A DNA stretch of 35,263 bases from Lachnospiraceae bacterium UBA6403. Its GTDB lineage: Bacteria; Bacillota; Clostridia; Lachnospirales; Lachnospiraceae. The stretch covers positions 1 through 35,263 of the forward strand of contig DJPV01000033.1 in the NCBI GenBank assembly GCA_002437435.1, read 5' to 3'. Numbering within the stretch: position 1 is the first letter of the stretch; each line of letters starts with the position of its first letter. Below the pieces are notes generated by a model, which was not told the origin of the DNA, did not search any database, and saw only the letters and a program-made list of their open reading frames with translations. This document shows positions 1 through 35,263 of this stretch, one piece after another. The translations under genes were made by a program, and so were the position numbers.

Positions 1-120
1 ATTGCAAATAATAAATCGACGGCAGATTTCATGATTAATTCCAAATATATGGATCAGGAATATGACCATAAGGTTATCAATTTTAAGAAAAATATCAAAC
101 AGCGTGCGGAAACTTTATAA
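1..120 (+). CDS. C-terminal end of an unidentified protein (partial)
   Basis: An open frame runs from the first base of the window to a TAA at 118-120, giving 39 residues rich in Asn, Lys and Asp that end in ...KQRAETL. The 5' part lies outside the window. The fragment is hydrophilic with no motif I recognise, so no function is offered. It is followed by a 143-bp gap that holds an inverted repeat before the XRE regulator gene. Confidence 0.5.
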   Translation: MANNKSTADFMINSKYMDQEYDHKVINFKKNIKQRAETL

Positions 121-180
121 AACAGATAGAAAAATACGAAATAAATTCCACTTTCAGTTAGAAATTGCCCTATCAGGTTG

Positions 181-240
181 TTCTATAATGTGACCTTTTT
201 TGACAGAATACAAGAGTAGTTTTTGGTACACATTATAGAA
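181..240. promoter_or_regulatory. 12-bp inverted repeat with TATAAT in both arms, upstream of the XRE gene
   Basis: TTCTATAATGTG at 181-192 is repeated as its exact reverse complement CACATTATAGAA at 229-240, 36 bp apart. Each arm contains TATAAT, on the plus strand at 184-189 and on the minus strand at 232-237. A TTGACA lies between the arms at 200-205, without a good -10 at 16-18 bp. The position just before an XRE gene suggests an autoregulatory operator; that is inference. Confidence 0.45.
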
Positions 241-263
241 TAAACATAATTGGAGTGGACAAC

Positions 264-611
264 TTGGTAGGAATCGATAAAGAGATGTTTGGGCAACGTC
301 TTAGAGAGATCCGAAAGAAGCATGGGATGACTCAGGCTGAACTTGGAGAGAAGACCGGTCTTGCAGATAAATATATCAGCAGGATTGAGACAGGAAAGGC
401 AGATGTTTCCTTGGACTGTTTTGTAAAGCTGGTTAATGCATTTGATGTTCCCGCAGATTATTATCTTCAGGATAGTATAAACTTTGACTATAAGGTTGCG
501 GACGGAGAACTGGAGAAATATGTATCCTTTCAGCGATTTGGTACGGCAAAGACAGAACAGTTACTGGCGGTTCTTGATAAGCTGATCATGCTTATGGATG
601 TAACCAAATAG
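264..611 (+). CDS. XRE-family helix-turn-helix transcriptional regulator
   Basis: This is a small DNA-binding regulator of about 115 residues. An N-terminal Cro/CI-type HTH is clear (RLREIRKKHGMTQAELGEKTGLADKYISRIETGK, broken here: RLREIRKKHG, MTQAELGEKTG, YISRIETGK). A short C-terminal region ends in a leucine-rich helix. A GTG at 255 could extend the frame by three codons, but the only Shine-Dalgarno, GGAG at 252-255, overlaps it. The TTG at 264 sits eight bases after GGAG and is preferred; ATG at 285 is a third option. The gene is followed after 33 bp by a LytTR regulator and a GHKL kinase in the same direction, so the three may form one quorum-type regulatory unit. Confidence 0.85.
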   Translation: MVGIDKEMFGQRLREIRKKHGMTQAELGEKTGLADKYISRIETGKADVSLDCFVKLVNAFDVPADYYLQDSINFDYKVADGELEKYVSFQRFGTAKTEQLLAVLDKLIMLMDVTK

Positions 612-644
612 TCGGTGATCAGATAAATATAATAGGGGGGACAA

Positions 645-1367
645 ATGATACAGATAGCAATTTGTGATGATGATGTAGTTATGCTTGCAGATATGCGGAG
701 TGTAATTACACAACATATGGAACAGAAAAATCTTAATTATCAGCTGTTTTCTTATCCAAATGGGGAAGCGTTGTTGATGGGAACAGAAGATGCCGGAATG
801 TTTCATATTGTTTTTTTGGATATTGAATTAACAAGAATGGATGGGATTCGGGTAGCAGGAATACTACGGGAGAAATACCCATCCATTATTTTGATTTTTA
901 TATCTGCGTACAGCGAATATTATAGGGCAGCTTTTGATGTTCAGCCTTTTCAGTTTCTTGATAAGCCGGTCGCGGCAGACCGGCTTCTTCTAACATTAGA
1001 TCAAGTCTTAAAACGTGTTGTCAATGACACAGAGCTTTTGACGTTCTGTCAGAATCGAGTATATTATTCCATAAAAATTGGGGATATCATTTATCTGGAA
1101 AGCAACAGACGGATGATAACGGCTTTCTGCACCTCCGGTACATATGAATTTTATGATAAGCTGGAAAATCTTGAGGAATATCTGGGAAAACGACAGCAGA
1201 GGTTTGTCAGGATCCATCGTTCATTTCTCGTAAATACAAATCATATCCGAACGATTTCATATACTTGTGTAGGAATGAGCAATGGTGTCGAATTGATGAT
1301 CAGTCGGGATAAAAGAAATCGGGTGCGTGAGTACTATACAAAATGGCTGGAAGGAATGGATTTTTGA
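645..1367 (+). CDS. LytTR-family response regulator (AgrA/ComE-like)
   Basis: This is a two-component response regulator of 240 residues. The receiver domain shows the acidic cluster DDD at residues 8-10, the phospho-acceptor Asp at about 59 (FLDIEL), and the conserved Lys at about 107 (LDKPV). The C-terminal LytTR DNA-binding domain spans about 130-235, with DIIYLESNRR near its start and FVRIHRSFLVN in the core. The start ATG follows a strong AGGGGGGAC ribosome site. The 3' end overlaps the kinase gene. Proteins of this family usually bind pairs of short direct repeats and often answer secreted peptides. No peptide precursor gene was recognised nearby, so the inducing signal is unknown. Confidence 0.9.
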   Translation: MIQIAICDDDVVMLADMRSVITQHMEQKNLNYQLFSYPNGEALLMGTEDAGMFHIVFLDIELTRMDGIRVAGILREKYPSIILIFISAYSEYYRAAFDVQPFQFLDKPVAADRLLLTLDQVLKRVVNDTELLTFCQNRVYYSIKIGDIIYLESNRRMITAFCTSGTYEFYDKLENLEEYLGKRQQRFVRIHRSFLVNTNHIRTISYTCVGMSNGVELMISRDKRNRVREYYTKWLEGMDF

Positions 1368-2746
1368 TCTGGATGATCACGCTGGTGTCCGATCTGTTCT
1401 ATCTTTGGAATATAAGGTCTTTGGGGCATGCGTTATATCACCGGTCGAAATATAAAAGTATAATAGAGATCATGCTGGAAATTATATGGCTGTGTATCTA
1501 CTATATTATTTCTCATATGATATCAATATATAAAAATCTGATGTTTGTGAGTTTATTTCTTTTGTATCTTGTATTTTTTAAATTGCTTTTTGATGGTACG
1601 GAGAAAAAAGCTTTATTGACATCAATCTATCTTGTATTAATGCAGGTTATTGCAAAGATATGCATATGCTCTGAATTTATAGAGTATGGGTGGTTTGAAA
1701 AGGTAAAAGGGAGGGCAGCAGTCCCGATAGAGATGTATCGAATAATTCTTTCAAAACTGCTGGTGTGTCTGTTTATAAAGATCTATATTCTAATCTATAA
1801 ATTCTTACTTAATCGATATAATAACAGATTTCAACAAACTGAAACAAAAAAATTATTTATGGAAGCAGATAGACTGGATCATCATTTGTATTTTTATGAC
1901 TGGCTGGAGGCGGTTCTGATTCCGGGTATGTCCATGGTGATCATAGCAGTTTTTTTTACTGAAAATACTATGTATCAGGTGGTCTGGCTGGCTGTGTCTG
2001 TTTATGGTATCAATCTGATGGCACAGGATCTCTATATGAGAACTCGGCATGAGAGAAGTTCGGCAGTATTTGTCTGGAATATTCAGAGACAGGCAGAACA
2101 GTATCGCACATATTGTCATTCACTTGGTGAGGCGTGGGAGAGAAACAGGCGTTTTCGTCATGATCTGAAGAAGCAGTATATGTTGGAACGTATTTATCTG
2201 GAACAGGGTGAATATGGGAAATTGGAACAGGAATATGACCGGGTGATTCAGATTACTTCATCAAAAGAGGTTATAAGTGGTCATATCATGACGGATGCCA
2301 TTTTGTCCTGCAAGAGATCGGAAGCGGATCAGCGGCAGATTGGACTTACAGTGGAGACATCTATACCTGCAGATCTGGCTATCAGTGATTATCATCTGAA
2401 TATGCTTCTGGGCAATGTGCTGGATAACGCGATACGTCATACCGGACAGGGAGGACAGGTTTGGATCAAGATGATCTATGACCGGGAAAATCTTTTGATC
2501 CACTGTAAAAATACTGTTGATGGATATGAAAATGCATCGATAGATTCCGGGATACCTGTTGAAAAAGCAGAGACATTTATTCCGGGCATAAAGAATGGAG
2601 CAGCAAATCTGGACATGCATGGAATCGGACTTCATATTATGCGGGAAATAGTTGCATATTATAATGGAACAATGGATATAAAAAAGACGAAATGCGAGTA
2701 CATTGTAATGATAATTTTGGAGCTTACTTACCAAAAGTTACATTGA
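1364..2746 (+). CDS. GHKL-domain sensor histidine kinase (AgrC-like)
   Basis: This is a membrane sensor kinase of about 460 residues, partner of the preceding LytTR regulator. The N-terminal half has several hydrophobic segments (about five to six membrane helices). The dimerisation/H-box is RRFRHDLKKQY, the N-box LLGNVLDNAIRHT, and the G-box MHGIGLHIMREIV, typical of the HPK10/AgrC class. The frame can open at ATG 1343, but that codon has no Shine-Dalgarno. TTG at 1364 overlaps the upstream stop (TTGA) and follows GGAAGGA at 1349-1355 by eight bases, so it is preferred; ATG 1373 is also possible. It acts by autophosphorylation at the inner membrane and phosphotransfer to the regulator. Confidence 0.88.
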   Translation: MIWMITLVSDLFYLWNIRSLGHALYHRSKYKSIIEIMLEIIWLCIYYIISHMISIYKNLMFVSLFLLYLVFFKLLFDGTEKKALLTSIYLVLMQVIAKICICSEFIEYGWFEKVKGRAAVPIEMYRIILSKLLVCLFIKIYILIYKFLLNRYNNRFQQTETKKLFMEADRLDHHLYFYDWLEAVLIPGMSMVIIAVFFTENTMYQVVWLAVSVYGINLMAQDLYMRTRHERSSAVFVWNIQRQAEQYRTYCHSLGEAWERNRRFRHDLKKQYMLERIYLEQGEYGKLEQEYDRVIQITSSKEVISGHIMTDAILSCKRSEADQRQIGLTVETSIPADLAISDYHLNMLLGNVLDNAIRHTGQGGQVWIKMIYDRENLLIHCKNTVDGYENASIDSGIPVEKAETFIPGIKNGAANLDMHGIGLHIMREIVAYYNGTMDIKKTKCEYIVMIILELTYQKLH

Positions 2747-2974
2747 GACATACCATTTATTACATTTGTGATAAAAATGTCCCTTTTTTGTGTATAGTGT
2801 GGGTATCGGCAGATATGAAAGGCTGTCGGAGAAAACAGATGAAAAGGAGGGTAGTCGGACATATACAGATAACGGCTGGCAGACATTTGTAATTTCAGTA
2901 TTCAGGCGCCGGATACAGGAAAAAATGGACTGCACAGGTATGTAAAATTAAAAATTCATAAGATGTCAAAATGG

Positions 2975-3007
2975 GCAGTACAGGCTGTGTTATACGGACT
3001 GTACTGC
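2975..3007. terminator. 9-bp stem-loop between convergent kinase and ylmH genes
   Basis: GCAGTACAG at 2975-2983 pairs perfectly with CTGTACTGC at 2999-3007 across a 15-nt loop. The plus side is followed by TTGTTATATAT and the minus side by a pyrimidine-poor stretch, so neither U-tract is strong. Its location between two convergent genes suggests a bidirectional terminator. Confidence 0.45.
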
Positions 3008-3024
3008 TTGTTATATATATGTGT

Positions 3025-3804
3025 CTACACATATCGTTCCAGAGTGATGTAGATACGCCCTTTCCGTGTCTCTTTGCCACAGCTCTTATAGATGAATTTG
3101 CCGTAGCCGCGGATGGAGAAAGTGTCGTCCGGTTTTAGTGTGTAACTGTTATTTTCCAGAACACGGTTGTTGAGAAAGACTTTTTTCTCCCGAAACAGTA
3201 TAACAGTCTGGCTTCTGGATAACCTGGTAATAGCGGCAATCACAGCGTCGATTCGCTCGGATGCGGCGATGCATTGACATTCTTCAAGAGTAGGGGTGAT
3301 GTCAGGAAGATCTGAGTCCGGACATGGGATACAGCGGATGGTTGTGTGTTTAATGCGGGTTAGATTCTCGGAAATATAGTCAGCGATAGAAGACACACAG
3401 AAGACATAGGCTGTGTTACGGATTCCGCTTCTGGACGATTCTTTCATGATGATGTCGCCGGTCATCTCACGTTCAATGCCAAGATTCATCAGAGAACCCA
3501 GAACATCCCGGTGGGTCAGCTCGTCTGAAAATTTGTCCAGTAATGGTGTGATCTGAAGTATGGTGATCGGAAATGGAAGTTCGTATCCGGTCATATCTTC
3601 TGATCCAAAGCGGATCATCACACGGTCACATCCTTCCCGGCCGCCGAAAATCTGATATGGTACATGGCTGATGTCTGGCAGGATGGAATAGAAAACGTCC
3701 AGATCGGATGCAGACAGAAAATTCGTAAAAGTATAGATATTCTTCTGGTAGGCTTTATTTGCGAGATCCCTGAAACGTCCCTGTAATAATGAATCTGTAT
3801 TCAT
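3025..3804 (-). CDS. ylmH: YlmH-type S4 RNA-binding protein
   Basis: This protein of about 259 residues matches the YlmH family, a cytoplasmic RNA-binding protein linked in Firmicutes to ribosome function and the division gene cluster. The C-terminal S4 domain is visible (SRSQTVILFREKKVFLNNR, then DTFSIRGYGKF). The central region has the family pattern with FGGREGCDRVMIRFG. The open frame extends further upstream, but AGGAGG lies eight to nine bases before ATG 3802-3804 (MNTDSLLQGRF), and the length then fits the family, so the longer start is rejected. It stands alone here rather than beside sepF/ylmG, so its usual division-cluster context is absent. Confidence 0.85.
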   Translation of the reverse strand: MNTDSLLQGRFRDLANKAYQKNIYTFTNFLSASDLDVFYSILPDISHVPYQIFGGREGCDRVMIRFGSEDMTGYELPFPITILQITPLLDKFSDELTHRDVLGSLMNLGIEREMTGDIIMKESSRSGIRNTAYVFCVSSIADYISENLTRIKHTTIRCIPCPDSDLPDITPTLEECQCIAASERIDAVIAAITRLSRSQTVILFREKKVFLNNRVLENNSYTLKPDDTFSIRGYGKFIYKSCGKETRKGRIYITLERYV

Positions 3805-3994
3805 GTTATAGTCCTCCTGTTCGGGTGTGATGTGTGATGTCTGATCTGTAAATTCTATGTAGCATGATAGAATTATTGGGATAATTTGTAAAGGGGACAT
3901 GACCAGAAATGGTTGGTTTTCTAAGCAAATAGTTAGCAGAAGTTGAAAATGAACGAAGCAATTACACCAGAATCTTAACTTTTTTGAAATATTC

Positions 3995-4023
3995 TTGACA
4001 AAATCTTTACAAACGTATATATT
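3995..4023 (+). promoter_or_regulatory. Consensus sigma-A promoter for a candidate small RNA
   Basis: TTGACA at 3995-4000 is followed after 17 bp by TATATT at 4018-4023, a near-consensus vegetative promoter. No gene of convincing size lies downstream for almost 1 kb, whereas a strong intrinsic terminator is found about 120 nt further on. Confidence 0.65.
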
Positions 4024-4029
4024 GTGTAA

Positions 4030-4152
4030 AGCGTCTGGCGCGATAGAAGAGGATTCCAAACACGGGGTCAGTAAGATTGTGACAGACGTTATATAATTGC
4101 ATGGTATTTTTTTCGAAAGATGAGGAGTTCAGTTTTGAGCTCCTTTTTCTTT
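4030..4152 (+). ncRNA. Candidate structured small RNA (about 120 nt)
   Basis: The segment lies between a consensus promoter and a strong terminator and has no credible ORF. It can fold into a closing helix: AGCGTCTG at 4030-4037 pairs with CAGACGTT at 4083-4090, with one G-U. Inside this, GATTCC at 4052-4057 can pair with GGGGTC around an A-rich loop. I do not recognise it as 6S, SRP or a known riboswitch. It could also be an attenuated leader, but no downstream gene follows. Confidence 0.45.
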
Positions 4153-4154
4153 AT
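4123..4154 (+). terminator. Rho-independent terminator of the candidate small RNA
   Basis: AGGAGTTCA at 4123-4131 pairs with TGAGCTCCT at 4136-4144 (nine pairs, one G-U) around a GTTT loop, followed by TTTTCTTTAT. Confidence 0.75.
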
Positions 4155-4495
4155 ATCTGATAGAGAAATTCGGACATTGATGTTTACCGGATTTTATTTT
4201 CTGAGAAGAAAAAATACAAACGCTGCGCGACATAAAAAAGTATTCTGAACAAAAAAATGGCATTTTTCACAATATTTTCAAATTTTTGCTGCTGTAAAAA
4301 ATCGTAAAATGTCAAAAAATTTCGTACGAAAATCGAATTATGATTGATTGAATTTGGTTGTTTGAGTAAAGAAGTAGTAAATTTGACAAAATAAGGTGGG
4401 CAAAATCAGTCAAAATATTCACAAATATTTCATTTTTAGTAAAATTTGTGCAAAAAGCACCATAAAACCTGAAAAACTTTATTTATTATGCAATA
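4151..4495. other. AT-rich gene-poor stretch
   Basis: This stretch is very A/T-rich with many A- and T-tracts. A short open frame of about 60 codons starting at GTG 4396 is composed of AT-biased residues (Ile, Lys, Tyr, Asn), lacks a convincing ribosome site, and is not called as a gene. Nothing else is recognised. Confidence 0.5.
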
Positions 4496-4524
4496 TTTAC
4501 AAATTTGAAATGATTTGTTATCAT
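4496..4524 (+). promoter_or_regulatory. Promoter of the C-tract hairpin transcript
   Basis: TTTACA at 4496-4501 is followed after 17 bp by TATCAT at 4519-4524, with an upstream TG forming an extended -10. Predicted transcription starts near 4531 and reads into the hairpin region. Confidence 0.5.
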
Positions 4525-4530
4525 AGCATC

Positions 4531-4780
4531 ATAAGAGATGGAACAACAAACATCTTGATAAAAGTTACTACATCGTAGTAAACTAAAAGACAGACAATTA
4601 CTTAACATTTGAATAGATATGATGGAGGATTCCCAATGCACGAATTCGTATAATCCCTATATTACGATGTAATGTACCCCATAACCCCCAAACCCCCCCA
4701 AACCCCCCCTTTTTTTGGAATCCTCCATGACCTCTCCTTTAAGAATGAGCCTCAGCAATATTAATTGCTGGGGCTCAAGC
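4531..4780 (+). ncRNA. Candidate regulatory RNA with buried ribosome site, C-tracts and two stem-loops
   Basis: The predicted transcript contains a small hairpin (TTACTAC 4565-4571 with GTAGTAA 4575-4581). It then has a 12-bp perfect helix, ATGGAGGATTCC 4622-4633 with GGAATCCTCCAT 4717-4728. The enclosed loop holds C4, C5, C7 and C7 tracts (4677-4709) and then T7. A 13-bp stem follows, GAGCCTCAGCAAT 4747-4759 with ATTGCTGGGGCTC 4764-4776. GGAGG at 4624-4628 lies seven bases before ATG 4636, which opens a five-codon frame (MHEFV). After that TAA the same frame stays open for 36 more codons (SLYYDVMYPITPKPP...). Whether this is a leader peptide, a broken small gene or a non-coding RNA cannot be decided here. 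Confidence 0.4.
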
Positions 4781-4994
4781 CCTTTCTATAATTAATTTCC
4801 CTAAAAATTTTTATCTATGATGTTTCTATACATAATTTCAATTTCACCCAGATTTTTATTTATGATTAATAGATATAGCAGCCTGAATGGTATAAATCTA
4901 TCGCTGGATGTAGATACTCTTTTATAAGAAAAGAGGGTTGAAACGGTTTTGTGGGCTGTAAAAGTTTCTTTTTATATGAAAAGAGGTTTTAGGT

Positions 4995-5237
4995 ATGTTA
5001 TTTCATAGAAAAAACAGAGCCGGAGATCAGGAATATCCGGGCGCGCAACAGGGAAGAAAGCATGATATGGATAAGAAACGCCATTTGGGCAGGAAACGGA
5101 AAAAAGTGGATGCGGTTCAGGCAGAGCTGATGGAGCATTATCAAGATTATATGGAAGAATTTGCGGATGAGTTGTCGGTGTATGGGGTTATACAGGAGAT
5201 GGAGAAAGACAGGGAAATGCTGGAGGATGAGCGGTAG
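4995..5237 (+). CDS. Small highly charged hypothetical protein
   Basis: This is an 80-residue protein with no recognised domain. The N-terminal half is strongly basic (HRKNR, GRKHDMDKKRHLGRKRKK). The C-terminal half is acidic and probably helical (QAELMEHYQDYMEEFADEL ... MEKDREMLEDER), suggesting a short coiled coil. No signal peptide or membrane segment is seen. AGAGG lies upstream of ATG 4995 at a slightly long spacing. The next gene, a broken LanC-like frame, starts 29 bases after its stop, so they may once have formed an operon. It could be a spurious frame, but codon use and an appropriate start support a real gene. Confidence 0.5.
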   Translation: MLFHRKNRAGDQEYPGAQQGRKHDMDKKRHLGRKRKKVDAVQAELMEHYQDYMEEFADELSVYGVIQEMEKDREMLEDER

Positions 5238-5266
5238 TTTGCCTGATTCGCATATGAGACGAAGAT

Positions 5267-5748
5267 ATGGCAAAGTTGATTACACCTGAGATTTTTCAGA
5301 AGAATACAGCAGAAGATTATTTAAAGGCGGCGATCGATACGGCGGAATGGATCGATACGCTGGCAATTAAGACGGAGTATCGGGATTATGTATTATATGT
5401 TGCGGATGTCCTGCTTGAAGCGGCAGTAGGAGATGAAAACGGACGGCTGATCCCATATCAGGATCATCCCGTAACAGATCCGACATATGACAAATATTAT
5501 CTCAGTACATGTCATGGCCCGGTTGGAAGTACGCTGGCATTTCGTGAATTATATGAGATTACCGGACACCGGGACTTCGTACCTGGTATGACAGTTGGTG
5601 GAGAACGATCCCGACCAGAGTTGTCAGTTATCCGGGACTGTATGTCGGTGTGGCAGGCTGTGCATCCTCTTTGCTTCGTACCTATGCGGTGCTCACAGGT
5701 AAGAAACTGACCAACCTGTACGAATATCATTTCTTTGAGAAGTTTTAA
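5267..5748 (+). pseudogene. LanC-like cyclase-fold protein, internally deleted and frameshifted
   Basis: The first frame (5267-5710) encodes a LanC-like repeat with DYVLYVADVLLEAA followed by STCHGPVGSTLAFRELYEITGHRDF, where CHG resembles a LanC zinc-ligand motif. After about 5580 the similarity moves to another frame ending at TAA 5746-5748. That frame reads TWYDSWWRTIPTRVVSYPG, then LYVGVAGCASSLLRTYA and ...YHFFEKF, which looks like the C-terminal repeat of the same fold. Intact LanC-like proteins are usually around 350-400 residues; only about 160 remain. The simplest reading is loss of the central repeats with a frame change at the junction. The original enzyme would be a lanthionine-cyclase-type or related glycan-associated protein; which is unclear. 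Confidence 0.6.
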
Positions 5749-5761
5749 AAATGTATATAGA

Positions 5762-6583
5762 TTATGCTTCTATGGCTACAGTGATCTCGGTAATGTAGTC
5801 TTGCGGATCTTCGGCTGTGAAGCTGTCTATAACATTGTGCTCCAGATATTCAGAAGAAGTATGGATGTTGTGTTCATGTTTATAGGCTATCAGGCGGTCG
5901 TATGTGACGCCGATCGTATCCCAGTGACCGGTGTGGTAGGCGGTGAGATATTTTCCGGCGGGCAGAGTATGAACCTGAAGCCCGTAAGGCTTGTTGTCCA
6001 ATAACAGGGCGACATTATCATAGATAGCATATTTGCCTGATTCGATATGGGAAGCGTGCTGGAAATATGCCATATCATAATCATTTTTAAATGTAGAACC
6101 GACCGTTAGCAGAAGGTTGATCAGGTCATCGGTCTTCCGATACAGTTCAGCATCTGTAGCGGTCGGTGCTTCTGCATAGAGATAGTAGCGTTCCGGATAA
6201 TCAGCAATAAAGATGGCTGCCGGATCGATCTGCATAGCGAAATGGATCTTGCTCTTTTGCTGTGAGATCCATTTTTCCATGGATCGTAATTTGGCAATCT
6301 CCGTATTGATCTGATGTTCACGTTCTTCTAATAAATGGAGCATCTTAGCCGGATCACGGTTAGCAAGCTGCTGTTTGATCTCCTTTAATGGCATACCGAG
6401 GTCTTTTAACAGAAGGATGGTGTCAAGGATCTCAGTCTGATAGACCGAATAATAGCGGTAGCCATTTGGCTGGGTAATCTCCGGCTGAAATAAACCGATT
6501 TCATCGTAATGAAACAGGGTTTCCTTCGTTATTCGCATGATCTTTGCGAATTCACCGGTCGTCATATATATCTTTTTATTCAT
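5762..6583 (-). CDS. MerR-family transcriptional regulator with effector-binding C-terminus
   Basis: This is a 273-residue regulator divergent from a MATE efflux pump. The N-terminus is a MerR HTH (MTTGEFAKIMRITKETLFHYDEIGLFQPE, broken as MTTGEFAKIMRITKE and LFHYDEIGLFQPE), followed by the usual NGYRYYS wing and a coiled-coil dimerisation helix up to about residue 120. The C-terminal half resembles the GyrI-like/BltR multidrug-binding fold (LPAGKYLTAYHTGHWD). AAGGAAAT precedes ATG 6583. The palindrome at 6617-6637 between the two genes is the likely operator. Known relatives (BmrR, BltR) activate an adjacent pump on binding cationic drugs; the same role is inferred here. Confidence 0.88.
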   Translation of the reverse strand: MNKKIYMTTGEFAKIMRITKETLFHYDEIGLFQPEITQPNGYRYYSVYQTEILDTILLLKDLGMPLKEIKQQLANRDPAKMLHLLEEREHQINTEIAKLRSMEKWISQQKSKIHFAMQIDPAAIFIADYPERYYLYAEAPTATDAELYRKTDDLINLLLTVGSTFKNDYDMAYFQHASHIESGKYAIYDNVALLLDNKPYGLQVHTLPAGKYLTAYHTGHWDTIGVTYDRLIAYKHEHNIHTSSEYLEHNVIDSFTAEDPQDYITEITVAIEA

Positions 6584-6613
6584 ATGGATTTCCTTTCATT
6601 TTAAAACTTACAC

Positions 6614-6644
6614 TTGACTATAGGGTTACCCTATAGTATATGCT
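6614..6644 (+). promoter_or_regulatory. MerR-type operator/promoter of the MATE gene
   Basis: TTGACT at 6614-6619 and TATGCT at 6639-6644 are 19 bp apart, the long spacing typical of MerR-activated promoters; a TATATG at 17 bp is an alternative. ACTATAGGG 6617-6625 and CCCTATAGT 6629-6637 form a perfect palindrome with a 3-bp centre lying between the two hexamers. Confidence 0.8.
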
Positions 6645-6693
6645 TGGCTTTGTCAATCAGAAAAGTGTTATAAAACGGAGAGGACTTGTTAAA

Positions 6694-8034
6694 ATGGGTA
6701 AATCATTAAATCGGCGCATTACGCCATGGTCACTGCTGAGCTTTGCAGCACCGTCTATCATTATGATGGTATTTATGTCATTGTATACCATCGTGGATGG
6801 TATCTTTGTATCGAGATTTGTCGGAAGTAATGCGTTATCATCATTAAATATCGTATATCCCGTAGTAAATGTGGCGATCGCTATTGCCATGATGCTGGCA
6901 TCGGGTGGAAATGCGATCATCAGCAAATATCTTGGAGAAGGAAATAAAAAGAGAGCATGTGAGAGCCTGACCCAGTTTGTTACGGTATGTATTCTGGTCA
7001 GTCTTGTGATCGTGGTGATCAGTCAGATGTTCCTGACAGAGATATCCAGACTGCTGGGTTCCAATGAAGTGTTACTGGCAGACTGTAAAAGCTATCTGGG
7101 AATGGTGAGCTTATTTATCCCTGCCTGTATGCTGCAGACGTTGTTCCAGATGTATCTGGTCACGGCGGGGCGGCCAACGATGGGCTTGCTGCTTATGATC
7201 GGTGCGGGTATTGCAAATGCTGTTCTTGATTATGTATTGATCGTGATCTGCGATATGGGAGTTGCAGGTGCAGCACTTGCAACAGGAATCGGTCAGTGTA
7301 TTCCTGCGATTGCCGGACTTGGATTTTTTCTGTTCTCTAAAGGAGATCTTCGGTTTACCAGATTCAAGCTTTCTTTGCGGGAACTTGGACATGCCTGCTA
7401 TAACGGTTCTTCAGAGATGGTATCAGAGCTTTCAAATTCTGTCGTAACGGTATTGTTCAATCTTGTTCTGATGCGGCTTGCAGGAGAAGCCGGAGTTGCG
7501 GCTATCTCGATCCTGCTGTATGGACAGTTCTTATTTAATGCATTTTATCTGGGATTTACAATCGGAATCAGTCCGATCGTTGGTTTCCAGTATGGCGCAA
7601 AGAATAAGAAAAAGCTTCGGAGTATTTATAAGATTGCGTTCCTTTTTGTGGCGGTATCGGCGGTTATTCTGACGGTTATTGCAGAGGTGCTTGCGACCTG
7701 GATCATTACGGTATTCACACATGACCCGGAAACGTTTGAACTGGCGGAGATTGGATTCAAGATCTTTGCGATCAATTTCCTGTTCAGTGGATTGAATATC
7801 ACATCCTCCGGCTTCTTCACTGCCCTTTCAAATGGTAAGGTGTCGGCGATCATTTCGTTCAGCCGGACATTTATCTTTACGGTGTTAAGCCTTCTGATCC
7901 TGCCTCATTTCCTTAAGATCTACGGAGCGTGGCTGGCTGTACCGATCGCAGAAGCGGTGACGCTTCTTGTGACTGTGCCATTTCATAAAGTGTATTTTAT
8001 TGGTAAGGGGGAGAAGAATTATCTGCGGGGGTGA
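6694..8034 (+). CDS. MATE-family multidrug/Na+ efflux transporter
   Basis: This is an integral membrane antiporter of 446 residues with about 12 hydrophobic helices in two homologous halves, typical of MATE proteins. The family pattern is seen at the N-terminus (ITPWSLLSFAAPSIIMMVF, then DGIFVSRFVGSNALSSLN) and repeated after the middle (FLGFTIGISPIVGFQYGAKNK in the second half). The frame could open at ATG 6640, but that codon lies within the promoter -10 region. ATG 6694, preceded by GGAGAGGA, is used instead. Expression is probably induced through the divergent MerR regulator. Its last 16 bp overlap the convergent arginase-fold gene. Confidence 0.9.
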   Translation: MGKSLNRRITPWSLLSFAAPSIIMMVFMSLYTIVDGIFVSRFVGSNALSSLNIVYPVVNVAIAIAMMLASGGNAIISKYLGEGNKKRACESLTQFVTVCILVSLVIVVISQMFLTEISRLLGSNEVLLADCKSYLGMVSLFIPACMLQTLFQMYLVTAGRPTMGLLLMIGAGIANAVLDYVLIVICDMGVAGAALATGIGQCIPAIAGLGFFLFSKGDLRFTRFKLSLRELGHACYNGSSEMVSELSNSVVTVLFNLVLMRLAGEAGVAAISILLYGQFLFNAFYLGFTIGISPIVGFQYGAKNKKKLRSIYKIAFLFVAVSAVILTVIAEVLATWIITVFTHDPETFELAEIGFKIFAINFLFSGLNITSSGFFTALSNGKVSAIISFSRTFIFTVLSLLILPHFLKIYGAWLAVPIAEAVTLLVTVPFHKVYFIGKGEKNYLRG

Positions 8035-8792
8035 GAAATATGTGATCGGATAAAATCAATCAGTTCATGATTTATCCGTTCGTTCTTTTCTTCGGCTTCC
8101 ATATATTCCGGTAGTGGCAGATCCGGCTGGCACTCACCGCAGATGTCGATGCCGCATATGGTTTCACGGCTTAAGATAATGCCAAGCAGATGTTCTAACA
8201 TATCAAGTGTCATGTCACCCTGATTCCAGTTAGTTTCCGTGAAACGGGTGGAGAGAACATCTTTATCAATAGAAATATAAAATGGAACACCTGAAAGGAT
8301 GTCAGCTGATTTCTTTTGGGCGATTCCATTTTTTAATTCTTCAGCGGAAAAAGTCAGGAGACGGTCTTTGCGCACCGCATCAATCTGAGAAATATCAGCT
8401 GCATCCGGTCCGATCAGAATTAACTGCTTCAGATTCGGATTCTGATCCAGAACAAGCCCTGCCCAATCACCACAGCTCATCATTCCGTTAACAAGTGGCT
8501 GCTGCATATCCGTATGGTGGTCGAATACTACGAGCGAGAATGGTTGTTTGATCTGGTCGGTGGTTATCTTTGTTATATAATGAAAATTTCCGGAATCAAT
8601 AAAATGAATACCCTTAGTACCATATGGCATGATTCGTTTCTGAATCTCGGCAGCAGCTTCATCTGAACAATACAGATCACAGCCCTCGATGTCAGAGCAG
8701 TCGATCCAGTGAAACTGCGGGTTGTTCTTCATATCTTCATCACAGTATACATGTGTAAAATCCAGAATGTAGTTGTTTGGTTTGTTGTTCAT
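8019..8792 (-). CDS. Arginase/agmatinase-superfamily (ureohydrolase-fold) enzyme
   Basis: This is a 257-residue cytoplasmic enzyme of the arginase fold. Visible metal-binding motifs are VVFDHHTDM (the DAHxD-type motif, here DHHTD) and YISIDKDVL (SxDxDxxDP-type, with Asp-x-Asp kept as DKD). Length is slightly short for arginase or agmatinase (about 290-320). The second motif lacks the usual following Asp-Pro, so the substrate cannot be named; formiminoglutamase-like or uncharacterised members are possible. AAGGAAG lies upstream of ATG 8792. It converges on the MATE gene with a 16-bp overlap and lies 70 bp downstream of a codirectional XRE regulator gene. Confidence 0.75.
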   Translation of the reverse strand: MNNKPNNYILDFTHVYCDEDMKNNPQFHWIDCSDIEGCDLYCSDEAAAEIQKRIMPYGTKGIHFIDSGNFHYITKITTDQIKQPFSLVVFDHHTDMQQPLVNGMMSCGDWAGLVLDQNPNLKQLILIGPDAADISQIDAVRKDRLLTFSAEELKNGIAQKKSADILSGVPFYISIDKDVLSTRFTETNWNQGDMTLDMLEHLLGIILSRETICGIDICGECQPDLPLPEYMEAEEKNERINHELIDFIRSHISHPRR

Positions 8793-8862
8793 GGGTAAGA
8801 CTTCCTTGTAAATGTTTTTTGATTATAAGTAAATAAAAATGAGCGTAATTGTGCTATGTTGT

Positions 8863-9180
8863 TTATTTTGTCCAAATTTCAAGAGTCTTCAGTAGCTTTT
8901 CCTTGGTGTCGGCATCAAGTTTAATAATCGCCTGATATAAATTTCGATCTAATGCAGTTTCGGTATATTCAGGTTCAAGTTCACCAACCAAGGAATCCAA
9001 AGAACATCCAACAAGACGGGCATAATAAGTCAGCATACGTAATGACATTGCTGTTCTATTATTTTCAACATTGCTTATATAACCGGGTGTGACACCAAGA
9101 GATTCTGCAACCTGATTTTGGGTTAAACCATTTTGTAGTCGTAAATGTTTAATAAGTGTACCGTAATTTTCTGATTCCAT
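8863..9180 (-). CDS. XRE-family transcriptional regulator
   Basis: This is a 105-residue regulator with an N-terminal Cro/CI HTH (LIKHLRLQNGLTQNQVAESL, then GVTPGYISNVENNRTAMSL) and an acidic C-terminal helix (DADTKEKLLKTLEIW). The open frame reaches ATG 9195, but GGAGG lies six to seven bases before ATG 9180 (MESENYG), so the shorter start is chosen. It is a stand-alone regulator upstream of the arginase-fold gene on the same strand, so control of that gene is possible but unproven. Confidence 0.82.
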   Translation of the reverse strand: MESENYGTLIKHLRLQNGLTQNQVAESLGVTPGYISNVENNRTAMSLRMLTYYARLVGCSLDSLVGELEPEYTETALDRNLYQAIIKLDADTKEKLLKTLEIWTK

Positions 9181-9294
9181 AAAAATCCTCCGCATAATAC
9201 ATACTAATTATTTTATAAGTATACAATAAATATTTCTTGCGGGGGAATGTACTATTAGTATATTATGTATATAAATAATATATATCGGAGATGA

Positions 9295-9507
9295 AATCAA
9301 GATGAAAACAAACATAAAAAGAAAGCGGAAAATGGATGGTATAGATATAATACCAGATTCGCAATGCCGGTAACTGATGGTAAAGGGGAAATTATTGAAT
9401 ATAACATGTATCAAGCAGTATTGATTGTGAGATATTCTGCGAATAAAAAATTGTATTTATATGATATACAAAATATAAAAAAGAAACGAGATACCCATCA
9501 TGGATAG
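9295..9507 (+). pseudogene. Remnant of a phage/ICE-type PBECR-like nuclease domain
   Basis: A frame of about 70 codons without a start reads AENGWYRYNTRFAMPVTDGK, then EIIEYNMYQAVLIVRY and KKLYLYDIQNIKKKRDT before TAG 9505-9507. The pattern NGWYRYNTRF ... LIVR ... LYLYD(I)xNIKK is one I associate with small toxin-like nuclease domains at the C-terminus of phage minor head and conjugative-element proteins. The 5' portion is missing (in-frame TGA at 9292-9294) and no ribosome site fits, so this is probably a decayed leftover of a past insertion. The family assignment rests on recalled patterns and needs a profile search. Confidence 0.5.
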
Positions 9508-9749
9508 TAATATCAGATGGTTAGAAACCCGTTTCTATTAACAAAATAATATGTTTAATAAAGAAAGTCAAGTAGGAACAAAAAATTATTTAATGTGAAA
9601 AACATGATATTGGAATATGAACATTTATAATAAGTGTTAATAATTTGAAAAATAAGGGATTATTAATCTATATCATTTTTCCATTATACAGACATACAGA
9701 AAAATTCCTCTGCATACATTGTAAAAATGAGATTTGCAGGGGAATTTTT
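9508..9749. other. AT-rich gap upstream of spoIIID with a possible sigma-E -10
   Basis: No gene was found here. A nested hairpin is possible (AGAAACG near 9482 with CGTTTCT near 9537). CATACAGA at 9693-9700 resembles the sigma-E -10 consensus, with an AT-rich element about 16 bp upstream. spoIIID genes are known to be sigma-E-dependent in spore formers, so this is a plausible start region, but the match is weak. Confidence 0.35.
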
Positions 9750-10016
9750 TTGAGAGATTATATTGAAGAAAGAGCAGAAGAAATTGGACAATATATCGTG
9801 GAAAGCGGAGCGACTGTCCGGCAGACAGCAAAGAAATTCGGGGTAAGTAAAAGTACGGTACATAAAGATGTGACGGAACGGCTGGTAAAGATCAATCCAT
9901 TTCTGGCGGCAAGAATCCGGGTCGTTTTGGATGTGAATAAAGCAGAACGGCACATCCGGGGAGGAATGGCGACGAAAGAGAAATATCTGCATGAACAGGA
10001 AGAACAGGAGACATGA
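9750..10016 (+). CDS. spoIIID: Stage III sporulation transcriptional regulator SpoIIID
   Basis: This small DNA-binding protein of about 88 residues controls mother-cell gene expression during sporulation. It matches SpoIIID throughout: RDYIEERAEEIGQYIVESGA, the helix-turn-helix TVRQTAKKFGVSKSTVHKDV, then the conserved ERLVKINPFLAARIRVVLD and NKAERHIRGGMATKEKY. The frame opens as far back as 9645, but homology begins at LRDYIEE. TTG 9750 follows AGGGGA by six bases, so the start is TTG. It is followed by a strong terminator, so it is monocistronic; the mreB-like neighbour found in several spore formers is absent. Confidence 0.92.
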   Translation: MRDYIEERAEEIGQYIVESGATVRQTAKKFGVSKSTVHKDVTERLVKINPFLAARIRVVLDVNKAERHIRGGMATKEKYLHEQEEQET

Positions 10017-10092
10017 TGAATAAAAATATTTGTATAGATTGGTATAAGGCGAAAAGATATGGAGCCAGAAGATGACATGAGGTGATAGTGCA

Positions 10093-10127
10093 GAGAGGCA
10101 ATTTGAAAAAGATTGCTTCTCTTTTTT
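10093..10127 (+). terminator. Rho-independent terminator after spoIIID
   Basis: GAGAGGCAAT at 10093-10102 pairs with ATTGCTTCTC at 10112-10121 (ten pairs, one G-U) around a nine-base loop, followed by TTTTTT at 10122-10127. Confidence 0.85.
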
Positions 10128-10232
10128 AGTTTACTTGTGTTATCAGACGAGATTGGGTAAAATGGAAAATAGATATAACGAGGAGAATGTACGAGAATAA
10201 GGGGTAAAAGATAGTTAACGGAGGCGATTACA

Positions 10233-10502
10233 ATGAGACAGAAGTTATGGAGAAATAAAAAGTTTGTGGTGATGGCAGCAGCATTTACATGTGTTGCAGC
10301 TTTGACCGCGTGTGGAAAAAAGGATACCGATTATAATGTAGGTAATGGAGATGGTGGAAGTGTTCAGAGAAAATATGGTATTCCGGAATCGTGTGATACC
10401 ACATTTGATACAGGATCGACCGGGCTTAAAAAGATCCAGTTGACAGATTCGGATATTACTGTGCCGAATACCAGTGCAATGTATGTAGCTCCGGTAAAAT
10501 GA
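10233..10502 (+). CDS. Lipoprotein N-terminal fragment (5' part of a split gene)
   Basis: This 89-residue frame starts with a basic n-region (MRQKLWRNKKF), a hydrophobic core (VVMAAAFTCVAALTA) and a lipobox Cys (LTAC-G), so it encodes an exported lipoprotein. GGAGGCG lies upstream of ATG 10233. The remainder (YGIPESCDTTFDTG ... LTDSDITVPNTSAMYVAPVK) resembles the start of Lachnospiraceae lipoproteins of the DUF6034 type. The frame ends at a TGA overlapping the next frame's ATG (ATGA). Because the following frame has no signal peptide but looks like the mature part of the same family, this is probably one gene split by a frame change. Confidence 0.65.
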   Translation: MRQKLWRNKKFVVMAAAFTCVAALTACGKKDTDYNVGNGDGGSVQRKYGIPESCDTTFDTGSTGLKKIQLTDSDITVPNTSAMYVAPVK

Positions 10503-11269
10503 AGGAGATTGATTCGGATATTGACCGTATGAACCGTTTGCTGCAAACGACTTCAAAGCAGAGAGAAAATGCGGGAGATTATTCCGCAGATGAATATATG
10601 GGTATAGTTGGTGATCTGGAATACAGAATAAGTTTTCCTCAGGAAGGGGAAAATGATACTCTTTTTCGGATAAAGGAAGATCTTCTGCAGTATCGTCCTA
10701 TGGAAGGTGCGACGGGTGTATTTACATCCAGTCTGGAAGAATACAATACCGGCTTGGGTGACGGATATTCATTTGAATACATAAGATCGGTTATGGATCA
10801 GCCAGTGTCGGACGTAGCAGTCTGGACTGCTGATAATCTCCGTCAGGCAAATGGATTTGTGAATGTTCCAATCGAGAAATATACGATTCAGGTAGATGCA
10901 AATGGTGTAATTGAAGCTCTCTGGAACAGTTATCTGGAAGCCGATGGCAGCCCGCAGGCGGTGGAGTTGTTATCCTTTGATGAGATGCTTAAGAAAGCAA
11001 ATGAGTCTATAGCAGCATATTACACCAAATATCCGACAGCATATAAGCAGATTGCATTTAACGATATTACGTTGTCTTACTATCTGAAACAGAAGGAAGA
11101 TGGAAGTGGATTTGAGTATGTTCCGGCTTGGATTCTTGCGGAATACGAAGATCCGAAAGATCATGAACTTCCTGAGCAGGTCGTAATTCTGGATGCCAGA
11201 GATGGCTCGGCCATCGACCTGATGAAGCTTGCCGAAGCAGTTGGGGGCATTTCCAGTGCAACCGACTGA
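10499..11269 (+). CDS. Probable C-terminal part of the split lipoprotein (DUF6034-like)
   Basis: This frame of 256 residues begins at ATG 10499, four bases before the end of the preceding frame and in the -1 frame. There is no independent Shine-Dalgarno and no signal peptide. The sequence looks like a secreted beta-rich domain (PIEKYTIQVDANGVIEALWN, then LLSFDEMLKKANESIAAYYT, and a FEYVPAWIL strand close to the end), similar in pattern to DUF6034 lipoproteins. Expression would require translational coupling or frameshifting; otherwise the gene is broken. Family placement is from recalled pattern, not a search. It ends just before the inverted-repeat element at 11290-11580. Confidence 0.55.
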   Translation: MKEIDSDIDRMNRLLQTTSKQRENAGDYSADEYMGIVGDLEYRISFPQEGENDTLFRIKEDLLQYRPMEGATGVFTSSLEEYNTGLGDGYSFEYIRSVMDQPVSDVAVWTADNLRQANGFVNVPIEKYTIQVDANGVIEALWNSYLEADGSPQAVELLSFDEMLKKANESIAAYYTKYPTAYKQIAFNDITLSYYLKQKEDGSGFEYVPAWILAEYEDPKDHELPEQVVILDARDGSAIDLMKLAEAVGGISSATD

Positions 11270-11362
11270 ATTCCTGAAAATTAAAAATTGACCGATCAAT
11301 GCCCGATAGGTGGTGTTACATTAACGTGCGCCGGTTTCTATTCGGTTCGCACACCTATTTTA

Positions 11363-11560
11363 TGCCTGCTGTATATTAATAGTCTATCCTGCTGCAAACA
11401 AGCTGCGCTTTCTACTCGGTGTATATGTCTGATCCGCTCATGCTCCTGTGCAACTCGCCCTTTGGGCTCAAACAAGCACCCGCATTCGCTGACAATATAC
11501 ACCTCCTGACGAAATGCTCGCTATGTTGCTGCAGAATAGACTATTGATATACAGCAGGCA
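11363..11560 (+). repeat. Nested-hairpin element, copy A, with conserved 106-nt core (11409-11514)
   Basis: Outer arms 11363-11396 and 11527-11560 are 34 nt each and pair at 31 to 32 positions. The core reads TTTCTACTCG, P1 GTGTATATGTC paired with GACAATATACAC, P2, P3 GTGC with GCAC, the loop AACTC, P4 GCCC with GGGC, the loop TCAAACA, and a closing CTCCTGACGAAA. The core runs in the plus direction. It fills the gap between the lipoprotein gene and the convergent carbohydrate-binding gene. A further copy of TTTCTATTCG lies outside the core at 11335-11344, inside a small GTGCG/CGCAC hairpin. Confidence 0.75.
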
Positions 11561-11591
11561 CTTTTGTGTTATGGACATTTGGATAGCCGTG

Positions 11592-13502
11592 TCAGTTGAC
11601 GGTGGAAGTCGGCGTGATGCTCTGGCTGGTATCTCCGGCTGTCAGGGTGTAGGTGCTGCCAACCTCAAGCTCCGGGCAACTGACAATGACAGAATTGTAG
11701 GACTTCGAAGTTTCATGTGACAGGAGTACATTTCCATCAGCATCTGTCAAAGTAACAGTGGTTGTTCCGCTGGTATTTGATGAAAGCGTCAGCATGTAGG
11801 AACACTGGGTAGAGTCCGAGCCGAAGTTCTGTGCCATGCCGGAATATCCCGTTGACAGGAAGTAACCACCTGTAATGGTTGCGGAGATGCTGTAGTCTAA
11901 GGCACTGTCGCCATTGCTCTCCGGTCCTTCGACATATACAGTTCCGCCATTCATGTAGAAATAACCATTGCTGTCGATACCATCACCACCTGCATTGATC
12001 GTAATTGTTCCACCGTTGATCGTGAGGACACAGGATTCATCGGCATCCATATCGAAGCCGCCCATGCCACCCGGTGCGTTGCCTTGTGTCTGATCTGTAT
12101 TGTTGTTAGAGTTATTCGATGGATCAAAATTACCATTTGCTGGTGGAGTGCCTTGTGGTTTATTATTCGACTGTGAATTATCTGAATTCGAACTGTTATT
12201 TTCATTAGTATTCTTTGATGGATCAAATGAATCATCAGAAGGTGGGTTGCCTGGCATTTGATTATCGTCGGAAGGCGGGTTACCCGGCATCTGTCCATTG
12301 CCTGGACCGCCTTTTCCCTGTTTGTCGTTGGTGGAGTCATTGGAGCCGGAACCATTTGCGGCATTGATTCCATCATCGGAAGATACGATGTCGATATCGC
12401 CATCCAGAATGGTAATGGTCTGTCCTTCGAGACCTTCGTAGCTTTTCTGGATATCGATCGTTCCATCTTCAATATAAAGTGTTGAATCGGCATGCATACC
12501 ATCATCATCAGAGTTGATCGTAAATGTACCTCCTGCGATGTAGATGTAGCCGAGATTTTCGTCGTCATCATTTGAGGCGTGGATGCCATCCTTTGTTACG
12601 GTCAGATCAAAGGTTCCGTCCAAGATACGGACACTGCCTTTTCCTGACAGACCATGCTTGGCACAGGTCATCGTATATGTTCCGCCGGTTACTACCAGAT
12701 CATCCTTAGATACGATGCCGTGACCATACGGAGAGTTGATCATCAGACTGCCTGAGCCGTTTAAAGTCAGGTCGTCCTTAGAGAAAATAACAGCGTCAAT
12801 ATTGTTGTCATCAATAGCAACAAATTCTTCTGTCGTTGCCAGTGTGTTAGAAGAACCATCAGCAAGTGTGATAAATACTTTGTCGGCTTTTCTGACATAG
12901 ATCGGAGCACTGGATTTGCAGCTAAGAGTCAGGTCATCCAGTACAAGCTGGATTTTTGTTTCTTTGTCGGTATCGATAATGACCTGCGCGTTGGATGCGG
13001 AGCCGGTCAGAATATAAGTTCCTGCTTCGGAGATCGTAACCGTTGTGCAGGATGAATCCGTGGTGTCATTTGTATCGGAATCTGCTGCATCATTTGAAGC
13101 GGTTGACGAATCACTGATTGTTACAGAGTCGGAAGAGCTGCTCACACCTGATTCGGAAAATGTGATAGTTGAAGCCGATTTTTCATCATAAGAAGGATCG
13201 CTGTCACGGTCCGTGAACATATCTGATTTTGTAAAGCTGACAGTTGAAACAGAGCCATCGGAAGAATTATCTGCATCACTGGTGGTTGCGGTTGTCGATG
13301 AACCTGAAGTTGATGAATCGGTTGTCGCCTTGCTGCATCCGGTGACCAGTGACATGGTGAGAGCACCCGTAATTACAAGTGCGGTTATTTTTTTCTGATT
13401 TCTAATATAACGTTGATACAGGCTTCCCAGATAGCCAAATGGCGTATCAAGGGGGGCATTTGTGTTTGATTTTTTATCAAATGTTTTATTATTCTGTGCC
13501 AT
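11592..13502 (-). CDS. Carbohydrate-binding domain lipoprotein (DUF4353/Cthe_2159-like beta-helix)
   Basis: This is a surface lipoprotein of about 636 residues. An unusually long cytosolic n-region (about 40 residues) precedes a hydrophobic segment and lipobox (LVTGC). A Ser/Thr/Asp-rich linker follows, then repeated short strands typical of a right-handed beta-helix (GTYTMTCAKHGLSGKGSVRI, GTFTINSDDDGMHADSTLYI, GDIDIVSSDDGINAANG). A central low-complexity insert contains PGNPPSDD repeats and Asn/Gln/Ser runs. Relatives of this family bind acidic polysaccharide with calcium. GGAG lies eight to nine bases before ATG 13502, so the longer start at 13517 is rejected. It is the last gene of the VTC/DUF4956 operon. 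Confidence 0.85.
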   Translation of the reverse strand: MAQNNKTFDKKSNTNAPLDTPFGYLGSLYQRYIRNQKKITALVITGALTMSLVTGCSKATTDSSTSGSSTTATTSDADNSSDGSVSTVSFTKSDMFTDRDSDPSYDEKSASTITFSESGVSSSSDSVTISDSSTASNDAADSDTNDTTDSSCTTVTISEAGTYILTGSASNAQVIIDTDKETKIQLVLDDLTLSCKSSAPIYVRKADKVFITLADGSSNTLATTEEFVAIDDNNIDAVIFSKDDLTLNGSGSLMINSPYGHGIVSKDDLVVTGGTYTMTCAKHGLSGKGSVRILDGTFDLTVTKDGIHASNDDDENLGYIYIAGGTFTINSDDDGMHADSTLYIEDGTIDIQKSYEGLEGQTITILDGDIDIVSSDDGINAANGSGSNDSTNDKQGKGGPGNGQMPGNPPSDDNQMPGNPPSDDSFDPSKNTNENNSSNSDNSQSNNKPQGTPPANGNFDPSNNSNNNTDQTQGNAPGGMGGFDMDADESCVLTINGGTITINAGGDGIDSNGYFYMNGGTVYVEGPESNGDSALDYSISATITGGYFLSTGYSGMAQNFGSDSTQCSYMLTLSSNTSGTTTVTLTDADGNVLLSHETSKSYNSVIVSCPELEVGSTYTLTAGDTSQSITPTSTVN

Positions 13503-13532
13503 AGAAAACATCTCCATTTTATATTTGTAAGA

Positions 13533-14219
13533 CTACAGTTCTGTGACTGTAGTTGAATCATTTAGCAGGCTGATCTCCAGGTTGCCGTTTCGACAGCGGA
13601 GAGCGTCAAGAAATTCCTTCTGATCTGCACCGGATTTGAGAGAAATAGCGTAGGTCAGGCGGAACATGCTTCCCATATTTGTCGTTTTTACGGCATTTAA
13701 GGATGCCTTTGTTGTGTATGTATCAAACAGATCTTTGAAAGCATCTGTATAATTCAAGTCTTCCGGAATCGTGATCCGTAGGGTCATGCCGTCCGGTTTG
13801 CTGTGGGAGCCAACCCCAAGAGCATGTAAGATCAGGCTGACGAGACCAAGGATCAGGGCAAATAATATCGCATATGCAAGGTATCCCATGCCTGCCATCA
13901 GACCTGCACCCATCGCGAGAAAGATGGTTCCGATTTCTTTTGCCGTTCCCGGAATGGAACGGAAACGAACGAGGCTGAATGCACCGGCTACTGCAACACC
14001 GGTTCCAATATTTCCATTTACCATCATGATAACGACGCAGACAATCGCGGGAAGCAATACCATGGTAATGAAGAAGCTCTGTGTGTATCGGGTCTTATAG
14101 GAAGATACACCTGCGAGGAACAGTCCGATCAGCAGGGATACGCCCAGACAGAGCAGGAAATCCGTTAAGGTAATGGATGATGTGTTGTCAAATATTGTAT
14201 TAAAAAATGTTGTGTTCAT
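13533..14219 (-). CDS. DUF4956 membrane protein
   Basis: This is an integral membrane protein of 228 residues. Its N-terminal half has four hydrophobic segments (TLTDFLLCLGVSLLIGLFLAG, FFITMVLLPAIVCVVIMMV, FLAMGAGLMAGMGYLAYAIL, LILGLVSLILHALGV). The conserved GTGVAVAGAFSLVRFRSIPG, with a TAKEIGTIF continuation, is typical of DUF4956. A soluble C-terminal ACT-like alpha/beta domain follows. GGAGG precedes ATG 14219. The family is commonly encoded beside VTC-domain polymerases and surface proteins, as here. The function is not established; a role in supporting membrane polymer synthesis is inferred from context. Confidence 0.88.
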   Translation of the reverse strand: MNTTFFNTIFDNTSSITLTDFLLCLGVSLLIGLFLAGVSSYKTRYTQSFFITMVLLPAIVCVVIMMVNGNIGTGVAVAGAFSLVRFRSIPGTAKEIGTIFLAMGAGLMAGMGYLAYAILFALILGLVSLILHALGVGSHSKPDGMTLRITIPEDLNYTDAFKDLFDTYTTKASLNAVKTTNMGSMFRLTYAISLKSGADQKEFLDALRCRNGNLEISLLNDSTTVTEL

Positions 14220-14315
14220 AAAAGATACCTCCGTAGATAGTTATTTGTTTTATGTCATTTTGGGTATGTATAGTAGTTCATTTTCGCAAATGTAGTCTGG
14301 CGAGCCGATGTTATT

Positions 14316-15092
14316 TCATGCAATTCCTTTTTGTTCATGCTGGTAGACGCTGCCGTATTTGGAAAAAGATCCTTTCTGCAAATGCTCCTGTCCGAGAAAA
14401 TGTGTCAGCCAGAGCGGCATGCCACCGGAGGTTTTTATTTCCATGATGATTTGATCCTCCGGGAGAATAAGTTCTCCATAGTTTCCATCGGAAAGTTTCA
14501 GGTGGTCGGTCCGGAAGCGGATGTTGCGGTCAAATGTAATTCGAAATCCGCTGTCCTTTTTATTATAGAAGGCTTCCCGGTCATAGGAGAGAAATACATG
14601 AGGGGAAAGCCCCTGATAATAGGAACGGAAATAATCGATCTCATGCAGGATCTGAATTGTTCTGGCATCCGGGATGTTATTCGGAAGCTCCGTTCGCAGT
14701 TCATCCGTTGCTGTATTTGCAAGCATGGCTTCTTTCTTGGTTATCAGTGGGATGTCGTGCTCCAGATAGTCCATCATTTTCTGATAGGGAGCACTGATCC
14801 GCCGTTTGTAGACGATGCCATCGTATTTCTTCTTGATCTCTAAAAATACGGTCGTATCCTGATCCGGAACACCATAGCTTCGTAAACGCAGCTTTTCTTT
14901 ATAGACCGGTTTTTCTAATGAATGACGGATCAGCAGATCATTTGGAGTGTCAAAATAGATATTCATGATCTGGGATTTTCCGTAAGCATCAGCTTCCATA
15001 TATGGCTGCATTTCCCGTTTCAGGACTTCCATCTGAAGCTCTGTAAGGAAATATTTGATTTCATATCGTTTAAATACTGTCTGTATATCCAT
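14316..15092 (-). CDS. VTC-domain protein (polyphosphate polymerase-like)
   Basis: This is a 258-residue cytoplasmic protein of the VTC superfamily, whose eukaryotic members make polyphosphate in a tunnel fold. Family signatures are FKRYEIKYFLT at the N-terminus, MNIYFDTPNDLL, YKEKLRLRSYG, TVFLEIKKKYDGIVYKRR, and late acidic and basic tunnel residues (IIMEIKTSGGMPLWL). The frame extends to 15113, but GGAG lies about ten bases before ATG 15092 (MDIQTVFKRYE) and homology begins there. It is the first gene of a three-gene operon with DUF4956 and the beta-helix lipoprotein. A direct repeat at 15231-15250 next to the promoter suggests control by the adjacent two-component system. Confidence 0.87.
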   Translation of the reverse strand: MDIQTVFKRYEIKYFLTELQMEVLKREMQPYMEADAYGKSQIMNIYFDTPNDLLIRHSLEKPVYKEKLRLRSYGVPDQDTTVFLEIKKKYDGIVYKRRISAPYQKMMDYLEHDIPLITKKEAMLANTATDELRTELPNNIPDARTIQILHEIDYFRSYYQGLSPHVFLSYDREAFYNKKDSGFRITFDRNIRFRTDHLKLSDGNYGELILPEDQIIMEIKTSGGMPLWLTHFLGQEHLQKGSFSKYGSVYQHEQKGIA

Positions 15093-15199
15093 AAAAATAA
15101 GGCTCCTTTGCATTTCTCGTTAAAGATAATTGCAAATTGTAAATTTAATTGTGCATAACTGCTATCGACATTATGCATATTCAAATATTGTGTTTCGCA

Positions 15200-15250
15200 A
15201 TTATCTATGTTATTTAGAGTCTAGCAAAGCAACCTTAATTGAACTTAAAG
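15200..15250 (-). promoter_or_regulatory. VTC operon promoter with response-regulator-type direct repeat
   Basis: On the minus strand TTGCTA (15222-15227) is followed after 16 bp by GATAAT (15200-15205). Directly upstream, 15231-15250 reads on the plus strand as AACCTTAATTG then AACTTAAAG, a tandem repeat with about an 11-bp period. It resembles the AACTTAAAT-type repeat near the response regulator gene (18089-18108). OmpR-type regulators typically bind such repeats. Confidence 0.5.
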
Positions 15251-15254
15251 GTAT

Positions 15255-15547
15255 AAAAACGGGAGATGTTATAGTGCGTATTTAGTATGATTTGATAAAA
15301 ATAGAAGATACCATTACATATTATTCCGTAAGACGCTTTCTCTCGTATCCTACTCTGTATAACTTCGAACTGACCTCAGCAAAGCTTCGCTAAGGTCTCA
15401 GTTATCGTGCAGCGGTACATAAAAGGTTGCAAAGTACGCAACCTAAGTACCGGGCCTCGGATAAGGCTTACTTCATAATAGTATGGTATCTTCTATTCGG
15501 TTATAAATTTTGATAGTTAAATACGCACTATGGCATTTCCCGGTTTT
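15255..15547 (-). repeat. Large multi-hairpin element B and terminator of the kinase operon
   Basis: Imperfect inverted arms of about 75 nt (15256-15331 and about 15470-15547) enclose a branched centre. The centre holds a stem around 15366-15405 (AACTG...ACCT with AGGT...CAGTT), a GGTAC/GTACC stem enclosing GGTTGC/GCAACC at about 15414-15450, and a GTAAG/CTTAC closing helix. It starts four bases after the kinase stop on the minus strand, and the distal arm ends CCCG-TTTTT. It can thus act as a terminator. It lacks the conserved core of copies A, C, E and F, although one arm contains TTCTATTCGGTT. Confidence 0.65.
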
Positions 15548-15551
15548 GCGG

Positions 15552-16979
15552 TTATAAAGGTAAGGTCAGGACAAATTCGATGGAATGCTCGTCCTCGCTC
15601 TTGGCGGAAGCCTTTCCTTTGTGAGCTTCGGTGATGGCTTTGACGGTTGCAAGTCCGATGCCAAAGCCTCCGGTCTCGGTATTTCTGGATGAATCCGGGC
15701 GGTAGAACCGTTCAAAGAGTTCATTGTGTTTGCCCGGTGTGATCTGTTCGACAGAATTTTCAAATACAAGAACGGCGGAGTGTCCTTTCTTACGACAGGA
15801 CACATGGATGGAACCGTGTGCATTGGAGTATTTGATCGCATTGTCGATCAGCAGGGTAAATGCCTGCCTTAACGTATCGGCATTTCCTTTGATCTGGATG
15901 CCCGGCTCGATTGAGGTTGTCATTTCCTTTTCTCTGGATGCACAGACGGCATCGAAAGAAGTAACAATGTCAGTTAAGAGGTCGGAGAGGTCAAGTGACA
16001 GCATCTCTATCCGTGGTTGTTCCTCGTCCATTTTGGATAATAAAACCAGCTTTTCCGTAAGAAATGTCAGTCGCTCGATCTGTTTCTTGGTGCTGGATGT
16101 CCACTGGCTTTCACCCGCTTCCATCTCGATGACATCGGTATTTGCATCAATGATCGCAAGCGGCGTTTTGATCTCATGGCTTGCATCCGTGATAAATCGT
16201 TTCTGTTTGTCGTAGCTTTCGACGATCGGACGAACCGCACTTTTAGAAAAGATCATCAGCAGGATAAAGATCAACAGCAGTCCTGCAAGGCTAATCAGGA
16301 TACTGGCATAAAAGAAGCTGTGGAAAGAGTCCAGATCCCGTTCACAGTCGAGGAAAATGTACATAATACTGCCATCGGACAGTGTGATCTGTCGATAACG
16401 GTAGTTTCCATAGTAGCCTTCTTTCCGGTTTTTACTATATAAAGTTTCCGCGTAGTTCTCAGCGGTATCTGATGCGATAGCAGCAATGTTGCTGACATCG
16501 GTATCGGATACGGCAGCGGAATCACCGGATACGGTCATGGTAACTGTAAAATACCGGGTGTTAAATGGCGCTTCCGGTGATATGTCGTCGTGTCGTGGGT
16601 TGTCACCCTGTGGTTTCGCCAGATCCTTGCTGTTGTCATCATTTGCAGGTGGAGCAACATCATCATTTGCCGAAGCCATGTCGGGGGTATTTTCATTGGC
16701 TGTTAGAGATATATCAGAATTGCCATTATTTGGTGTTGGATCGGATTTATCAGGCATGGATACTGTGCTGCCGGAAGAGATGTTATCTCTGCCTGTTTGT
16801 TCTGGAGAAGAAGTTGGAAATGTTCCTTCGTTATCTGCCAGAATATTTAATAGCTGATCAGCACTCTGTTTCGTATTTGCATAGTTAATGATATTGATGG
16901 TTCCCATGATGATGAACAGAACAAGAAAGACTGCTGTCATGGAAACCAGTATAAATTTGCGTCTTAATTTCTTAAGCAT
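15552..16979 (-). CDS. Membrane sensor histidine kinase (OmpR-partner type)
   Basis: This is a sensor kinase of about 475 residues. TM1 lies at about residues 14-36. A Pro/Asn/Asp-rich extracytoplasmic region of about 170 residues follows, low-complexity in part (DVAPPANDDNSKDLAKPQGD). TM2 lies at about 215-240. No clear HAMP is seen before the H-box RFITDASHEIKTPLAIIDAN. The ATPase N-box is LLIDNAIKYSN and the G-box GGFGIGLATVKAI. GGAGG precedes ATG 16979, so the longer start 17003 is rejected. It overlaps the regulator gene by eight bases (ATGCTTAA). It probably senses envelope state or polymer and controls the adjacent VTC operon; that is inference. Confidence 0.9.
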   Translation of the reverse strand: MLKKLRRKFILVSMTAVFLVLFIIMGTINIINYANTKQSADQLLNILADNEGTFPTSSPEQTGRDNISSGSTVSMPDKSDPTPNNGNSDISLTANENTPDMASANDDVAPPANDDNSKDLAKPQGDNPRHDDISPEAPFNTRYFTVTMTVSGDSAAVSDTDVSNIAAIASDTAENYAETLYSKNRKEGYYGNYRYRQITLSDGSIMYIFLDCERDLDSFHSFFYASILISLAGLLLIFILLMIFSKSAVRPIVESYDKQKRFITDASHEIKTPLAIIDANTDVIEMEAGESQWTSSTKKQIERLTFLTEKLVLLSKMDEEQPRIEMLSLDLSDLLTDIVTSFDAVCASREKEMTTSIEPGIQIKGNADTLRQAFTLLIDNAIKYSNAHGSIHVSCRKKGHSAVLVFENSVEQITPGKHNELFERFYRPDSSRNTETGGFGIGLATVKAITEAHKGKASAKSEDEHSIEFVLTLPL

Positions 16980-17649
16980 GTTTTGCCTCCACGGAATAAC
17001 CAAGGTTACGGGTCGCTTTGATCGTTACTTCTGAGTGGATCTGATTCAGCTTCTTTCGAAGATTGGAGATGTAGACCCAGACGACATTCAATTCGGCGTT
17101 GCTGTCGTAGCCCCAGATCTTGTCCATGAACTGTTCGGTGGAAATGATCTGTCCCGGTGACACCATCAGCATTTCAAGCATCTGGAAATCTTTATTTGAC
17201 AGCTTGATATGTTCCTCACCACAGGACAGTTCATAGGTTGCCCGGTTCAGATTCAGATCGGCAAATGTCAAAACAGAATTTGTTATATCTTCTTTCCGCC
17301 TGGTGATCGCACGGACTCTGGCTAGCAGTTCTTTTGTCGAAAATGGCTTTGTCAGATAATCATCTGCGCCCAGATCAAGACCGGTTACTTTATTATCGAC
17401 ACCGGAAACGGCTGTTAGCATGATGATTGGCACGTTGCTTCCCTGCTCTCGGATTTTCTTCAAAACAGTAAGCCCATCCATTTTCGGCATCATGATATCG
17501 AGGATCGCGGCATCGTAGAGATCTGTCTGAAGGTAGTCCAGTGCATCCTCCCCATTATAGACCGCATCCACGGAATAATTGTTATGTTTAAAAATGGCAG
17601 TCAGCGCTGCCGACAGTTCTTTTTCATCTTCTGCAAGCAATAAACGCAT
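16972..17649 (-). CDS. OmpR-family response regulator
   Basis: This response regulator has 225 residues. The receiver domain has the early acidic pair EDE at about 7-9, the phospho-acceptor Asp in AILDIMMPKMDG at about 51, and LTKPF with the conserved Lys. The C-terminal winged helix is typical (LSNKDFQMLEMLMVSPGQII, then VWVYISNLRKKLNQI). AAGGAGGG lies upstream of ATG 17649. It is cotranscribed with the kinase. A long hairpin element (copy C) occupies the 5' region immediately upstream, and a candidate leftward promoter lies beyond it in the palindrome at 18118-18146, so the leader may be about 450 nt. Confidence 0.93.
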   Translation of the reverse strand: MRLLLAEDEKELSAALTAIFKHNNYSVDAVYNGEDALDYLQTDLYDAAILDIMMPKMDGLTVLKKIREQGSNVPIIMLTAVSGVDNKVTGLDLGADDYLTKPFSTKELLARVRAITRRKEDITNSVLTFADLNLNRATYELSCGEEHIKLSNKDFQMLEMLMVSPGQIISTEQFMDKIWGYDSNAELNVVWVYISNLRKKLNQIHSEVTIKATRNLGYSVEAKHA

Positions 17650-17671
17650 TCAAAACCCTCCTTGTCTATGA

Positions 17672-18029
17672 GCTGCATTTTCGTATACCACGGGGTAAGT
17701 ATTGGAGTATATTCACACGGTTCATTTTCTATTCGATTTGCCCAGGTTTATGTTGGCTGTATCCCCATGATTGATTCTGGTGCAAACAAGTTGCGCTTTC
17801 TATTCGGTGTATATGCCTGATTTGCTCATGCTCCGGTGCTAACTCGCCCTATGGGCTCAAACAAGCACTCGCATTCGCTGGCAATATACACCTCATCACG
17901 AAATGCTCACAATGTTGCAACAGAATCGATCAGTGGTATACAGCCACATAAAACTGTGCAAAATCCATAAAGAAAATGAAAGGTGTGAATGTAATCCGAT
18001 TCATTTTTCGTAGTATACGAAAATGCAGC
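17672..18029 (+). repeat. Nested-hairpin element, copy C, with conserved 107-nt core (17797-17903)
   Basis: A 17-bp perfect outer stem joins 17672-17688 with 18013-18029. Inside it, ATTCACAC 17711-17718 pairs with GTGTGAAT 17983-17990, and TTCATTTTCT 17721-17730 pairs with AGAAAATGAA 17971-17980. Further in is an imperfect helix around GGCTGTAT. The core has TTTCTATTCG, P1 GTGTATATGCC with GGCAATATACAC, P2, P3 GTGC with GCAC, loops TAACTC and TCAAACA, P4 GCCC with GGGC, and CTCATCACGAAA. The core reads in the plus direction, antisense to the response regulator leader. Confidence 0.78.
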
Positions 18030-18088
18030 CCAATAATTGCTTATTGTATTTTTTACAACAAAAGTTTCTATCTATAAAATAACAGCCA

Positions 18089-18108
18089 TAACTTAAATTA
18101 ACTTAAAA
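18089..18108 (-). promoter_or_regulatory. Tandem direct repeat near the response regulator promoter
   Basis: The plus strand reads TAACTTAAAT then TAACTTAAAA, a 10-bp-period direct repeat; on the coding strand of the regulator it is TTTAAGTTA twice. A similar repeat flanks the VTC promoter. It lies just downstream of the -10 of the leftward palindrome promoter, so autoregulation is a reasonable guess. Confidence 0.45.
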
Positions 18109-18117
18109 TATAGCCAA

Positions 18118-18262
18118 AGTATACCGCACCTGCCCCTATATCGCAAATTAAAAAGGCTTGTAGTTTAGGATATTCCGGTCACTATGCCAAATAGCACAGT
18201 GACCGGAATATCCATGTTTGCCAATCTTTTTAATTGCGATATAAGGGCAGGTGGGGTATAAT
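18118..18262. promoter_or_regulatory. Palindromic element D with two mirror-image outward promoters
   Basis: Arms 18127-18155 and 18226-18253 are inverted copies with one mismatch and one bulged base. Between them, 18168-18183 pairs perfectly with 18198-18213 (16 bp, extended by TGC/GCA). Leftward, TTGCGA (18141-18146, minus) is 17 bp from TATACT (18118-18123). Rightward, TTGCGA (18234-18239) is 17 bp from TATAAT (18257-18262). The right promoter faces the yhaO-like gene and the left one faces the two-component operon. Confidence 0.65.
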
Positions 18263-18317
18263 CAAGGGTGAGTTGCCAGAGGTTTTTCTGGCTGAGAAAC
18301 AGAAAAGGGGTCATCCT

Positions 18318-19370
18318 ATGAGATTTATTCATATAGCGGACGTCCATCTGGGCGCCGTTCCTGATAAAGATAAAAGCTGGAGCAAAGAGCGGGCAGACGA
18401 GATCGAATCAACATTTGACCGCCTTTTAGCTGTGGCAGAAGAAAGAAAAGTAGAACTGCTGCTGATCGCCGGTGATCTGTTCCATGCACCGCCATCCCTG
18501 CAGGAGTTAAAAAGTCTGGACTACAAGCTGTCAAAGCTTACAAATACAAGAACTGTTATGATCGCAGGAAATCATGATTACATCGGAAAAGGATCACCGG
18601 CGGAGAGTTATGAATTTACATCAAATACAGTGTTGATGCCGGCAGATACTTTTAGCAATGCATATCTGGACGATATCAATGTCTGTGTGACCGGATTCAG
18701 TTTTGGACAGGTGGAATACACAGAAGATGTCTATGCAGATATCATGCCGCAGATGAAGGATGCGATCAATATTCTGCTGGCACATGGCGGAGACGAGAAG
18801 CACATACCGATCAATTTCAGACGGATGGCAGAGGCTGGATTTGACTACTGTGCACTCGGACATATTCATAAGCCGAAGCATATCGTGAAGAACAAAATGG
18901 CATATCCGGGTTCGTTAGAGCCTCTTGATCGTACAGAGACCGGTCGACATGGTTTCATTTACGGACAGATCAAGGATGGCGAGACGAAGATCCGCTGGGA
19001 GCCATTTAACTGTCGAAGCTATATTAATCTGGGATTTGCCGTGAAACCGGAATACAGCGGTGCAAAGATTCTGGATGTTCTTGCAAAGCAGATGGAGAGT
19101 ATGGGTACTCAGAACATTTATCGAATCATCCTGTCGGGACATATGGCAAATGGACTGAAGCTGGATTTTTCCGGCTTGATGCGGAATTACAGGATTTATG
19201 AGATTGTAGACAATACATTGTGCGAGTATGATCTGGATAAATTGTATCTGGATAATGAAGATAACCTGCTTGGACGGTTTATTGATCGATTTGCGGAAGC
19301 AGATGATGAGATCAGCAAACGCGCCCTGAAATACGGAGTAGAAGCAATACTTGCAACTGGAGATAAATAG
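18318..19370 (+). CDS. SbcD/YhaO-type metallophosphoesterase (DNA repair exonuclease subunit)
   Basis: This is a calcineurin-like phosphoesterase of 350 residues with the complete set of metal-binding motifs: HIADVHLG, LIAGDLFH, AGNHDY, LLAHGG and CALGHIHKP. This is the Mre11/SbcD/YhaO nuclease layout. The frame is open from 18234, but AAAGGGG precedes ATG 18318 and homology starts at MRFIHIADVHLG. It is followed two bases later by a RAD50/SbcC-like ATPase gene, so they very likely form a two-subunit DNA end-processing complex. Because the partner contains membrane segments, YhaO is a closer model than classical SbcD. Its promoter is the right arm of the upstream palindrome. Confidence 0.88.
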   Translation: MRFIHIADVHLGAVPDKDKSWSKERADEIESTFDRLLAVAEERKVELLLIAGDLFHAPPSLQELKSLDYKLSKLTNTRTVMIAGNHDYIGKGSPAESYEFTSNTVLMPADTFSNAYLDDINVCVTGFSFGQVEYTEDVYADIMPQMKDAINILLAHGGDEKHIPINFRRMAEAGFDYCALGHIHKPKHIVKNKMAYPGSLEPLDRTETGRHGFIYGQIKDGETKIRWEPFNCRSYINLGFAVKPEYSGAKILDVLAKQMESMGTQNIYRIILSGHMANGLKLDFSGLMRNYRIYEIVDNTLCEYDLDKLYLDNEDNLLGRFIDRFAEADDEISKRALKYGVEAILATGDK

Positions 19371-19372
19371 AC

Positions 19373-21076
19373 ATGTATATAAATAAGCTGTTATTAAAGG
19401 AATTTGGAAAATTTAATAATAAAGAAATTCGGCTTAAAAAAGGTTTGAATCTGATCTACGGTGCAAATGAATCCGGAAAAACCACAGTAAAAGAATTCAT
19501 CGTTGGTATGCTGTATGGAATTGATAAGACCAGAGGCATCGGCGCGCGGCTTGATAATTATGAACTTCGCAAGCCTGTAAATGGCGGTGGATATTCAGGA
19601 AAAGCGTATGCGGTAACAGATGAAAAAAGTTACCTTTTGGAGCGGAACTTTCTTCGCACCAGTAAGAATGCGACGCTGACGGAGATTGATACCGGAAAGG
19701 AAGTACAGCTTAAGAATCAGAATTCTTATAAGGACATCTTGTTTGATGTGGATAAGAGCACCTATACAAATACTCTTTGCATCGGAGAGCATGGAGCAGC
19801 GCCCGGTAAGGAGCTGGCAGAGGATCTTGGCAATTATGTGGTGAATCTGACAACGACCCGAAATGCCGATATTGATAAGACAGAAGCTGTCCGTTATCTG
19901 AAAAATGAGAGACGGAAATTTGAAAATAAAAAACTGGCGGCGGAGATTGATCAGTTAGAGGAGCAAATGGATGCATTTGGCGATGTAGACGGTGATCTGG
20001 AAGCGATCCGGGAAGAACGCCGGGAAGAACTGGATGCATATAATATGGAGATTGCCCGCCTGAAACGAGAAGCAAGGCAGCTTGTAAATGAAAAGGATGC
20101 CGCTATTCCGGATGAGGACGAGGATCGATCCAGAAGCCATATTTTCCTTGATGTAGAAGCTCTGGACGATGAGGAAGACGAGAAAAAGAACCGACCAAAG
20201 GAAAAGAAGAAGTTAACAGATAATATATTGATCATTATGTTGACCGGTATATTGGTTGTTGCAGTTATTGTACTTGCTGTTCATCTTTTGAATTTCCAGA
20301 AAGCGATCCAGCAGTTATTTACGATCTGTACGATCGCATTTGTCACAGTTACGATTATTGATGGCTTATTCCGAAAAGGATTCTTCGATGGACCGGATGC
20401 TGTGCCGGATGAAAAGGAATTCGACCGGATGATCTATGAGCTTGGACGGGCAACAGAATCGAGAACGGTAAGAATTGAGATTGACCGGAATTTTCAGGAG
20501 GCACATGATGCAAAGCTTGAATTATTGAAGTTTAAAGAGCATGATGCCATGGCAAAACGTGATTCCTATTATGAATTAAAAGGAAAACGTGACGAGCTTC
20601 AGAAACGGTTCGAAGTCTTGGAGAAGGAACAGAAAGCGATCGATCTGGCGATCCAGACGATCAATGATATATCGGTTGATATTTACAATGATTTTGGCGG
20701 ACAGTTAAACGAGAATATCTCGGAGATTGTCAGTATCATTACAGATGGCAAATATAATGACGTGAAGCTGGATGAGAATATGCATATTTCAGTATTTGAC
20801 GACGATCATTATATGCCGATCGAATTCTTAAGCAGCGGAACGATCGAGCAGATCTATCTGGCGGTTCGTCTGTGCATCGCAGGTCTTCTTTGCAAAGACC
20901 GTATGCCGATCATCGTAGATGATATCTTTACAGCTTATGATGAACACCGCCTGAAAAATGCACTTTATTGCATGAGCCGTATTGATACCGACCAGATCAT
21001 TATATTCACATCAAATAATGCCATTGGGGATATGCTGGATGATCTCTCTATGGAATATAATTATGTGGAGTTGTAA
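19373..21076 (+). CDS. YhaN-like AAA ATPase with coiled coils and central membrane segment
   Basis: This is a 567-residue SMC/RAD50-type ATPase. The Walker A motif is GANESGKTT near residue 35. Two charged coiled-coil arms (about 175-245 and 350-440) flank a hydrophobic region at about 285-335 with two likely membrane helices (ILIIMLTGILVVAVIVLAV, LFTICTIAFVTVTII). The C-terminal half has the signature-like LSSGTIEQIYLAVRLCIAGL and Walker B MPIIVDDIFTAYD. This matches YhaN rather than SbcC, but it is much shorter than the Bacillus protein (over 900 residues), so the coiled coils are reduced. It pairs with the preceding nuclease and probably works at the membrane. Confidence 0.85.
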   Translation: MYINKLLLKEFGKFNNKEIRLKKGLNLIYGANESGKTTVKEFIVGMLYGIDKTRGIGARLDNYELRKPVNGGGYSGKAYAVTDEKSYLLERNFLRTSKNATLTEIDTGKEVQLKNQNSYKDILFDVDKSTYTNTLCIGEHGAAPGKELAEDLGNYVVNLTTTRNADIDKTEAVRYLKNERRKFENKKLAAEIDQLEEQMDAFGDVDGDLEAIREERREELDAYNMEIARLKREARQLVNEKDAAIPDEDEDRSRSHIFLDVEALDDEEDEKKNRPKEKKKLTDNILIIMLTGILVVAVIVLAVHLLNFQKAIQQLFTICTIAFVTVTIIDGLFRKGFFDGPDAVPDEKEFDRMIYELGRATESRTVRIEIDRNFQEAHDAKLELLKFKEHDAMAKRDSYYELKGKRDELQKRFEVLEKEQKAIDLAIQTINDISVDIYNDFGGQLNENISEIVSIITDGKYNDVKLDENMHISVFDDDHYMPIEFLSSGTIEQIYLAVRLCIAGLLCKDRMPIIVDDIFTAYDEHRLKNALYCMSRIDTDQIIIFTSNNAIGDMLDDLSMEYNYVEL

Positions 21077-21096
21077 ATGAATAACAGAATAAATGT

Positions 21097-21160
21097 TAAA
21101 AACCCCTGCCTGTTATGGATATGAGAAATATATGCATCTATAGCAGGCAGGGGATTTTGT
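21097..21160. terminator. Bidirectional terminator between yhaN-like and hipA genes
   Basis: CCCCTGCCTG at 21103-21112 pairs perfectly with CAGGCAGGGG at 21144-21153 around a 31-nt loop. It is flanked by AAAAA on the left and ATTTTG on the right, giving U-tracts in both directions for these convergent genes. Confidence 0.8.
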
Positions 21161-21189
21161 TATGTTTTATAAGAATATAAGTGTTAATG

Positions 21190-22050
21190 TTATATATTTA
21201 TTTTATTTTGCTGGAGCACACCTTGGATTGTTGAATATGTTTTTTCTCTAATCTTTTCATTTTCAGCAAAAGTTTCAAAGTTACTAACGGCTGCATCTAC
21301 TTCGGCAATAATATTTTCACACTTTTTCTTTTTTATTCCCATTATATCTCCGGATTTTAATAAGTCCGTTAAGTTAATGTTATTAGTTTTATTATTAATT
21401 GTCATTTGGTGGGCTCCGAGCCACTTGTTTGTTGGGTTATATGAAAATGTAATATCATATGCAGGGGATAGATGCCATTCGCCGGTTCGATTCATTAAAA
21501 AGGAAATATTTTTAACGTGATCATCTTGATTCACAGCAATACAATTAAATACCATACGTCTGTAAAATTGCTCAATTTCTTTTGCAGGCAAACCTAATTC
21601 CCGCATATATTGTGCTGCCATTTCATAGCTGCATAGCGCAGGTTTCTTGTAACTTATGTGAGCCAGAGCACCTAATGATTGCATGTGTATTTTTTTTCCG
21701 TTGATACGATCGAAACGCTTGGTCATAAAATGATTTTCACCATTATTTGAATATATTCTGCAGTCATTCATTTCTATTCCAGCGGCCAATGCCATTTTAT
21801 AGTATGCATATTCTATTAGAGTGTATTCAGGTGTATCTTCCAACCCGTGGTCACCATTTTTAGATACATGATCAAATTTTATAAGCCAGTAATCAAAATC
21901 GGGGTCAAGGTTCAGTTGACCAGATCGAATCTCATTTGTTTTCTTATTCCATGCGATTAAAGCTTTTGCCCTAGCTCCTCCGGCGGAACTGCCAACCTGA
22001 ACTAATTGTGTATATGTGAGTTTTTCCTCAGTATTTAGAGAGAGAGAAGC
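21190..22050 (-). pseudogene. HipA kinase core, separated from its N-terminal part by a TGA
   Basis: This region holds the HipA-like serine/threonine kinase core. Just after the TGA at 22051-22053 the same frame reads ASLSLNTEEKLTYTQLVQVG, then SSAGGARAKALIAW (Gly-rich nucleotide loop). Later come FMTKRFDR, VNQDDHVKNISFLM (catalytic loop HD-type with Asn) and LSPAYDITFSY (metal-binding DITF). The first in-frame start codon after the stop is TTG at 21843, which would omit the Gly-rich loop. As it stands the kinase is probably not made complete. An ATG at the stop (ATGA) could open the kinase frame if the adjacent TC tract were two bases longer. Confidence 0.7.
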
Positions 22051-22488
22051 TCATTGATTTAAAATATCGGAGACAAATTTCACCATTTCTGTCACATTAA
22101 TATTCTCGTTGATGTCTTTTATATCAGTGCTGGCTGGGACATATTCAAGTGCGCCCATTCCTCGCTTTCCGGTGTAGCATAGCCGATCAATGGCAGTAAA
22201 ATCATTTAGTGATCTTCCCTGTGTTGCCAGCCATTGTTCAATAACCTTGTTACCAAAATCGTCTGGTAATGAATCAGCCACCAAGCCGGGCAGACCGAAA
22301 AATGGTTCTCCAGAAAGAAGTGGGAATTCATAAACAACATTATTTAATGGCATTTTAATGTGAGATACTTCGATGGCGCTTTTTAAAAAATCCTGATCGT
22401 ATTCAAACGAAGCGTAGGGCTTGTCTAGTTCTTGATGAATAATTCCAATACGTGTTCCCCATAAAAATATTTCTGCTGTTGTATTCAT
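22051..22488 (-). CDS. HipA N-terminal subdomain protein (HipS-like or truncated HipA)
   Basis: These 145 residues match the N-subdomain of HipA: IFLWGTRIGIIHQELDKPYA, the characteristic GLPGLVADSLPDDFGNKVI, and LNDFTAIDRLCYTGKRGMGAL. The frame stops at TGA 22051-22053 exactly in the linker before the kinase core, and the kinase core continues in the same frame. It starts four bases inside the upstream regulator gene (ATGA overlap). The gene order regulator, N-subdomain, kinase is that of the tripartite HipBST systems, where HipS is a separate small protein. A simple nonsense mutation in a standard hipA is equally possible. Confidence 0.75.
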   Translation of the reverse strand: MNTTAEIFLWGTRIGIIHQELDKPYASFEYDQDFLKSAIEVSHIKMPLNNVVYEFPLLSGEPFFGLPGLVADSLPDDFGNKVIEQWLATQGRSLNDFTAIDRLCYTGKRGMGALEYVPASTDIKDINENINVTEMVKFVSDILNQ

Positions 22489-22811
22489 TCTTGCTCATCC
22501 CCCCATTTGAATTTATTATTATTTGCCGATTTTCTGACACGTTGTCGATGTGTATTGTTTAAATAATAAGAAGGACGTTTTGTCTGATCTGGTATTAAGA
22601 GATCAAGATTATTTTCCAGATCAAGTGCACATAATATTTTTATCAGACTTTCTAATTGTATAGATACACCTTGTTCAAATCTGGATATACTGCGGAGAGA
22701 TACTCCGGATTTATATTCCAATTCCCGCTGTGTCATTCCAACATTAACGCGATAATATTTTAATCTTTTGCCCAGTTCTGTTAAATAATTCTGATAATTT
22801 TTTTTGATCAT
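22485..22811 (-). CDS. HipB-like XRE antitoxin/regulator
   Basis: This 108-residue protein has an HTH (LGKRLKYYRVNVGMTQRELE, then YKSGVSLRSISRFEQG) and a basic C-terminal tail. It overlaps the hipA N-terminal frame by four bases. In HipAB and HipBST loci the HTH protein neutralises the kinase and represses the operon. AAAGGTGG precedes ATG 22811. The promoter is TAGACA (22869-22874), 17 bp, TATTAT (22846-22851). A 25-bp imperfect direct repeat covers the promoter and the ribosome site and is the likely autoregulatory operator. Confidence 0.82.
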   Translation of the reverse strand: MIKKNYQNYLTELGKRLKYYRVNVGMTQRELEYKSGVSLRSISRFEQGVSIQLESLIKILCALDLENNLDLLIPDQTKRPSYYLNNTHRQRVRKSANNNKFKWGDEQE

Positions 22812-22812
22812 A

Positions 22813-22878
22813 ATAAAACGCCACCTTTGACTATTTATTGCTAAAATAATAGCATAAAACGCCAGATTTGTCTATTTA
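22813..22878 (-). promoter_or_regulatory. hipB promoter with tandem operator repeats
   Basis: ATAAAACGCCA occurs at 22813-22823 and 22854-22864, exactly 41 bp (about four helical turns) apart. The similarity extends on the right side as TTTGACTATTTA and TTTGTCTATTTA. One copy overlaps the ribosome site and start codon region; the other fills the -10/-35 spacer. Same-face direct repeats fit cooperative binding of an HTH dimer. Confidence 0.65.
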
Positions 22879-22906
22879 AAATTTGAAAAAAATTTTTTCA
22901 TAACAC

Positions 22907-23126
22907 AAAAAACCCCGCTTGCTTTTAGTTCTATCGTAAGCAGGAATTGAAACGCGTTGCATTTTCTATTCGATTTGCACGCCTATTTGTCAGCAGTCGC
23001 CCAAACTCGCCTTATCAGGCTCAAACATGGGCTTGGTGCTGACAGCTAGTGCAAATCTCATAACGAAAGTTCCACTGATGTTTCAATTCCGACCTACGAT
23101 AGAGCTGGATGCAGGCGGGGGTTTTT
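22907..23126 (+). repeat. Nested-hairpin element, copy E, doubling as prs terminator; core 22963-23068
   Basis: The outermost stem AAAAACCCCGC/GCGGGGGTTTTT gives U-tracts on both strands. Next come TCTATCGTA 22930-22938 with TACGATAGA 23095-23103, then GGAATTGAAAC 22943-22953 with GTTTCAATTCC 23080-23090. The core has TTTCTATTCG, P1 ATTTGCAC with GTGCAAAT, P2 TGTCAGCA with TGCTGACA, P3 GCCC with GGGC, loops AAACTC and TCAAACA, P4 GCCT with AGGC, and CTCATAACGAAA. It lies directly after the prs stop, so on the minus strand it would terminate prs. Confidence 0.8.
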
Positions 23127-23138
23127 AGTTATACTTAA

Positions 23139-24335
23139 TTACATCTCATAATTATCAGAGATGGTATGTTTTTCTTTGTATTCAGCGATACGTGCATTGA
23201 TCCGCTCAGCAGGATCTAACAGCTCGCTGATAGAAGCATCGTGATTTAAGTGGTCGATGATCAGAGCAATGTATTTGCTCATATCAGCTGACTCGTACCA
23301 GTCTTTCTTGAACAGGTCAGGCAGCTGGTAGGTCAGATTGGTTGTGATAACCTTTTCGATCAGACCTTCTTCGTGACACTTATCGAATATGTCAAGACCT
23401 TTTGTAAAGAGACCGAAAGTAGCGATACAATAAACACGTCTTGCTTTTCTCTTCTTTAACTGTTTTGCAACATCGATCATGCTTTCACCGGATGCGATCA
23501 TATCATCGATGATGATAACGTCCTTGCCTTCAACAGAGTCACCAAGGAATTCGTGAGCAACGATCGGATTTCTTCCATCAACAATTCGTGAGTAGTCACG
23601 ACGTTTGTAGAACATTCCGACATCGACACCTAACAGGTTTGCGAAGTAGATTGCTCTGTGCATAGCACCTTCATCCGGGGAGATGACCATCATATGATTG
23701 TTGTCGATCTCAAGATCCGGTGTAGTGCGAAGCAGAGTCTTAATGAACTGGTAGGTTGGACGTACATTTTCAAATCCACTCTTAGGGATGGCATTTACGA
23801 CACGAGGATCGTGTGCGTCAAATGTCACAATATTGTCAACACCATAAGACTTTAATTCCTGAAGCATAACAGCACAGTCAAGAGATTCTCGGGAAGAACG
23901 CTTGTGCTGGCGGCTCTCATAAAGGAATGGCATAATTACTGTGATCTTTTTTGGTTTATCAGTCATAGCGGCGATCAGTCGTTTCAGATCTGCATAATGA
24001 TCATCCGGAGACATACGCTGTGGCTGGCCTGCCATTGTATAAGTACAGCTGTAGTTTCCAACATCGATCATAATGTAGATATCTTTACCACGAACAGATT
24101 CATTCAGAACACCCTTTGCCTCACCTGAACCAAAACGTGGACAATCGGCACTGATCAGGTAAGTATCAGCTTCATAACCGTGGAAAACAATGTTGTCTTT
24201 GTGTACATTGTCTCTGTTCGCTCTCCATTTTACGAGATAATGATCAACCTTTTCACCAAGGCCTGTACAACTTTTGTGAGCAACGATTCCAAGACTGCCC
24301 ACGGGTATGGTTTCTAATTTGCTATCGTCTGGCAT
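23139..24335 (-). CDS. prs: Ribose-phosphate pyrophosphokinase (PRPP synthetase), long form
   Basis: This enzyme makes PRPP from ribose 5-phosphate and ATP for nucleotide, His and Trp synthesis. The 398-residue protein carries the PRPP-binding loop VIIIDDMIASGESM and the ATP/flexible region MPFLYESRQHKRSSRESLD. It also has TFDAHDPR and VISPDEGAMHRAIYFA. It is longer than the classical bacterial enzyme (about 315), with extra N-terminal residues, matching a long form I associate with Lachnospiraceae. GGAGG precedes ATG 24335. The minus-strand promoter TTGCAG, 17 bp, TATACT lies at 24402-24430. Element E lies immediately downstream. Confidence 0.93.
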   Translation of the reverse strand: MPDDSKLETIPVGSLGIVAHKSCTGLGEKVDHYLVKWRANRDNVHKDNIVFHGYEADTYLISADCPRFGSGEAKGVLNESVRGKDIYIMIDVGNYSCTYTMAGQPQRMSPDDHYADLKRLIAAMTDKPKKITVIMPFLYESRQHKRSSRESLDCAVMLQELKSYGVDNIVTFDAHDPRVVNAIPKSGFENVRPTYQFIKTLLRTTPDLEIDNNHMMVISPDEGAMHRAIYFANLLGVDVGMFYKRRDYSRIVDGRNPIVAHEFLGDSVEGKDVIIIDDMIASGESMIDVAKQLKKRKARRVYCIATFGLFTKGLDIFDKCHEEGLIEKVITTNLTYQLPDLFKKDWYESADMSKYIALIIDHLNHDASISELLDPAERINARIAEYKEKHTISDNYEM

Positions 24336-24401
24336 GATAAATATCCTCCATAATCTTATAGTGTAATGATCCGATACTTTATTAGTGTAAGTATCATTGA
24401 T

Positions 24402-24430
24402 AGTATATATGCAAATGCAGAAGACTGCAA
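24402..24430 (-). promoter_or_regulatory. Promoter of prs
   Basis: On the minus strand TTGCAG (24425-24430) is followed after 17 bp by TATACT (24402-24407). The transcript leader contains AGTGTAA twice and a GATAC/GTATC inverted repeat, which may be a regulatory site. Confidence 0.6.
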
Positions 24431-24435
24431 TGGCA

Positions 24436-25440
24436 TCAATTAGAAGATTTGTTCTGAATCATATCTTTTCGTTTCGTATAACGGATATTGGTTCCGTAGA
24501 GCTGCAGCACCTTGAAGTCACCAATGATCCTTGACATGATTCGTTCGGTATACCGATCGGAAAGTTCCCGCATACTCAGGTTCGTAGAGATAAGAGTAGC
24601 AAGAGAACGATTATTCCGCATATTGATGATCTCAAATAACTGAGAATTGACAAATGTATTTGGCACTTCCGTACCGAGGTCATCAATGATCAAAAGTTCA
24701 CAATTATATATATAATCGTAAAGTGCCATGTTTTCTTTTTCACGCACATTACCCATTATAATGCCTGATAAAATATTTTCAAATAGATTTATTGAAGTCA
24801 GATAAAGAACGGTATGTCCTTTGTCCAGTAATGCTTTTGCGATGCAGTTGGAAAGAAAGGTTTTTCCAAGCCCCGTTTCGCCATAGATCAGAACGCCCGG
24901 ATGGGATTCTTCAAAATGTTCCACATAATCTTTACATGCTGCCAGAGTATTCGATGCATTTTCATATGGCGTGTGTTTGTGGATGCCATCCGGTTCTTTC
25001 GAATAGTAAGCAAGTGAAAACGTGGAGAAATTCTCCTGTTCCAGAATCCTGCGGATCGTAGACTGATTGTATAATTCATCAATGATCTGCTGTGTCATGC
25101 ATTTGCATGGTTTTCCATTCAGATAGCCAGTATCCTTACAAAGCGGACAGTCGTAGACAGGTTCCAGATAATTTTCAGGGTATCCATGTTGTTTCAGAAG
25201 TAATCTCTTTTTATCAGCCAGAACTTTGTTCTGACGGGAGACATCATCTGTATCAACAGCTACTTTGCGGATTCGGTTCCTTGCTGCCTGAATAGAAGAG
25301 CTTGCGATCTTCTGATCGATCTCTTTGATCTCAGGAATTCTGTTATATACTTCATTTCTTCGGGTATCTGTCAGATTCGTATTTTCAAGCCGTTTTCGCT
25401 GCAGACCCGACAGTATACTATCATAATCTATATTTTTCAT
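24436..25440 (-). CDS. DnaC/DnaI-type helicase loader ATPase
   Basis: This is an AAA+ replication protein of about 334 residues. An N-terminal helicase-binding region carries a putative zinc cluster (CPLCKDTGYLNGKPCKC). The ATPase domain follows with Walker A GETGLGKTFLSN, Walker B LLIIDDLGTE, and a C-terminal arginine-finger region (SDRYTERIMSRIIGDF). The frame opens at GTG 25455, but that codon overlaps the only Shine-Dalgarno-like AAGGTG, so ATG 25440 is preferred. It lies close behind the DnaD-domain gene in an operon. In Firmicutes this pair loads the replicative helicase at the origin and at restarted forks. Confidence 0.88.
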   Translation of the reverse strand: MKNIDYDSILSGLQRKRLENTNLTDTRRNEVYNRIPEIKEIDQKIASSSIQAARNRIRKVAVDTDDVSRQNKVLADKKRLLLKQHGYPENYLEPVYDCPLCKDTGYLNGKPCKCMTQQIIDELYNQSTIRRILEQENFSTFSLAYYSKEPDGIHKHTPYENASNTLAACKDYVEHFEESHPGVLIYGETGLGKTFLSNCIAKALLDKGHTVLYLTSINLFENILSGIIMGNVREKENMALYDYIYNCELLIIDDLGTEVPNTFVNSQLFEIINMRNNRSLATLISTNLSMRELSDRYTERIMSRIIGDFKVLQLYGTNIRYTKRKDMIQNKSSN

Positions 25441-25460
25441 AATGTGTATATTCACCTTCG

Positions 25461-26624
25461 TTATCGAGAATTTATTTCATCAAGGAATAATTGCTCCATT
25501 TCATCAAGCGCCGATGACATATCTTTCTGCTGGAAAGAATTAAATGCATTTGGCTTGACAGTATATTGATTTGCTTTCTGTGATGATTTTTTCTTGTCTT
25601 CATGGAACTGGCTGCTTGCCTTTTCGATATCATCAATGGACTTTACGCCCTGTTTTTTCCAGCGCTTTAAGATGCCGTTTACATATGCAAATGTAACATC
25701 GTTTGGATGTTGTGCGATTCCTCTGTTGCACGCTTCTATAATAATAGGAAGATCAAAGCCCATTTCTTTATTCCAGGAATCCATCCACGCGATCTCGCCT
25801 GTGGTAGGTGCTTTACGGTTGATCCCGAGAGCCTTAAATATTGCACGGTAAAGAGGAGTTCCGTTTTCAGCAGCTTCTTTAGCTTCATCCAGAGTGTGGA
25901 TGCCCGCTTTATACCAGTTCTTTGCGATGCCCTCTGCATACCGCAGATCCAATTTGTCAATGCTGACACAGTATTCGATCAGGTATTCCATTACTTCTGT
26001 CGAGAATCCGAGCTGGTCATGTATATAGATCAGGATTTCAAGATCATTCACTGATAGTTCTTTTCGGAAATAAGTCTCTGCTTCAAATATAACATCTGCA
26101 AATGCATCGTCTTCCTTTGCCTTTGCAGCCAGAGCAGCAGAATATGGCTGTTTTTCCGGAAATTCCGAAGCTGGTTTCTGAACTGCTGTTGGTTTGACCG
26201 CTGGTGTCTCTGTATGTACCGGTTTACTGCTTTCAGGAGCAGGAGACGCAGACGTTTTCTTCTCAGGAAACTTTAGTAACGATATGCTGTCCAGAGATAA
26301 GGAAGCGTCTTCTCCTTTTTCATCCTTTTCATGTAGAGGAAGCAGCGTTATCCCTGTCAGATGACCGGAAGCATCATATTCCAGCCGTAATACATCCTTA
26401 CTGATCCAGTACCGGATCGCACGGCAGATATCTTTTTCCGTAAGGTTAAAATGATCTGCAATACCGGCAACCGAGACCGGAGATTTGGAAGAAATCAGTC
26501 TGACAAGATATAGATAGACTTTGACAAATTCACCATTTGCGTCAGTCATATAATAGTCGATAAAATGATTTGATATCAGGGAAAATGTTTCCTTTGATTC
26601 TGTTGAAATTGTAATGTAGCCCAT
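25461..26624 (-). CDS. DnaD/DnaB-like primosomal protein
   Basis: This is a replication-initiation protein of about 387 residues. An N-terminal winged helix (FVKVYLYLVRLISSKSPVSV, then FNLTEKDICRAIRYW) precedes a Pro/Ala/Lys-rich linker. Two DnaD-type (DnaB_2) helical repeats follow, one at about 205-270 (LSVNDLEILIYIHDQLGFST, YAEGIAKNWYKAGI) and one at about 290-345 (NDVTFAYVNGILKRWKKQGV). The YxxxIxxxW signature is present in each. AAAGGTGGG precedes ATG 26624, so GTG 26639 is less likely. It is upstream of the dnaC-like gene with a 20-base gap. Four DnaA-box-like sites lie upstream. Confidence 0.9.
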   Translation of the reverse strand: MGYITISTESKETFSLISNHFIDYYMTDANGEFVKVYLYLVRLISSKSPVSVAGIADHFNLTEKDICRAIRYWISKDVLRLEYDASGHLTGITLLPLHEKDEKGEDASLSLDSISLLKFPEKKTSASPAPESSKPVHTETPAVKPTAVQKPASEFPEKQPYSAALAAKAKEDDAFADVIFEAETYFRKELSVNDLEILIYIHDQLGFSTEVMEYLIEYCVSIDKLDLRYAEGIAKNWYKAGIHTLDEAKEAAENGTPLYRAIFKALGINRKAPTTGEIAWMDSWNKEMGFDLPIIIEACNRGIAQHPNDVTFAYVNGILKRWKKQGVKSIDDIEKASSQFHEDKKKSSQKANQYTVKPNAFNSFQQKDMSSALDEMEQLFLDEINSR

Positions 26625-26679
26625 GGTAACTTTTCCCACCTTTCATTGAAAAAACTTTTATTGCTTAAGAAGCGTTCAC

Positions 26680-26707
26680 ATTATAGCATGAGTTTTTTAA
26701 AAAGCAA
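26680..26707 (-). promoter_or_regulatory. Promoter of the dnaD-dnaC operon
   Basis: On the minus strand TTGCTT (26702-26707) is followed after 16 bp by TATAAT (26680-26685). It is about 55 bp upstream of the dnaD start. Confidence 0.6.
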
Positions 26708-26752
26708 ATAGAACAAATAGTCGGTTAGAAAAATGAACATAGATGTTGATTT

Positions 26753-26770
26753 TGTGGATAATGTGGAAAA
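26753..26770 (-). promoter_or_regulatory. Pair of DnaA boxes upstream of the dnaD promoter
   Basis: TTATCCACA (perfect consensus) lies at 26753-26761 on the minus strand and is immediately followed by TTTTCCACA at 26762-26770. They begin about 45 bp upstream of the -35 of the dnaD-dnaC promoter. Confidence 0.65.
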
Positions 26771-26871
26771 GATGATCACTCAAATATTATTTGATACTAT
26801 AATTTTGAAAAAACGGGAGACTTCTGTACTTTTCGGTATAGGTCAGGTAAAATTTATGTAAACAAATAAAT

Positions 26872-26906
26872 AGAGCCAAATGAGGAAAAGTTACTCATCT
26901 GGCTCT
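26872..26906 (-). terminator. Terminator of murC
   Basis: AGAGCCAAATGAG at 26872-26884 pairs with CTCATCTGGCTCT at 26894-26906 with one mismatch. On the minus strand it is followed by ATTTATTTG. It lies just past the murC stop. Confidence 0.7.
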
Positions 26907-26923
26907 GTGGATAATGTGGATAA
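26906..26923 (-). promoter_or_regulatory. Two abutting perfect DnaA boxes at the murC stop
   Basis: TTATCCACA occurs twice with no gap on the minus strand, at 26906-26914 and 26915-26923, directly next to the murC stop codon at 26924-26926. Confidence 0.65.
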
Positions 26924-28306
26924 TTATTTTTTTATAAGCTCATTGCCGATAGAATCGACATTTCCCGCGCCCATAGTTATCAACAAATCATTTTTTTTGC
27001 AATTTTTTAATAAATAATTTTCAATGTCTGTAAAAGATGGCAGATAGAACGCATCTGTACCGTAGGAAGCGATCTTTTCTGCAAGCTGTTTCGAGGATAC
27101 CAGACCTGTGTCTTTCTCTCTGGCCGCATAGATATCAGCAACGATGACATGGTCGCAGACACTTAAGACCTTTGCAAAGTCATCAAAGAGAGCGTAAGTT
27201 CTGCTGTAGGTATGAGGCTGGAATACGCACCATAATTCATGATAATCGGTATTCCTTGCAGCGGCGAGGGTAGCAGCGATCTCTGTCGGATGATGTGCAT
27301 AGTCATCCATGACCTTTACATTGTCGAGGATCGTTCCCTTGTATTCGAATCTTCGCTCTGCACCTTTGCAATGCAGCAGCCCGGCTTTGATCGCATCGAT
27401 TCCGATACCAAGCTCAGTTGCAGCGGCAATAGCAGATAATGAATTGTATACATTATGCTTTCCAAATACATGAAGAGTGATGTCGGTGATCTCTTTTCCA
27501 TCAATAATGAGTGTATAAGTTGGACGGCCGAATTCATCAAAACGGATATTTGCAGCGCTGTAATGATTCTTTGGATTTTCGCCGAAAGTAATAACCTGAC
27601 ACTTAAGATCTCTTGTTACTGTATCGAAATACTGCATATCGCCATTTACAATCACTTTTCCATTTTCAGGAGTTTTGGTTGCAAATGTATGGAATGATTC
27701 TGCGATTTCTTCAATACCACTAAAGAAATCCAGATGATCTGCATCAACATTTAAAATAATGCTGATATATGGTTTGAATGCATGAAAGCTGTTTGTATAT
27801 TCGCAGGCTTCTGTCACAAAGTACTCAGAAGAACCTACGCGGATATTTCCACCGATATCATCAATGATTCCGCCGACAGAGATTGTCGGATCAACATCAG
27901 CTTCTAACATAATATAAGAAAGCATGGCAGTTGTGGTTGTCTTGCCATGAGTACCGCTGACTGCAATGGAGTATTTGTAATTCTCCATGATCTGACCTAA
28001 GAGCTGGGCGCGGGTCAGCATTGGAATATTTTTGGCTTTTGCAGCCTGAAATTCTTCATTATCCGGATGGATAGCTGCTGTATATACGACAAGGTCGATC
28101 TGATCTGTGATATTACTTGCGGTCTGCCCGATATTGATCAGTGCACCCATGTCGGAAAGTTTATCTGTCATATCGGATGCCTTCATATCAGAACCGGTGA
28201 CTTTGAATCCCTCTTTTATGAGGATTTCTGCGAGACCGCTCATGCTGATACCACCGATTCCCATAAAATGTACATTTATTGGATGATTAAAATCAATTTT
28301 ATACAT
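26924..28306 (-). CDS. murC: UDP-N-acetylmuramate--L-alanine ligase
   Basis: This cytoplasmic Mur ligase adds L-Ala to UDP-MurNAc in peptidoglycan synthesis. The 460-residue protein has the N-terminal Rossmann motif HFMGIGGISMSGLAEIL, the ATP-binding P-loop AVSGTHGKTTTTAM, ITEACEYTNSF-like (VTEACEYTNSF) and NVDADHLD in the central domain. The C-terminal domain shows MDDYAHHPTEIAATL and WCVFQPHTYSRT. All are diagnostic of MurC. An AGGAAGGCGG ribosome site precedes ATG 28306, and a TATAAT on the minus strand at 28342-28347 is a likely -10. It is transcribed alone and ends in a terminator and DnaA boxes. Confidence 0.96.
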   Translation of the reverse strand: MYKIDFNHPINVHFMGIGGISMSGLAEILIKEGFKVTGSDMKASDMTDKLSDMGALINIGQTASNITDQIDLVVYTAAIHPDNEEFQAAKAKNIPMLTRAQLLGQIMENYKYSIAVSGTHGKTTTTAMLSYIMLEADVDPTISVGGIIDDIGGNIRVGSSEYFVTEACEYTNSFHAFKPYISIILNVDADHLDFFSGIEEIAESFHTFATKTPENGKVIVNGDMQYFDTVTRDLKCQVITFGENPKNHYSAANIRFDEFGRPTYTLIIDGKEITDITLHVFGKHNVYNSLSAIAAATELGIGIDAIKAGLLHCKGAERRFEYKGTILDNVKVMDDYAHHPTEIAATLAAARNTDYHELWCVFQPHTYSRTYALFDDFAKVLSVCDHVIVADIYAAREKDTGLVSSKQLAEKIASYGTDAFYLPSFTDIENYLLKNCKKNDLLITMGAGNVDSIGNELIKK

Positions 28307-28575
28307 GATAATCCGCCTTCCTGAAAAGAATATTTGTGAGTATTATAGCATAGATAAAAAAGGAGTGGATTATTTTTTCATAAAAATTGAAAAGTTCAGG
28401 AATAAATACGCGATGCGGATAATGATATGATGAATAAGGGGAAAACTTGTGGTATGGATGAAAAATCCAGTCATATTTCCGTGATTATTAACAGAAAATG
28501 GTCGAATTTTTTGACACGGTAATCACAAATAATTCACAAATCGTTCATAAAATGTTCATACATATACTGTAATAT

Positions 28576-28656
28576 ACATCATGAAAGCTTTTCATATATT
28601 TGAATCCTTTCCCCCCTCATTTGGAGCCACCATTTTGGTGGCTCTTTTCTTTTTTA
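28576..28656 (+). ncRNA. Candidate short C-rich small RNA ending in an intrinsic terminator
   Basis: A strong terminator closes a region that contains no ORF. The roughly 80 nt before it contain a small ATGAAA/TTTCAT hairpin and a single-stranded CCTTTCCCCCCTC tract able to pair with Shine-Dalgarno sequences. The upstream region has GTTCATA twice (11 bp apart) and TATACT/TAATAT -10 candidates but no good -35, so the start is uncertain. Confidence 0.35.
28624..28656 (+). terminator. Rho-independent terminator
   Basis: GAGCCACCA at 28624-28632 pairs perfectly with TGGTGGCTC at 28636-28644, followed by TTTTCTTTTTT. It precedes the YwaF-like gene and terminates an RNA that starts in the murC upstream gap. 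Confidence 0.85.
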
Positions 28657-28722
28657 AAATGAAAAAAGCCGCCAAAATGTTTCATTAAGGATGAAAAAAG
28701 TTTTTATGGAGATGATAAGGGT

Positions 28723-29487
28723 ATGTTTGGAGAGTTTTTTAGGTACTGGGATGAACTGCCACAAGATGGTGGTTTTCGGTTATTTGGATGGATTCATATT
28801 TGCTGGCTGGTTGGAATTATATTTGTGTGTGTTATGGCTGGTCATTATTATAGAAAGGCAGACGCCCGTGTTCAGGACAGGATTCTGAAGATACTGACAA
28901 GTGTATGTCTGTGTCTGGAATTAGGCAAAGATATCTATCTGATATTGATCGGCGAGATGGGGGTGTCATATCTTCCGTTTGAAATGTGCGGGCTGGCGAT
29001 CTTTATTGAACTTGGATTTGCTTTTTTTCATTGGAAATTTCTGGGGGAAGTTATGTGCGTGATCAGTATGCCCGGAGCAATGGCGGCGCTGTTGTTCCCG
29101 GACTGGACACGGTATCCTTTATTGAACTATATGCATATCAATACTTTTCTGATACATGGGATTCTGGTTCTTGTTCCGGTGCTTGTTCTGGCATCCGGAA
29201 GATATAGACCTTCTATAAAAAAAATCTGGCAGATATTTCTTTTCTTATTTGCAGTTGTCCCACCTGTTTATCTTATAAACAGAATCTGGAACTGTAATTT
29301 TATGTTTCTCTGTTACCCCTCCAATGGTTCTCCGTTTCTGTCTATCTATCTGCAACATGGCTATATTCCGTATCTGATCACGTATGCTTCTGTAGTCATT
29401 ATCTGTATTTTGGTTATATATGGAATACTGGACAAAATTGCTTCCTTTTATGATGAAAATGTGTTATACATTAATAGGAAGAAATAG
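28723..29487 (+). CDS. TIGR02206/YwaF-family integral membrane protein
   Basis: This is a 254-residue membrane protein with about seven hydrophobic helices. The family layout is seen in FRLFGWIHICWLVGIIFVC at the N-terminus, LPFEMCGLAIFIELGFAFF, PGAMAALLFPDWTRYPLLNY and YMHINTFLIHGILVLVPVLV. A short basic tail ends the protein. Members are predicted integral membrane proteins of unknown function. ATG 28723 is preceded by TAAGG. It is separated from the hydrogenase gene by 82 bp of A-rich sequence; no functional link is evident. Confidence 0.8.
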   Translation: MFGEFFRYWDELPQDGGFRLFGWIHICWLVGIIFVCVMAGHYYRKADARVQDRILKILTSVCLCLELGKDIYLILIGEMGVSYLPFEMCGLAIFIELGFAFFHWKFLGEVMCVISMPGAMAALLFPDWTRYPLLNYMHINTFLIHGILVLVPVLVLASGRYRPSIKKIWQIFLFLFAVVPPVYLINRIWNCNFMFLCYPSNGSPFLSIYLQHGYIPYLITYASVVIICILVIYGILDKIASFYDENVLYINRKK

Positions 29488-29569
29488 TTGAGAAAAAAGA
29501 CATAATAAAAGAAAATATGCGCAGAAAAAACTGTGTACGCGGAAGATAGAATACGGAGAATGAGAAAAA

Positions 29570-31021
29570 ATGATAACAAACGATGCGACGCTTTTAAAAG
29601 TAAAACATGAAGTATTGTATGAAGTTGCCAAGCTTGCGTATGCCGGACGATTGGAGGAAGAAAGAGACAGTCTTCCTTATAAGATGGTTCCGGGACCGCA
29701 GCCGGCATTTAGATGCTGTATTTACCGGGAACGTGAGGTTATCAGACAGAGGATTCGGCTTGCGGAAGGCAAGGCGCCGGGTGCTGAAGATGATGGAAAT
29801 ATTGTACAGGTTATTAATTCTGCCTGTGAAGGATGTCCGATCTCCAGATATGTAGTTACAGATAACTGTCAGAAATGTATGGGTAAAGCCTGTCAGGCGG
29901 CGTGCCGGTTTGGCGCGATCAGCATGGGCAGAGATAAATCCTACATTGATCCGTCCAAATGCAAGGAGTGTGGACAGTGTGCAAAAGCCTGTCCTTATAA
30001 TGCGATCGCAGATCTGGTACGACCGTGCATGAAGAGTTGTCCTGTGGATGCAATCTCAGTGGCCGATAATGGTACCGGTATTGCCGTGATCAATCAGGAC
30101 AAGTGTATACAATGCGGCTCCTGTGTCCACAAATGTCCATTTGGTGCGATTGGCTCCAAGACATTTATCGTGGATATCATTAAGAAGATGCGTTCAGATA
30201 TCAAGGTATTTGCCATGCTTGCGCCGGCAACGATCGGTCAGTTCGGAGCAGATATTACGATGGCAAGCTGGAGAACGGCTTTGAAGAAGATTGGCTTTTA
30301 TGATGTTGTGGATGTATCACTTGGCGCAGATATGACTGCTATGAGTGAAGCGAAAGAATGGATCGAAGCCAAAGAGAAGGGCGAGAAGAAGACGACTTCC
30401 TGTTGCCCGGCATTTAAGAATTATATTGAGAAACACTTTCCAACTTTAAAGGATGCAATCTCAGAGACGGTATCACCTATGTGTGCCATATCCCGTTATA
30501 TAAAGGAAAAATTTCCGGGAGCGGTTACCGTATTTATCGGACCATGTATCGCCAAGAAGGCAGAATCCATGTCAGGAGAAAAGGATACTGCAGATTACGC
30601 ACTGACTTATGGGGAGATCCGTGCCATGCTCCGTGCAAAGGGTGTAAAGCTGGAGCCGGAAGAAGATACCGACGATCAGTCCAGTATTTATGGTAAGAAA
30701 TTTGCAAATGCAGGTGGCGTAACCGCGGCAGTTCTTGAAAGCATGAAGGAGCTTGGCTGTACCGGTGATGTATCCGTATGCAAATGCAGTGGTATAACTG
30801 AATGTAAGAAGGCTTTGACGCTGATGAAGGTTGGAAGACTTCCGGAAGACTTTATCGAAGGTATGGCATGTGAAGGCGGTTGTGTCGGAGGACCATCAAG
30901 ACACCGTGATCCGAATCTGGCAATGCGGGACAGAAACGCAGCACTTGCAAAATCATCGGATATATTGATCAAGGATAATCTGGACAAACAGAATGCCGAG
31001 TCGATTGACATGCTCCGTTAG
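29570..31021 (+). CDS. [FeFe] hydrogenase, group-B type, with N-terminal ferredoxin domain
   Basis: This is a monomeric iron-only hydrogenase of 483 residues. The N-terminal third carries 4Fe-4S motifs (CQKCMGKACQAAC, CKECGQCAKACPYNAI, CIQCGSCVHKCPFGAI). The H-cluster domain has three signatures in divergent form: TSCCPAF, FIGPCIAKKAES, and MACEGGCVGGP. The TSCCPAF rather than TSCCPGW form and the additional MCAISRYIKEK segment fit the B-type group common in gut Clostridia. It couples reduced ferredoxin to H2 in the cytoplasm. GGAG lies eleven bases before ATG 29570. It is followed by a hairpin and a terminator, so it is transcribed alone or with the upstream gene. Confidence 0.92.
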   Translation: MITNDATLLKVKHEVLYEVAKLAYAGRLEEERDSLPYKMVPGPQPAFRCCIYREREVIRQRIRLAEGKAPGAEDDGNIVQVINSACEGCPISRYVVTDNCQKCMGKACQAACRFGAISMGRDKSYIDPSKCKECGQCAKACPYNAIADLVRPCMKSCPVDAISVADNGTGIAVINQDKCIQCGSCVHKCPFGAIGSKTFIVDIIKKMRSDIKVFAMLAPATIGQFGADITMASWRTALKKIGFYDVVDVSLGADMTAMSEAKEWIEAKEKGEKKTTSCCPAFKNYIEKHFPTLKDAISETVSPMCAISRYIKEKFPGAVTVFIGPCIAKKAESMSGEKDTADYALTYGEIRAMLRAKGVKLEPEEDTDDQSSIYGKKFANAGGVTAAVLESMKELGCTGDVSVCKCSGITECKKALTLMKVGRLPEDFIEGMACEGGCVGGPSRHRDPNLAMRDRNAALAKSSDILIKDNLDKQNAESIDMLR

Positions 31022-31037
31022 TTATAAGAAGGTAATC

Positions 31038-31069
31038 GTAATATCGAATGTGGGGACTTTCGATATTAC
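31038..31069. repeat. 11-bp inverted repeat after the hydrogenase gene
   Basis: GTAATATCGAA at 31038-31048 pairs perfectly with TTCGATATTAC at 31059-31069 around TGTGGGGACT. There is no U-tract; it may stabilise the mRNA 3' end or bind a regulator. Confidence 0.5.
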
Positions 31070-31124
31070 AGGGGAAAAGCAGAAACGATAGACAAATGAA
31101 ATAAAGTAGAAAGTAAGAAAATTA

Positions 31125-31169
31125 AATGTCGCCAGACGAAACATAAAATAAGCCGGGCGGCATTTTTTT
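31125..31169 (+). terminator. Terminator between hydrogenase and transporter genes
   Basis: AATGTCGCC at 31125-31133 pairs with GGCGGCATT at 31156-31164 (one G-U), followed by a T-run to 31169. The ribosome site of the next gene begins six bases later, so it could also work as an attenuator. Confidence 0.65.
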
Positions 31170-31186
31170 CGATGGAGGTTACACGC

Positions 31187-32542
31187 ATGGTAGCACAGAT
31201 TCTGGCACTTGCCATTTTTGTAGTAATGTTCGGATTGATCATATCCGAAAAATTTGAGCGTCATGTCATCACATTGGTATGTGGACTGGCAACGCTCGTT
31301 CTGGTATTTGGAGTAGCAATGCATAGTATGGATGCGGTACTCGAAACATTAAATATCAGAAACATCTTTACGCTCTCGTTCTGGTATGAGGCAGGAACGT
31401 CATCCGAGAGTACGAGTGGTATCAATTGGGCAACGATCATCTTCCTTGCAGGAATGATGATTATGGTAGAAGGTATGGCAAAGGCGGGATTCTTCCGTTG
31501 GTTGTGTATGACGATCGCAAAGGCAGTTCGGTACAGAGTCATCCCAATCTTTATTACATTTATGATCATGTCATTTGTTCTTGCCATGTTCATTGACAGT
31601 ATCACGGTTATCCTGTTCTTGGCAGCAGTTACGGTGGAACTGGCGCAGCTTCTGGGCTTCAATCCGATCCCACTGATCCTGTCGGAGATCTTCTGTGCGA
31701 ATCTGGGTGGATCTGCAACGATGTGTGGGGATCCTCCAAATATCATTGTAGGAACCTCTCTTGGATATTCATTTTCTGATTTCGTGACAAATACCGGACT
31801 GATGGCACTTGTGTCACTGATCGTTGTTGTATTCTATTTTTATTTCTGTTTCAGAAAAGAACTTTCTGTTTCCGTAGCGGATCAGGTTGCAGAAGAAGAT
31901 CGTCCGTCTCCGGCATCGGCGATCACTGATAAGCGGGCATTTGCCATTAGCTGTGTGATCTTCTTATGTGCAGTTGTCTTACTTATCACACATGCACAGA
32001 CCGGACTGACGGTTGCATTTATCGGTCTGTTTATAGCCATACTGGTTCTTCTGACATCAGGAAAGAACATCGGACATATTTTAAAAAATGTTGATTATAA
32101 GACAATCCTTTTCTTTATCGGTCTGTTTGTTGTAGTCGGCGGTCTGGAGCAGACCGGTATTCTGGAACTGGCAGCCGGATTTATCGAAAAGGTAAGTGGT
32201 GGAAACGCCATGATTATGATAGCTATTATTATCTGGGTATCTGCAATCGCGAGTGCTTTCGTAGACAATATTCCGTTTGCGGCAACTATGATTCCAGTAA
32301 TTAAGACGCTTGCTGCATCGACAGGTGTGGATCTCTCGGTTCTGGCATGGACACTGGCAATGGGTACGGATATCGGTGGAAGTGCTACTCCGATCGGTGC
32401 ATCGGCAAATGTTGTCGGTATGTCGATTGCAGCAAAAGAAGGACATCCGATCTCATGGGGTAAATATTGTAAGGTATCAGCCCCGGCATCCATTATCGTT
32501 ATTCTGATCTCAATGGTCTGCATTTATCTGCGGTATTTCTAA
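31187..32542 (+). CDS. ArsB/NhaD/SLC13-type ion transporter
   Basis: This is a secondary transporter of about 451 residues with about 11-12 membrane helices and the two-half organisation of the ion-transporter superfamily. Diagnostic stretches are FVLAMFIDSITVILFLAAVT, NLGGSATMCGDPPNIIVG, FVDNIPFAATMIPVI, and the second-half mirror TDIGGSATPIGASANVVG. The substrate could be Na+/H+, dicarboxylate or arsenite; the sequence alone does not decide. GGAGG lies eight bases before ATG 31187; the in-frame ATG 31172 overlaps that site and is rejected. Downstream is element F, which ends in a T8 run and would terminate this gene. Confidence 0.87.
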   Translation: MVAQILALAIFVVMFGLIISEKFERHVITLVCGLATLVLVFGVAMHSMDAVLETLNIRNIFTLSFWYEAGTSSESTSGINWATIIFLAGMMIMVEGMAKAGFFRWLCMTIAKAVRYRVIPIFITFMIMSFVLAMFIDSITVILFLAAVTVELAQLLGFNPIPLILSEIFCANLGGSATMCGDPPNIIVGTSLGYSFSDFVTNTGLMALVSLIVVVFYFYFCFRKELSVSVADQVAEEDRPSPASAITDKRAFAISCVIFLCAVVLLITHAQTGLTVAFIGLFIAILVLLTSGKNIGHILKNVDYKTILFFIGLFVVVGGLEQTGILELAAGFIEKVSGGNAMIMIAIIIWVSAIASAFVDNIPFAATMIPVIKTLAASTGVDLSVLAWTLAMGTDIGGSATPIGASANVVGMSIAAKEGHPISWGKYCKVSAPASIIVILISMVCIYLRYF

Positions 32543-32561
32543 ATTATAATAAAGGTGGAAT

Positions 32562-32762
32562 ATAACTGCAACCAGCTAATTATATATTGACATTACCAAA
32601 GATTTCGTAATGAGATGCATAGTGCCAGTAAATACGAGTGCCTGTTTGAGTCCGAAGGACGAGTTGGCACAGGAGTATTTACGAATCAGGCATATGCAGC
32701 GAATAGAAATCGACGTAAGTCAATATATAATTAGCTGGTTGCAGTTATAATTCCCCTTTTTT
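32562..32762 (-). repeat. Nested-hairpin element, copy F, with perfect 31-bp arms; core 32603-32709
   Basis: Arms 32561-32591 and 32718-32748 (approximate ends) are exact inverted copies over 31 bp, starting TATAACTGCAACC and ending in its complement. On the plus strand the distal arm runs into TTCCCC and T8, so it can terminate the transporter gene. The core lies on the minus strand: TTTCTATTCG, P1 TGCATATGCC with GGCACTATGCA, P2 GTAAATAC with GTATTTAC, P3 GTGC with GCAC, loops CAACTC and TCAAACA, P4 GTCC with GGAC, then CTCATTACGAAA. Confidence 0.82.
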
Positions 32763-32788
32763 TTGTAAAAATGAACTACAAAAAACTG

Positions 32789-32840
32789 TTGACAGATAAA
32801 TAAAATATGATACTATAGGTAAAGTAGTTTTCAAAACTAC
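32789..32840 (+). promoter_or_regulatory. Promoter and palindromic operator of the acyl-CoA ligase operon
   Basis: TTGACA at 32789-32794 is followed after 16 bp by TACTAT at 32811-32816. GTAGTTTT at 32824-32831 and AAAACTAC at 32833-32840 form a perfect palindrome around one base, right at the predicted transcription start, a typical repressor position. Confidence 0.65.
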
Positions 32841-32962
32841 GTTTGAAGTTAACGAAAAACGCAGAATAAAGTCCGAAAAAACCGAGAACAAAGTTGCGAA
32901 AACGTGGAAAATGGAAACACATTTTATTCTATAGATCATTATTTTACGGAGGAACAGACAGT

Positions 32963-34636
32963 ATGATAACAGAATTAAAGCCGGAAGAAGGAATTGCCGG
33001 AAAGTTTGTCAAGACAGCATTTGATGAGAATGGTGTATTAAGCAAGATCGAATTTACAAATGATGAGACCTTCAACTTTGCATTTGATGTAGTGGATGCA
33101 TTAGCAGAAAAGACACCGGATAAGACGGCGTTGATCTATGTTTCCAGAGATAAGGAAGAAAAGAAGTTCACATTTAAAGAGATCAAAGAGTATTCCAATA
33201 TGGCAGCCAACTATTATAAGAGCCTTGGTATCAGGAAGGGCGACAGAGTGCTGTTAGTATTAAAGCGTCATTACCAGTTCTGGTTTACGATCCTTGCACT
33301 TCACAAGATCGGAGCAGTAGCGATCCCTGCAACAAATATCTTAAAGGTAGAAGATTACAGATACAGAATCGAAGCTGCAAATGTAAAGGCTGTTGTATGT
33401 ACAGCAGATGACAAGATTCCGGATGCAATGGCAGCTATCGATCCGGACGATAAGGTGATCAAGGTAATCGTAAATGGAGAGAGAGAGCATTTCCATCCAT
33501 TTGATAAGGATATTCTTTCATTCAGCAAAGAGTTCGCACGTCCGACAGGAGATGATGCAGTTTATGCGCATGATACCATGATCATCATGTTTACATCAGG
33601 AACAACGAAGCATCCAAAGATGGTAGCACATAATCATCTGTATGCACTTGGACATTATATTACAGCAAGATACTGGCATAACGTAAAGACTGACGGTATT
33701 CATTTTACGGTATCCGATACCGGCTGGGGTAAGGCTCTCTGGGGCAAGCTCTATGGTCAGTGGTTATGCGAGACCTGTATCTTTGTTTATGATTTTGATG
33801 TATTCAGTGCAGACAATATCATGAAGTTAGTGGAACAGTATAAGATCACAACCTTCTGCGCACCACCTACTCTGTACAGAATTCTTGTTAAGATGGATCT
33901 GAGCAAATATGATCTTTCCGCACTGACTTACTGCACAACCGCAGGAGAAGCCCTGAATCCGGAAGTATTCTATAAATTTAAAGAGATGACAGGATTTACG
34001 ATCTTTGAAGGCTTTGGTCAGACAGAGACTACACTCGCGATCGGAAATCTGAAAAATACAACTCCGAGACCAGGTTCTATGGGTAAGGCAAGTCCGCTCT
34101 ATGATGTTCACATTATGAGACCGGATGGAACACTTGCTGATGTAGGAGAGACTGGTGAGATCGTTATTAAGATTGCAGACGGCGAACCATATGGTTTGTT
34201 CTCTACTTATAATAATGATGTGGAAATGACAAAAGAAGTAAAGCATGACGGTTATTATCACATGGGTGATACCGCATATATGGACAAGGATGGTTATTTC
34301 TGGTTCGTAGGCCGTGTGGATGATATCATTAAGGTTGCCGGCTATCGTGTTGGACCTTTTGAGATTGAAAATGAGATTATGAAGATCCCATATGTTCTGG
34401 AATGTGCAGTTACAGCTATACCGGATGGTACCAGAGGACAGGCGATCAAAGCAACCATCGTTCTGACAGAAGGAATCGTTGGTGATGATAATCTGAAGAA
34501 AGAACTGAAACGGTATTTCAAAGAGAATATGGCAAGCTACAAACGTCCGCGTGTGATCGAATTTGTTGATGAGATGCCAAAGACGATCAGTGGTAAGGTA
34601 AGACGTGTAGAGATCAAAGAGAAAGACTGGAAATAA
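32963..34636 (+). CDS. AMP-forming acyl-CoA synthetase (ANL superfamily)
   Basis: This 557-residue enzyme activates a carboxylic acid to acyl-AMP and then acyl-CoA. The A3 phosphate loop is IIMFTSGTTKHPKMV. Further motifs are FEGFGQTETTLAIGN (A5), GYYHMGDTAYMDKDGYFWFVGRVDD (A7/A8; broken: GYYHMGDTAYMDKDGY and FWFVGRVDDIIK), and the C-terminal catalytic Lys in KTISGKVRRVEIK (A10). The sequence layout is like medium-chain or aromatic acyl-CoA ligases; the substrate is not certain. The open frame starts at 32894, but GGAGG precedes ATG 32963 and homology starts there. It is followed by a hotdog thioesterase, suggesting a shared acyl-CoA metabolic role. Confidence 0.9.
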   Translation: MITELKPEEGIAGKFVKTAFDENGVLSKIEFTNDETFNFAFDVVDALAEKTPDKTALIYVSRDKEEKKFTFKEIKEYSNMAANYYKSLGIRKGDRVLLVLKRHYQFWFTILALHKIGAVAIPATNILKVEDYRYRIEAANVKAVVCTADDKIPDAMAAIDPDDKVIKVIVNGEREHFHPFDKDILSFSKEFARPTGDDAVYAHDTMIIMFTSGTTKHPKMVAHNHLYALGHYITARYWHNVKTDGIHFTVSDTGWGKALWGKLYGQWLCETCIFVYDFDVFSADNIMKLVEQYKITTFCAPPTLYRILVKMDLSKYDLSALTYCTTAGEALNPEVFYKFKEMTGFTIFEGFGQTETTLAIGNLKNTTPRPGSMGKASPLYDVHIMRPDGTLADVGETGEIVIKIADGEPYGLFSTYNNDVEMTKEVKHDGYYHMGDTAYMDKDGYFWFVGRVDDIIKVAGYRVGPFEIENEIMKIPYVLECAVTAIPDGTRGQAIKATIVLTEGIVGDDNLKKELKRYFKENMASYKRPRVIEFVDEMPKTISGKVRRVEIKEKDWK

Positions 34637-34724
34637 GTTCAGACGACCATCTGCCGGAACAGATAACAGGCAGGTGAAATGACATAGCCTGTGAGAATCA
34701 GGAAGAAATGGAGATGTTCATAAA

Positions 34725-35171
34725 ATGATAGATATGGAAATTAAGCCATATGAGCGTATGGTTTATTACTATGAAACTGACAGAATGGGAATTGTTCATC
34801 ATTCCAACTATATCAGATGGTTTGAGGAAGCGAGACTGGACTGGATGAAGCAGGTTGGATGGGATTATAAGACCATCGAAGACGACAATATCATTATTCC
34901 GGTATTGTCAGTATCTGCGGAATACAAGACTATGTCCAGATACGGAGATGACGTTGTGATCTATGTAAAACTTGCAGAGTACACAGGCGTTCGTATCGGA
35001 TTTTCCTATGAAGTGCATGATAAGAAGACAGGAGAACTTCGATGTGTCGGTACATCCTGCCATTGCCTTCTGGATGAGAAGAATAAGCCGGTGTTCATGC
35101 GGAAGCAGTATCCAGAGAAGGATGCGTTCTTCAAGGAGCTCATGAAACAGCAGGCAGAAGAGAATGCATAA
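34725..35171 (+). CDS. 4HBT/YbgC-type acyl-CoA thioesterase
   Basis: This is a hotdog-fold thioesterase of 148 residues. The active-site signature is YYYETDRMGIVHHSNYIRWF, with the catalytic Asp of TDRMGIVHH as in 4-hydroxybenzoyl-CoA thioesterases and YbgC. A second conserved strand is VSAEYKTMSRYGDDVVI. The start is uncertain: ATG 34725 has GGAG at a long spacing, and ATG 34734 is a second option. It lies 88 bp after the acyl-CoA ligase in the same direction. A ligase and a thioesterase together would set the acyl-CoA pool, perhaps for a fatty or aromatic acid; that is inference. Confidence 0.87.
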   Translation: MIDMEIKPYERMVYYYETDRMGIVHHSNYIRWFEEARLDWMKQVGWDYKTIEDDNIIIPVLSVSAEYKTMSRYGDDVVIYVKLAEYTGVRIGFSYEVHDKKTGELRCVGTSCHCLLDEKNKPVFMRKQYPEKDAFFKELMKQQAEENA

Positions 35172-35263
35172 ATTACACAATATAACAAGGGGATAGTCAA
35201 TATTCATTTTACAGCACACTTGCGTTCGTGTCTCACGTAACGGTACTAAATTCACCGCAGGGG
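35172..35263. other. Intergenic end of window
   Basis: No gene is seen. A small ACAC/GTGT hairpin lies around 35217-35232, followed by TCTCACGTAACGG, which faintly resembles the 3' closing element of the nested-hairpin family. The window ends before any arm can be checked. Confidence 0.3.

Follow-up and report, generated by a model that had tools for sequence, protein, structure and literature searches.

Palindromes with a shared tip in a Lachnospiraceae genome: probable copies of a gene-less foldback MITE

What is a nested fold of 106 to 107 nucleotides doing in four separate gaps between genes, with loops that are nearly fixed and helices that vary and yet stay paired? The question is raised by a window of 35,263 nucleotides, the whole stretch of DNA analyzed here, from Lachnospiraceae bacterium UBA6403 (contig DJPV01000033.1, positions 1 to 35,263). 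An earlier note on this window had placed cores of the fold at 11409-11514, 17797-17903 and 22963-23068 on the forward strand and at 32603-32709 on the reverse strand (here copies A, B, C and D), and these positions and strands are all correct. The four are a true family with fixed loops and compensated helices, and helices P2, P3 and P4 vary as that note described; in P1 one detail needs amending, as the inner-end pairing GCC/GGC belongs to the 17.8-kb and 32.6-kb copies, and the 22.9-kb copy, to which it had been assigned, has no GGC there. A gapped pattern derived from the loops, ACTCN{10,16}CTCAAACAN{16,46}CTCNTNACGAAA, matches the window exactly four times, at the four copies, and is found in none of 100 shuffles.

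What had been overlooked is that every one of the four cores sits inside a longer palindrome. Copy A occupies 11363..11560 on the + strand, with 35-nt arms that are 91% complementary, and its tip, AACTCGCCCTTTGGGCTCAAACA (11452..11474, +), presents the loop AAA on the reverse strand. Copy B (17669..18032, +) is two-layered, with outer arms at 17669-17730/17971-18032 and inner arms at 17735-17785/17915-17965, and its tip, AACTCGCCCTATGGGCTCAAACA (17841..17863, +), has the reverse-strand loop ATA. Copy C (22907..23126, +) has 47-nt arms that are 81% complementary, outer ends AAAAACCCCGC/GCGGGGGTTTTT that look like a bidirectional terminator, and a tip, AACTCGCCTTATCAGGCTCAAACA (23004..23027, +), with the reverse-strand loop GATA, of the type GNNA. 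Copy D (32548..32762, -) has 44-nt arms, 91% complementary, and a tip, AACTCGTCCTTCGGACTCAAACA (32643..32665, -), with the reverse-strand loop GAA, of the type GNA. RNA folding of cores plus flanks against shuffles gave z-scores of -9.6, -7.7, -11.0 and -13.5 for A to D, respectively. One copy lies in a convergent gap, one in a divergent gap and two in tandem gaps; no target duplication was seen by eye at any of the four. The earlier note could match the fold to no family, and the window holds no Rfam match at gathering scores (whole window, 4227 families); copy C searched alone (E<=5) gave a best score of 18.1 bits where the cut-off is 180.

Two details of the window may be recorded here. The loop sequence TTTCTATTCG of the core is found again at 11335-11344, just outside copy A, and at 17726-17735, within copy B's outer left arm, as though modules recurred along the length of the hairpin. 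A HipA gene at 21190-22488, which adjoins an HTH gene, reads as two pieces (HipA N-terminal domain and HipA_C) and looks interrupted.

We think, with rather more belief than doubt, that each of the four features is a copy of a foldback MITE devoid of genes, its arms matched mainly by template switching and its loops and tip kept by selection. In such an element the two arms would pair to give one long hairpin, and a transposase acting in trans would recognize the outer ends, which vary between genomes. Replication inside the hairpin would copy one arm from the other, so that changes appear on both sides at once, and selection would maintain the unpaired loops, above all the tip. The tip itself would be a very stable, compact mini-hairpin of single-stranded DNA with tandem G.A pairs at its flanks; its likeliest role is that of an asymmetric end, nuclease-resistant and/or recognized by a protein, through which a palindrome of 200 bp could persist in the chromosome and be handled there.

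How far does the family extend? An exact-core scan of the genome collection gave four stretches, two of them chance matches and two true ones in loci of Lachnospiraceae MAGs (L026 and L027), which have the same loops as the window copies and very different stems. A first covariance model was built from 11 copies, with eight candidates scored per genome. This search of the Lachnospiraceae, a check that the earlier note had suggested, found further copies. G001 is the genome of one of those two MAGs, and of 397 genomes sampled from its family 26 gave matches, the two that fed the model among them. In some of its low-scoring matches (L057, L058) the lower loops are kept and the tip is absent. A second model, built from 65 aligned matches, found the element in 14 of 391 genomes of the class sample. 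Of 61 relatives, 8 gave matches, and G017 has no fewer than 54 copies. Among the loci listed, those of the 11 class-sample genomes that remain when G001, G029 and G262 are set apart share the apex AACTCGC-N-GCTCARACA, one of them with a single base changed, and this tip is the best-conserved part of the element.

Searched for by itself, the tip occurs in 63 of 391 sampled Clostridia genomes (at most 72 times, in G523, and 59 times in G513), where a reversed control gave five matches in the whole sample. In the class of Selenomonas sp. AE3005, 31 of 120 genomes have it (three control matches), and in that of Pseudomonas lactis 26 of 114 do; in the latter class the control gave nine matches, so that single matches there are partly chance. 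Genomes and copies are related by descent, and none of these counts are independent. The Selenomonas genome that gave one of the two chance exact-core matches holds 14 tips at other places. Are the copies elsewhere palindromes as well? When the palindrome score was compared with 200 shuffles of one flank, all shuffles were exceeded by 26 of 30 Clostridia-sample loci, by 28 of 29 copies of G523, G590 and G726 and by 13 of 14 copies of the Selenomonas class. In the Pseudomonas class the figures were 4 of 8 copies in one set and 16 of 34 fetched copies in another (G990, 10/11; G1030, 1/16; G952, G975, G1020 and G1025 together, 5/7); that class has clear cases, chiefly in G990, plus weaker ones. 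None of the 29 copies in the stretches fetched from G523, G590 and G726 overlaps a 100-codon open reading frame. The elements are short, multicopy, intergenic and devoid of a coding gene, as expected of a MITE, although in the GC-rich Pseudomonas-class genomes 19 of 34 copies overlap mechanical open reading frames. The suggestion of a modular repeat comparable to BOX elements proved apt, the copies being of the BOX/MITE kind.

On viral contigs a loose pattern gave 25 matches, which by eye were judged chance. The 19-mer AACTCGCTNCGCTCARACA was found in 87 viral stretches, and 22 of the 79 tested (among L380-L459) exceed all 100 shuffles as palindromes; a large group with the 19-mer (L418, L429, L432 and relatives) reads as the coding sequence NSLRSNKPLEA, a coincidence that inflates motif counts. 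Against plasmids and phages, blastn found no match for five of six element queries; of the sixth, from G1030, the outer segment alone found matches, on 12 plasmids (of Burkholderia, Pasteurella, Aeromonas and Pseudoalteromonas). Our search of the open-access literature, which takes in few subscription journals, found no published description of the tip among the papers listed.

Evidence of mobility comes from genome G726, whose full-length copies are 198-201 bp long and bear the inverted ends GGGTGCATGT and ATATGCACCC. Exact 9-bp target duplications flank 9 of the 12 full-length copies, and the other three show matches of 8 of 9, 7 of 9 and a shifted 8 bp; the tip was recognized by script in 10 of the 12. 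The end motif occurs at 63 places (control, 0), and the script paired ends in 18 cases, several of the longer pairings not being elements; 10 have exact duplications, one of them a 91-bp form that has no tip. Twelve further end-bearing loci have no right end in range, and nine of these are remnants of 37 bp with AATAT at the join, in some cases with base changes; three have exact target duplications by eye. Such remnants are expected if replication skips the hairpin; they could instead be a mobile short form. No transposase with these ends was recognized at the 30 of the 63 end-motif places that were read for the end motifs alone, over at most 900 bp inward in search of a right end. In G298, six of eight compared copies, which lie at different loci, are 94.1-99.6% identical over 243-337 bp, and the other two match those six at 84-88%. 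In G243, 2 of the 11 elements listed with both ends (L208 and L210) have duplications of 10 and 9 bp, respectively, by eye. Terminal inverted repeats with target-site duplication, as in MITEs, are seen in G726 and, by eye, in these two G243 elements.

The ends themselves vary by genome: TATA-CTTTTTGAAAC in G298, GACAAACGC in G243, GGGTTTGTAA in G523 and GGGTGCATGT in G726. The tip is thus common to elements with different ends, which were probably moved by different transposases. Could the enzyme instead read the hairpin directly? The elements might be folded single-stranded substrates for recombination, comparable to the REP hairpins of Y1 transposases or to integron attC sites, in which an enzyme recognizes the loops of one strand; the strand-asymmetric loops that are kept as stems vary, a covariation of the DNA type, and one tip on different outer ends would all be in keeping with this. 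The exact 9-bp duplications and terminal inverted repeats of G726 point to a DDE transposase, however, and we consider such a substrate unlikely.

A different kind of evidence is contained in the stems, where counts of pairs bear on the distinction between DNA and RNA. With more copies the covariation noted in the window became stronger (50 cells changed on both sides, against an average of 16.5 in shuffles), although further pair types, at 24, were below nearly all shuffles. That part of the earlier note stands; covariation by itself as a sign of selection on an RNA fold is not supported. Among 39 non-redundant copies, mismatches isolated inside helices, with three matched pairs on either side, comprise 10 G.U and 14 A.C. 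Whole-arm alignments of 41 copies, which reach beyond the helices into loops and flanks and in which one sequence (L037) is probably not a member, contain 3610 Watson-Crick pairs, 99 G.U and 98 A.C, and P1-P4 on the model alignment contain 23 of each. Over all modelled pairs G.U does exceed A.C, 78 to 28, which on its face is contrary to a DNA reading; much of the excess lies in two nearly fixed positions beside loops. Within one genome group, copies that are 85-93% identical differ by 101 double Watson-Crick changes, 4 changes to G.U, 21 to A.C and 35 other single mismatches, and copies that are at least 93% identical have these four classes about even (5, 4, 5 and 5). Double changes almost free of G.U intermediates are predicted by template switching inside a hairpin, a process that has been argued (PMC8794818) to create and to maintain or fix RNA hairpins. 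As template switching yields paired changes without selection, covariation alone cannot establish selection on an RNA, and the stem changes argue for DNA copying inside the hairpin rather than for RNA selection. The loops, by contrast, look selected, since correction between arms should erase them unless something keeps them.

A structured RNA, either an sRNA or a 3'-UTR element that spread as a repeat and whose loops are RNA motifs, nonetheless has something to recommend it: the covariation is strong, the loops are fixed, the position is intergenic, tandem G.A steps as found on the reverse strand are used by RNA too, and there is the G.U excess over all modelled pairs. Yet the G.U intermediates that mark RNA-type covariation are scarce in P1-P4, among mismatches inside helices and between close copies, the four-nucleotide loops avoid the RNA type GNRA, orientation to the window genes is not fixed and Rfam holds no match. 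We gave up this reading on the G.U and A.C counts in the arms together with the double changes, and we now see little chance of its being right; a kink-turn in the reverse-strand tip was likewise dropped, as it has no RNA signature.

If a foldback MITE with template-switched arms is the better account, there is still the question of whether core and arms belong together. The core with its tip might itself be a small mobile piece of DNA that inserts at the centre of palindromes already present, the outer arms being its target. A 154-bp core in G001 is up to 96% identical between copies whose adjoining arms are almost wholly different and still pair, hairpins that have the core and hairpins that lack it (in G243 as shorter palindromes) are bounded by the same ends in G298 and in G243, and sister species carry different hairpins at one tRNA locus. 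Against this, loci of G726 and of G298 share core and arms together, and forms devoid of the core can be deletions, so that an insert of this kind seems to us a rather poor prospect. A search for an empty site, in 21 genomes for one G001 locus and then between G001 and G002 loci, found none; the sister species carried either the same hairpin or another one. Least credible are giant bidirectional transcription terminators or insulators kept for that use, for although terminator-like stems with runs of T form the ends of copies C and D, copies A and B have no such ends by eye, orientation and gap type vary, and the asymmetric tip goes unexplained.

What, then, might a foldback MITE gain from its tip? 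Its reverse-strand sequence is TGTTTGAGC-loop-GCGAGTTT, typically TGTTT-GA-GC-GNA(or GNNA)-GC-GA-GTTT, with GA steps on both sides in the setting Py-GA-Pu, which favors sheared tandem G.A pairs in DNA. Counted per genome and loop type over the listed places in 43 genomes, reverse-strand triloops are GNA in 62 of 93 types and ANA in 26, and tetraloops are GNNA in 33 of 36 types, with GNRA accounting for just 5 of the 33. PMC4686876 describes extraordinarily stable DNA mini-hairpins as a GNA or GNNA loop closed by at least two G-C pairs, and reports that GCGAAGC melts at 78 C and is nuclease-resistant. Most tip types have this form, the exceptions being 31 triloop and 3 tetraloop types; the ANA loops break the GNA rule, and copies A and B, two of the four in the window, have loops of this kind. 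A DNA energy model gave short tips 0 kcal/mol and no stable fold, so the predicted stability derives from that source.

In E. coli, according to PMC4245961, a perfect palindrome of 460 bp is lethal even to recombination-proficient cells if they express SbcCD, and interrupted palindromes are lethal only to recombination-deficient cells. An asymmetric, compact tip would suit a setting of this kind. We go further only tentatively, and with more doubt than conviction: a single ssDNA tip, GA-GC-GNA-GC-GA, may have been adopted, across three or more bacterial classes, by numerous mobile palindromes unrelated to one another, either as a cap against hairpin nucleases (e.g. SbcCD) or as a mark read by a conserved host protein. 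If so, there would be a shared structural code for tolerated chromosomal palindromes, one that searches for RNA and protein families would miss.

On this reading the elements belong to a known kind, the foldback MITE, and it is the conserved DNA tip, crossing element families and classes, that is unusual. Like ERIC, Bcr1, BOX, RUP and NEMIS, they are intergenic, gene-less, multicopy repeats that can fold; each of those families is found in one species or a few related ones, whereas a tip of 19-25 nt is common here to elements with different ends across bacterial classes. PMC2267715 arranges such repeat families by species and gives ERIC as predicted to fold into one long stem-loop. The d(GCGNAGC) mini-hairpins of Hirao and Yoshizawa, as cited in PMC4686876, likewise have a GNA/GNNA loop on two G-C pairs. 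Those are short oligonucleotides, whereas the present tip sits on a mobile palindrome with conserved GA flanks, its stability is predicted, and about a quarter of its triloop types are ANA. REP/RAYT hairpins, with a GTAG foot and an adjacent Y1 transposase, and integron attC sites, with RYYYAAC/GTTRRRY boxes in a cassette array, are strand-asymmetric hairpins whose unpaired bases are conserved and whose stem sequence is free. The present elements have all three features in common with them, but here it is the tip and not the foot that is most conserved, and G726 has inverted ends and 9-bp duplications.

Strong covariation in a fold is usually read as proof of a functional RNA. These close relatives suggest that template switching in the DNA of mobile palindromes can yield near-perfect covariation, for which there is a simple diagnostic: G.U pairs are not more frequent than A.C, and double changes occur without intermediates. 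The tip shared across classes leads in turn to a testable question, namely how bacteria keep long palindromes alive.

A few related hairpins deserve mention. G001 has a second palindromic family (L106:980-1430 and L105:1610-1925), with the core CTGTCGTTNCGTCNAGAATAACTAATGAAAAT and similarly terminator-like ends, and at the tRNA locus it occupies the place of the window-type element in the sister species G002. G298 has a hairpin family of 325-362 bp (L177, L179, L185, L188, L197 and L200) with the same ends as its tip-bearing element, fixed loops, exchanged stems and apparently two apical hairpins. In G1030 (L467-L474) tips often occur as pairs pointing towards each other at a distance of about 174 bp. 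Finally, a variant tip at L119, L120, L123, L124 and L064 reads AACGCGC followed by GCTTGAA or GCTTGGA, with several linked changes.
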